Shown: positions 1 through 64,000 of the stretch, one piece after another
Position numbering within the stretch: position 1 is the first letter of the stretch
Layout of the letters: each line of letters begins with the position of its first letter
Assembly (NCBI RefSeq): GCF_019059575.1
Contig: NW_024883394.1
Location: forward strand, 1-64,000
Direction of reading: 5' to 3'
Length of the DNA: 64,000 bases
Source of the DNA: Amphibalanus amphitrite
Lineage: Eukaryota > Arthropoda > Thecostraca > Balanomorpha > Balanidae
Program-made: the position numbers and the translations under genes
Notes under the pieces: model-generated
Databases searched by the model: none
What the model was told of the DNA's origin: nothing
Seen by the model: the letters and a program-made list of their open reading frames with translations, nothing else

Positions 1-2418
1 TTGTTGTGGACTGTGGTTGAATCACATTATGTATTTCGGTCCTAAACGCGATAACTTCAGTCTCAAAGAACATATAATCGTCGGTTATTTTCTGCATAGC
101 ATTATCATTATCATTAGGTGCTCAATCATTTAAATAAGGGTATTATTGATGACCTCGAACAATGGGTGCTGTTCCATAGTTTTTGTCACACTTTTTGTAG
201 CATATCATCAGGCTGATTGTATAGAGCTTGCCGGCTATCTCCTTTTTAAAAAGTTTCACCCCGACTGTTCGTCGTCATGGTTACACAGCGACGGAAGTGA
301 GGGTCTTATTCAAACTCCCCCTTTTGGCAGCACAGGGTAAGTACAAAAAGGGCACCGTCTAACCACTTTCCCTTGCGTCCATTACAGTAAAAACAGCTAA
401 TGGGAACAAAACGGAACCGGCCAGTAATTGGACGAAACCGATGCTCCAAGACGACTGAATATGTGACGTGGACACTTCAAGTTGTACGACTTTTGATAAA
501 GTTACTCCGTAAATAGATACGTTTTACTAAATTACGCTCACTGCCACAGGATCACAGTGGGCAGAATCAAAGGCATGCTCACTTGTACGGAAATGCACAT
601 TACGTACACTGAATGGGATGGGGCCGAGAAATCCTCCTGAACACAATGTTAGAACAACTTTTGCGATAGATGCACTAGCACATAATCCACACATCGACAT
701 AGAGATAGATGAGTGAACGAAAACGATGAAACAATAAATGCAGACGCTGTGAAATCCGCTAACCCGCTTGATCTCAAGCCCATCGATTAGATCCACGATA
801 TATCTGAATCGCCCAGCCTAGCCCGGTGGATTTCTGATCGACCCTCCGACTCCGAGTCTCCACCAGTCCGGACCGGTCGAGGAGCGGCAGCGCTCCCAGC
901 GTTCCTCTATACTCAGCTGACTGGTTCCTCTCTGCTCAGCTGACCCACAAGGCACCACGGCCGGCCGGCCGGCTGACCCACACACTCGAGTTCCGGTAGG
1001 CCAGGCCGCGGGCCGGCCGTTCCAATCAGATAACGGGGACAATGAGGAAGCCTGCTGAGGATGGAGCGTGGTCGGATGGAGACCTCTGAGGCTCTGAGGG
1101 TGGTGGGAAGTGTCTCAGGATAGGGGATCGGGGCTTAGGATTGATATGGCTACCTAAATACAGAGCTAAAATTGATTGTAGTCAAATATACGTATAGGAC
1201 ACTCTTGTCAAAGTCAATTCAGAAAAAATAATACAAGCTGTTGTTGAACCCTGATATAATGATCTATAGGACACTGCGGTTGACTGAAATTGAAGACCGC
1301 GGTTAATCGTGGCACATTTGATAGTCGAATGCTTAGGAGAGCTACGGTGATGGGCAAAAACACAATGCACATTGCAGAGATGATTGGTGATGGGTTCGAG
1401 GCCGAGGATTATTCGTGGATAAGAGAGAATATTTACTGGTCTTCCACTTGGAGCTATCCGTAGCTTTCTATCAATAAATTCTATTATAATCATCCTAGTC
1501 ATGTTATGCATAATATCGCCGTATCAGTACCGCTTTAATCAAACAAACAGCGTTGGTGCTTACAACTTTAGCTTTGCGGTGGAAAAATAGAATAATTTTA
1601 TCGAATATCGATTCCAGTGCATCGTGGAATACCGTGCCGCATGCAGTCCAAACAGGAAAATTTTCCGCGGAATGTGAACTCGCGGCGGGTCAACTTTCAC
1701 GCCACTCTCACGAAAAACGAGTTTTTACTCACTCCTTATATGTCCTCCGACGTAATACTAGAAGGCAGGTCTGCTTCTGGTCACGATAGCACAGTGTGCC
1801 AACGCAAACCAGTTTTGGTACAGGGTCGCATGGGTTCCTAGTAAAACCACATCATCCGTTCCCGAGAAAAAAATGTAAAAAGATTGTCATTGAATGATAA
1901 AAACAGTTTGTTGAGCATTGGCGTGAACAAGTGGTCGGCATGGTGTAAAATAATGTAAGGGCTGACCGGCGAAGAGTTTTTTGGAAAATGTAACACACGT
2001 CACTCTGACACATTTACAAGGTCAAGCTATGTTATTGATTGGAAAACGCCGCTCTCTTTTTGTTGGGCTAGGCCCATGTGGGTATTTCATACCATTTCAG
2101 GGCTATGGGATGAGAGGATAAGGATAAAGTTGTGGTGATTCGCCCAATATGGTGCGCCGCGCTGAACCCGTTCTGTTGTGACAGAAAGGGTGTCGTGCAG
2201 TAGTCGCTCAGGAGCAGCCACACAGCTGCTAAGACGGTCACCCCGGTGAGGCATGATGCTTACTGCAGCTGAAAGTGCTCTGACCGGTTGCCATAGGATG
2301 GGTGGTGGTCACCCTCAAACAGAGAAGTAGGATGCCAGATATTGAGTTAAAATAGAGGAAATTATGCGGATGGATGGTTCAAGAGGATATACCTACGATT
2401 CAAAGCATTCCGTATTGG
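1..2418. other. No recognisable gene
   Basis: Only short open frames with no recognisable domain are present on either strand. A GC-rich patch at about 800-1050 includes stacked CCGG/GGCCGG runs. I see no RNA gene or convincing transposon boundary here. Confidence 0.5.
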
Positions 2419-2420
2419 TA

Positions 2421-3751
2421 GGGTAGTGTGGGGTAATTTGAACATATTTTTACGTCTTCTCCGTTGTACCAAATTCCAGCTCAACCCTGGACGAAGAAAA
2501 ACTGCTTCAGTAGCGCAAGTGTCACTTGCTCTCACCATGCACGCCTCATTTTTGGACGAGCCGAGCATACCTTGAAAAGCATAGCCTCACTTCTCCACCA
2601 AGTCACGGTGTGTTCAAATTGCCCCACCGTGGGGTAATTTGAACATACTGCCTTTACCTGTCATAAAAACGATAGTCTCGCCAGCACCGATGTTGTTTGA
2701 CCCATAGACAAATAGGCAGAACAATTCTTAACATACCTTCACTTGAAAAATCAACACTACAACAAAAATAACAGTTGCAAGGTATCAATATCTGCACGCT
2801 GCACACCGGTCAGTTGACAGAATTCGCCTCTCTTCAATTAACAGAACGTCTATCATTTTTGTTCGATAAAAACTCTCCCAACCTTACTGCATCTGTTATA
2901 GTGGTGCCAATCGAAACCTGGACATTTGGAGTTCTGATTTTGTCCAATCTCCAATTCGGAATTGGCTGGACAAAGGTAGCAGACTGGACAACATTGGACG
3001 ATGGCTTGCTACACTTCAGCGCTTTTTATAAAGTAATCGTGCATAGCATTGATTGGCGAATGGAAAGCTTATTAAGTTCTCAATATAATGAACACTTTTT
3101 GGCTGGTAAAATTACATTATAAGCAATTTAAATGACAGTTTTGAGTGTTGATTAATGCGTAATTTTCGGACATATTTGGACAAATGTCTGACTTAAACAT
3201 TTTTGAACGGAAATCAACGAAAATGCCGGACATTAGACGGATATTAGACGTAAATTTTTATAAAACTGGCATCACTAATCTGCTACTGCTTTGGGTCGAA
3301 AATATTGGCAAAAAAAAAACTGGGAGCGTTGTTTTTTTCGGAGCTATCCCTGTCTTCACTGAAATTCTCACACTATGTTCAAATTACCCCACGCTAAAAG
3401 TTATTTTGCCATATTTAAAAACAGGCTTCAAAAGAAAATGTCTTGGATTGAAGGCACTGATTAGGTCATTGTACAACAAAAGCCGTTGCGTATTAGGCGC
3501 TAGCAATGCAAGATTTTGCGCTGCAATGAAGTTGCAATGACGTGTTTTAGGCGTTTTTACTTGCGAAATTGATTTTTTACAGTGTTTTTCATTCCCTGAA
3601 ACTTTAAACCCCATTCATATGATAGCCCTTTTAGTTACGATAACTTTCCTCATTGGTCTTATTGTCATGCCACTTATGGATTTTCCGTAATTTTCTGTTT
3701 TTCACACTATGTCCAAATTGCCCCACATGTTCAAATTACCCCACCCTACCC
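2421..3751. mobile_element. TA-flanked inverted-repeat DNA element (non-autonomous)
   Basis: The two ends are inverted repeats of about 25 bp with one mismatch: the left reads GGGTAG then GTGGGGTAATTTGAACAT, and the right is its complement. Each end is flanked by a TA dinucleotide (2419-2420 and 3752-3753), the target duplication typical of Tc1/mariner-type transposons. Extra copies of the end motif lie inside at about 2611-2645 (a CCCCAC/GTGGGG palindrome) and at about 3376-3394. No transposase is readable; the 118-codon frame at 3184-3540 matches nothing I know. Superfamily assignment rests only on the TA flank and is tentative. Confidence 0.7.
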
Positions 3752-4019
3752 TACATACTACGCGCTACGCATGATCAATCATTGATCACTTGACTGGTTA
3801 ATTCAGGAGATTCAGAGGGAGGCGTATAATATACGTAAATTCCGTTTGAATTTTCTGGAAACTGATACTCCGGATGCAATTCAATCAATATCGTATCCAG
3901 CCACATGCTAGCGTGCGCGTGAGCATCAGACTGGCAGTGATGAGTTTCGCCGTCAGGTAAAGGTCGCACCGGTTGTCAGCCAATACGGTCCAAATTGCAC
4001 CTATAACACTGCTCCAAAC

Positions 4020-4270
4020 GACCTACTGCACTATCCCGTGACGTCACACGCGTCCGGAAGGTCGTCTGTCCGTGTCGTTTTGCGGGAATTTCGCCCGTAC
4101 GGCGTCCGGCGCCGCCCAACCGCGGGCGGTCGGCCGACCGTAACGGGATAGTCACGTGACCCGGCCGTTGTGCGCGGCCGTGGTCACGTGACCTATGCGG
4201 TTTGTTGGTCCCAGCCTCGGGGCAGAGCTGGGCCGCCGACCGTGTGAGGCACGCCCGGACGGTGATCGGC
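4020..4270. promoter_or_regulatory. CpG-dense patch with CRE and paired CACGTG palindromes
   Basis: This stretch is far richer in CG dinucleotides than its flanks. It contains a full cAMP-response element TGACGTCA at 4039-4046 and two identical palindromes GTCACGTGAC at 4151-4160 and 4183-4192, the type of E-box bound by USF/MITF/TFE factors. No gene start is recognisable next to it, so a promoter role is inference. Confidence 0.35.
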
Positions 4271-4284
4271 TGTGAGCTCAGCTC

Positions 4285-4470
4285 TCACCTGGCGTATAGC
4301 TCATCTGATAACCTGTCATAGCTCTTCTGATATAGCTACATGATATAGCTCATCTGGCATAGCTCATCTGATATAGCTCGCATAACATGACTCTCCTGAT
4401 ATAGCTCAAATGATATGGCTCACATGATCTAGCTCACCTGACATAGCTCATCAGTCATCCGACATAGCTC
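4285..4470. repeat. Degenerate minisatellite, ATAGCTCA(T)CTGAT unit
   Basis: Around ten imperfect copies of a unit of roughly 14-20 bp built on ATAGCTCATCTGAT run head to tail, with spacing and base changes between copies. It has no coding potential. Confidence 0.75.
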
Positions 4471-6786
4471 ACGATGGAATAACGATTCTTCTACTGAGAT
4501 GTTGATCCACATTGGTGCTGAAGGGATTGGTTCTGAGGAGACACAAAACCTCGAGCCTACTTGCCTTCCATTTATGTCTTACTACTCGCTTCCACCATTG
4601 TCTATTACAATACACCGCACCACATACCACGCACGTCCCCATTTCTATCCATCTCTCCCGTCAGTGTAACGATAATGGTACCGATACGCCGGCCGTCTGC
4701 TCCAGAGTCCCAGTGTAATGGTAATCACTGGACGAGAGGATAGCCCACGGCGCGTGACCTCGATATACTGGTCTGGTATGGCAACGGGCCAGGTATGTAT
4801 GTGACCGGAATGGTATTGACCCAGTCTACTCTAGCCATGGGCTAGGGTAGAAGGAATCAGACGAAAATCGTGTGCAGATGGGTACATTTAGACCAATAAC
4901 GGGTACAGTGCATTCACTGTTTTAAAACATTACTGTTTTAGACACGCATGAAATTGATCGCGGACAGGAATTCTGGGACAAATGAATGAGTACCGACACC
5001 GTAAACAGGCCATACGGGGTGAAATACAATTTAATCTTGCGCGGAACGAGGGTGGAGTTGTACTGAATTTTTGCAATGATTTCTGGCGGAAACGGCCAAT
5101 GGCCCAATGGCCCATTCGGATTTCGAGTAGATTGGAATCAGATGAAAAAGATCCAGTGTGGACAGGTGACGCGGTCAACAAACCATCAGGCAACACTGAA
5201 AACGTTCAGGAGTAAGAGCAAACATATGCCGAAGCACAGCTCAACGCCGCGCTGGCTAGGAGACTGCAACGGGGACCAGAAACGTATCACCGCCTTCTGA
5301 ATGACCGCCGGCGTCCGGCATCTGCCAGGATATTTTTGATGGAATCCTTTTTTTGCGAGACGGATAACAAGTTCGGAAGTCTGGCCATGATATGGTACAA
5401 AAGCTAGCATTTAATAGAGCATTATCTATGTGTCCTGCCACACTGAACGAACACGTAAACATATAGGTACCTAACTGTTATTGGGCGTGAATCACGCCGA
5501 CACTTTGTATAATTAGGTACTGTAACTTGTACGTGTATAAGTCGTTAGCTACCCACATTTTAACATTTTATAAAATAAAGAACGCAACCAAAGATCAATT
5601 TCGAAACTAGACTGTTTCCCTAAGCTAAGAAACAGTGCAGTTTTCACTATTTCGCACTCAGTCTTTCCATTTCATCACCGCTGAACCGGTTGCATTTATC
5701 GTCCGTTGCGATTCCACGGGAACGCGCTGAACCTTAGGCTTGGTTCCCACCGGGTGACCGCGCGGCCTTTCCGGTTCCCAGCAGCCGGTTATGTGAGGTC
5801 GGAGGGGCCAGCTTTAGGTCAGAAGGGTCACGGTGGTTAGATGGGTCAGCTTTGGGCCAGCCGCGCGCTAGCCGGTGGCGAGCAGGCTTGGCTTCAGCGA
5901 TGACCGCAAATGCTGAACTCCGCAAGCTAACACCCAGAACTATTGTAACTGCAATACTCAACGACTAAATCCGCAAGATCGCCCCGTATCAAGTGCCACA
6001 ACAGCCACAGATTCCTCAGTATTAAAACCGTATTCCGCCGTTACATGGGCTGCACTGTGTTTTAAGTTTAATTAGGATTACGCCCACCATGGATGCTCCA
6101 ATGCACCAAAAACCATATCCATCATTCCACATCGTCGTGATTACGTCGCAACTACATAAAACACCAGATGTTAGACTGAAAAACATGTGGTCCTGATTCG
6201 CACGGTTGTAAGAAACGGTAAATAGCTAATAAAGTCTGTCCTCTACGGCTGATCGATGCTCCATTAGGTAGTCACAAGTCCATGAAGCGATATAAGGTGT
6301 CCACTGTTTACCATACGGTCCGTCAAAAGTTATGCGGGCTGTCAATAGCCACAATCGTCATATCATACGGTTAAATATGTATTCGTAATCCATCATAGGC
6401 TGCCATCAACCTATTTAACCGTTCATCTTTTCAACGTTGCAGTCTTGCAACAATTCAGGTCGTCGAGCTGTTCAACCGTCATCTTCTAGGCTGCGTAGAA
6501 TTCCAGCAGTCCAGCCATCCATCAGCTCAGCCGTTCAGCCACCAAACCGCACACTTCTTCAACCGTTCAACCGTGCAGCCACCTAGACATTCAGCTGTTA
6601 TATCGGTTCAACCATTCAGCTGTTTGACCCTCCAGAAGAAAAGAAACAGTCTTGTGGTTGCACAGTGCACAGCTGTTCAGCCGTTCAGCTGTCGAGACGT
6701 CGAGCTATTTGATCCCAAAAATGGCAAAAATTCATCTGTTCCTCTCTTCAGCCATTCATTTCTTGAAATTCCCAAGTCCAACCATT
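4471..6786. other. No recognisable gene
   Basis: Only short shadow frames are seen. From about 6440 to 6680 there are scattered copies of a short TTCAACCGTTCAGC-like word, giving an irregular repeat. Nothing else is assignable. Confidence 0.45.
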
Positions 6787-9153
6787 CTACACCTTTTTTC
6801 CTTCAGTTTGAAAAAGTTGAAGCGCAATTTGAAAAAGATGCAGTTCAATTTGAAAAAGTTGTGCTTCAATTTGAAATAAGGTAACTTCAATTTGAAAAAG
6901 ATGAAATTCTTTTTGAAATAGTTAAAATACAAATAGAAAAAGATATAATTCATTTTGAAACGTATCGGGCTCGAATGAGAACACACTACATATAGTGTGC
7001 TCGTACCCATGAATATTATTGATGAAAATTCTTGGATTGAAGCAAATACTAAAAATACATACTTTGCGCTTCAAAAGCGCTGATTTCTCCGATTTTCTGC
7101 CCTGAAAATGGATTGAAACTATGTAGCCTTTGTTTGCCAGACATGAAGAGTAACGCTAAAACGCTGCCATTGTCCTATATTTGCGCCACCTGTCGAGTGG
7201 CCCATTTGCAATATGCACTGTGTAATGGGTAAAGCCACCAGTTCTGTATAGACAATTAGACATGCTCAGCAAATGGCTTCCGTGATTTGTGACGTGTGAT
7301 TTTGGTCGCCGATTAGTTGCGTCCAGATGTATGGACAATTGGACACTACACCTTTAGGCGGACCCATTCTGGACACCTTGTAGAAGTATCCAGAGAACTG
7401 GTGATGCTGTCATCAAAAGTAAATTACAAAAAATCGCCTTGCTTAATTTATGGATGCGGAAATCGTCTGTAATAACTTTTGAGGTGACTCAGTTATTCAA
7501 AATCTGCTTTTGAGAGAGATCTTTAGATGGTGGCGCAAATGGGGCAAGGTCTGGCGATTTTAGGGCAGGGGTGCCCTAATTACGCCTTTTGCAAGGGTTT
7601 ACTACACCTTTTTTCCTTCAGTTTGAAAAAGTTGTAGCTCAATTTGAAAAAGATGTAATTCAATTTGAAAAGGTGAACTTCAATTTGAAAAAGATAAAGT
7701 TCATTTTGAAATGAAATAAATTCAAGTTGAAAAAGATGAAATTCAATTTGAAATAGATAAAGTTCAATTTGAAAAGAAACCATGTTGAGTAAATTAGCAG
7801 GGGACGGTGCCCAAATTGCGCCATGCTTAGCTTAATGAACTATTTCTCGTAAAGGGATGGGTGGAGAGCTGGTTAACGTCTTCTAATTCGTAATTTGATA
7901 AAGTTGCTATAAAAAATGCCCTTACCACACTTCTTAAATCAGCCGCGAATTCTACAGGGCGCGGCTGTAGAAGGGTTTTCAGTAGTAAACCCTTGCAAAA
8001 GGCGCAATTAGGGCACCCCTGCCCTAAAATCGCCAGACCTTGCCCCATTTGCGCCACCATCGAAAGCTCCCTCTCAAAAGCAAATTTTGAATAACTAAGT
8101 CACCTCAAAAGTCATTACAGACGATTTCCACATCCATAAATTAAGCAGGGCGATTTTTTGTAATTTACTTATGATGACAGCATCACCAGTTCACTGGACA
8201 CTTCTACAAGGCGTCCAGAATGGGTCCACCTAAAGGTGTAGTGTCCATACATCTGGACGCAACTAATCGGCGGCAAAAAATCACACGTCACAAATCACGG
8301 AAACCATTTGCTGAGCATGTCTAATTGTCTATACAGAACTGGTGGCTTCACCCATTAAACAGTGCATATTGCAAATGGGCCACTCGACAGGTGGCGCAAA
8401 TATAGGACAATGGCAGCGTTTTAGCGTTACTCTTCATGTCTGGCAAACAAAGGCTTGTTTCAATCCATTTTTATGGCAGAAAATCGGAGAAATAAGCGCT
8501 TTTGAAGCGCAAAGTATGTATTTTTAGTATTTGCTTCAATCCAAGAATTTTCATCAATAATACTCATGGGTACGAGCACACTATATGTAGTGTGTTCTCA
8601 TCCGAGCCCGATACGTTTCAAAATGAATTATATCTTTTTCTATTTGTATTTTAACTATTTCAAAAAGAATTTCAACTTTTTCAAATTGAAGTTACCTTAT
8701 TTCAAATTGAAGTACAACTTTTTCAAATTGAACTGCATCTTTTTCAAATTGCGCTTCAACTTTTTCAAACTGAAGGAAAAAAGGTGTAGAAATTCAATAT
8801 AAAATTCGCGGCTGATTTAAGAAGTGTGGTAAGGGCATTTTTTAGAGCAAATTTATCAAATTACGAATTAGAAGACGTTAACCAGCTCTCCGCCCATCCC
8901 TTTACGAGAAATAGTTCATTAAGCTAAGCATGGCGCAATTTGGGCACCGTCCCCTACTAAGTTACTCAACATGGTTTCTTTTCAAATTGAACTTTATCTA
9001 TTTCAAATTGAATTTCATCTTTTTCAACTTGAATTTATTTCATTTCAAAATGAATTTTATCTTTTTCAAATTTTAGTTAACCTTTTTCAAATTGAATTAC
9101 ATCTTTTTCAAATTGAGCTACAACTTTTTCAAACTGAAGGAAAAAAGGTGTAG
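6787..9153. mobile_element. Composite non-autonomous transposon (outer copy, interrupted)
   Basis: Both ends carry the same inverted terminus: CTACACCTTTTTTCCTTCAG at 6787 and its complement ending at 9153. The outer halves (6787-7601 and 8790-9153, about 1,179 bp together) are the reverse complement of the inner block 7602-8789 (1,188 bp). The segment order is therefore A-B-A'-B'. The simplest reading is one element interrupted by an inverted copy of itself. Subterminal tandem words of the type TTCAATTTGAAAAAGATG fill both ends and produce spurious Phe/Lys-rich reading frames. No transposase is seen, and no clear target duplication at the outer ends. Confidence 0.7.
7602..8789. mobile_element. 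Inner copy of the same element, inverted
   Basis: This block starts with CTACACCTTTTTTCC and ends with the complementary GGAAAAAAGGTGTAG. Read in reverse complement it follows the outer copy almost throughout. Around the insertion point the outer copy and the intact inner sequence differ over about 30 bp, so the exact target site and duplication cannot be defined. Confidence 0.7.
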
Positions 9154-12100
9154 TTCAACCGACAGTTCAGAAGTACAACTGACCCCCCCCCCCCCGCCAC
9201 CCCTCACCCATTCACCCAATAAGTAGCCCAGCCAGTCGGTCGCTACTCGCATCCTCTCAGCCAGTCAGTCGGTCAGTAGGATCGTCTCCCCGCCCGTCGC
9301 TCGCCGGCCGACCGGTCGGTCGCTTCGCTCGCTCGCTCGGTCGGCCGGTCGAGTGACCCACGCCAGCCTGACCCCGTCTCGTAACGGTACAACGCTCCGC
9401 TCCCAGTCTGGCCGCGTGCCGTGACGACCTCTGAGCCGTACGGACGGACATCTGAGCCGTACGGACAGACCTGTGAGCCGTATGTACGGATCTGTGAGCC
9501 GACGGTAGCGATGGCGATGGTGGTGGAAGCGGCGACGATTACAAGAATAGATCGGTTCAAGAGACTTACATATCAGTCTTTGGCTCGTTACCTAATGGAA
9601 GGATGCAGGAGAGTCGTAAACATGTGCGAGTTTCCTATTCGCATGTATGCGGGTACCACATATAAGCATTCCTACGCTTACCGCACTGGTCCTTGGACTT
9701 TTTGACAAGCAGATTCAACTGCGTTACTGACACGCCTTTCAGGTGTATTCCATTTATTGCGACAATTTTACTCTATGTATGCGCATTACAATGTCTCTGT
9801 ATTGTCCTCTTTTTGCGTCTTGTACTACGTCGTATAGGGTTATGCACATAGAAAATGTTGGTTAATCTATTTTCCTAGCTTAACTGTTTGTGTATGTGAC
9901 GATGTCCTCTTCAGTACAAATTGCACGAATTATCTCATGTGAAAATAATAGGTTACGCTCATGCATATGTGACATTGAGCCATTAGACAAAGTAACAACC
10001 ACTGAAGGCAAATCATTAGAGATAATCAGCGTGCACTAGCTGAGCAAGCATGGTTAGTGGCATGCCACTATGACGTAAACGGGAACTCAGCTGCTTTTGA
10101 AATTAGGCGCTTTTTCAAATTATCATCGAGAACTGATGTGACAATGTGAAGGTATACGGCTGAACAACAACAATGTTTAACTGAACCGTGTTATAAATGA
10201 TGCCAATGGTTAATTTTCTACGACTATGCGAGGCAATGGACAAAATATCTTTCAAGGTCATTATCAACACAAAGTTGGTGATGTTAAACACCGCTGAATA
10301 ACCACTGACCAGCCCTAACGGGCACATACCGCACACCCAGACACACAAACAGCGATCGTCGGCACGTGTATGGTGATCCGGGTCAACGAACCACAGCCGT
10401 GGAGGATCGCCCGGCCCGCCTCCCGTCTGCCGGGGGAGGGGAGGGAAGGGAGGAGAGGGGAGGAGAGGGGAGGGAGGGGAGGGACGAATTCCAGGAGGGC
10501 CCCACTGAAACACATCGTAAACACTCGGCCTGTGAGCCCAGGTGAAGTCGAGAATCGGGGGTTGAAGGCTCGTGGGATTTACCAGTGTGGGCTTCTACCT
10601 TTGATGAATACGGTTCTGCAGAATCTAGGGTGGCGATGGCCGATGGTCAGAAGTTTATGTAGGTTAGATCACAGATTGCCTAGATTCGTTCTGAAGAGCA
10701 TCGTTTCTCAGTTATTTTGAGATAAAGACATGCCATTCTGTGATGATAATTGGGAGGTTATCGACAAAAACGTTCTGTTTATGCCCCACTCCCTTCGCCT
10801 ATCCGTTTGGTAATGGTAATTCGGAATAAAGTTCATTGGCGCCTGGCGGTAGCAGGAAGGAGGAATGCATCCGTTTGCGGTAGACCATATTACACTACGC
10901 CTATTGCAAAGCTTGCACCATACGAAAGACACCGGACCATAATTGAGACAGTTTTTTCCCCCAATTCAGTCCATGTCGGGCTGCTAGCGATTAAATTAAC
11001 TGGCCCGTTCCAGTCAAAGTGCTAACGTGATGCCTATGAAAACACTTCAGTGGATTTTGAGGACATACCTCACTTCGAAATAACTTAAAAAACGGTCTTT
11101 TTCAAATTGACTTCGAATTTTAGATGCTACCGAAATGATGTAGAAAGAACTCTTCAATCACCTTACCTGTATCTGATAAATCCTCCCAAACGGAAAGCAC
11201 TCGTCACGTGTATTTCGCAGTCACGGTATTTGAGCGTCACACCCCGTCACATACCCATCAGACCTCGTCACACTCCCGTCACGCGGCGCTCACAGACCCC
11301 ACAACTCGGCCAGCACTCGTAAACCACGGTACATAGAATACTAGGTAACACCGGTTTGTCCGCTCAACACAGGGCCAATGGTCACCACTTTCTTCAGCTG
11401 ACGTCTGTGACCTTGAGCTGACCTAGGATGATAAACAGCTGACAATTTAGGCCATTTGGAACTCACTTGACAGCTGAAGAGCGTGATTTAAAATATAAAT
11501 ATTTGTCAGACACTGACAAAAGATATTTTTCACCAGTCATTTTTTAAGCACATTCTGTCATAAATTAGCTGACTCCCTCTGATCTTCCACACGGCAGAAA
11601 ATGCAAGTGCAAATTCTGCAGTCTTGAAGTGAACCAAACGATCATGATACACATGATCGTTTCTCTCAGAGCACAACGGAAACTGCGAGAAAACAAGAGA
11701 GAGTCGGACTCTACAAATGAATGAATTTGAAAGAAAAATAGCTGTATTTTTTCCTGTGAAAATGTTGACTTTGAAAACATTGGCCATCAACTTTAAAATT
11801 GCCCCCAAATATGAAAATGTGTGAATTGACAAAACAGGCAATCTTGCTGTTTTTGCCCAAGTTTGTTCATGATTTAGAGAGATTCGATGCGAAAATGCAA
11901 TGATAAATACTTTTGGAAGCGAGGTCTCGATCAGTGTATTAATTTTTATTTTAAATTTAACGCTAGTCCCACTTTTCCCTCCAAGAAAATATATTTGTCA
12001 ATTTTTCAATAATTCTTTTATGCGTCATTGCTTTAAAAATAAAGAGAGTCGGACCGTATTTCTTTCAAAATGACTTATCGTGCTCAATATCTATCGGAAT

Positions 12101-12929
12101 ATATCAACAGATTGGCCAGACTCATTGGCTAAATATGTTTAAATTGCATTTTTCTTACTTTCTGCAGATTTTCCTGCAAAATTTTACTGTAGTTTAAGCT
12201 GTGTTTCCTGCAGATTGTATTCACGGACCAATGGGAGACAAGTATTTCTTCATCAACAGGTTTATTCGCCATCAATTGGTCTAGCGGGTGTTTTTCGTAT
12301 GCGCAGCTTATGTCACAGCTGCGTAAGAACACATTCGCTTTAAATCATTATGGATATTTTTCTTTTCGGTCAATGTGTTTCATAAGATTTGTGGCGGCGG
12401 GATTATCGTCATTAACTAATTACTTGATATCATATTTTAATGGTGAGTGGTGTAATGCCCGCACGACTGTTGACTTTCATTGTAATTGCTTGAGCTGGTT
12501 CCTGGGCCGCCTCAGATAGCAGGATGGTGTGTCAAGTATCATGGCCTGACAGGAAGGTGGGTACCCAGACCCCTAGCTCAATATTGATATTAATCTCAGA
12601 TGAAGCCCGTATAGGTATATGTCTTAGAGCTTGTTTAAGTTTTGACCTTACCTAAATATCACCTAACATAACCTGAAATAACCAGACACGCTAGAACCCT
12701 TCTTTTGGTCAATTGCTGATGAGCAGAAAAATATTAACTTTTTGACGATTTTCAATGCCTACCGGTATTAGTATATATTAGGTCCGCGTGGACAATTTTG
12801 ACGCTGTTGATACAAATATGTAACAGCAAAAAATTTAGGTTTAAGGTTAGGTTAGGTTGTAGGTTTTAGGTTTTAGGTTGGTAGGTTTGTAGGTTAGGTT
12901 AGGTTGTAGGTTTGTAGGTTGTAGGTAAA
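9154..12929. other. No recognisable gene
   Basis: A poly-C run lies at about 9181-9194, followed by irregular CGGTCGGTCG-rich sequence and a short GAGCCGTACGGAC minisatellite at about 9430-9500. The rest is unique AT-rich sequence with short shadow frames. Confidence 0.45.
10432..10484 (+). repeat. G-rich tract, G-quadruplex-type
   Basis: Many closely spaced GGGG and GGG runs separated by A or GA (GGGGAGGGGAGGGAAGGG type) give strong G-quadruplex potential on the plus strand. No gene is attached. Confidence 0.7.
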
Positions 12930-12945
12930 TAGGTATGGTTAGGTC
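12840..12945. repeat. Irregular AGGTT/TTAGG-type simple repeat
   Basis: The sequence is built of GGTTAGGTT and GTAGGTTT words in irregular order. It lies beyond the 3' side of the minus-strand LINE and may be linked to its insertion site. It resembles arthropod TTAGG words but is too irregular and too internal to be a telomere. Confidence 0.5.
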
Positions 12946-13015
12946 AGGTTTGCTTATGTTTTTCTTTTATTTCCAGGACATATAAGTATCATTTTTGGAT
13001 TCAGGATGTCAAATA
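12930..13015 (+). repeat. Left arm of inverted repeat flanking the LINE
   Basis: About 85 bp, including GGATTCAGGATGTCAAATAA, match in inverted orientation the segment at about 16390-16490. The two arms bracket the LINE, suggesting that the LINE landed within an older inverted-repeat element. Confidence 0.6.
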
Positions 13016-13374
13016 ATGTAAGAATATGAAAACTTTATCTTTTTACAGTCACTCGCACTCAATGTATACTTTTACCTGCCTGGGTACTCACCTGGTTACT
13101 CACCTGGTTGGGTTCCCAGTGTCATTTAGGAAGTCAGGAAGTGAGAAGTGGGTATGAGGAACAGGAACCCTGAATCCTAGACGCACCAGCCAAAGTTGAG
13201 TTCTTGTCTGGGGAAGATTATGAAGTACGAAGGCTGGAGTTGAGCGTCTTCCAAGGTGACAGGCATGAATACAAGACACTTAAACACAAAGTAATGAACA
13301 CAGGAGTACGGTACGGTAAACATCACACAATCATAAAAAGACAAACGATAAGCAGCATATAGGTAGAAGAGTTT

Positions 13375-16269
13375 TTACACAATGTCAAATAGTCTGTCGT
13401 GCAAGTGCAGATGGAGCATTTCCTTGAACTTTGCTAGGTTTGGGGCTGAGACAGCCTCCAGAGGCAGAGCATTCCAAGCAGGCATGCATCGCACTGAGAA
13501 GAAACGCTTCCTAGTATCAGTCCTGGTGAAAACGGGAAATATTTTGTGTGTGTGTCCTCGTGTTCGTGTTTGCGGAGGTCGACTAAACACATCAATGGGC
13601 TCTATACAGGATTTTCCATTAAATATCTTCCAGCAGTGGATTAAGTCTGAGCGAAGGAGCCTGCCCTGTACTGAATACAAGTTAAGTGACCGTAATCTGT
13701 CAGAGTAGCTCTTGTTAGCAAGCCCATCAACTCGTTTAGTCCACCTACGCTGTACATTCTCTAGAAGACGCAAGTCTTCGATATAGCCCATGTTCCAGAT
13801 ACACGAACAGTATTCCATCAAGGGTCGAATGTGTGTGGTTAAAAGAAACATCATGAAGTCAGGCGAGCGACAGACCGTAGATTTTAGCAAGCTCTGGGCA
13901 AGGCCACCTGCCTTCTGAACAATTGTGTGTACATGTTCGTGAAATCTCAGGCGACAGTCAACAGTCACACCAAGATCAACATGACTCTTAGAGAAAGGGA
14001 TTTGCTGGCCATCAAGGAAGTATCCCGGTAGGTCTATGTTAGGACTAGAGCCATTAAACCTTAAAGCAACACACTTCTTTGAGTTCATCTTTAGTCCCCA
14101 TGATGCTGCCGTTGAGTGTAGAGTGTCAATGTCTTTCTGGATCTGCTGTGTAGCAAGGGATGGAGAGGAGGAGGTTGGATCATAGGGCACACAGGCATAA
14201 AGTTTAATGTCATCAGCGAATATTTTATAGTCACTTTCCAGTTGGGAGGCAACACTATTCACATACACAAGGAACAAGAGGGGTCCCAGAACACTTCCCT
14301 GAGGTACACCACTACTAACTGCACAGGGTTTGCTGAGACAGTCCTTCACACAGACCTGCATCAACCTACCCTGTAGGAAGGAGGATAACCAGTCAAGCAG
14401 ACAGCCCTGCAGTCCCAGTGATCGCAGTTTTACGAGCATGATCTCATGGTTAACTACATCAAAGGCCTTGCTAAAGTCAAAAAATATTATATCTACGACA
14501 CGTCTAGCATCCACCATCTTTGAGACTGTGTTATACACTAATAATAGTTGGTCCATTGTTGACCTGCCTGGTCTGAAACCGAATTGGTTGCTAGTTAGTA
14601 GGAAGTTAGTTTCAAGGTAGTTTCTAAGTTTAGTACATATCAAGCGTTCCATAGTCTTACAGACAACCGAGGTCAGGCTGATAGGCCGATAGTTTAGGGG
14701 GTCATATCTGTGGCCCTTTTTAAAGATAGGTTTTACAATAGACATTTTCCAGAGAGCTGGCAGCTTCCCTTCCTGCAGGGATTTCTGAAAGATCAAGTGC
14801 AAGGGATATGCCACCTCAGCAGCACAAGACTTCAGCACCAGTGGATGCAATCTGTCGGGCCCCATGGCAGAATGGGGGTCAAGCATCATCAGTGCCGATA
14901 GGACATCGTCCGTTGAGATATCAACACTGTTAAGCGTACCATTGAACATCTGATGGGGAGCAGGGTTCCTTGGACTGTTAGGAGAGTAAACAGAAACAAA
15001 CGATGAGGCGAACATTTCAGACATGGTTTGGGCATCGTCGCTCATTTCACCAGTCTTCAGCATTAAGGGGCCAACTGCTGGACAGCCAACCTTCTTAGAC
15101 CTTACATAAGAATGGAGAAGTTTTGGGTTTTGTCTGGACCTGTCAATTAAGTTTCTTTCATACTGGCATTGTGAAGTTACAGTGAACATTCTTAACTCTT
15201 TGTTAATTGAAGCAAAGGCACCATACGCCTCCACGGAAGCATGGGCTTTCCTTCCCAGTTTCTGTCTAACAACCTTATAGTTATTCCATGCTCTCTGGCG
15301 GCGGTGTATAAGGCTCGTCGGTGGTCTAGTCTGGAACTGCGGCCGGGTCATCAGACGTGGAGGTTGTTCTGGCACAAACTCGTTAGTCAGATCTGCAATG
15401 ACTCGTACAAAGTGGACAAAACACTCATCACAATCCCGGTAGGCAAACTCGCAGTCCCAGTCCGTATCTTTCAGCAGCTGGCGCATCAAGGCAAAGCGAC
15501 CCCTGCTCCAGGCTCTCCTGTAAGGTGGGGGGTGAGAGACAGTTAAGATGTCATCTGCCTCGAACACATAATCACATACAGCTAGGCAGTGGTCGCAACC
15601 TGGCAAGGGAGGGCATATCTCGATGTGTCCAAGACGATCAGGTTCCGTAGTTAATACCAGATCCAAGATGTTTCCAGACCTGGGAAAGGTAGGTTCATCA
15701 ATCCACTGGGTTAGACCGAGTAGGTTGAAGAGGTTGAGAAAATTGCGTTCCACTGTTGCACAACTGGAAGGGGCATCAGCACTTTTCCAATCCAGGTTCG
15801 GCAGGTTAAAATCGCCCAGTACTATCACCTCCTTGTCAGCACAGAAATCTGACAAATATGACAGCAGTGAGTTATTTTCATCTTCATTGTTTGAAGGAGG
15901 CCTGTAGACCACTGCAACAAACACACTGAAATTTGAGAGGCAAAATGTTATGATGTTAGGAAGCGGCCTGTTGACATTGGTTACAGCTAGTTTGTTGTGC
16001 ACATACACACAGACTCCATGCTTGAATACATTGCCACATACATCATTTCTGTGAAGAGTAAATCCTGGGATCTGAACAAAGGAATCAGCTATATGATTTA
16101 AAAGGTGGGATTCGGTAATGCACAGAATATCAAGCATTCTCTGGTCGCTGAACTCAGTGAGTTGCTTGACCTTCGAAGGAAGTCCATTAACATTGGCCAA
16201 GGCTATTCTTAAAACTGTGGATGTAGGCAGTGGATGTAGGGTACCTATGTCTGGACGAGGGTTTGTTGG
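13375..16269 (-). CDS. LINE ORF2 polyprotein (endonuclease-reverse transcriptase), CR1/Jockey-like
   Basis: An open frame of about 960 codons encodes the enzyme that nicks target DNA and copies element RNA. From about residue 1 (counting from 16200) there is an apurinic-type endonuclease: CITESHL, then LGDFNLPNLDW near 127, and PGCDHCLAV near 203 carrying the catalytic Asp-His. A reverse transcriptase follows, with NYRPISLTSV, FGFRPGRST, GVPQGSVLGPLLF and the catalytic FADD near residue 660. The C-terminal thumb-like block (LLENVQRRWTKRVDGL) is typical of CR1/L2/Jockey-group elements. There is no RNase H. The frame is open upstream to a stop at 16270-16272 but has no ATG there, so the 5' end is probably truncated. 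There are no internal stops or frameshifts, which suggests a recent insertion. Confidence 0.92.
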   Translation of the reverse strand, partial: PTNPRPDIGTLHPLPTSTVLRIALANVNGLPSKVKQLTEFSDQRMLDILCITESHLLNHIADSFVQIPGFTLHRNDVCGNVFKHGVCVYVHNKLAVTNVNRPLPNIITFCLSNFSVFVAVVYRPPSNNEDENNSLLSYLSDFCADKEVIVLGDFNLPNLDWKSADAPSSCATVERNFLNLFNLLGLTQWIDEPTFPRSGNILDLVLTTEPDRLGHIEICPPLPGCDHCLAVCDYVFEADDILTVSHPPPYRRAWSRGRFALMRQLLKDTDWDCEFAYRDCDECFVHFVRVIADLTNEFVPEQPPRLMTRPQFQTRPPTSLIHRRQRAWNNYKVVRQKLGRKAHASVEAYGAFASINKELRMFTVTSQCQYERNLIDRSRQNPKLLHSYVRSKKVGCPAVGPLMLKTGEMSDDAQTMSEMFASSFVSVYSPNSPRNPAPHQMFNGTLNSVDISTDDVLSALMMLDPHSAMGPDRLHPLVLKSCAAEVAYPLHLIFQKSLQEGKLPALWKMSIVKPIFKKGHRYDPLNYRPISLTSVVCKTMERLICTKLRNYLETNFLLTSNQFGFRPGRSTMDQLLLVYNTVSKMVDARRVVDIIFFDFSKAFDVVNHEIMLVKLRSLGLQGCLLDWLSSFLQGRLMQVCVKDCLSKPCAVSSGVPQGSVLGPLLFLVYVNSVASQLESDYKIFADDIKLYACVPYDPTSSSPSLATQQIQKDIDTLHSTAASWGLKMNSKKCVALRFNGSSPNIDLPGYFLDGQQIPFSKSHVDLGVTVDCRLRFHEHVHTIVQKAGGLAQSLLKSTVCRSPDFMMFLLTTHIRPLMEYCSCIWNMGYIEDLRLLENVQRRWTKRVDGLANKSYSDRLRSLNLYSVQGRLLRSDLIHCWKIFNGKSCIEPIDVFSRPPQTRTRGHTHKIFPVFTRTDTRKRFFSVRCMPAWNALPLEAVSAPNLAKFKEMLHLHLHDRLFDIV

Positions 16270-16389
16270 TTACTGTGTAGATAAACTATGGTGAAGATAA
16301 AAACAATCTACCCTAGCCTAACCTTGCGTACTTACCTACAACTTTTGGTAATTGTTCAGAAAGAGTCTGATTCACTTTTCAGGCATACA

Positions 16390-16490
16390 TTTTGTACATT
16401 CTTACACTATTTGACATCTTGAATCCAGATATGATATTTACATGTGATACAAATACAAAACAAAAATCAAACCTTACCTAGCCCATGTTG
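16390..16490 (-). repeat. Right arm of inverted repeat flanking the LINE
   Basis: Complement of the 12930-13015 arm, including the shared word around GACATCTTGAATCCAGATAT. Divergence between the arms is visible, so the host element is older than the open LINE frame. Confidence 0.6.
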
Positions 16491-16800
16491 CATATTCATA
16501 TCAACTGTAGATCAGATATTTTTTGAACAAATACCCATCTTTTATCCTTTCAGCATACCTACACCCTACTAAACAGCCTTGGTATCAACCTACCATTCAT
16601 ACTTTATCTACACATACATATTGATATATGGGGTATGTTTTGTTCAGTAGGTTATAGTAGGTCAGGTGCCTACATGCTATCATTTGTCATGCTTTGATTT
16701 CAGGTGGTGTCTTGTGGGCTTTATAGTGGGCTTTGTGGCCCTCTCTAAGTGCAAGGGTTAAGTGTTGATTGTTGATGCACATAATGCAATGTGTTTTTTC

Positions 16801-17034
16801 CATGGGCGCAGGAACCTCACGTAAAGTGTGTGTGGGGGGGGGGGGCAGAGAACTTCAATGTCACTTTGTGTCACTTCAATGTCGACCCCAATACCCCTAT
16901 GAACAAATTCTTTGTAGTTTCGTGCTCATCTCATGCTCTTAGTTTTGAATTTAAATGAAAAATGAATATTTTACTTTAAAAATAAGCATAGCTGAAAAGT
17001 GGGGGCATGCCCCCCCCCCGCTCCTACGCCTATG
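16801..17034. mobile_element. hAT-type MITE with 8-bp target duplication
   Basis: The 234-bp element has inverted ends CATGGGCGCAGGA and TCCTACGCCTATG (two mismatches). Both sides carry the identical octamer GTTTTTTC (16793-16800 and 17035-17042), the duplication length expected of hAT transposons. A poly-G run near the left end and a poly-C run near the right end mirror one another. No coding sequence. Confidence 0.75.
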
Positions 17035-17624
17035 GTTTTTTCTTAATCGTACAAACTACAAATCATCCAGATTCATATGAGAAGGGTAGGTAGCTACCTA
17101 CAAAACAAAACCAAATCAATGCCTCAGTTGTTAATTGCTTTCTTACAATAAGTCCCTCCTCTGCCAATAACTATCTACTGTCACAATGCAGTGTGCGTCA
17201 TGATTTCTCAACTCTATGCATACAATATATTTCCATTTGTCAATCACATATTGTTTTTTTACAGGCTTTCCGGTTATGACTGAGGCCAGCAGCTCACGTG
17301 TCCTGGCTACGCCAAATCACTGCGGATGCCGGATGCCGAGGACCGGAGAGCCAACCGCTTTGAGGCGTGAGCTCTGTGGCGTGGCTCGAGTGATCACCAG
17401 CTTCTGACGGCTACGGCGCCGTTGACCTGGTTGAATAGCTGGGGCCTGGACGAGGGTGCCCTTAGTACGGTGACCAATCGGTTACGTCCGAGGGGCGCTC
17501 GAACACGCTGCCGTCGCGTGGCTGCCGGCGGCCGCCCCCTCGCACGTGAATCTCCTGGAGCGAGGACTGCGAGAGGCGGCCGCATCATCACCTGTGTCCG
17601 CGCTCAACACCGTGCCACGCACTA

Positions 17625-18161
17625 ATGGCGGAAGCCCGACTTTCTCCGATGGAGGAGAGAAGCTGGACGCTGGCTGCCAGGCTGCTGGGGAGGGCGCTGG
17701 GTCTGCCATCAGGGGACCCCCTGCGCGCGACCGCCGAGGCCTCGGCACCGGCGCGCCTGTCTTCGGTCCGAGGCTGGAAATTGCGAGGCCGCCAGGCCTG
17801 GGCGAGAGCGAGAATCCCACCGTGGCAACAGACGGCTGGCGTCATTTTCCGGTTGGACGTGTGCCCGATCCGAGCTGGGGCCACGGCGGCGGAAAGGGAA
17901 AGCGTGGCTACGCTGCACCTCGCGTTCCTGCCCCTGTGTGCTGTCCGGCTTTGGACGGACGGATCTGCGGAGGGTGGAGTCTTCAGGCGCTGGGCGGGAG
18001 CCGTGCTGGTCTGGCTGGACGAAGAGGCCGAGGAACTGCGGGCCCCGGCCGGAGAGCTGTGTTATAGCTACCGCGCGGAGATGGTGGCGCTGTTGACCGG
18101 TCCGGAGACCCTACTCGGAAGAGACAGAGACCAGGACCTGCGGTCCGTACCTATCTGCTAA
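17625..18161 (+). pseudogene. Broken LINE fragment encoding an RNase H domain
   Basis: The frame is GC-rich, unlike its surroundings. It contains a pre-RNase H linker (ARIPPWQQ) followed by VRLWTDGSAEGG, WAGAVLVWLDE and SYRAEMVALL, matching the first Asp and the Glu of RNase H domains in I/R1-type LINEs. It stops before the third catalytic Asp would appear, and no reverse transcriptase is readable upstream (17260-17620 has stops in the same frame). It is therefore a truncated relic. It is not part of the 13-16 kb LINE, which lacks RNase H. The first ATG is not meaningful as a start. Confidence 0.7.
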
Positions 18162-19602
18162 CTGTGCGGTGGTGCTGGTGTAGTGCAACATCTTTGGATG
18201 GATAGCTACATTTCACGATTAAATAGCTGTTGCGTTTCTGACATTGTTCTGACGTTGACATTGTTCTTTCTTTCGTTTGATAATGGTCTGTTGGCCGAAA
18301 TATCACGTAAATAAAAAGGTAACTTTGCATTAATTTTGCTATAGACTTGAGGAATAAGGTCAATGTTTTTCTTTCTATATAACTGTATCAATCATGTTCC
18401 TCGCCAGAGCACTGGCAAACATTAATGCTGTTACGTTTCAGTGCAGGTGGCGTGACGAACAATGTGGTAGTTATCTGTTGGCCACTTCTGCGGCCGCTGC
18501 TATTTCCTACTCGAAGGCGGGTGCGCTGTTTGGCTGGGCTGGCAGGATGTTCCCATTATGTGTCGACGACAAAGCGAGTATATTCATGTTCTTTTAATGC
18601 ACAGAGGTCTGTTGTATATTTGAAGTTTTATTTTAGGTTGACGATTGCGAAGGGCAGATTTATCTTCTCTCTTTCATTTGTGTTGCCACTTTAGCGTTCA
18701 TGTTTGTTATAAGTGTCCTGGTCCGGCTTGGTTGTCATCTTTATTCGTGATGTATTTTATTTTACGAACATGCTGGTGATCAATGCAATACACTTTTGGT
18801 TAATAATGCTGCTTTAGCTCTGATCCGTTGTGGTATGTCTTGATTGTACTACTGCGATAGTGATTTTTCCTCACCAAAATATGCAGGCAACAAATGTAAA
18901 TGCTGCCAAATGTTTGTCATTGCGTGATGTATCTAAAAGACATCAAGTTCCTGAACGTGGTCGTGTACTACGCAACCGGAAACTCAATAGGACGTGGAAT
19001 GCTGTGAAGCAAAACTACAGAAGTGAGGCTGGCCACGCCAAAATCAAGTGAGATATGTCTAGCGGCTTTAGCCTTTCTTCAGCCGCCAAGGCTTCGACAG
19101 ACTATCCCCGGGTTCGGTGTCTCTCGAACTACGAAGATTCAACGTCGTCCGGCCAATCCTGGTTAAGGTCAGCGGGGACTTAGCTGTGGTTATGGAACAG
19201 GATTGGCCGTCCGAGAGACTCGGAACCTGGGGTATGTTGCAGCACAGCTATGTCGACCGAGTGTCGTCGCAAGCTGCTCCACTCGACGAGAAAAAGTAAA
19301 ACCGTCCCGTCCTAGGCTGACTAGGCTTAGCTAGGTGGCAGCACAGTCGCGCCGGCAGGGGGCAGTGCCACAACCAGCCGACTGATATTTTCGTGTGACG
19401 TCAGAACCGGTGCCTCCCTGTCGTAAACTGACAACACTGACAACCCTCAGCCGTGCCGGGCAGTCCGCTGGCTCTACCGGTATCGGTAGAGCTGACAACC
19501 AATCAGAGGAGAGCAGGTGCGATCACACAGGCCCGCGCTCTACGGGAGAGGGGGATGGGGAACTGGAGAGTGCGGGAGACTCACAGGCCAGATAAAAAAG
19601 AA
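18162..19602. other. No recognisable gene
   Basis: Only short frames without recognisable domains. A small imperfect inverted repeat lies at about 19105-19225 (GGCCAATCCTGG and its complement). Confidence 0.45.
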
Positions 19603-20438
19603 TCAACCCTCGTCCGTATTGGTGTTTGCTAGCCGCGAACGTAAAAAGGGGGGAACCCCTTGACGTCCGGCCCCTGAACGAACTAGAGCTTCGCGGAAAA
19701 AACGAACGTGTTGCCCGTGACGAGAGGAAGCCGGTGATAACCAATTTTAAGAGGTCCTAGGCCATTGCCATTGGTTGACCTTCCTGCAGGTCAGGTCAAT
19801 GACCCAAAAGTCGAGAAAATCGGGACCTGTCAGAACTTCGTAAAGTAAGGATGTACTGAGGTTTTTCGGGGTGCTGATCACAAATATGATGTTCGTTTTG
19901 ATCACAGATTACGTGTATGTCTTTATGCATTTAGGCCAGGCCGGGTCATGTCAGGTCAGGTCAACCAGTAGGCGTTCTGCCGGGTATTCATAGTAGGTGC
20001 CAACTACCACTGAGAGCTTCGTTACACGTTACGAAGGCACAAAAATTACTTCGTTAATGTTCATATGGCTGCTAAATTCGAAATCAGCCCCAAAAAAACT
20101 AGCATAGAAACATGTAAAACTCGAAAAAGGAAACCAATGTCATCAAAGGTCAGTGACCTGATCTGGCCTTCACGTGACCTTGATACCCACCATCACTCAG
20201 GGGCCAACATCATTTGACATGTTGACTGTATAAATGCAGCAAAGACCTTTCATTACTCTTTACAATCGTTTGACATGTTTGAACGTTAAAAACCCCAAAA
20301 AGACTGCAAACGCGCGGATAAGGTGAGCCGACATACGCCGAGTCGCGATTCCGGCCAAGCATAGTCTCGAGAAATGTGTCACAGGTTTCGGTCAGGCTCA
20401 AGAAATTTTAAGAGGTGTGAAATTGATGAGCTCGAGGG

Positions 20439-21026
20439 CAGTAGTGGCGGAACACACTTACAATTAAGGGGGGCACTGCCGACTTTTGGTCCAGTGTTCG
20501 CCATGGGCCGGGCCAGCCCAATGGGCCATGGGCTGGGCTGGGCTACGGGCTGGGCTGGGCCCTCAAATTGAAGGATTGATGGGCTGTGGATGGGCTGGGC
20601 CAAGAACTGTTAAGTGGAGTCAGGGGTTCGCAACTGAGACAAAAACTAGAACTGCATAGCTTATTACTGTGCAAGACTCAAAAACGAGTTAATAAAGCAC
20701 GCATGCAATGTGCATTGTGCATGCGGCTCGCAAAATATTGTTTCTTTGCTACCTTTGGTTGGGTACCTGTGTGGTGTCAATAATTTTTAACCCATTCATT
20801 TTTGACGGGCTGGGCCGGGCTGGGCTTTGACGCTTTTATCATGAATGGGCTCGGGCTGGGCCGGGCTGTGAACCCATGGGCCTGGGCTGGGCTGGACTGG
20901 GGTTTTGCGGCCCGTGGCGAACACTGTTTTGGTCCCATTCTTTCTATGCAACGCCCATAGGGCTAATGGTGCCAAAATCAAAGGAGGGCACGGTGCCGCG
21001 GTGCCCTCCCCGTTCCGCCGCCTATG
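20439..21026. mobile_element. hAT-type MITE (middle level of nest)
   Basis: The ends are CAGTAGTGGCGGAAC and GTTCCGCCGCCTATG, imperfect inverted repeats. Both sides carry the octamer CTCGAGGG (20431-20438 and 21027-21034). Without the inner insertion this element is only about 145 bp long. Confidence 0.75.
20492..20926. mobile_element. hAT-type MITE (innermost), GGGCTGGGC-rich
   Basis: The 435-bp element has inverted ends CAGTGTTCGCC and GGCGAACACTG and perfect 8-bp duplications TTTTGGTC (20484-20491 and 20927-20934). The interior contains repeated GGGCTGGGCC words. No reading frame of note. Confidence 0.85.
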
Positions 21027-21143
21027 CTCGAGGGTACGAAAAGTTTCGTGGCGATCGGCCGCTTTTGTGCGAGTTGTTCGCGAACAACCGAGGGCGGGGG
21101 GGGGGGGAGGTCCGCTTGACCCCCTTATAAGTGCGAAGGTTAA

Positions 21144-21871
21144 CTAATTTGATGGCGAGTAGGGAAGGGTAAAATCCAGGGTCAATCTACGTGCGAGCAA
21201 ATCTTCGCAGTTTCTGTTTGCAACGGACCGGTAATTCATAAACTAAAGATAGCAAAAACTCTAGCTTAGATTTGCCTAATTGCTGAGTTCACTGAAACTG
21301 GCACATGTGTAGCCTCTACAAAAGCTAAGAATAATGTTTGAAGTTTAATGCCGAAAAATTGTTCCGATACCGAACGTACATTTTTTAACACCAATGGTCT
21401 GAAACTGAGCAGTAATCGCCACGTAATTTGGATTGTGGACCAATCTTAAATGTACAATACAATATTTATAGGATTGCATTGCATCAAAAATAAAAGGCAC
21501 TATTTATACTCACTGAATTCCACCGTTTATAGATAATGTCGTGAAATTTCGAAAATCAAGCGCGCCTTTTCCAAAAAGTGGTTGAAGCTCTTATATAGAG
21601 TCCCCTTTCCCAAGTCTGCCTCGTTAAGAAAATTGTATTTTGATATTTGCGATTTACTATGTGTCTTCTCCGACACGAAAAGAAGATCCACTAAATGAAA
21701 GAGGGTGACTGATTTTCGCATGCTGCTTTGTTCAAATGCGATAGGTAATTAATTTCGTTGATGATGGTGCTATAGGTGATCGATTTTGCCAGTGAAACAT
21801 TTTTGTTAATATTTATTTATTCACTATGTAAATGTTAGTAATATTTATTTCAATTTTACCTGCATTTGAAG
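21144..21871. other. Upstream region of the pseudo-astacin gene
   Basis: No gene is seen. The sequence becomes AT-rich towards the start codon. A TATA-like word (TTATATAG) occurs at about 21591, but promoter use cannot be shown from sequence alone. Confidence 0.35.
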
Positions 21872-24800
21872 ATGATCACACATACCGTGAAAGCGTTATT
21901 GTTGATTTCATTTTTACCCCAAACCAGTGAATCAAAAAATCTAGCTGAAAATGCTCCCGACATATTGTTCGATGAAAACAAAGTACTTCTGTACTTTTTT
22001 GACTCCGAATTTCCCATTCCGACACAGAAAAGGCTGATGGTCAAAAAGTTTCTTGAAGATATCGGAAAGAAATCGTGCTTGCAATTCAAAGAAATAGACG
22101 CCTACAACAGCAAATGCAGAACTGTTCAAGCCAAGCCAACTCTGTGCATAAGCGGCGTAGATCACAGTAGTAAGTCAGACAGACACGGATATGGTTGTGA
22201 AATTCGTTGGCCAAGTGGTCCGAATGGCAAATATGGCAGATGGCTTCCATATACGTACAAGCCCGGCGAGTTTCTGGGATGTTCCTGGCCGGCATCTATG
22301 ATGTATTTATACTTCATGATGGGGTATGACCCTCCTGTTTATAGACCTGACAGGGACGGGTATATAAGCATCAACCCGTTTGAAATATGGACCATGGATA
22401 AAATGACCTCTTCATCGAAATATGCCTGTGGACTTCAAAGTGTAACAGGACGAAAGGAAACTGAAGAAGATTTTGAAAGTCATAAAGTATTGGACAAAGC
22501 GTCTGGAGAGAAAAAGCTCCCATTTTATACCTTTAAATCTGTGTTTCACACTGGAACCGCTGGTGACTCCTTGCCCCGTGAGCCAAAGCCAGTTTATGTT
22601 ACTAAATTTACGATATGGCAGCCATGGCTAGATGCATCGAAATACACAAAGAATTATGAGGCTCGCTACACTCATCACGACGAAGCTATACTTGGCTGGC
22701 GGCAGAAATGTGACATTCAAGAAAGAAACGCCTGTGGTGTTGAGTCGACTACATATGAAAGATTTGATCATTGGAGCTCTTGTCCGTCAAACGGATTCAT
22801 GAGAGGCTGCAAGTGCGTTTGTTCAAGTTATTCGATGCAAGAAATGACGTGCACAAGTTATGACCTTGTGGGTGGTGGCGAAAAGGTGGTGAAAGATGAC
22901 GACTACAATCCCACAGAGGAGCCAGGCAGGCATATGCCTAGAATGTCTGTTTATACTTATGATCAGCTCGATGCTTTTGGGCGCACAGTATCCTTGGAAG
23001 AAGAAATTCAGAAATTCAATGATGATCGCGATGATGCTGAGATTGTGGTAGCCGGATACAAATATTCAAGGCAGCAGGTATTTGGAGATGAATGGGCATA
23101 CCGGTTCATCTTATTATTGTTGAAGGGCAACACGCCATGTTCTCGCCCTGTTCTACAAATAGACGGACGTGAATATCTCAAAACAGGAGCCGGCCAAACT
23201 TTGGGAGATGACAAATACGAAAAATTTATCGTGATGCGTGGATTTGACTGCTTTGGCCTGGTTACCGGCTTCTTTGATCAGAACGGAGATCCATTCTATG
23301 AGGCCGATTGGGACGGAACCACTAAAGACACCATGTTCAGGAGAAGGCTTTATTGTTATTCTTCACTGTATTTGGAAGAAACGGAACTCCGCGCCAAAAC
23401 CCAAAGAGCTAGCTTGTATTTGCAGTATAACTGGGTGCTGGACGCCGAACACCTCGTGCCAAAGGGTCCCTTCAACTTGAAGATGACCGTTTTGGGCAGT
23501 GATGACCCATGGTGCGGACTGACAAATTATTGTTCGCCATTTTTCGGCACGGATAAGACCTACGAGCGTGAGTATTGCAGAACTCACCTTCCCCCGCCTA
23601 CGACAACCAAGGCGCCCACCACCACGGCTAAACCGACAACGACCACCACCACCACAACAACGACGACCACATCTCCGACCACCACCACCTCCGAGAAGAC
23701 GACCACCAAATCCACTACTAAGAAGTCGACCACAAAGTCTACAACCACAACCACGACGACGACAACGACAACAACGCCTACAACTACTACTACTACAACG
23801 ACGACGACGACGACCACAACCCCCAAGCCCACCACCACCACCACAACAACTACTACGACCACTACGACAGTGAAGTCGTTGCCGCCCTTGACACGGTCAA
23901 CTAGATTTACACGCAATCCCAATGCTACCCGCACTGCTCCAAGTGATAAAACAGCAGTTTTTCCTCCGGTTGTTACTGTCGAAATGAAACCACCTGAAAC
24001 AACACTTTCAACCCCATTCACCACCTCTCCAACTACCACAAGAGCGCCAACAACCACCACTACCCATCCTACCTCCCCCACAACAACATTCGCCCCGCCG
24101 CAATGGTCGACAACCACTAAGGCGCCAACGACAACGACCACGAAGAGAACGACACCAACAACGACCTCCACAACGACAACAACGACCACAACAACACCCA
24201 GCACTACAACCCTCCCGCCGCGTGTACCTTTTACCACCATGTTTGCGGGAGATCATTTTACAATATTCTCGACAAGAGAGACATCCACCGCGCCGCCAAC
24301 GACTACAAGAAAGACAACAACGACCACAACGACTACAACAACCACAACGACTACGACTGCATCGACAACGACAGCTGCTGCTGCTGAAACTGCCAAGTCA
24401 ACGACAACAGAGGCAGCCACGGTGCCGACACAGGCCCCGACAGTTAGTCCGACGACCATATACGATTATGATTGCTACTTCGACCTGCATATATACATAG
24501 CAACTTGCATACGCATACCAAGACAACCACCAGGATGGTCAACGAAATTCCCAATACCAAGACCTGGAATAGAGCTTCCTTTCTTTGACAAAGTCACCAA
24601 GCCAACAACTCAAAGTACGAAATCAACTCGCTTCCCTACTCCTCCTCCGACGAAGCCGACGAAAAAGGTGACAAAAACTTTGGCTACGGACCTCGGGCCG
24701 TACACGCGTCCCACGGGAACAATCCCCACTGATGGAACAAGACCGACAAATAGAATGGGTAAAACAAGAGGAACAAGAAAGCCGACGCCGGCCACGGAGC

Positions 24801-25870
24801 CGACAGATACCGGTGACGACACCCACGGTGGAGAACACACCACAGAAGGAGACGGCAATGTGCCGGGCCCCTTACCGGGAGGAGGCACTGACGACACTCA
24901 AACCACTAAATCTGACGGAAGTGAGCCTGGACCGGGCCAGCCGGGCGGCGGCTCCACCGGGCCACCTGGCGGAGGAGGCACAGACACCGGCGGTGGTACC
25001 ACAAAGGGAGGTGATGGCACCGCCACAGGCGGCCCAGGCGGCACAGGCGGCCCAGGCGGCACAGGCGACAAAGGCGATGGCACGACAGGAGGCACTGGTG
25101 GCGGTGGCGTCGGCGGCGGTCTTGGAGGAACAACAACGTCAACCACAGAGTCCATCATTGGCGCTGGCGTGGGTGACCCTGGCAAGGCTGTCAAGAGTGA
25201 AGGCAAAGGTGGAGCTGGTCCGCTGGTCGCCGGCATTCTTGTGCCGCTTCTTCTGCTCCTCTGCATTCTCATCATCTGTCTAGTGATGAAGAAGAAGAAG
25301 AAAGAGCCTGGAGAAGGAGACGAAGAGGGTGAAGACGGTGAAGATGGAGAAGGAATGGGCGCCGATGGAATGGGTGGCATGGGCGGCGGAGCTGGCGGAA
25401 TGGGCGGCATGGGCGGCGCAGGAGGAATGGGAGGAATGGGCGGCGGAGCAGGAGGAATGGGCGGCGGAGCTGGCGGAATGGGTGGCATGGGCGGCGGAGC
25501 CGGAGGAATGGGCGGCATGGGCGGCGGAGCCGGTGGAATGGGCGGCGGAGCCGGAGGAATGGGAGGCGGAGCCGGTGGAATGGGTGGAATGGCTGGCGGA
25601 GCTGGTGGAATGGCCGGTGGAGCCGGCGGAATGGCTGGTGGAGCTGGCGGAATGGCAGGTGGAGCCGGCGGAATGGGCGGCGGAGCCGGAGGAGCCGGAG
25701 GAGCGGGCGGATCAGGTGCCGGAGGAGGAAAGGGCGGAGGAAAGGGCTTCCGCTTTGGAAAGAAGAAAGGAAAGGACGGTGGAGCCGATGATATCGATCT
25801 CTTTGGAGGTGCGATTGGACCTGGTGAACAAGATGCTCCAGAAATGTTCCTACCGGGAGCATCGGGCTAA
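21872..25870 (+). CDS. Mucin-like transmembrane protein with zinc-less astacin-type domain
   Basis: A single uninterrupted frame of 1,332 codons. I start at ATG 21872 (A at -3), which gives a signal peptide (VKALLLISFLPQTSES). Residues ~35-175 follow the astacin metallopeptidase pattern: SCLQF, a Gly-Cys pair, LGC at 135-137, then RPDRDGYISI at 158-167. Where the zinc site HExxHxxGxxH should lie there is only YLYFMMGYDPP; just the Gly is kept. The domain is therefore predicted inactive. A Cys-rich segment follows (~280-335), then an unrecognised region to ~570, a Thr-rich stalk likely O-glycosylated (~574-860), a Gly/Pro/Thr-rich stretch, one membrane span (~1117-1139) stopped by five Lys, an acidic patch, and ~130 residues of GMGG/GGAGG repeats with a basic end. 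Role unknown; surface, mucous or structural function is inference. Confidence 0.8.
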   Translation: MITHTVKALLLISFLPQTSESKNLAENAPDILFDENKVLLYFFDSEFPIPTQKRLMVKKFLEDIGKKSCLQFKEIDAYNSKCRTVQAKPTLCISGVDHSSKSDRHGYGCEIRWPSGPNGKYGRWLPYTYKPGEFLGCSWPASMMYLYFMMGYDPPVYRPDRDGYISINPFEIWTMDKMTSSSKYACGLQSVTGRKETEEDFESHKVLDKASGEKKLPFYTFKSVFHTGTAGDSLPREPKPVYVTKFTIWQPWLDASKYTKNYEARYTHHDEAILGWRQKCDIQERNACGVESTTYERFDHWSSCPSNGFMRGCKCVCSSYSMQEMTCTSYDLVGGGEKVVKDDDYNPTEEPGRHMPRMSVYTYDQLDAFGRTVSLEEEIQKFNDDRDDAEIVVAGYKYSRQQVFGDEWAYRFILLLLKGNTPCSRPVLQIDGREYLKTGAGQTLGDDKYEKFIVMRGFDCFGLVTGFFDQNGDPFYEADWDGTTKDTMFRRRLYCYSSLYLEETELRAKTQRASLYLQYNWVLDAEHLVPKGPFNLKMTVLGSDDPWCGLTNYCSPFFGTDKTYEREYCRTHLPPPTTTKAPTTTAKPTTTTTTTTTTTTSPTTTTSEKTTTKSTTKKSTTKSTTTTTTTTTTTTPTTTTTTTTTTTTTTPKPTTTTTTTTTTTTTVKSLPPLTRSTRFTRNPNATRTAPSDKTAVFPPVVTVEMKPPETTLSTPFTTSPTTTRAPTTTTTHPTSPTTTFAPPQWSTTTKAPTTTTTKRTTPTTTSTTTTTTTTTPSTTTLPPRVPFTTMFAGDHFTIFSTRETSTAPPTTTRKTTTTTTTTTTTTTTTASTTTAAAAETAKSTTTEAATVPTQAPTVSPTTIYDYDCYFDLHIYIATCIRIPRQPPGWSTKFPIPRPGIELPFFDKVTKPTTQSTKSTRFPTPPPTKPTKKVTKTLATDLGPYTRPTGTIPTDGTRPTNRMGKTRGTRKPTPATEPTDTGDDTHGGEHTTEGDGNVPGPLPGGGTDDTQTTKSDGSEPGPGQPGGGSTGPPGGGGTDTGGGTTKGGDGTATGGPGGTGGPGGTGDKGDGTTGGTGGGGVGGGLGGTTTSTTESIIGAGVGDPGKAVKSEGKGGAGPLVAGILVPLLLLLCILIICLVMKKKKKEPGEGDEEGEDGEDGEGMGADGMGGMGGGAGGMGGMGGAGGMGGMGGGAGGMGGGAGGMGGMGGGAGGMGGMGGGAGGMGGGAGGMGGGAGGMGGMAGGAGGMAGGAGGMAGGAGGMAGGAGGMGGGAGGAGGAGGSGAGGGKGGGKGFRFGKKKGKDGGADDIDLFGGAIGPGEQDAPEMFLPGASG

Positions 25871-26209
25871 TCTAGTAATTTCCAACTGCTCTTACTGCCA
25901 AAGCAAATCGAACGAGCATTGTTCTTTGACTGAAGCGCAAATCACAAGTGTTTATGCGTTACAATGTATTGCTCTTCGAAAAATGTCGACTAAATCGCTC
26001 AAAATACAGGCGCACCATGCAACGGGCTTTATTTTAGTGGGACTGCCGAGACCACTCAGTACACGCACCGGTAGTATGTGAAAACTGAAAACTATGCAAT
26101 AAGTTAACGTTTTCTTTTATTTTGTTTTTTCGAAATTTGTTTTGCAATTTAAAATTAAACTTGCAAACACCGAGCCTGCGTTAGGTAGTGTTAGGATGTG
26201 AGATGACGC

Positions 26210-26249
26210 CACCGGTGACGTCATATGATGACCTCTGACGTCACCGGTG
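26210..26249. promoter_or_regulatory. Inverted pair of CRE sites
   Basis: Two 14-bp arms, CACCGGTGACGTCA and TGACGTCACCGGTG, form a perfect inverted repeat with a 12-bp spacer. Each contains TGACGTCA, the CREB/ATF site. It lies about 340 bp after the stop of the mucin-like gene. Function is inference. Confidence 0.4.
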
Positions 26250-26682
26250 CGGGACGGACGGGGATTGGTCGCCTGCGGCTGTGCGGTGATCGGCCGAGAT
26301 GGTCTGGGCCAAATACACCAGTTTGGATGGAGCCAGCGTGTGTGGCGGACGTCACCTCAAGCTATAACAGGTAGTAGGTTGTTTGAGGTTAGAAATAGGT
26401 CACAAAGGTCACGAAAGCTTGAAGCCCTTCACTCAGGTTGGGGTGGGGGTGTTTTTGGCCACACTCGCTATTTTTTCCTTTGCTTGCGTAAAGATGACCA
26501 CCGCACGCAGCGGCACGAAGCTTGCTGTAGCTTATCATAATCTATTCAGCCTCGTGTATAAATTTTTTGACCCCAAGTCACGCTAGGTAAGTGAAGTTAG
26601 GTCACCATGCCTCTAAGAAAATGTGATTCTGTCATTTCTACAGCATAGCTCCCGACTCCTACACGTAAGTTCACGGAATTGC

Positions 26683-27867
26683 TTAACCCGCGCCCCAGTG
26701 GCGGTCTCAGCCAACTTCGCCCTAGTGGGGGGGGGGGGCATATGTTACCACCTGCACCTCTAACTCAAAAACTAAGAGGGCTAGAAAGACGCGGCAAAAA
26801 CAATCGATAGCTCTCAATGCGTACGTTTGAAAGTATTTCGGTCATTTTTCAGCTTAGAGCAATATTGGGGTCACTGGAGGTCATCAAAGGTCAAAATTTA
26901 CCAAATGTCATTATATTTTTCCGAAAACATGCATTTATCTCAGGAACTATTATAGCTAGAAAAACGCATGGAAAAGCAATCGATAGCTCTTGAACTCTTC
27001 TTTCGATAAGGTCATCATTAAAATTGACCTAAGGTCAACGGTTTAGCCTCCAGAGGGCAAAAACTCCAAAAATAGCTGTTTTTACGAAAAGTGTTTTTCG
27101 ACAATAACTTTTGACTAAAAAAAGTCACGACATTTCTATTGCCAGAATCGTGTTCCTCTCGCCGAGACGCATCGAATGAACTATGATTTGACCTTGCAAG
27201 GTCAACTTCAAAATTTGACCTCAGGTCAAGGTCATGACCTGACCGGAAAAGGTCATATTGCATATCAGTCGATGCGTCTCGGCAAGACAAACACAATGAG
27301 ACCATCCCCAGCGTTCTATCTCTTTCCAATCGAGAGTTATTGGTAAAAAGCTGTTTGTAGCCTCAAATGACCTCGGATGACCTCTCTAGAGGCTATCAGC
27401 AAAAACGACACCTTGGTCGTCACGGGTGGTCCAAATCATTGTGATTCTGAAATATTTGGACTGTTCCTATGCGTACACACGGATCCAGAGGCATTTTCAT
27501 TTTTCTCCATTGACTTATAATGGTAAGGTCACGCCACTGACCTGACCTTAGGTCACGGATATAAAAAATACGAGATATACAAATGTAGGCGCCCATAACA
27601 TCATGCAATTCACCAAGTTTAAAACCTTTCTGACAAACACTGCATGCTGGACATGATTGCAGACTTTTTTTAGGCTTGGTCAGTTAACTTGACCTGGTGA
27701 CCTGACCTGACATGACCTGGGGTCAAAAATTTAAAACATTGTCCAAAATTGATGTGCAAAAAGCTACCCCAAGCAGCGCGGCGCTACGCGCCGCGGTTTT
27801 TTATCTACACGCGAAAACGCGACAGGGTGGTAATGCCCCCCCCCCCCCCCACTGGGGCGAAGGTTAA
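26683..27867 (+). mobile_element. TTAA-type element, copy 2
   Basis: Bounded by TTAA on both sides. The ends are TTAACCCGCGCCCCAGTGG and the complement of TTAACCTTCGCCCCAGTGG, each next to a homopolymer G or C run. The TTAA target with CCC/GGG ends fits piggyBac-type transposons. The interior contains many GGTCA words and no protein. Confidence 0.75.
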
Positions 27868-28041
27868 GGAAATCACTATACACGTTTTTCTTAAGTTTGC
27901 CCCTCACTGTAAACGTCTCTTTGAGCACAGCACGAGAATTGCTAGCTGAATCACTGAGAAAACTGGTTAGCGCACTTTGTGTTGTAGATATGAATAATAT
28001 TTTCAAAAATAAGTTTTGAACACCGACGATTTAACGTGATG

Positions 28042-29249
28042 TTAACCCGCGCGGGGCTGGGTCTCCAGCCGAACGCGCGGGGCTGGGGGGGGGGGGGGGA
28101 GGGGGTTAATTTTACCCCCCCCTGTTATCTCCCGAACTAATGGTCCGATTTGGAAAATTCAAACGCCAATCGAAAGATCTCATCACGATCAACTAAAAAC
28201 ATGTACTTAATTTTAAGTTTAAGGTCAAGGTCAAGGTCAGGTCAAGGGTACAAATTACAAGTTCCTACAGTATCGGCCTTGCACCGTAGTTGCCGAAGAA
28301 TGGAGTCATGGACTGAGACTGATCGCCCAAAACGTGTTCTTAGGCTACCAAGACAATATTCGTTGCATACAATATCATTCAGAGGTCAAGGTCAAGGTCA
28401 GGTCAGGTCAGGTCAGGTCACCAAAAACAAAATATAGAAAAAGGCATGTGCGACACATGTTTTATGGGTCATTTTACTCATAGAATTCAATAGGCACACT
28501 CAATAAGTGAAATGGACCACCTCTGGATGAATTTCAGGTCGAGGTCAGGTCAAGGTCAGGTCAAGTGAGGTCAAATTTTGAAGTTGGTTGTTAAGGCCTA
28601 AAAAGGTGTCAATCTGATGCAGTTTTTCACGGCGAATCGAATGATGCTATTTTTGTTTCCGTACAAGGTCTAGAACTTCCAAAAAAGTCATTTTTCAAAA
28701 ATTTTGTGTGTCGTGACGTCATAAAATTTTGAATAACTTCCACATTTTTGAACCGATTCTTCTAAAAATTGGTATGTAGGTGCACATAGACCACTTCTCT
28801 GACATATATTCCGGTTTTTTCGATACACTCAAAATTTTGGATTTTATAGTTATTTTTCCAAAAAAGTCAGTTTTTTTGAAAAAAAAATTGGGCCAAAATC
28901 CAAAATTTTCAAAAAACCGAGATAGCCATTTGATAGACAAAGTAGAATTACGTATATCCTTTTCTTGTTACGTCTTGATTCCTTTAAAAATGAAGATGTT
29001 AGCGGCGTTTGAACTTTTGCCGTTTTTGAGGCGAAAATGGCGAACATGACGTCACTAAAACGTCAATTTCTCAAAAATTTTCCGACGGATTTCGCTCAAA
29101 TTTTCAGGGAAGGTGTCAAATTAATGTAAGAAAAGGTACTCAAAGTTTGGCGGCGCTGCGCGCCGCCGTTTTTGAGATATTGCAAATATTCGCGAGGGGG
29201 GGGGGGGGGGGTAAAATTTACCCCCCCCCCCCAGCCCCGCGCGGGTTAA
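28042..29249 (+). mobile_element. TTAA-type element, copy 3
   Basis: Ends TTAACCCGCGCGGGGCTGG and CCAGCCCCGCGCGGGTTAA are a perfect inverted repeat with TTAA duplicated. G and C homopolymers of ten or more bases lie just inside. The left third contains tandem AGGTCA words (28221-28246 and eight GGTCA copies at 28382-28420). The right part is T/A-rich and related to the copies at 52 and 61 kb (for example GACATATATTCCGGTTTTTT). Confidence 0.85.
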
Positions 29250-29504
29250 GCCCCGTGCAATTTATTTATTAGTTCAGACATAATTCCCGAGAAGTCGTCT
29301 ATCCCTGTGGGGCTGTAGGTATTGGCAAATACGATTTACGAGTCTGTGAAATAGTAAATAAATTTGATGAAATTGATCGTCTGTGAAATCTGGTCAAATC
29401 AGTGTGCGCCAACCAGTTTTCTCAGTAATTCAGCTAGCAATTCTCGTGCTATGTTCCAAACGACGTTTACAGTGAGGGGCAAACTTTAAAAAACGAACTA
29501 TACC

Positions 29505-30402
29505 AACATTTCTTTTTTTTTAATCTCAGAGTTTTGATATTAGTGACCCAAGGTCTGGTCAATTTTGCGGTCTTCTCATTGTCAATGGGAAAAATCGAAC
29601 TGCTACTTCTTTTGCAAGAAAATCACTCTTAACGCTACAAACATCGGGATGCAAGTAAACATGACACTCTGAATCGGATGATTGCACATATGTTTTTATG
29701 CTCTTTATGCTCCTGAAGTCATCTGGGGTCATCAAAGGTCTCCATCAGTCTTTTTTCTCTGACAATAACATTAACTAGAGAGACGCTAGAGCGATGAAAA
29801 CATCTTATATGCATTCAGCTCAACGATACAAAACCACTAATGTAGTGTGACCTTTTCTCTGACCTGAGGCCAAATTTCTATGTTGACTTTTTCCATGTCA
29901 ACTTATAGTTCAGTCAGTACGTCTCGAAACAAACGCGATGCGGGTAAACTCAACGTAATGCAAGGTTGATGTCCAAAGCTATTACAGAAAAACCTTTTAC
30001 GCAAAACGTCAAACTTTCACTTCTGTCGTACGAAAGCTAAACAGTTTGCTCTAGGTCAAATCTGAAAAAACATAATCAAAACTAATTTGAAAGAACTATC
30101 AAATGCATTTTTACGCGACGCTGTGTAGCTCTATTCGTTCCCGAGTTATGTTCCCGAGTTACCTATTTGTAGAAAGTTACTAAAATCTGGAAAACTTACC
30201 GTGGTCACTTTTATTTTTGGTGGCTTCCAGTGACCTCAGCGATGACCTGATCGAAAAATGACCTGTATTTATCTTAAGGATCTTATCATGAGCTATCTAT
30301 TACTTTTTGCGTCTTTACATTTCTCTTGTTTCTGAGATAGCCAGACATGGCTAAGTACCCATCATGAGAAGTTGGCTGAGACCCCCATCAGGGCGCGTTT
30401 AA
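29505..30402 (-). mobile_element. Diverged, inverted relative of the 26.7-kb TTAA element
   Basis: In reverse orientation its right edge (AGTTGGCTGAGACCCCCATC, then GGGCGCG and TTTAAA) matches the left end of the element at 26683. Further scattered matches run inward. The other end is not clear. Boundaries are approximate. Confidence 0.45.
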
Positions 30403-30516
30403 ATTCAAAGCATGTTACACAGATTCTCTGGGAAACTATGACCATATGTTTCAAATGTCTCTATTCGAAAATAAACCAAATGTGCATATGCCAGATATAT
30501 TTTATAATTATCTCAT

Positions 30517-31277
30517 TTAACCCCCGCCCGTATGGGGGGGGGGGGGGTCGAACGGACTACCCCTCGGGTTTTCGCAAATAACCCGGGTAAAAAGTGGCTG
30601 ATCGCAACAAACCTTTGATACCCCCGCGTTAATCCATTTTACACCTACCCTTAAAATTCCATGACCCTGACCGAAATGACCTTTGACCTGTGACTTACTT
30701 TTCGAGACCATGTTTGGCCGGAATCGCGATTCGGCGTATGTCGGCTCGCATTAGCCACCCGTTTGCAGTCTTTTCGTGGTTTCAAGCGTTCAAACATGGG
30801 ATATGATGTTGCCCCCATACATTAGGGTGGGAGTCAAGGTCACCTGAAGGTCAGGTCAGGTCATTGACCTTTGATGACCTCGGATCCCTTTTCGAGTTTT
30901 GCATGTTTCTAGGCTAATTTTTGGAGCTCGAGTTTAACAATCATTTGAACATTTACGAAGTAGTTTTAGTGCCTTCGTAACATGTTACGAAGCTCTCAGA
31001 GGCGGTTGACAGTTGACACCAACTACGAATACCCGGCAAAACCCCTACTGGTTTTGACCTGACCTCACCTGACCTGACGTGGTCTAAATGCACGAAGACA
31101 GCATCTGTGATGAAAACGAATATCATATTCGTGATTAGCACCCCCAAAAGCCCTATTGCAGTCTTACTTTACGACGTTCTAACAGGTCGCGATTTTCTCG
31201 ACTTTTGGGTCATTGACCTGACCTGGAAGGTCAACCAATGACCTAGGACCTTGAAGTTGGGTATCATCGGCTCTCTC

Positions 31278-31327
<50 letters not shown>

Positions 31328-31488
31328 ATCACGGGCAACACGCTCGTTTTTTTCCGCGAAGCTCTACCTCGATCAGGGACGAAACTGCAAGGGTCCAACG
31401 TTCGCGGCTTATACGTTATACGTTATACGTTACACGTTACCCCCAGTACGTTCGCGGCTGGCAAAACACCAATACGGGCGAGGGTTAA
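30517..31488 (+). mobile_element. TTAA-type element, copy 4
   Basis: Ends TTAACCCCCGCCCGTATGGG and CCAATACGGGCGAGGGTTAA, with TTAA on both sides and a poly-G run next to the left end. The right part includes a CT microsatellite (31269-31322) and a short TATACGT repeat (about 31410-31440). It is the better-preserved counterpart of the nested element at 19603-21143, in opposite orientation. Confidence 0.75.
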
Positions 31489-32615
31489 CAACATCTAAAT
31501 ATAATTCAAGTCTAATATTTCTCATTTTCTATCGGGCTAGACTATGGGTTAAAGTTAATATTAAATGAACAATCAATTAAAAGCCAACAGACAACAAAAA
31601 ATCATAACCAATCCCCGGACACTGGACGGCCAATCCATTTCACGCTTATCAACCGTTATTAGTTGCGTTTACACAACATTTTTGTCATAGCTCCAGCCCA
31701 TTTATTTTGCGATAATGTCGATGCAATGATCTTTGTATGTTTAGAGGGGATAATTTTGTAAATTGTTAAGCACCATTGGTATCTTTTGCAACATCACGTG
31801 CAGAGCTATAAGCTTGCAACAATCCCTATGTAAACAGGGCTATTGTTAGAATACTGCGGAACGGTCCCACCACGAGACATTTCGAGGACCGCAGTCGCCC
31901 GGTCGATGACATAGGGTTCCATCGGGCATTGGTGTTTATTTATTTTTGACGGATGCTCTACGGTCCAGCAGAGGAAGGGTGCAGGGCTGGGAAGTTGAAA
32001 TTTCGGTCTACTAGGGGTCCTCAAGCGCTGCAAGAGCATTGTTTTTTCTTTGCTGATATTGCACAGCGCAGCTGGTAAAACACTACTCGTTAGAATTGTG
32101 CCTTTCTCTTTAAAAACAAACCTAATTGTCTCGGACAATTTAGTTCAGTGTGTTATATTTAGGTCAGGTCAGGCAGGCACATCACATTGCAGCGATATTG
32201 CGCTTCGATATCGATCGGTATTTATCTCGATGTACAATCAATTTTTTTGACAATTTTCATGGTGGCTGTTGCTGACGAAATCACAGCCCAAAGAAAAGCC
32301 TTATCATGTCGACAATTTGTTTATTTTGGCTCGCCATGGACCTATGTCTGCAGTGAGGACCGGCACGGTGATGGTGCCAAGTCCCGGCATTCAGGCAAAG
32401 CGGCCTCCCGGCCCAGTGGGTGCCGACTGCCGAGTGACAGAAAACAGCGGCATCAGCATCACCACACCCCTCAGTGCCAACAGCGATACTGTGGTGTGTT
32501 CTAGTGGAGAGGCTTGTTCGGGTGTGCTCTAAGTGTTCTATGCTGTGCTAGCTATTTATCATGACGCCGTGATACCTACCTACTGTGGCTGAGTTTAACC
32601 TGTTTGCAGGGACAG
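31489..32615. other. Upstream region of the oxidase gene
   Basis: No domain-bearing frame. A splice-acceptor-like TTTGCAG at 32602-32608 lies 8 bp before the oxidase start codon, so an upstream non-coding exon is likely but cannot be placed. A word at about 31815-31850 (CCCTATGTAAACAGGGCTAT) recurs inverted at about 56226-56260, hinting at another short repeat family. Confidence 0.4.
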
Positions 32616-34654
32616 ATGGCTGAAGCCAAGGTGGTGGTAATCGGCGCCGGTGTGATCGGCGTTGGAGCAGCGCTGGCCATTCAGCGTGAACTGCCTCGAG
32701 CGACCGTTACCATAGTAACCGCTCAGCTGACCCCATTCACAACGGGAGATGGCGCCGCCGGCATTTGGGGACCTCACTACGTCAGTGGTGACCCGATAAA
32801 GGTCAGGTCAAGTACCGAGCGAATATGATGACACCGCGAGACACCCCCAAGACGTCACAGGCTGGGACATAAATCTTAGGACCATGTTAAATGTATTTTT
32901 TAATTTTTGTTTTAACGGCTGATGTTGGGTTGGCTATTAGAATAACAATACGTTCATTTATTATTTCTTTCCTAAATGCAATAATTTTAATGGACCGTTA
33001 CGGGAAGCAGAAGATATCAATTTTTCACAAATTATTCTTATGATAACTTCTAGCAAAACGACGGTAACAACGAACTTATTGCTACAGCTTCTAATCCGTA
33101 ATAAAAATTGACGGTCATCGGCCACGGGTCAGGCCTTTTCCTAAGGTCACATTTCATATCTGATCTGTCGAAATGAAATATATTTGAACTGTTTTAAAGA
33201 GAGAAATAGCGACATCTATGAGAATCCAGGACATGCATATAATTACATAATAGCCGTTTTCACGACGGCCATCTGGTACACATTTGGTGCACATCTGGTA
33301 CAGATTAGGTGCAGATTTGGTCAAATCAGGTTCAGTGTGTCTCTTAGCAGCTATCAGCTATCAGCTAGGGTTGCACTAAATGCTTATATGCCTGCTTTGT
33401 CATATTATCAGAGAGCATCATCGATCAAAACACTGAAATAAATTCATAAAATGAAGATATTTGGTGTAAAAGAAATTAGGTGCAGATTTGGTCAAATCAG
33501 GTGCATTCGCCGGATAGCCCGTCGTGAAAACGGCCATTATGTATGTACCTATCAAAGTTATATAAAACAAGCAATATTCCAACAAAGGAGCTATTTGTCA
33601 ATAGGCTACATCGTTCTAACGTAAAATGCTTATTGTTATTATCAAACAACAGCATCTTTCGATCATCGAGGTATATAATACTGAAGCGTTTCACTGGTTG
33701 CAGATCAGGGACTGGAGTCAGGCGACACACGACTTCCTGCAGCGTCTCTGGATGGAAGGTGAGTGTCCAGGAATCGGTCTAATCGCTGGCCACGACCACC
33801 CCGAGAAGGCTCCCCACACCACAGTGCCCTTCTATCACGAGGATGCACCAGCCTCTGGGGACGCCTCAGCGCCAGAAGAAGGGAAGATGGGGTTGTCAGG
33901 GTCTGATGCGCGGTTTGAGTCATCGTCGGATGACAAGAGGATGTCAGAATCTTCACAATCGGGTAAACTCTCTTCAGAGACACCTGTCTCAGGTAAAGAT
34001 AAGATTCATCCAGAGCTAAGATCTACTCCTTACGAAGGGAAACTAAGTCAGCAGGTCACCTTCTACGCGGAACCATCCAAGTTTCTCCCATTCCTGCTAG
34101 CTGCCTTCAAATATCACGGAGGCAACGTCATCGTTGCCAATGTGACGTCACTCCAACAGCTGGCAGAGTATGACGTCATTATCAACTGCACCGGGCTAGG
34201 ATCTGAGACTCTATTCGGTGACACCACACTCCAACCCATCCGAGGACAATTGGTGCGCGTGAAGGCACCATACGTCAAAAGCTTCCTCGCTAGAAACGGT
34301 TTTTACATCGTTCCGAACGAAGACGCGGTTGTTTTAGGCGGTACAGCGCAGCTGAATGACCGACGCACGGAGCCGGACGTTGCAGACACAGCAAGAATCG
34401 TTTCAGGCTGTTCGAAATTGATTCCCGCCCTACGTGGGGCCCCGATTGTGGGTGTATGGGCTGGGCTGAGGCCGTTCAGGCCCGGAGGGGTCCGCCTGGA
34501 GTCGGAGCGACATCTGGTGGGCGGTAGGTGGCGCTGGGTGGTGCACAACTACGGCCATGGTGGATCGGGTGTTACGCTGTTTTGGGGCTGTGCGTTAGAG
34601 GTGGCAGCGAAGGTCCGTCAGATTTTGGAGAACGCCACAGCCAGCAAGTTGTAG
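32616..34654 (+). CDS. D-amino-acid / D-aspartate oxidase, peroxisomal
   Basis: FAD-dependent flavoenzyme that oxidatively deaminates D-amino acids. Coding exons are 32616-32801 and 33704-34654, joined in phase 0 (...GDPIK then IRDWSQ...), giving 378 aa. The dinucleotide-binding loop GAGVIG is at residues 10-15, FTTGDGAAGIW follows, and the family signature HNYGHGGSG is at about 343-351. The Arg of GLRPFRP matches the substrate-carboxylate Arg, and the Tyr of GFYIVP the active-site Tyr. The C-terminus SKL is a canonical peroxisomal signal. It is about 30 aa longer than the usual ~340-350, because the segment after the first third is replaced by a Ser/Lys/Glu-rich insert (about residues 108-170) that could hide a short intron. 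D-Ala versus D-Asp preference cannot be decided. It is convergent with the ABHD10-like gene to the right. Confidence 0.9.
33244..33543. mobile_element. MITE in the oxidase intron
   Basis: A 300-bp element whose ends are imperfect inverted repeats (GCCGTTTTCACGACGG and its complement, extended by TACATAAT/ATTATGTA). Inside are two copies of GGTGCAGATTTGGTCAAATC. It sits within the single coding-region intron of the oxidase gene. Confidence 0.65.
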
Positions 34655-35722
34655 ACTGTAGAGTGTAGATATGGTGACTGAAAAACTGCCTCCGCAAAAC
34701 ATTGTTAGCCGTTATATTGCTCCAGCTATGCCTCTACAATAACGGCTGGTGACTGAAAACCGCTTCAGTCAAAATGTTGTCAGCCCTGATGAGATGCAAT
34801 GCTGCAGCTACTCCTCTAACCTGCTCGACTAATGATCTGCGATCCTAATAGGCAAGTTGGCTGTGTGTAGACCTGCGGAATAACAAAGCTCTTCATATCT
34901 GGGGCAACCTTCAAGCGCTAACACCTGCTGAGTGCTGAAAATGAAATGTATGACCGTCACAGACAACGAGTGGCACTAGGTAGTTCTCAGATTGATATTT
35001 AGGTCTGCTTGACTATTAGTGGACTGGCAACGCACTGAGCGACAGGGGCTCACCTGTTTTGTATATTTTTGATGGAATGTGAAGTGTGCCGACGTCGATA
35101 GACGAGCTGTGAAAAGGGAGATGCAATTGCTTGGCCAATATAATGTGTATTATACCCAAAAAGTTGTTGAGGTTCGGCATTTTGTCATTTTACCCGGCCC
35201 GTACCGTAGGCACCGTTGTTGTCAGTACAACGGCGAAGTCCACCACAATGGAGCACATTCTGTCGCACTAAAATCGATAATTAGTTACCAGTTAGTATTT
35301 ATTTTCTCATTTTGATGTCATATTCACAGTGAAACCGACTAACGCCATGAGTATTGCAGTTACTTCGGTCATTGGGTTCATTCACTGCGTCTTCAGTTAA
35401 TATTTGTTACGGACGCATTTATGTACAACGTAAATGGCTTGACATTTTCAAACAATTTGATATACAATAATGCATAACAACGGGCACAGTAACAATAAAT
35501 AGCACAGCTAAGGCACTTCATACACTTATCGCGGTCAACATTTTGCGGTCCTTAAGTCGGAGCAATTCTAATAGAACCACTAAGGCTTCTTCACCTTTTC
35601 AATTCTCAAGAATAGCATACATATCACTGAGCAACTTACGAACACATTTCACATCACGAACTTTCCACCTGTGGGCTCACAATACAAAAAATACACTTTT
35701 CGTTTTCTACTTTCAAACTCCG
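34655..35722. other. Convergent 3' region between two genes
   Basis: No coding frame. AATAAA at 35494-35499 on the plus strand could serve the oxidase, and TTTATT at 35298-35303 (AATAAA on the minus strand) could serve the ABHD10-like gene. If so, their 3' UTRs overlap. Both calls are weak. Confidence 0.3.
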
Positions 35723-38700
35723 CTACAACTTGCTCTTAAGAGCACCACCCTTCTTGTTCGCAATGCTCCTCCTCTTACCCATCTCCCCAAACAAGTTCTG
35801 CATCAGGCTCTGTGGCAGGGCGGCCATCTCCCGTGGCGGTCCTGACGCAGGAGCCTTCTCCTCCTCCTCCTTCGGGACAGGAGCAGGAGGCGGCGGCAGG
35901 TCTCCAGGCACCGGGTACTTGTCCAGCAGCTCCTGCAGAGCCACCATCTGCAGGTGGAAGTCCTCCTCCGTCATCAGACGGTGGTTGCCACGCTTCTTCA
36001 GGTACAGACGGACGTCATTGTGGGGCACGGCTCGGACAAGATCCAAGCAGTTTTCCCAGTGCACAGAGTCGTCCTGGGGAAAGACAAATAGTTGTCAGAT
36101 TAGAAGGAAGAGTCGCCCGAGAAAAGACAGTGGTTAGTTCAGCTGTGAGCTTCCGGTACTCTTCTCTCTCACTTCTTCTCTCGTATTCCTTAACCGCAGG
36201 TTATTTGAAAATTGACAAACACTATTCGTTAGAATTGTGTTTTTCAATTGATAGAAACGGTTCGTCGGTTATCAGTACAGTCCGATGGACTATCTCCCTT
36301 CCTCTCCTCTTAAAGGGACCCTCCCACCTTAACATTAGATTTGAGTTGAGATAGCCAAAATGGGGTCCCTGGCTCACAATTACCGGTTTTGGCACTCACA
36401 ACATCGAGAAATGCCTTAAATCGGAAATATTGAATTTCAAAATTGCAGCATTTTGATTCAGAGGGGCTAATGCTTAGGAATACCCCTCTGAATGTGTGAC
36501 GTCAGCGCAGATATCTAACGATTTTTAAATGTTTGACTAAAACGTTTTGTAGCACGCGGTGGTATATGCTATTTGCGCGCAACATCTGCCGCAAACGCCG
36601 CACTTCTAAAATAAAGTCGCTAGAAACAGCGGAGGTCCCAAAAAGTAAACAAAAGTAAAAGTCTAATATCTTGAAAACCGGTGAATATTTTTCGGTGAAA
36701 TTTGGTAGATATTCGTTTTCGCTCTTTCTGAACCGAGCGACATCACTTCCATGCCAATTCATAAACTTTTTTGAAGGTGGGAGGGTCCTTTTAATTTATT
36801 CGTCATTAATAAATCTACTCGTTCTATCCTACCACCTATCCCTCTCTTTGCTCCCTTCCCTTTTCCCCTCCTAATCCCGTACCCTTACTCTCTTGTTCAC
36901 AAACCAATTCCCCTTTTTCTTTTGTCTTCTCGCTCTGTTTCTCATTTTAATTCCTCCCTCTATCTTGTTTTCTTCATATCTCCCTCATCCTCTCTCTTTC
37001 TTTCTTTCATTTTCTCTCTCACCCTCCCACTTATCCCTTTTCCTCTCATCTTCTTCTTCTTCCAACCATTCTCACCTCCATTGCGTGGATGATTCGCACG
37101 GGACACTGCACCCCCAGCGGCTTGTCGATGTCGATACGATGGTCCTTCATCTCTTGTAGGAACCGCTTCGAACAGGTAACCTCGACACCCCAGTTGGCCT
37201 TGAAGCGGACCGCCTCACCAGCCTCCACACGCGCTTGCGTCTGTGGATGTCAATTTCAGGTGTCATATAACATATTAGTGTCAAGTGCCAAATATCAAGT
37301 GGCATGTGTCAAAGGATTAGTTGTTGAAAGAATCAGCACCCACAGATCGGTGTTTGCGAAGGAGGACCGGTGGAAACAGAGATCTCTGGTAGAACGAAAA
37401 GACAATGCAGAATGAATATGAACGACGGTAAGGTATTTCGAGACGAATGTTAATTAAAACACCAGTGAGTTACGTGCTCGATTTGAACTCAATTCATGTA
37501 TTCAGCTGCAAAGTCAGTCCCTTCAAAAGCCGATAAATGTCTTGTTAATGATGCCTGCGTTTAGGAATGCAGACCACTGTGCGTGGCAACAGTTCCAGCA
37601 CTCCCTGAAGTCACAAGATGCCTGAGGTGACAGGTCTGCCTAAGGTCACAGATCTGGCTGAGGTCACAGGGATGTCTGAGGTCTGAGGCCACAAGTCTCT
37701 CTGAGGTCACAGGACTGGCTGAGGTCACAGGACTGGCTGAGGTCACAGGACTGGCTAAGGTCACAGAAATGTCTGAGGCCACAAGTCTCCCTGAGGTCTC
37801 AGTACTGCCTGAGGTCACCAAGCTGCCTACCTCGGGGTCCAGTGACTGCAGCAGCGTCTCGAAGAGGTCGTCGTCGAGGCCGTGGTTGACGGCAGGAGCC
37901 AGCATCAGGATGCTGTGGACCCGCTCGGGGTACTTAGCGGCCAGCATCAGCGACATCCAGGCTGTAGAGGCGAGGGAAGGTGATGTGGTCAGGCGGCATG
38001 TTCATAAGACATGTTCAGAGGAGAGATGCGACAAAGGAACTAGCTATAAGTTATGTGACGCATCAGATACTACCTAATCGTGCACTCATATGTCGGAAGA
38101 GTTGTCATCATCTCTTCCTTCCAACGATTGGATTAACCCTCGCCCTGGCAGGGGGGGGGGGGTCGATGCGTCCCCCCTAAGGTTTTTCGAAGATAGCGTA
38201 AAAACGGCGGCGCGCAGCGCCGCCAAATTTGGCACAGCCTATGGGGCAACCTTTTTACATATGACCTGAAAATTTCAGGTGCGGGTGACCTTGGGTCAGG
38301 TCACCAGGTCAGAAAAACCGGTACAAGGTCATGGTCGAATTTCAATTTTCTTTTTGCACCTGTCCAACTCACAGTTTTGCACTGATTTCCTTCAAACTTT
38401 CAGGATGTGCTAAGTTCACCGAGTTGTATAACATATAGTTCGGGTTTTTTTGAGGTCACTGACCTGAGGTCAGTTAGAGGTCATTACGTCGTAATGTTAA
38501 GCCTATGGGAAAATAATAAATTCGGAAAATACTGGAGATATCCGCTTCGTTCTATCACTTTTGTGCTTTGAAACCACAGTACTTAACAGCAGGTCACTTG
38601 GTGCTTCTTTGTTTGGTGTACTTATCCATGGGTCAGGTCAAATGAGGTCAACTGAGGTCAAATGACGTTTTTGCCAATAACTTGGCACATAATGACGCTA

Positions 38701-40347
38701 GAGCTTAAAAAATGGTATCATTGTGTTCCTGGTGATCAGCCGAATCGAATGATATACGATATGATGCAATTTGGTTAACTTTAACTTAATTTATTAATTT
38801 AAGTTTACTTAAAATTTAAGAACAACTTTAAGTACACTTAAGCAAGCTAAAAAGTATATCATTCGACGCGCCTTGACGTGCTGAGTTCACTGGTGCTTTT
38901 CTTTTTGCTCTATCTTAATTAGATCAAAAGTTAAAAGCGAAAAACTTTTGACCTGTTTTTAGCGAAATTTTTACATTTATACCCCCCAAAACCCCCCTAA
39001 ATATTGACCTAGAGCAACCAAATTTGCACAGGGGCGAGAACTTCAGGGGGCCCACCTACCTACCAAATTTGGTGTTTCTAGGTGCCATAGGAGCCAATCG
39101 CGAGGGGGGGGTCGCATCGATCCCCCCCCCCCCCTGCCAGGCCGTGTTATGAAAAATGCCCTGCCAGGGCGAGGGTTAAATATTGGTAAATTGTTAAAAC
39201 TCGGTGTGACTATGACGGTATAGCTTGAGAAGGTGCAATTTAGGTGGTGTGGCTAAACGGTTTCTGAGACGAGACGGGGGGGGGGGGGGGGGGGCGATGC
39301 GTACCGTCTAAAAATAAAAAGGCCACAGCTTTAACAAAAACGGTTACGAAACGGGACAACCAACGACCAAGTGGTGAGTTGTGACATATTTCGCTTGCAG
39401 CTGAAATATCACATTTTCTACTGTATCAACAATCATGACACTAATCTCTAGATTAGCGGAATCCCCAACTCTCACCTCCATTACTGGAAGAGACCAGGAT
39501 CTGGGGTCCTGTGGTCAGATGCTCCAGGGCGTGGCAGGCGTCTTCGAACCATGCGGAGAACGACACCTCCCTCTGCTGGGTGGTGCGGGACTCCCCAATA
39601 CCCTCAGCGTCGTACCTGTGGACGGGAAATCTGTCAGTCAAACGAGTCTGTTGACTTTAAGGGTATGGCATAGATTGACATACGCAGCGGCATCCAAGCA
39701 ATATTTACTGTTATGTTCAATCGTAATTCTTTGACATGCGGGCCATTAATTTCTCATCGACCGATTTTACGAGATAAGTACGTGATAAGGGCGTAGTCAC
39801 AATTCGACTACTCGAGGTCAATATGCTTTGCTCTATATCTGAGCTATATTGCAAATTGAAACGAAATCTTATCATCTTATCGACGATAATGTCAACGACA
39901 CCGACTTGTGCGTTGATCAGGCTGTAATCGATAAGTAAATGCTTATAGAATTATGTTGCCACTTTCCTCGGCAGCTTCACAACACATAACGACATGATAG
40001 TATCGTAAAAAATGTCGCCTCGCACTAACCCAACCCTCTTTCTCCCACCCTTTATCATCATAGCCCATAAGCGGTACTCACTTCAGGAACGGATATCCGT
40101 TTCTCAGGCAGAACTCTTCGATGATGTTTGCTTTGGCGATGTACATCTTGGAGAAGTATCCGGGCACATACATAACCCCGGGCCGACGGGTGCCCTCGAT
40201 GCGACAGTACGCGAACCGGCGAGGCTCTCCGTCCCGATGAAGGCGACCCAGGTAGGCGTACTGAGTTGGAGATAGATTGTGTTTGCGGAAGTAGCTCGTC
40301 TTTGGGGCTGCCCCGCTGCCGCTGGTGGTGGTGTCGACACTGGACAT
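35723..40347 (-). CDS. ABHD10-like palmitoyl-protein thioesterase, copy A
   Basis: Alpha/beta hydrolase of the ABHD10 type (S-depalmitoylase / acyl-glucuronide esterase). Five coding exons: 40347-40082, 39615-39476, 37961-37831, 37240-37076, 36073-35723. All have GT-AG borders, phases are 2,1,0,0, total 350 aa. Landmarks are YVPGYFSKM, EGIGES, GPQILV, then SSSNG with nucleophile Ser133, CPVRIIHAMEDD with Asp235, and KKRGNHR with His265. The first Gly of the usual GxSxG is Ser. The C-terminal ~60 residues are a Pro/Glu/Lys-rich extension ending in SKL, a peroxisomal signal, whereas mammalian ABHD10 is mitochondrial. An in-frame ATG at 40380 would add 11 residues, but a splice acceptor at 40360-40361 and a better start context favour 40347. 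Introns hold a TTAA element, a minisatellite and a MITE. Confidence 0.9.
36310..36794 (+). mobile_element. Short TTAA MITE in ABHD10-A intron 4
   Basis: The ends TTAAAGGGACCCTCCCACC and the complement of TTAAAAGGACCCTCCCACC form an inverted repeat starting with the TTAA duplication. The adjoining word GTTGAGATAGCC is shared with the copy at 60915-61422, which is in opposite orientation. Confidence 0.75.
37600..37825. repeat. Minisatellite, CTGAGGTCACAGGACTGG unit
   Basis: About ten imperfect head-to-tail copies of an ~18-bp unit lie in intron 3 of ABHD10-A and run to within a few bases of the exon 3 donor. Each unit contains AGGTCA. Confidence 0.8.
38133..39179 (+). mobile_element. TTAA-type element, copy 5, in ABHD10-A intron 2
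   Basis: Ends TTAACCCTCGCCCTGGCAGG and CCTGCCAGGGCGAGGGTTAA are perfect inverted repeats with TTAA on both sides. Poly-G follows the left end and poly-C precedes the right end, and GGTCA words lie inside. It occupies most of intron 2 (39475-37962). Confidence 0.85.
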
Positions 40348-43300
40348 GTTGGACAGAACCTGCCGGAGAGAAATGAGCATACGTTATGCTGAATGCATTC
40401 TAATGTTTCTTTATTGATTTTGTTAAAGTTGATAGCATGCGAACAGATAAGTTAAAAAAAAGACTGAGCTTAAACCGCTAACCTAGTTGTGACTTGAGGA
40501 TGTGCTTATTTACGATTTACGTACTTCAGACTCTAAATGGGCTTTAAGCATGACTCAGTCTTAGATTGCTGTCGCTGCCGCGACCCACTGATCAAAGATA
40601 AGATATCGATGGTGTGAAAATGAGACGGTCTGGCCACTTCAAACTCGAGTGGTGTATCCCGATGGCCTCTGACTTTCCAGTTTTGAAACTAGGCTGCAGA
40701 ACTAGGCCGCCGATCACGTGCACGGCTGTGTCACATGCGAAACCCCCCCCCCCCCCCCAAACACACACAAACAGCACACATCCCCTACACGCATACGCGC
40801 TATGGGAAGAATGCCATCGACGTTTTACTCTGATATAGTTCATACCGAGCTAAATACTTTTATGCCAATGCCGGCAATATTTATCTCAAATCTATGCCCG
40901 GTATTGTTCTATCTCAATTCTCAATGCATCAAAACTGTGCTAGTTTTAATGTCATATTTGCTGGAAAATTTTAATTTGCTTGCTACGCTACAAAACATTT
41001 AGACTGTTAACTTGTTGCTATACTCCTTCCAACCACATCTTGGGCGAAATCATCTCACAAACATGCTGCACTGCAATCCTTTCCAACCTCACGTCATTTT
41101 ATTATATTTCCGCTAAAATCGTATAGGCAAAATGCTATTTTAGCTAGCTTTTTTAATTCTAGCTATTTTAAATATATCTCTTCATTTTTTTTCGACTACA
41201 TAACGGAATAAAAGTAATGTCTGCCACTTATACAGACATATGATAATTAAATGTAACTGTCGAAAATGTTAAGACTATAACATTTTACATTTAACTTGGC
41301 GAAGAGAAATACCCGCATGCTCACTCTCTTCAAATGTCAACACCTAGGCTGAAATAAATGAATATATTTTGGAACGTTCCCTCTTGAGTTTGGAAGTTTT
41401 AGCTGAAGAACTGTCGAACCAACCAAAGAAGGAACGTTACTGAAATATATTCATTCATTTTAGGCTAAGCTTAGCCTATTGAAAATAGCGAGCATACAAT
41501 TATTCCTCTACTCTATTCAATCATGCCGCTCATTTTAGTAGTTCGCCACCCTATTACATTTGATTTACCGGCAATTTCCCGAATGCTGACCATGAAAGTA
41601 ATAAAAAACACTATTTAACTGATGTATTACATTGAGGCCTACTCATTCTCAAAATGCGACTTATTATTGTTTCATAGCTACAAATGTTACATTTACATTC
41701 TTGTTCCACCTCTGGATTTTGCCCTTGTTATTTGGTAAACTGGTCGAGGAGGTCCTTATTATTGAGCTCCGCTAAATTGTCGGATATATGATAGATGTGC
41801 TACCTAATATTTTATGACCATTGCAAAATTATTTTGAAAATTATATGGAAAACGGTTGCTGGACACCAGCAATTTCTTTGTAAACCGATGGCTTTCGGGG
41901 GCTACCACCTATGTACTTCATCGGGGCTATAGGCATGTTCATAGGCTTTTAACCAGAATAATTATGTAGTTTTTGATGCCTAAGTTCTGGTTCGAGTTGT
42001 CAGAATAATTATAAATAGGCATGCCATAATTTTATCCTACCCCTGTCAGCGCACCGTTAGGCAAAACAAGCTAATGTAACGTTATCTTTGCACGACTTCC
42101 TGGAAGTACTCGTATACCTTTATCTACCTTTCTCTCTCTGTAGTCGACTGGTGCGTGATCCCGCGAACTACGGAAGCTCCAAATGTCTTCCACTGAACTT
42201 GCGACCTGAACGTGCCTCTGCTGCGACCAGCAATGACACTAGCTGGCCAAATTTCCAATATATAGCACCAGTGCTCAGTCGGTAATCTTATCGGCGCCCC
42301 CGTCTCAAAATCAGGGATCTCCGAGACTATGCCCCGAGATAAGCTCGGTGGCTTTTTCGCCCAGAGTCATCGTGGCTCATTTCAACACAGAGTGATCACT
42401 GGTCAGGGACGGCCCACATTTACGAGTGGGATGTCCCAGCGCATCGATAAATTCAATGTCGTGTCTTCCCATCTTCAACGCATGCGTGTATCAAAACAGA
42501 GGTGGTTGTTTGTGTGTGGGTGGTAACAGCGTTTGTAGTAACAATACTAGGGTGGCCCGCGTGCTCCGCAACGCGAAAAGGGATATTTTCGATCGGCGGG
42601 TGTTCGGTTGTTCTTGTGTCGGTTGGGTTATCTATCCATTTCGGTCGATTGCTTTTTGACGGCTAAACGTTTTGGTTTGTGGAAAAAATATCCACCGCAT
42701 CGAGGTGCCCGTGTCTGATAAGCATGCTTTCCACTTCAGAATCTGTCAAATGTGCTTTATAATTGAGGTGCGTAGTTTTAAGACAAATGAAAGGCGTAGA
42801 TAATTTTCGCTAAAAATCGTTTTGCAGAGGTTTAAAACATTTATATTTTTAAGAATACTGTTGCTTGTCATGCAAACGTGATGATTGGATCTTGGAGAGA
42901 ATTGAATGCTCTTTCTAATGATAGCATTTTCAATTGTCAAGCGTATCAGGTTAAGCAGCAAAATCCGTGTAATTATTTAGTGGCACATTTTGGACAAATA
43001 CCATTTAATTCAGCGATTTTTTCCACATTGTTTTTGATCAATTAGCTTTTCACATTTTTTCCATGAGAGACGGTACATTTTTATTGCTAATAGGCGCTGT
43101 TTCAACTCATTCCGTCTGACGATCACCTGAAATTAATATAAATTCCGAAATCCGTCCAAAACGTCCATTTTTTCAAAAGAAAGTGTCCTCCCCGGTGCAC
43201 GTGGCGCGTGCCACCCCTGCACCGCACACTATTCGATTGCCCGTTCGATTCTCTACACGATGCTGTTTTCCCCGTACCGGTCGGGCCCACGGTTACCGAG

Positions 43301-43604
43301 ATATTGCACCGGGACCGGACCCGTGTCGGGCAAATTTAGCCATTTTCGCCCGTTTTTGCCAGCCGATTTATACATGTAAAGTCTATGACGCGAATTTGCA
43401 CTTTTTGGGCACGCGCCACGCGCTCGCTATCGATCCGATCGAGCCGAGACCGCTCAAAGGCACGTTGTCCATCCTTGTTCTATGAGTTGCGCAAATTTCA
43501 GCGCGGTAGGTGCAACGGTGTGACCTGTAACCCGCGCTACGTAGCACCATGTCGCGACCTTCGTAATAGACAGAAACTACGCCCTCCTCAAATAGTAATA
43601 TAGA
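40348..43604. other. No recognisable gene between ABHD10-A and the satellite array
   Basis: AT-rich sequence with a poly-C run at about 40742-40758. From about 43140 to 43600 the sequence has the same kind of 3' architecture as the satellite units that follow (CGCGCCACGCGC, GAGCCGAGACC, GCAAATTTCA), so it may be a diverged extra unit. The divergent ABHD10 promoters should lie in the outer parts of this 14-kb interval, but I cannot define them. Confidence 0.4.
41346..41465. repeat. Imperfect inverted repeat (~35-bp arms)
   Basis: AGGCTGAAATAAATGAATAT... and a near-complement ending in ATTCATTTTAGGCT face one another across about 50 bp. It could be a small foldback element. No coding content. 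Confidence 0.6.
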
Positions 43605-46600
43605 CAAGCGGCTGCGCCACTTGCTTTGCTGCGTGGTAGGAAAAATTGCGGCACCAGCCAATTTGCTTTCGAATGGTGTTTGATTCATGTCGATGTGTCG
43701 TCTAGAAGCATAGATATGGACGGAAATGTGAAGAGAATTAAAAAAACTGTTCTGAGGGGGTTGTTGGATGAAATTTGGGTGATACGGGGTCAAGACGGGT
43801 CAAAGGGGTCAGCCCCGGTCACTTTGGGTCAGGCCAGGTCACATAGGTCACCTCTCGTCCGCTGGGATCAGCCCGGGCCACTGTTCTGCTTTTGTCTCCA
43901 CCACTACCCCTACCCCTACCACTACCCCTACCACTACCCTACCCCTACCCCTACCACTACCCCTACCCCTACCCCTACCCCTACCACTACTCCTACCCAT
44001 ACTCCTACCCCTACCACTACCCTACCCCTACCCCTACCACTACTCCTACCCATACTCCTACCCCTACCACTACCCTACCACTACCCCTACTACTACCCCT
44101 ACCACTACCCATACCACTACCCCTACCCCTACCCCTACCCCTACCACTACTCCTACCCATACTCCTCCCCTACCACTACCCTACCACTACCCCTACTACT
44201 ACCCATGTCCCCTACTACTACCCCTACCACTACCCCTACCCCTACTACTACTCCTACCACTACCCCTACCCCTACCCCTACCACGACCCTACCCCTACCA
44301 CTACCGATACCACTACCCATACCACTACCCCTACCCCTACCCAACACCGCTGGGTCATGCCAGGTCACAGAATAATTGGATCCAATCAGTACTAAAATAT
44401 TAGACTTAGAGTGTTCCCAGCCCTGCCCCTATTCGTGCCATTCCATTACGCTTATTCGTATTTGTCGGAAATGGCGCTTTGTGGCATATGTGGCGCATTG
44501 CGACAAACGCGGCGCATTTTCACCCGGCGATTGAGCATGCACCTTGGCACCAAATTGCACCCACATCGGACCATATTTAACAAAACTGTTCGATTTGCGG
44601 CAAAAATGACGCCCTGAGATAATTGTGGCGCATTGCGGCAAACGCGGTGAATTTGTAAAATCGTATCACAAACTGGTCCCATCGAACGAAAATCAACACA
44701 TTCTCTCGCCACTATTTATTCAAATTAATAACTTGCCGATCCGCCAATGCGAGGCACCCGCCGCCGATCGGCATGCATTTAGTCCACAAAGTTTGTCGAC
44801 CCCAGCTCTCAATGAAGATCTACGAACCGATCAAAATTTCATTGGCGATCTTCCAGCGCGCCCCACGCGCGAACCGTGCACCCCAGCGAGCCGAAACCTA
44901 GAAAAGGCGCTGACCCGTTCTGTCACCTATAAGGTGTGCAAATTTCAACCCCCTACGATATACCGTCTGCCCTGTAGGCCGGCTAAATTGAACCCACTAC
45001 ACGGCGTGGCGGACAGACAGACAGACAGATGGATCCTGTTGAAATAGTAAGATAGACAAGCGGCTGCGCCACTTGCTTTGCTGCGTGGTAGGAAAAAATT
45101 GCGGCACCAGCCAATTTGCTTTCGAATGGTGTTTGATTCATGTCGATGTGTCGTCTAGAAGCATAGATATGGACGGAAATGTGAAGAGAATTTAAAAAAG
45201 AACTGTTCTGAGGGCGTTGTTGGATGAAATTTGGGTGATACGGGGTCAAGACGGGTCAAAGGGGTCAGCCCCGGTCACTTTGGGTCAGGCCAGGTCACAT
45301 AGGTCACCTCTCGTTCGCTGGGATCAGCCCGGGCCACTGTTCTGCTTTTACCTCCACCACTACCCCTACCCCTACCACTACCCCTACCCCTACCCCTACC
45401 ACTACCCCTACCACTACCACTACCCCTACCACTACCCCTACCACTACCCCTACCACTACCCCTACCCCTACCACTACCCCTACCCCTACCCCTACACCTA
45501 CCACTACATCTACCCCTACCCCTACCACTACTACTACCCATACTACTCCCCTACCCCTACCCTAACCCCTACCACTACCCCTACTTCTACCCCTACCCCT
45601 ACCACTACATCTACCACAGCACTACCCCTACCACTACCTCTACCACTACCACTACCACTACCACTACCCCTACCCCTACCCCTACCACTACCCCTACCCC
45701 TACTACTACTACTATTTCCACTACCCCTACCCCTACCCCTACCCCTACCCCTACCCCTACCACTACACTACCCCTACCAATACCCCTACCACTACCCCTA
45801 CCCCTACCAACACCGCTGGGTCATGTCAGGTCACAGAATAATTGGATCCAATCAGTACTAAAATATCAGACTTGAAGTGTTCCCAGCCCTGCCCCTATTC
45901 GTGCCATTCCATTACGTTTAATCGTATTTGTCGGAAATGACGCCTTGTGGCATTTGTGGCGCATTGCGGCAAATGTGGCACATCTGTACTTGTTGGTTGA
46001 GCATGCATCCTGGCACCAAGTTGTACCCTTATTGCAGCATATTAGATAAAGTTGTGCAATTTGCGGCAAAAATGACGCCTTGTGACCAATGTGACGCATT
46101 GCGGCAAACGCGGTGCGTTTTTATACTTGTATCACAAACTATTCCCATTGAACGAAAATCAACACATGCTCTCGCCACTTTTTATTCAAATTAAAAACCT
46201 GCCCATCCGCCAATGCGAGGCACCCGCCACCGATCGGCATGCATTTAGCTCACAAAGTTTGTCGACCCCGGCTCTCAATGAAGATCTACGAACCGATCAA
46301 AATTTCATTGGTGTACTTCCAGCGCGCCCCACGCGCGAACCGTGCACCCCAGCGAGCCGAAACCTAGAAAAGGCGCTGACCCGCTCTGTCACCTAGAAGG
46401 TGTGCAACTTTCAACCCCCTACGATATACCGTCTGCCCTGTAGGCCGGCTAAATTGAACCCACTACACGGCGTGGCGGACAGACAGACTTACAGACAGAT
46501 GGATCCTGTTTAAATAGTAATATAGACAAGCGGCTGCGCCACTTGCTTTGCTGCGTGGTAGGAAAAATTGCGGCACCAGCCAATTTGCTTTCGAATGGTG

Positions 46601-49600
46601 TTTGATTCATGTCGATGTGTCGTCTAGAAGCATAGATATGGACGGAAATGTGAAGAGAATTTAAAAAAGAACTGTTCTGAGGGCGTTGTTGGATGAAATT
46701 TGGGTGATACGGGGTCAATACGGGTCAAAGGGGTCAGCCCCGGTCACTTTGGGTCAGGCCAGGTCACATAGGTCACCTCTCGTCCGCTGGGATCAGCCCG
46801 GGCCACTGTTCTGCTTTTGTCTCCACCACTACCCTTTCCCCTACCACTACCCCTACCACTACCCCTACCCTACCACTACCCCTACCCCTACCCCTACCAC
46901 TAACCCTACCACTACCCCTACCCCTACCCCTACCCCTACCCCTACCCCTACCCCTACCACTACATCTACCCCTACCACTACTACTACCCATACTCCTACC
47001 CCTACCACTACCCCTACCCCTACTACTACTCCTACCACTACCCCTACCCCTACTAACACCGCTGGGTCATGTCAGGTCACAGAATAATTCGTGCCATTCC
47101 ATTGCCCTTACTCGATTTTGTCGGAAATGGCGCTTTGTGGCAAATGTGGCGCATTGCGGCAAATGCGGCGCATCTGTACCTGTTGTTTGAGCATGCACCC
47201 TTGCACCAAATTGTACCCTTATCGGGCCATATTTGACAAAACTGTGCGAGCTGCGGCAAAAATGGCGCCCTGTGACCAATGTGACGCATTGCGGCAAACG
47301 CGGTTCATTTGCATTTCATTTGTACAATCTTATCACAAACTGTACCCATTTAGCAACAATCAACACATTTTTTCGCCACCATTTATCAAAATCAATAATT
47401 TCACCCTCCTTCAATGCGAGGCACTCGCCACCGATCGGCATGCATTTAGTCCTCAAAGTTCTTCGACCCCGGCTCTCAATGAAGATCTACGAACCGATCA
47501 AAATTTCATTGGCGTTCTTCCAGCGCGCCCCACGCGCGAACCGTGCACCCCAGCGAGCCGAAACCTAGAAAAGGCGCTGACCCGCTCTGTCACCTAGAAG
47601 GTGTGCAAATTTCAACCCCCTACGATATACCGTCTGCCCTGTAGGCCGGCTAAATTGAACCCACTACACGGCGTGGCGGACAGACAGACTTACAGACAGA
47701 TGGATCCTGTTTAAATAGTAATATAGACAAGCGGCTGCGCCACTTGCTTTGCTGCGTGGTAGGAAAAATTGCGGCACCAGCCAATTTGCTTTCGAATGGT
47801 GTTTGATTCATGTCGATGTGTCGTCTAGAAGCATAGATATGGACGGAAATGTGAAGAGAATTTAAAAAAGAACTGTTCTGAGGGCGTTGTTGGATGAAAT
47901 TTGGGTGATACGGGGTCAATACGGGTCAAAGGGGTCAGCCCCGGTCACTTTGGGTCAGGCCAGGTCACATAGGTCACCTCTCGTCCGCTGGGATCAGCCC
48001 GGGCCACTGTTCTGCTTTTGTCTCCACCACTACCCTTTCCCCTACCACTACCCCTACCACTACCCCTACCCTACCACTACCCCTACCCCTACCCCTACCA
48101 CTAACCCTACCACTACCCCTACCCCTACCCCTACCCCTACCCCTACCCCTACCCCTACCACTACATCTACCCCTACCACTACTACTACCCATACTCCTAC
48201 CCCTACCACTACCCCTACCCCTACTACTACTCCTACCACTACCCCTACCCCTACTAACACCGCTGGGTCATGTCAGGTCACAGAATAATTCGTGCCATTC
48301 CATTGCCCTTACTCGATTTTGTCGGAAATGGCGCTTTGTGGCAAATGTGGCGCATTGCGGCAAATGCGGCGCATCTGTACCTGTTGTTTGAGCATGCACC
48401 CTTGCACCAAATTGTACCCTTATCGGGCCATATTTGACAAAACTGTGCGAGCTGCGGCAAAAATGGCGCCCTGTGACCAATGTGACGCATTGCGGCAAAC
48501 GCGGTTCATTTGCATTTCATTTGTACAATCTTATCACAAACTGTACCCATTTAGCAACAATCAACACATTTTTTCGCCACCATTTATCAAAATCAATAAT
48601 TTCACCCTCCTTCAATGCGAGGCACTCGCCACCGATCGGCATGCATTTAGTCCTCAAAGTTCTTCGACCCCGGCTCTCAATGAAGATCTACGAACCGATC
48701 AAAATTTCATTGGCGTTCTTCCAGCGCGCCCCACGCGCGAACCGTGCACCCCAGCGAGCCGAAACCTAGAAAAGGCGCTGACCCGCTCTGTCACCTAGAA
48801 GGTGTGCAAATTTCAACCCCCTACGATATACCGTCTGCCCTGTAGGCCGGCTAAATTGAACCCACTACACGGCGTGGCGGACAAACAGACAGACAGACAG
48901 ATGGATCCTGTTCAAATAGTAAGATAGACAAGCGGCTGCGCCACTTGCTTTGCTGCGTGGTAGGAAAAAATTGCGGCACCAGCCAATTTGCTTTCGAATG
49001 GTGTTCGATTTAAATCAATGTGTCGTCTAGAAGCATTGATACGGACGGAAATGTGAAGAGAATTTAAGAAAGAATTGTTCTGAGGGCGTTGTTGTATGAA
49101 ATTTGGGTGATACGGGGTCAAAGGGGTCATCCCCGGTCACTTTGGGTCAGGCCAGGTCACATAGGTCACCTCTCGTCCGCTGGGATCAGCCCGGGCCACT
49201 GTTCTGCTTTTGCCTCCACCACTGCCCCTACCCCTACCACTACCCCTACCCCTACCCCTACCACTACTACTACCCCTACTACTACCCCTACTACTACCCC
49301 TACCACTACTACTACACATACTCATACCCCTACCCCTACCACTACCCCTATCCCTACCCCTACTACTACTCCTACCACTACCCCTACCCCTACCACTACC
49401 CCTACCCCTACCACTACCCCTACCCCTACCTCCTACCACTACCACTACCCCTACCACTACCACTACCTACCACTGGGTCATGTCAGGTCACAGAATTGGA
49501 TCCGGCAATAAGTATTTTTAAAAATCAGGCTTAAAAAAGTTTCTAGCCCTGCTCCTATTCGTGCCATTCCATTACGCTTAACCTTATAGGTCGGAAATGG

Positions 49601-50188
49601 CGCATTGTGACAAATGTGGCGCATTGCGGTAAATGCGGCGCATCTGTACCTGTTGGCTGAATATGCATCCTGGCACCAAATTACACCCATATCGGACTAT
49701 ATTTGACAAAACTGTGCGATTTGCGGCAAAAAATGACGCCTTGGGACAGATGTGGCGCATTGCGGCAAACGCGGTGCATTTTTATACGTGTATCACAAAC
49801 TGTTTCCATTGAACGAAAATCAACACATATTTTCGCCACCATTTATCAAAATCAATTTCACCATCCGCCAATGCGAGGCACCCGCCACCGATCGGCATGC
49901 ATTTAGTTTACAAAGTTTGTCGACCCCAGCTCTCAATGAAGATCTACGAACCGATCAAAATTTCATTGGCGATCTTCCAGCGCGCCCCACGCGCGAACCG
50001 TGCACCCCAGCGAGCCGAAACCTAGAAAAGGCGCTGACCCGTTCTGTCACCTATAAGGTGTGCAAATTTCAACCCCCTGCGCCGTACCGTCTGCCCTGTA
50101 GGCCGGCTAAATTGAACCCACTACACGGCGTGGCGGACAGACAAACAAACAAACAAACAGATGGATCCTGTTCAAATAGTAGTATAGA
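43605..50188 (+). repeat. Five-unit satellite array with C-rich minisatellite cores
   Basis: Units begin with CAAGCGGCTGCGCCACTTGC at 43605, 45057, 46527, 47728 and 48929. Each unit holds, in order, a unique-looking head, a GGGTCAGGCCAGGTCACATA block, a CCCTAC/CCACTA core, a GTGGCGCATTGCGGCAAA block, a GAACCGATCAAAATTTCATT block, and an ACAG microsatellite followed by ATGGATCCTGTT. The cores (about 43901-44343, 45353-45810, 46825-47055, 48026-48256, 49217-49470) account for the length differences. The apparent long Pro/Thr/Tyr/His frames in the cores are repeat translations. Origin may be a non-autonomous element amplified head to tail; the class is unknown. Confidence 0.85.
46527..48928 (+). 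repeat. Essentially identical 1,201-bp tandem duplication
   Basis: Units 3 (46527-47727) and 4 (47728-48928) are offset by exactly 1,201 bp. They look identical for at least the first ~1.15 kb, including every base of the C-rich core, and differ only near the ACAG tail. The other units differ at many positions. Confidence 0.85.
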
Positions 50189-50280
50189 TTGGAGTGTCTT
50201 GGCCTAAAACAACTATGATGAGCGATAGGCTTTTCCCAGTTGTTGCTTCTGTGATCTGTTGCCAGCAGCGAACGCATCTC

Positions 50281-50597
50281 ATTTATCGTAAATCGTTAAT
50301 CGTTAATCGTTAAATCGTTATCAATTTAAAATAAACACATTAATCGCCAGGCATTTCGCTGTATTTGCTTTCTCCAGGGCGACAAGCAGTAAGAAACACA
50401 ACAACATTTTCACAGGTTCTCGCATTTGTCATGCTTCCGGTTGCATGATAAATGTGCGAGCCTGTGAAGATGTTGCTATATTTTTGAACGTTTGTCGCCC
50501 TTGAGAAAGCGAACACAGCGAAACGTCGGGCCATTAATGTGTCTAATTTTAACTTCATAACGATTCAACGAGTAACGATTAACGATTTACGATAAAT
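50281..50597. repeat. Foldback element, ~317 bp
   Basis: The ends ATTTATCGTAAATCGTTAAT and its complement are inverted. The inner parts also pair (GGGCGACAA/TTGTCGCCC; CACAGG..CTCGCA with TGCGAG..CCTGTG), so almost the whole element folds into one hairpin with centre near 50437. Arm identity is moderate. Confidence 0.75.
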
Positions 50598-52289
50598 GAC
50601 GATTTAGAGTAGCGATTAACGAAAGGTCTTTGCAGTCTTTATACCTACTGTCAACCTGTCTGTTTTCATCAACAAACAACAGTCACAGTCAGTTTGATCA
50701 CTGAATCAACTCATACGTTAGCACTTATCGATTAGTGTTAATTGATAAGCACTAAATATCCATTAGTGCTTATAATCACTAGACATTCACAAAATATCGA
50801 AATATCATGCGATACATTGAATCACGCCGGACAACTACCAGGCGTCAGCGAGATCTATGTAAGTACCTTGCCAATCGAATGAAGGTCGACTTGGCCACTA
50901 TCAAATAAGCGCTGGGGATTTCCGTCGACACGACAGTGGAAGACCGTTTCTCTCTGGGGGCCATCGTGGGAAATTTTTATTGTCACTCTGCCTACAAAAT
51001 GCACTGACGGTAAGTGTCTTGACTCTTGGCAAGACAGTTTATGTCATCATGTATTTTATGAGTTTGTCTTCAGAATGAAGGCAGTTGTAAAGAATGGAAC
51101 GTAGGCTAAGGTGAAACATAAAAAACTTGAACAGATGAATCGATGCAGTGGATGGCCCTCTGTCAAGCTCACTCTCTTTAGCTTACCATATTGCCTTTTA
51201 GTAGCTGTTTTGGATATGGACCGTTTTCGCTCCCAGACAGCTTCCCCAGCCCCCCCCCCCCCCCTGCCGTGACCCACCCAGACAGCCACAGTCTCGAAGA
51301 CAGCCACGACAGACAGCTGCCGAATGTTATCCATACCTATACCTATATTTCTTTATCTACGTTTCGTAATGGGCTTACATATAGGGCATTGCGGCGCAGT
51401 ATCATTGCAGGCGTTTTGCTGCTGCCATCTATCGGTAAGATGTGAATATTTCGATCATTGCGGCACAGCATCACTCCAGGCGCACGGGGTAGAGTTGTAT
51501 CGATACGAATACGAACGAATTGTTGACGGCTCATTAGGATTACGTGACTAATGAACTGACAGTCCGACTGGTTCGGGCAGTTGCATTGAAGATTGACGGG
51601 AATGTATAGTTTATTTCAGCGGAGGAGTGCAGTGTGCGAGGGAGAATTTATCCACAGACGACAGATCATCTAATTATAGTCTTTTCTTACAACACTCCGA
51701 ACTTAACAGATCATCACTAGTTTTGACTTTTGAAGGTCGAGTATAAGTTTTTATGGAGGAGACCTCAGTTTTCACGGTTTGTCCCATTCCTTATCTTCAT
51801 CTCGACAGGCACGTGGATTCTCAATGGTAGGTGTGTCTGCGTCACGTTTTTCCTTCCCGAAATCCTGTCGCCCTCTAAGCGGTCCGTCGCTTCCCATCCT
51901 CAGGACAGTCAAATCCTTCTCCTCCACGCCTCCACCCCCTGTTCCCGGCTGGACGGGCAACTTTCTCCCATGCGGGAAGCTCCTGTAGGAGCACGCCCGT
52001 TGCCGGGTGCGGTGAGTGTCAGGGGCGGGTCGGCCTGTCCTTTCGGACGGGCTCAGCCCCGGCGACTCACCAGGGTGCCTGCCCAGACCAATGTCTCCAC
52101 CTAATTCCCATCATCCTTCCGGCTCTGAGAGTCTCATTAGACCGAAAGACTCAAAGACCAACCCCAAAACAAAAAACTCACCCTCTTACTGAAATTCTGT
52201 CGACTATCTTTGCTCCTTCTTCACCTACTGTTTCCGCTCCCAGACAGTCCCTCCCCTAAAACATCCCCACAAACATCCATGCAGCAGTG
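50598..52289. other. No recognisable gene
   Basis: Short frames only. A poly-C run lies at about 51250-51266. A GC-rich stretch at about 51990-52085 (with GTGAGTGTCAGGGGCGGG) could be the edge of a retroelement but has no readable domain. The 124-codon frame at 51730-52104 matches nothing I know. Confidence 0.4.
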
Positions 52290-53496
52290 TTAACCCGGCA
52301 GGCGGTGGGCCCACCAGCCACCTTCCACGCGGTGGGGGGGGGGGGGGCACTTTTTTGCCCCCCCCCCCCGTATCTCCAAAACTACTAGACGGATCCGAAA
52401 AATTCAAACGGCGTTCGATAGCCCTGTCAAATTTGTCGAGGGAAACCAAATTTCATTGACCTCGGGGTCACCGATGACGTCACAGGTCAGGTCAAAGATA
52501 AAATGTTTCACCGTTCACAGGGCTTCTAGGGAAAGAAAGCGCTATAACACCGAGTAAAACGCATTTTGTCGAAAATCAGCGATAAGGCGTCAGTTGTCTA
52601 GTACATATGTTGCTATTAGAGGTCACTGGTCATACCAGGTCAGGTCACAGGTCAGGTCACCAAAGGTCACCAAGGGTCACCACATGAGCCCAACTTTACT
52701 AAGGTTATGTGATGCATGTTTTATGGCCAGTTTTTCATTTCCAACTCAATGGTGTTGGTTATAAGACCATCAGGTACGGTTTAGGTCACTTTCTGGTGGA
52801 GGTCAGGTCAAGGTCAGGTCAAAAAAGGTCAAATTTCAAAGTTGATATTTTTGCAGAAAATGGGTATCGATTCGATGCAGCTCGTCACGGGGAGTCTAAT
52901 GGTGGTCTTTGTTTTGCGCTACGAGGTCTAGAATTGCTAAAAATTGAGTTTGAAAATTTGACGTCATCAATTTTGAACAGTTTTTTCGCTATAACTTGGC
53001 CAAAAAACGAGGTATCGATCTCAAATTTGGTATGTAGATAGAAGGCGGTAGGGACTATCACATATATTCCGGTTTTTTCGAAATTCAAAAAACTTTTTGG
53101 ATTTTTTGGCTATTATATTCAAAAAATCTATTTTTTGATTTTTGGGGGTCAAAATCCAAAAAATTCGAAAAACCGAAATAACAGTTTTGTAGCCCTTTTG
53201 ATTCCACACCTTTTATGTCTAAAACATTTTTCTGTATCTCTAAAGCTGTAGGCCTGACAGCTCTTCCCGCGAAACCTTTTTTTGGGTCGAAAATGGCAAA
53301 AATGACGTCACTCTTACGTCATTAGCGGCCAACCTATCATAGCCTTTGGAAAAATTTTTGGTCACCATGTGCGCTAGCTGCTCCCGGGAGGGTACTGAAA
53401 GTTTGGTGACGATCGGCGCAGCGGTTCTCGAGATATATCGAAAAAAGTAAAGGGGGGGCAAAAAATTGCCCCCCCCCCCACCGCCTGGAAGGTTAA
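52290..53496 (+). mobile_element. TTAA-type element, copy 6
   Basis: Ends TTAACCCGGCAGGCGGTGGG and the complement of TTAACCTTCCAGGCGGTGGG, with TTAA on both sides and G/C homopolymers just inside. GGTCA-rich left part and T/A-rich right part. It is nearly identical to the element at 61617-63966 and shows the empty site of the foldback inserted there. Confidence 0.85.
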
Positions 53497-54152
53497 AGAC
53501 AGCCTCCCTACACAGCCGCACACAGTCTCGAAGACATACCTTCATTACCTAACGCATATGCTATGGCATCGGCCTTGTATTCGAGCAGCACAGTATAGAT
53601 AACACCCGGGCGTATCAGCGGGTAACAGACCCGTTCTGGCCGATCCAGGAGTGGGGAGGGAGTGGGGGCGAATTGAGGAAAACGCTCCCTTGCAGTACCC
53701 GAAACCGATGATTTTTTTTTTTCAAAGAATGGAAATAATTTATCAAACTTTTATCAGGAGCAGCTTGCTTTAAATTGCACGGCACTGGTATTGAATCGAA
53801 ATCCGATTATATTTTTCATACAGAATTTTGAGATTTTCAGGCATGCCCCTCAGCGTTCTAGATCGCCTTTCTGGATACGCCTCTGCAGACGCACGGTGTC
53901 CCTGCGTGGTAGCGGTTATCTGAGAGGTGGCGTGACGATTTGTCTGGGACAAAGTTCGCACGTGTCGTCCATATCATGAAATGATTTGGCATACAGGACG
54001 CGGGATGGCGTGGTTATCTCTATTCAGCATGACGCTAAATTACCAAAGGTGGCTGTTTTTACGAAAAAGGAAACGTTTTTCCTTGTCAGTACTTTTTGCA
54101 TAGATGGTGATAAGTGAAAATTCCAGGCAAAATTTCCAGAATAATATCCTTG

Positions 54153-54468
54153 CATATTTGTGTTATGAGGTTATCGGTGGAGCCAACAAATAACTAAATG
54201 CACTTACTTTTATTGACGTTTCGGTTTCAAACAACCTTCGTCAGAAAAGAATTACAAGTTACGTCTCATATTTCAAAAATGCACATATTTCAAACACACT
54301 GAGAACATAGCTATGTTCTCAGTGTGTTTGAAATATGTGCATTTTTGAAATATGAGACGTAACTTGTAATTCTATTCTGACGAAGGTTGCTTGAAACCGA
54401 AACGTCAATAAAAGTAAGTGCATTTAGTTATTTGTTGGCTCCACCGATAACCTCATAACACAAATATG
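54153..54468. repeat. Near-perfect 316-bp palindrome
   Basis: Two ~158-bp arms with only about two mismatches meet without spacer at 54310/54311 (ACATAGCTATGT). The arms contain GACGTTTCGGTTTCAA and CCTTCGTCAG. It ends 166 bp before the start codon of ABHD10-B, so it lies in or near that gene's promoter or 5' UTR. Confidence 0.9.
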
Positions 54469-54634
54469 TCCCTAAATAATCAGCATCCTTGCATATGTTT
54501 AAAATATGAAAACCGACAAGTCACTATTGTGTGCCTAGTGGCGGCGCTCCTATGCTCTGGTTGGCCCGGTGTTATCTGATAGCTTGACTCCACATCACGT
54601 TCGGTCCTCAGTCTCCGTTCGCCCACCCACAGCC

Positions 54635-56728
54635 ATGGACGGAAACAAGCACATCTGCGGCATCAAAAAGTCGAGCATTTTCCGCAAAAATAATCTAGTT
54701 GAGACCCAGTTTGCTGACCTGGGACGGTCGGAAGATGGAGATTACATTCGACGCCTGGCCTACTGCAAGATCGAGGGGCCGCATAGGCCGGGGCTGATCT
54801 ATGTGCCTGGATATTTTGCACGAATGAACATCGCCAAAGCCAACATTCTGGAAGAGTTCTGTGCGATGCACGGTCATCCATTCGTCAAGTAAGTGGAGAC
54901 ATTTTAACGTAAAACGATGATACAATTGAGGAATGCGGAAGGATAATGCTATTTAGAAAAATCATCTAAGCTAGCAATGATCTTTTTAAATGAAATTTTA
55001 AATCAAACATTTACTTGAAATGTGGTAGTCAATATTTATGAAGTTTATGAATTCATACCACTCGATTATATAAAGCCATTTCCTTCATGTTGACGAGTTA
55101 CGGATTGAACGCAACTAGAGGAACAGTTAACTAACTTCAAACAATGCTGCTAACTTGGCGATTTCGCGGCCTTATTCGTTTGAATCGTGTTCCGCCTCGT
55201 CTTAAACGGTCCCATTGGGAGCTTAACTCGACACTTAAAGTATTTTGCTATGATATCGTCTGGCCGTCAGCGCTTCTCAATGCTAATTTGTAGCTCAAGC
55301 TACAAATTTTCCAACGCAGCTCAAAATGTTATCTTTAAAGTGGATCATTCTTTTTCAGACTGACAAGATGTCTGTCAGTCAGACAAAATGGCTGTCACAG
55401 GACAGCAGACACTCACTTACGCTTCCATGACACGTCGGACATGTCTAAATCGATTTAGAGAAATTTGTCGTCATGCGTTTTTCTCGAGTACTATTCACCT
55501 TCTGCAAAAAAAAACGAGCATATATATGATTTTAGCTAGCACTCCTATATTTACAATTTTGAATGTTGCCTTCATGCTATGATGAAGCAAATCCATTTTG
55601 CAAAATCGGTTTGACTTGTGTCATGGAAACGTAGCCAGCGTGCTCCTTCCGGGCGTCGCTTCGCCGCGTGATGTAATATGCTGCTGTCAGATGAGACCGT
55701 GACAATTTTTAACCTGGTTGTGTAGGCGCCACTTTTACGTTCACCCCTGAGCTGTTTTTATTCGTTTTAATCATATGCTGGTATGACGCAACTCCTGGAA
55801 AACCATGTCTTATAGAAGGATTTTTAGCAAATATACAAATGTTTGGTAGGCTAGTGCTGAGAAGATTCTTTCTCAATACAAATACGAGTTTTTATTGTAC
55901 CACTCATGACCAATGTGTCTCATATTGCGATAAAGACACATGCTTTTGCCTATCAAGTCGAAATTATTTTGCGGCCCTGGTGAAGCACTTGTTAAGGCGT
56001 TCGTTCAAGGCTCGGGAGGACCCAGGTTTGAATCCCGGTGTCCCCAGCTGCGTCAATGGGAGCGGGGTAGGCTCGCGCAATTGCCGTTGCTGAAGGAAGG
56101 AGGAAAGGGAACACCTCAGTAATTGGGAAATTGTCAGAGGGAGAAATGCACAAAATTAGACAGCTTGATAGAAGCTCGATTTATACATAACCGACGAATT
56201 TTACACAACAACCTAAAAAATAGCTCACAATAGCCGTGTTTACATAGGGTTAGTTGCCAGGTAGTGGAATTCCGATACCGAGACATTTATTCCAGTAACG
56301 AGACATTTCAGGCAAACTCCGCTAGTTCTGAAGACCCATCCGGCCTTCTGGCCGGAACGAACCCTCTGACCTGCCTATATGGCCACACCACACTGGGGTG
56401 GCCATATAGGCAGGTCAGAGGGTTCGTTCCGTGCGCGTGCACCGGACGCACCGGCATCTACGTCTTGTCATCATGAACTCACTGATAAACGGTTCTGCAG
56501 ACTCCGGCGTATCTACCTCATGAGGTAGATACGTGCACGCACCAATAGCACCGTTTAGTCACATAATTCTGCCGATCAGTGCAGTGACCTGACACTGCTT
56601 TATACCTACCTCATGCTGATGTAAGCTGCCTACGATTCTGAATGAAGCGAACTGATAATTATCTTTATCTCCCTCTCTCTTTGTCTCTGCCTATTTCTCT
56701 TTCTTTCCCTTCTATTTCTTATTTCTCT

Positions 56729-56767
<39 letters not shown>

Positions 56768-56777
56768 TCTCACTCTC

Positions 56778-56857
<80 letters not shown>

Positions 56858-59054
56858 GTATGACTCGGAAGGTGTCGGGCAGTCCAAGATGCCCGACTCA
56901 GCACAGTTGAGTTTCAAAAAGTGGTACGAAGACGCCTGCTATGTGATGGAACATCTCACCGATGGACCCCAGATGATCATATCATCCAGTAATGGAGGTA
57001 AATTCGCCTGTATATGTGTTGTTATATCAAAACGCCCACGTTTTGACGTGATCGTTTAGAGTCGTGCCCTTGAAGAGCTCAATGTCGGCCTAGGCACCAC
57101 CGGCCCATACCCTTGTGCCAGCTTAATTTGCAATTAACGTATTGTCATTGATTGTTCGTTTCAGTCGCAAGCTTGAGTAAAGCTTGGAAAATTTTGTGTT
57201 TATTACGTCAAAAGCTATGATTGAAGAACCAAAGTCAATGCTCCACAAAACTTCTTAGAAATGTATTTATTGTCATGACCTATGTAAAATAAGCATCGGA
57301 ATATTAAACAGTATATTGCATAACAACACGCAACTATGAAAATTATCAGCTAAGACAATATTAAATACCGTAAAACGGGGTGTTAAGGGACAGTTTTGAG
57401 GTGTTTTGTTACATAACTCAAGAAGGGTTGGATATAGAAGCATCAAATTGTCAGCATTTTGTGTGGAATTTGGTGCTTTGCATGCCTGCCACATTGAAGT
57501 TTTTAAGATTTATACCTGCATATTATTTTTTATTATTTTTCATCACTGTCCCTTAGCACCCCAATGTGGGGTGTTAAGGGACACCTATAGTAATCCAAGA
57601 AATGGTCATCAAATGCCCACAATTGGGGTGTGGAAGGCCACACAATTTATTTATTGAAATGTTTTGCATATTCTGTCACAAAACAAGTCTGGTTCATTCA
57701 CCACTAATGACCTTTTAGCCAATTACATGTAATGCAGTTTACGCTTCTGGAAAATGTGCTAATTATAAGGTAAACAGAACCAAAAAGTACCTTCTGTCAT
57801 CAATAAAAACCCGTGTTGAAGCTAGTCACTTGGCATTATGTTGCCCCCTTTGTTTTAGCCTTTTTATGATGACATCTTATTTACCTACATCAGTCTCCAT
57901 TGACCCATCATTGTAAAAGAGTGTTGAGATGCTTTGTTATATAACTTAAGATGTGTTAGAGATAAAAGGATGAACTTGCCAGCATTTTATGTGGAATTTG
58001 GTGTTTTCCATGCCTACTGAAAGAAAATTTAATGAAATTATATTTAGATATTATTTTTTATTTTTTCTTCCCTGTCCCTTAGCACCCCACATCCACCTCA
58101 AAATATGCATGTATCCGGAAAAGAGGAAGAGGATGATGAATGAATAGGTGGATTTGCACAAGTTTTTCAGGAAACATGTGCAATACATGTGATAATACAC
58201 CTATGCATTCATTTTCCCTGTACACCCACTAGTTTATGTTGTACACACAAAGTTTTGGAGATGTTTCAATTTTGTGAAAATATAGCATGATTTTCAAATC
58301 CATTTTTGAACCAAATCAATTGCATGAAAAACCATACCATTTTGTCCTATGGTCAAGAACAAAACAGTGTCAACTACCACACTGAAATTTTTATTGAACC
58401 TTCTCAAATTAGGAAGTTAATATCACTCAAAGTTTTTCCCATGCAACTGTCCCTTAGCACCCCACTGTCCCTTAACACCCCATTTTACGGTATAACGTGC
58501 TCGCCTAGTGTATATGATATTCTTCAGTTACTAGCTTAACCTAGCCTGGCCTGACCTAACCTAACCAGCCCATAATCAATTTTTCAGACAATTCGTGATG
58601 ATCATAGATTATTTCATTTTCCTATTTCATCACAATTCGTGATGCTCATAGATTATTTCCTTTCATTTATTTTTCCTTTGAGGCATTTCACTCCCATAAC
58701 GCCGTGCCGTTTTCTGCAGCGTGGATGGCCACTCTGTTAGCTGTAAATTATCCGGAGCGAGTCCACAGCCTGCTACTGATTGGTTCGGCCGTAAACCAGT
58801 GTCTCGATGATGACGTCTTCGAGAACATCGTCTCCTCGCTGGACGAAGAGGTAGGAGGCGAAGCTGGACAGTGGACACTGATGTCAGTGAAAGAGGTTAA
58901 AAGTTGTGGTCGAGGCGGGATTAATGTCGAAGCCAAATAAGTTATTTTGCAGTTTATCGATTTATCAATGCCATTGTCAACTAACAACACTTAGTATAGT
59001 TTGCATCACCAATTTGCGTGAATTGCATGACAGGCGCTGACCTCCGCTTTTCCA

Positions 59055-59128
<74 letters not shown>

Positions 59129-59146
59129 CCTCTCTCTCTCCCTCCC

Positions 59147-59214
<68 letters not shown>

Positions 59215-59983
59215 ACGGCAGCTCGGGTACGCGATGGTAAACCGATCCGTTTCAAAGCTAACTGGGTGGGCGAAGTAACCGCCTCCAGACACTTTCTCGA
59301 TGAAATGAAGGCGGTGCGACTGAACGAAGAGCAGCTCGGCAGTATCCGCTGTCCCGTGCGGATTGTCCATGCAATCGACGTGAGTTGGGCATTCAGTGTA
59401 GAGGGGATCAGGGCCAAACGGCATGACTGTAGAATAGCTGAATAGTTATTTTCAAGGAGGCCTTGGGAAGAGCCCGATTGAGATATTGCATGGAGGTTTG
59501 GTGGGGTGTCAGGACAGCTAAACATGTCATGCCTTGCAGTTCAGTTAGCGCAAAAAACGGTGTCTATTTCAAATTTTACCTAGCTGCACTAGTTGAATGA
59601 GCCAATCTTCGAAGATAATTCAACATCTAGCTGGCGCTAAATGTATAACCTTTTTCATGCAAATACCCTCGTATGTTCATTGTTCATATGACATCGGTAA
59701 GGGCATGGTTCTGTTGGCTGATATGCATCCATATCCACACTCCACATACTCGTATGATAGGAATGGTATATTCGCAGATGTCATATCACGCACTGGGAAT
59801 ATGTCATGTATGATGTGTCATATGTGCTATATATGACAGATTTAGAATATGTCAAATGTGATATGTCATACATGTCATGCATGACACATCTTTGCTCCTC
59901 TACCTGTACACAGATTAGCAAAGGTCTCCAAAACCCCAGACGTGACCGCATGGTTTCGCGCTGACCTGGTTTCACACTGACTC

Positions 59984-60054
<71 letters not shown>

Positions 60055-60252
60055 GACACCTCCTCCCGTTGGGAGAACACCATACAACTGATGGAAGCCA
60101 TCGGACACGATGATGTCCGCATCTACCTCAAGAAGAGAGGCAACCACCGAATGTTGGATGACGAGGATCTGCACCTGCAGATCAGGGCGGTGGAGGAGCT
60201 GCTGGAAAACTACCCGGTTCCGGACGGTCCGGCGGGCACCAGCAGACTGTAG
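54635..60252 (+). CDS. ABHD10-like palmitoyl-protein thioesterase, copy B
   Basis: Paralogue of the minus-strand copy. Five coding exons: 54635-54888, 56858-56997, 58720-58850, 59215-59379, 60055-60252. Phases are 2,1,0,0 and exons 2, 3 and 4 have exactly the same lengths (140, 131, 165 nt) as in copy A. Total 295 aa. Start ATG in context AGCCATGG. Landmarks are YVPGYFARM, EGVGQS, GPQMIISSSNG with nucleophile Ser129, CPVRIVHAIDD with Asp231 and KKRGNHR with His261; as in copy A the first position of GxSxG is Ser. It lacks the Pro/Glu-rich tail of copy A and ends in SRL, a PTS1 variant, with no obvious mitochondrial presequence. Introns 1, 3 and 4 end in long CT repeats running directly into the acceptor AG. 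Confidence 0.9.
55971..56125 (+). mobile_element. tRNA-derived SINE in ABHD10-B intron 1
   Basis: The head looks like a tRNA with an A-box-like region (TGGTGAAGCACTTG, TTAAGGCGTTCG) and a B box GGTTTGAATCC at 56025-56035, one base from the consensus GGTTCGAATCC. A non-tRNA body follows to about 56125. It does not form a complete tRNA, so a SINE is more likely than a tRNA gene. The right end is uncertain. Confidence 0.6.
56354..56430. repeat. Perfect 33-bp-arm hairpin
   Basis: Arms 56354-56386 and 56398-56430 (containing CTCTGACCTGCCTATATGGC and its complement) pair perfectly around an 11-base loop. It is in intron 1 of ABHD10-B. Confidence 0.85.
56508..56533. repeat. Perfect 26-bp palindrome
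   Basis: A spacerless palindrome centred on CTCATGAG (GGTAGATACG on its right side). It is in intron 1 of ABHD10-B, 77 bp after the hairpin. Confidence 0.8.
56730..56857 (+). repeat. CT microsatellite forming intron 1 polypyrimidine tract
   Basis: An almost pure CT dinucleotide run of about 125 bp ends in CTCAG, the acceptor of ABHD10-B exon 2 (first base 56858). Confidence 0.9.
57368..58490. mobile_element. TA-flanked inverted-repeat element in ABHD10-B intron 2
   Basis: The ends are 26-bp inverted repeats with one mismatch (CCGTAAAACGGGGTGTTAAG... and its complement), flanked by TA on both sides. Extra internal copies of CTGTCCCTTAGCACCCC occur at about 57545, 58074 and 58448. Structure parallels the 2421-3751 element, but sequence does not. 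No transposase. Confidence 0.75.
59055..59214 (+). repeat. CT microsatellite forming intron 3 polypyrimidine tract
   Basis: About 155 bp of CT dinucleotides with a few CC or TA interruptions, ending in CTCAG directly before ABHD10-B exon 4 (59215). Confidence 0.9.
59987..60054 (+). repeat. CT microsatellite forming intron 4 polypyrimidine tract
   Basis: About 65 bp of pure CT ending in CTCAG directly before ABHD10-B exon 5 (60055). Confidence 0.9.
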
Positions 60253-60914
60253 AGGTCATCCGAGTGTCGGTAGATTTCACCGGAGGACGGTGGAAAGATC
60301 GATGGAAGTCTGTAAAGATCATCCATGGAGTCGCAACTCAATAGATCCTTTGGAGGATGGGGTTGAAGTCAATGTAGATGCATGTAGAGATCACCTATTG
60401 GAGTCGAATTTCGATTGGTTACTTTATAGGATAGGGTTGAGGCAGTGTAGGGCTCTGTAGAGGTCACCATTGGAGTCGAATTTCGATAAGCTACAATAGA
60501 GGATAGTAGCGGTCAGTGCGGGTAGAGGTTGGTAGAGGTGTACTGTAGGTACACTGAAGATATGATTAAGTATGCCGCTGTTCGGTAGGTTACCTCAGAG
60601 CGCGATGGTGCAGCCAGCGTGTATAGTGTTAGTGTACCTATATGATGCAATGTTAATAGGCTGACTTGCCTGACTGAAGAGCGTCACTGTTATCATGGTC
60701 GTCAGACCTGAAAGGCAGTTAGCATGCCAGGAACATGCTGTTAATATGCTGTTAAAGTGGTTTGCTGTACTGGTTTGGTACTCCTATTTAGGTATCCATT
60801 TTGTTCATTTTTTGGTGCCATTTACCAGTCTGAGTTGCTCGGTTTCTTGTAATGAAGCCTTATTATGGGTTCAGTGCAATGTATTTGGTATATTTGTAGA
60901 TATATAATATCGTG
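60253..60914. other. 3' flank of ABHD10-B
   Basis: Probable 3' UTR with repeated GTAGAGGTCA-like words and a repeated GGAGTCGAATTTCGAT word (about 60399 and 60471). No AATAAA was found close by. No other gene. Confidence 0.4.
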
Positions 60915-61422
60915 TTAAAGGGACTATCCCACCTTCTAAAATGTTGTTAAAACCAGTTAAATTGTGCCCGACTTTATAGATTGGATGACCAGGAACACGG
61001 TTCTGGCATTTATTTTTCATTAAACATCTTAGGCTTCCCATATTCCAAACACAAACTTTCAAATATGTGACGTCATAGCCCAAAATTTCCTCCTTCCCCA
61101 GGCCACATTACTGTCATAAAGCTGATTCTTTTTACTCTGTAGGCACCACAACAAAGTTCAGACCAAGTTTTAAGCGATTTTTTCAACGAACAAACCCATT
61201 TAAATCAGAATGACTAAAAACGATGTGACGTCACACTAACGGTCGCTCCATGTTGAAGATAGGGCCTTGTACAAGGCCCATTTTCAAATGAAGGGAACGA
61301 ATTTCTTCAACACCAAGAGGCCGCGGGGTTTGCAACCTAGATAGATAGTGGTTTCTGAACCTCGCCGCAAACTTGGCTATCTCAACTCAAACCCCATGTT
61401 AAAGGTGGGATAGTCCCTTTAA
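60915..61422 (-). mobile_element. Short TTAA MITE downstream of ABHD10-B
   Basis: Ends TTAAAGGGACTATCCCACC and GGTGGGATAGTCCCTTTAA are perfect inverted repeats including TTAA. Its inner right edge (GGCTATCTCAACTCAAACCC) matches the 36310-36794 MITE in reverse. Confidence 0.8.
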
Positions 61423-61616
61423 GTGTATGCGTACTAGATCTAGATATGGTGACACACCTGTTAAGCTGGCGCAAATTTGGCGTAATTGGTGGCGTAATTT
61501 GCAGTATAAAACTTGACTAAGTATTTATAAATCATGGCAGCAACAAAAACCCTGTTCGATGGTCATTTGAAGATTGTGAATGTGTATGTGAAAACCCTCA
61601 GCTTCCAACGATGAAA

Positions 61617-63966
61617 TTAACCCGGCAGGCGGTGGGCCTCCCGGCCACCTTCAGCGCGGTGGGGGAGGCATTTTTTGCCCCCCCCCCCCCCGTATCTCCG
61701 AAACTACTGGACGGATACGGAAAATTCAAACGGCGTTCGATAGCCCTGTCAAATTTGTCGAAGGAAACCAAATTTCATTGACCTCGGGGTCACCGATGAC
61801 GTCACAGGTCAGGTCAAAGATAAAATGTTTCACCGTTCACAGGGCTTCTAGGGAAAAAGCGCTATAACACCGAGTAAAACGCATTTTGTCGAAAATCAGC
61901 GATAGGGCGTCAGTTGTCTAGTACATATGTTGCTATAAGAGGTCACTGGTCATACCAGGTCAGGTCACAGGTCAGGTCACCAAAGGTCACCAAGGGTCAC
62001 CACATGAACCCAACTTTACTAAGGTTGTGCGATGCATGTTTTATGGCTAGTTTTTCATTTCCAACTCAATGGTGTTGGTTATAAGACCATCAGGTACGGT
62101 TTAGGTCACTTTCTGGTGGAGGTCAGGTCAAGGTCAGGTCAAAAAAGGCCAAATTTCAAAGTTGATATTTTTGCATAAAATGGGTATTGATTCGATGCAG
62201 CTCGTCACGGGGAGTCTAATAACACTATGCAACAGTCATTTTGTTCCTGAGTAACGACCGATTTTTTGGACTCATTGGGTCCCATTATAACCGAAATGGG
62301 CATTTGTTTTGATCTGAAAATGCTTTTCCGGTTTTCAGAGACGATTTTCGATTTTTGGCCCCGAAATTCGGTTTTTGGCCCACTGTGTCCGGTGTAATTG
62401 AGTAATCGACTCGCGGTAACTTTCATCGCCCTTCCTATGCCACAAGCTTTCGAATGATATCCGGTTTTGCATATTTGCGTGTAAAAATAACGTCATAAAT
62501 CTATGTTAAAGTAAGAAAATATTGAAATTTTGTAAAAATTTGACATTTTTTTCGATTTCATTTCAAAATAGAGAAAAAACTAAAGGCCCTATCCAAATTC
62601 TGAGCCCAGTTCCTTGAAGAGCATTCAATTTCCGTTCGGAAGGTACTATTTTAGTGCATTTTATCGGTTTACTGTGGCGTCCAGATTGAGTCACTTGAAA
62701 AACGGGCCCCCAACAGATCAAGATTCTGGGCGACAGGACTGCTCAAAAGTAAGTTCCTGCGTGTGACCCGAGGTCACAAGGGGTCAACAAAATGACCTCA
62801 GTTGACCCCTCGTTGATCCTATGGCGTTAACATACGTTATCAGGTTAATGCTATGTGATATGACTTAGGATATGTGTTTAGGTTAACTCAATCTGGACGC
62901 CACAGGAATCCGATAAAATGCACTAAAAAGGTACCTTCCGAACGGAAATTGAATGCTCTTCAAGGAACTGGGCTCAGAATTTGGATGGGGCCTTTAGTTT
63001 TTCCTCTATTTTGAAATGAAAACGAAAAAATGTCAATTTTTTACAAAATTTCAACATTTTCTTACTTTAACATAGATTTATGACGTTATTTTTGCACGCA
63101 AATATGCAAAACCAGATATCATTCGAAAGCTCGTGGCATAAGAAAGGCGATGAAAGTTACCGCAAGTCGATTACTCAATTACATCGGACACGGTGGGCCA
63201 AAAACCGAATTTCGGGGCCAAAAATCGAAAATCGTCTCTGAAAACCGGAAAAAACATTTTCAGATCAAAACTAATGCCCATTTCGGTTATAATAGGACCC
63301 AATGAATAAGAAAAATTTGGTCGCTTTCCAGGAACAGAAAATTTTTCATTTTTTGTTGCATAGTGTAATGGTCTTTGTTTTGCGCTACGAGGTCTAGAAT
63401 TGCAAAAAAATTGAGTTTGAAAATTTGACGTCATCAATTTTGAACAGTTTTTTTCGCTATAACTTGGCCAAAAAAAGAGGTATCGATCTCAAATTTGGTA
63501 TGTAGATAGAATGTGGTAGGAACTATCACATATTTTCCGTTTTTTTCGAAATTCAAAACACTTTTTGGATTTTTCTGCTATTATATTCAAAAAATCTATT
63601 TTTTGATTTTTGGGGTCAAAATCTAAAAATCTCAAAAATCCGAGATAGCAGTTTTGTAGCCCTCCTAAATCTACACCCCTTATAGATGAAACATTTTTCT
63701 GTATCTCTAAAGCTGTAGGCCTGACAGCTCTTCCCGCGAAACTTTTTTTGGGTCGAAAATGGCAGAAATGACGTCACTCTGACGTTATTAGCGGCCAACC
63801 TATCATAGCCTTTGGAAAAACTTTCGGTCACCATGTGCGCTAGCTACTCCCGGGAGGGTACTGAAAGTTTGGTGACGATCGGCTCAGCGGTTCTCGAGAT
63901 ATATCGAAAAACTAAAGGGGGGGGGGGGCAAAAAAAATGCCCCCCCCCCACCGCCTGGAAGGTTAA
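61617..63966 (+). mobile_element. TTAA-type element, copy 7 (interrupted)
   Basis: Ends TTAACCCGGCAGGCGGTGGG and the complement of TTAACCTTCCAGGCGGTGGG with TTAA on both sides. Apart from a 1.1-kb insertion after CACGGGGAGTCTAA it follows the 52290-53496 copy almost base for base, so both are recent. No protein. Confidence 0.85.
62223..63365. mobile_element. Foldback element with CACTA-like ends
   Basis: The element starts CACTATGCAAC and ends GTTGCATAGTG, with TAA on both sides (62220-62222 and 63366-63368). Arms of about 470-480 bp (to about 62688 and from about 62884) are inverted copies, for example TTGAAGAGCATTCAATTTCC and its complement, leaving a centre of about 195 bp. CACTA ends with a 3-bp duplication fit CMC/CACTA transposons, but no transposase is present. 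Confidence 0.75.
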
Positions 63967-64000
63967 CTCATGAATATGTATTTTGAGAAAGATCTTCGGA

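Follow-up and report, generated by a model that had tools for sequence, protein, structure and literature searches.

A predicted zinc-less membrane astacin with a threonine-rich stalk, and its sister genes, in the genome of Amphibalanus amphitrite

The window analysed here, a stretch of 64,000 nucleotides from Amphibalanus amphitrite (contig NW_024883394.1), contains at 21872–25870 on the plus strand a single open frame of 1332 codons, which starts with ATG and translates without an internal stop; an in-frame stop lies just before 21842, upstream of the gene. From the N to the C terminus, the predicted protein comprises a signal peptide, an astacin-like domain, an EGF-like module, a domain that we call X, a Thr-rich stalk, one transmembrane (TM) span and an inner tail rich in Gly and Met (Table 1). 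The window also contains a LINE reverse transcriptase and an exon resembling D-amino-acid oxidase.

Table 1 Predicted features of the open frame at 21872–25870
Feature	Coordinates	Strand	Sequence or basis
Signal peptide, residues ~1–21	21872..21934	+	MITHTVKALLLISFLPQTSES; translation, cleavage site by eye
Zinc-less astacin domain, residues 28–281	21953..22714	+	Pfam PF01400 under cut-off; family profile 33.2 bits
Degenerate zinc site, residues 144–154	22301..22333	+	HExxHxxGxxH to MYLYFMMGYDP; family alignment
Retained RPDRD motif, 3' of the zinc site	22343..22357	+	Family alignment
Degenerate Met-turn, SVFHT for SIMHY, residues 223–227	22538..22552	+	Alignment; weak when taken alone, −1.1 bits
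EGF-like module, C288 C304 C313 C315 C317 C327	22733..22852	+	Cysteines invariant in the 12-sequence alignment
X domain, residues 340–552	22889..23527	+	Common to the family; family profile 9.3 bits
Thr-rich mucin-like stalk passing into a Gly-rich juxtamembrane stretch, residues 576–1118	23597..25225	+	Composition
Single transmembrane span, residues 1119–1139, then KKKKK	25226..25288	+	Hydropathy 3.25
Predicted inner tail: basic, acidic, GGM/GGA repeats, then lysine-rich and acidic cap	25289..25867	+	Composition

The initial annotation had proposed that the N-terminal part keeps the astacin framework, and the motifs that it named, SCLQF (C69), LGC (C137) and RPDRDGYISI (from R158), are all present. 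Its suggested comparison with the Pfam Astacin model (PF01400) was borne out in part: residues 24–200 alone matched with E=4e-4, but the score of 20.5 bits fell short of the curated cut-off, 22.5, and the match covered only residues 38–99. The whole protein gave E=0.047, a six-frame PF01400 search of its own genome at E≤1 did not list the gene, and searches of PDB sequences with the protein returned no astacin match. With two profiles of our own, one from six animal astacins and one that adds seven bacterial astacins to these, residues 22–200 scored 12.0 and 13.5 bits, respectively, against 10.0 and 8.6 for the best of 2000 shuffles each. AlphaFold2 runs from the single sequence, without an alignment, gave a pLDDT of 31 in both of two runs, so the assignment of an astacin fold rests on sequence. 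Pfam matches to CLSTN_C (E=0.03–0.15) and DUF3377 (E=0.076) were far below the cut-offs and were set aside, and searches of PHROGs and NCBIfam with the protein gave no match. No relatives were found in viral and prokaryote contigs; this null result says little, because a crayfish astacin query in the same search also found none, despite the existence of bacterial astacins (20 plasmid records).

The relationship became apparent from comparison within the genome itself. A search of its 807,550,619 bases (2644 contigs) with the PF01400 profile gave 97 matches, many lying within one long open frame each and many with equal scores, as if paired. Among 20 stretches read, mostly around the weaker matches in long frames, 11 open frames (L038, L039, L040, L042, L043, L050, L052, L053, L054, L055 and L056) have one layout, consisting of astacin, EGF-like module, X domain, linker and TM span. 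The remainder were excluded as a partial relative of L050 (L051), as having other layouts (L041, L044, L045, L046, L049 and L057) or as lacking an astacin frame of more than 200 residues (L047 and L048); the family has at least 11 sisters, a lower bound. No clear signal peptide opens the frames of L039, L040 and L042, and these three probably have a further exon upstream. All of the 10 sisters scanned out of the 11 pass the Pfam Astacin cut-off (26.7–111.8 bits).

The window protein shares the collinear astacin, EGF-like, X and TM arrangement. Its identity to the sisters is 15–21% in the 12-sequence alignment, in which 16 columns are invariant, including C69, G151, R158, D160, D270, C280 and the six EGF cysteines. 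Against a profile of the 11 sisters built without it, the window ectodomain scored 42.6 bits (best of 1000 shuffles, 4.8) and the astacin part 33.2 bits (maximum of 1000 shuffles, 5.9), with a slight bias in its favour since the domain limits came from an alignment that included it. These comparisons link the head clearly to the family in its own genome, and through that family it is probably an astacin by descent. Its place within the family is unsure because of the low identity and a very long branch in the tree (3.37 changes per column). C92, at one point equated with astacin C64, aligns with an extra cysteine of the family (as in AICVG), and this equivalence was dropped; the counterpart of C64 in the window head is perhaps C109. 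The initial annotation knew of no described protein with this domain order, but the 11 frames of the same genome that share the order from astacin to TM span speak against a unique order. Since the genome holds similar membrane proteases with and without the zinc site, the window gene is an extreme member of a membrane-protease family and not a one-off.

What had been described as an unknown region of ~230 residues after the N-terminal astacin part contains the remainder of the astacin domain, up to C280, then an EGF-like module with six cysteines (C288–C327) and the X domain of ~200 residues common to the family. The EGF-like part alone scored 3.5 bits against the family profile, no better than shuffles (maximum, 7.5), so in the window it is assigned from its position within the collinear match; in the sisters, Pfam EGF models stay below their cut-offs, and the term EGF-like accordingly refers to the six-cysteine pattern. 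The X domain scored 9.3 bits against a family profile built without the window, compared with a maximum of 6.2 in 1000 shuffles. It gave no credible match to PDB sequences, and only stray weak matches, none credible, to Pfam. In other loci of the same genome (L018–L025, L035 and L036), a six-cysteine module of the same kind comes after the astacin domain (for example, PPCRNGGYVSADCVCHCPPGTSGSAC versus PKCKNFGYLTKDCTCKCPTGYTGSTC), and the stretch at the place of the X domain is one that we take, by motif, to be CUB; nematode astacins have an astacin-EGF-CUB layout. A diverged CUB, expected for X from its place after the EGF module, was unsupported by profile comparison: hhalign of X against seven CUB-like sequences scored 13.8, and 6 of 50 column shuffles scored higher.

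In the family alignment, the residues of the zinc site are substituted as H92 to M144, E93 to Y145, H96 to F148, H102 to P154 and E103 to P155, and G99 (G151) is the only one kept, in agreement with the initial annotation that every residue of HExxHxxGxxH but the Gly is lost. The alignment columns show all zinc ligands, the general base Glu, and the Met and Tyr of the Met-turn to be replaced; the register of the Met-turn (SIMHY to SVFHT) is less certain than that of the zinc site. The gap between signal peptide and astacin domain, ~10 residues, is too short for a prodomain. Two sisters, L053 and L054, carry LLGD and LFGD, respectively, ahead of the astacin domain, which we take to be the astacin latency motif with the zinc-binding Asp of the prodomain. 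That an intact HExxH comes from an exon or frame further upstream, the case that would have overturned the idea of an inactive protease, is unlikely for the window gene: a single open frame, closed off by a stop immediately 5' of it, runs from the signal peptide through the degenerate site to RPDRD, and HExxHxxGxxH is absent from all six frames of the 64-kb window. Loss of all zinc ligands, the general base, the Met-turn and the whole prodomain argues against proteolysis, and the protein, as the initial annotation had it, is likely to be non-catalytic.

The state of the zinc site varies across the family. HExxHxxGxxH is intact in 4 of the 11 sisters (L052, L053, L054 and L056), a proportion that is not a rate, since the loci were chosen partly for low Pfam scores, and at least one residue of the site is lost in the other seven. 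The Gly is the sole residue left in L038, L039, L040 and L043; partial sites remain in L042 (first His-Glu), L050 (first two His) and L055 (second His). Six further loci, read as 301-base pieces of the head region from frames of 585–677 codons, keep HExxHxxGxxH. In a 21-row tree that omits the window, the sisters lacking the site fall into more than one group, L050 (site lost) groups with L053 and L054 (site intact), and the lost state needs four changes, of which the well-supported branches force at least two; a 17-row tree that includes the window needs three changes, and its well-supported branches force only one. The zinc site was probably lost in at least two separate events. One loss and one regain would also count as two changes, but is implausible.

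The coexistence of zinc-bearing and zinc-less members raises the possibility that the window protein regulates its sisters, pairing with or competing against active membrane astacins. Four fully read sisters have the intact motif in the same architecture, with six more loci in the fragment read, and inactive peptidase homologues are described in the available text of PMC11266112 as regulators of active cousins. Nevertheless, with a head just 15–21% identical to any aligned sister, pairing through the same surface is less likely; adhesion or recognition would be likelier than regulation for this reason, and we regard the regulatory role as rather improbable.

The Thr-rich stalk, single TM span and Gly/Met-rich tail on the predicted inner side, as proposed initially, agree with composition and hydropathy. 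Residues 576–1115 include 202 Thr, encoded by all four codons (ACA 72, ACC 54, ACG 45 and ACT 31), so the stalk is not a plain triplet expansion, and the inner tail has 102 Gly and 21 Met in 193 residues. The window protein and its 11 sisters all have a hydrophobic span (2.48–3.25) in the C-terminal half, the sole part scanned. The part after the TM span is charged and 29–214 residues long in 10 of the 11 sisters; in the exception, L050, 16 residues follow the span and an acidic stretch precedes it. When the juxtamembrane, TM and early tail region of the window protein was compared with block shuffles of each sister, the number of shuffles as good, out of 500, was 0 for L039, 1 each for L040 and L055, 5 for L042, 31 for L053, 32 for L038, 177 for L054, 268 for L052, 326 for L050, 357 for L056 and 450 for L043; around the TM span, 5 of the 11 resemble the window protein no more than shuffles do. 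The last 120 residues before the TM span contain 5–13 Thr in the sisters. Among the frames read, the predicted Thr stalk of more than 500 residues and the GGM/GGA tail are the window gene's own additions.

A second copy of the gene was found at C1026:70866–72518, with 97.5% DNA identity to the window copy and an identical ectodomain protein. The differences between the copies are distributed unevenly: 9 silent and 0 replacement in the ectodomain, 1 and 0 in the TM span, 8 and 0 in the tail, 26 and 17 in the stalk (12 of these 17 in residues 791–798), and 0 and 3 in the signal peptide. Under equal rates per site, the probability of zero replacements is ~6e-7 for the ectodomain and ~2e-5 for the tail. 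A 2-base deletion in the stalk shifts the frame of the C1026 copy, which stays open over 915 codons, so one of the two may not be needed or may reflect an assembly error; other coding indels between the copies are of 3, 3, 9 and 21 bases. The gene looks to be under constraint between the two copies.

These differences bear on two further explanations. If the copies were becoming pseudogenes, the frameshift, a head without catalytic residues and the three replacements against no silent change in the signal peptide would all be accounted for, but the absence of replacements in head, TM span and tail and the sizes of the remaining indels speak against decay, and the zero replacement differences in head and tail make a pseudogene very improbable. 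Alternatively, the protein might be a structural surface mucin, in which the Thr stalk is the working part of a protective or lubricating glycocalyx and the head a folded cap with no partner. The stalk is indeed the biggest part (202 Thr in 540 residues), and Thr is retained across all four codons; the head, with 0 replacement against 9 silent differences where the stalk has 17 against 26, is nevertheless tighter than a cap would require. We consider the structural mucin unlikely, albeit less so than a regulator of the sisters. The tight constraint argues that the head still has a job.

The explanation that we favour, with some reserve, is that the gene, a divergent member of the family of membrane astacins with one TM span, has put a non-catalytic astacin to new use as a binding head carried by a mucin stalk. 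Having lost zinc site, Met-turn and prodomain, the head of this putatively non-catalytic protein would still fold as an astacin and bind a partner without cutting it. The stalk of ~540 residues may be O-glycosylated, which its composition and codon use fit, and would hold the head well off the membrane; from the spacing of mucins, its reach would be of the order of 100 nm. The low-complexity inner tail may cluster the protein, and the most likely role would be in cell-surface recognition or adhesion. The initial annotation had suggested that such a head could act in mucus, cuticle or an adhesive.

Several known systems share part of this design. Cell-surface mucins have, like the window protein, a long Thr/Pro-rich stalk, one TM span and an inner tail; membrane mucins are known with SEA or EGF modules but not with an astacin head. 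Meprin, an active enzyme, contains MAM and TRAF domains. The window protein, unlike meprin beta, has an X domain, no zinc site and a long Thr stalk. What the two share is a membrane-bound astacin followed by an EGF-like hinge, as given for meprin beta in the available text of an astacin review (PMC9848320), which also mentions meprins bound to the membrane and astacins of helminths that have gained many extra domains, and in whose main text the words 'inactive' and 'mucin' do not occur. Pseudo-peptidases are well described among the ADAMs (M12), and the available text of a 2024 review of inactive metallopeptidases (PMC11266112) lists the motifs of ADAM2, 7, 11, 18, 22, 23, 29, 32 and unc-71; the word astacin appears in that text once, in a list of metzincins. 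As portrayed there, inactive ADAMs are, like the window protein, single-span membrane relatives of the metzincins that lost zinc-site residues and are thought to work via protein contacts; they belong to another metzincin branch than the window head, an astacin by sequence, and they have disintegrin domains and lack a mucin stalk or Gly/Met tail. Within the available text of these sources, they are the nearest described parallel. Among the titles and abstract openings listed in literature searches, often a small share of the papers matched, there was no inactive membrane astacin, and a published example may nonetheless exist.

More broadly, and more tentatively, with slightly less than even confidence, a membrane-tethered astacin family may have lost its zinc site several times and so given rise to a set of surface binding proteins, of which the window gene would be an extreme, having no prodomain and a tightly constrained head and having grown a mucin stalk and a Gly/Met-rich tail. 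Zinc-bearing and zinc-less sisters in one genome offer a test of the role of the astacin head once cutting is removed. If this picture is true, astacins would join the ADAMs as proteins from which non-catalytic receptors or adhesins of the cell surface have arisen.

The top-scoring astacins of the genome (L008-L036, loci recovered with the Astacin profile, PF01400) each lie within a single open frame, and no strong transmembrane span was found after the head in any of them. Several of these frames end in what we take, by motif, to be ShKT-like repeats, and others carry parts that we presume on the same basis to be EGF-like and CUB-like.

Damaged zinc sites were also observed in five astacin relatives of the same genome (L041, L044, L045, L046 and L049), all with layouts other than that of the window gene. 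The frames read from L041, L044 and L045 contain a transmembrane span, followed in L041 by a 311-residue Ser-rich tail on the predicted inner side. L046 and L049, in whose frames no strong transmembrane span was found, share the zinc-site sequence HLLGHVLGLPH, in which Glu is replaced by Leu.

The window gene and its second copy (C1026) are 97.5% identical in DNA, apart from a brief segment of the stalk (24223-24265) where differences are clustered, including a run of eight adjacent bases. Elsewhere in the window, the long direct repeats at 43588-50188 contain simple repeats that translate as runs of PT or YP.

Other genes and elements in the window
Feature	Positions	Strand	Detail
LINE reverse transcriptase with endonuclease	13375-16269	minus	long open frame
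Exon of D-amino-acid or D-aspartate oxidase-like gene	33623-34651	plus	DAO, E=5.6e-28
Long direct repeats (array)	43588-50188		~86-94% alike
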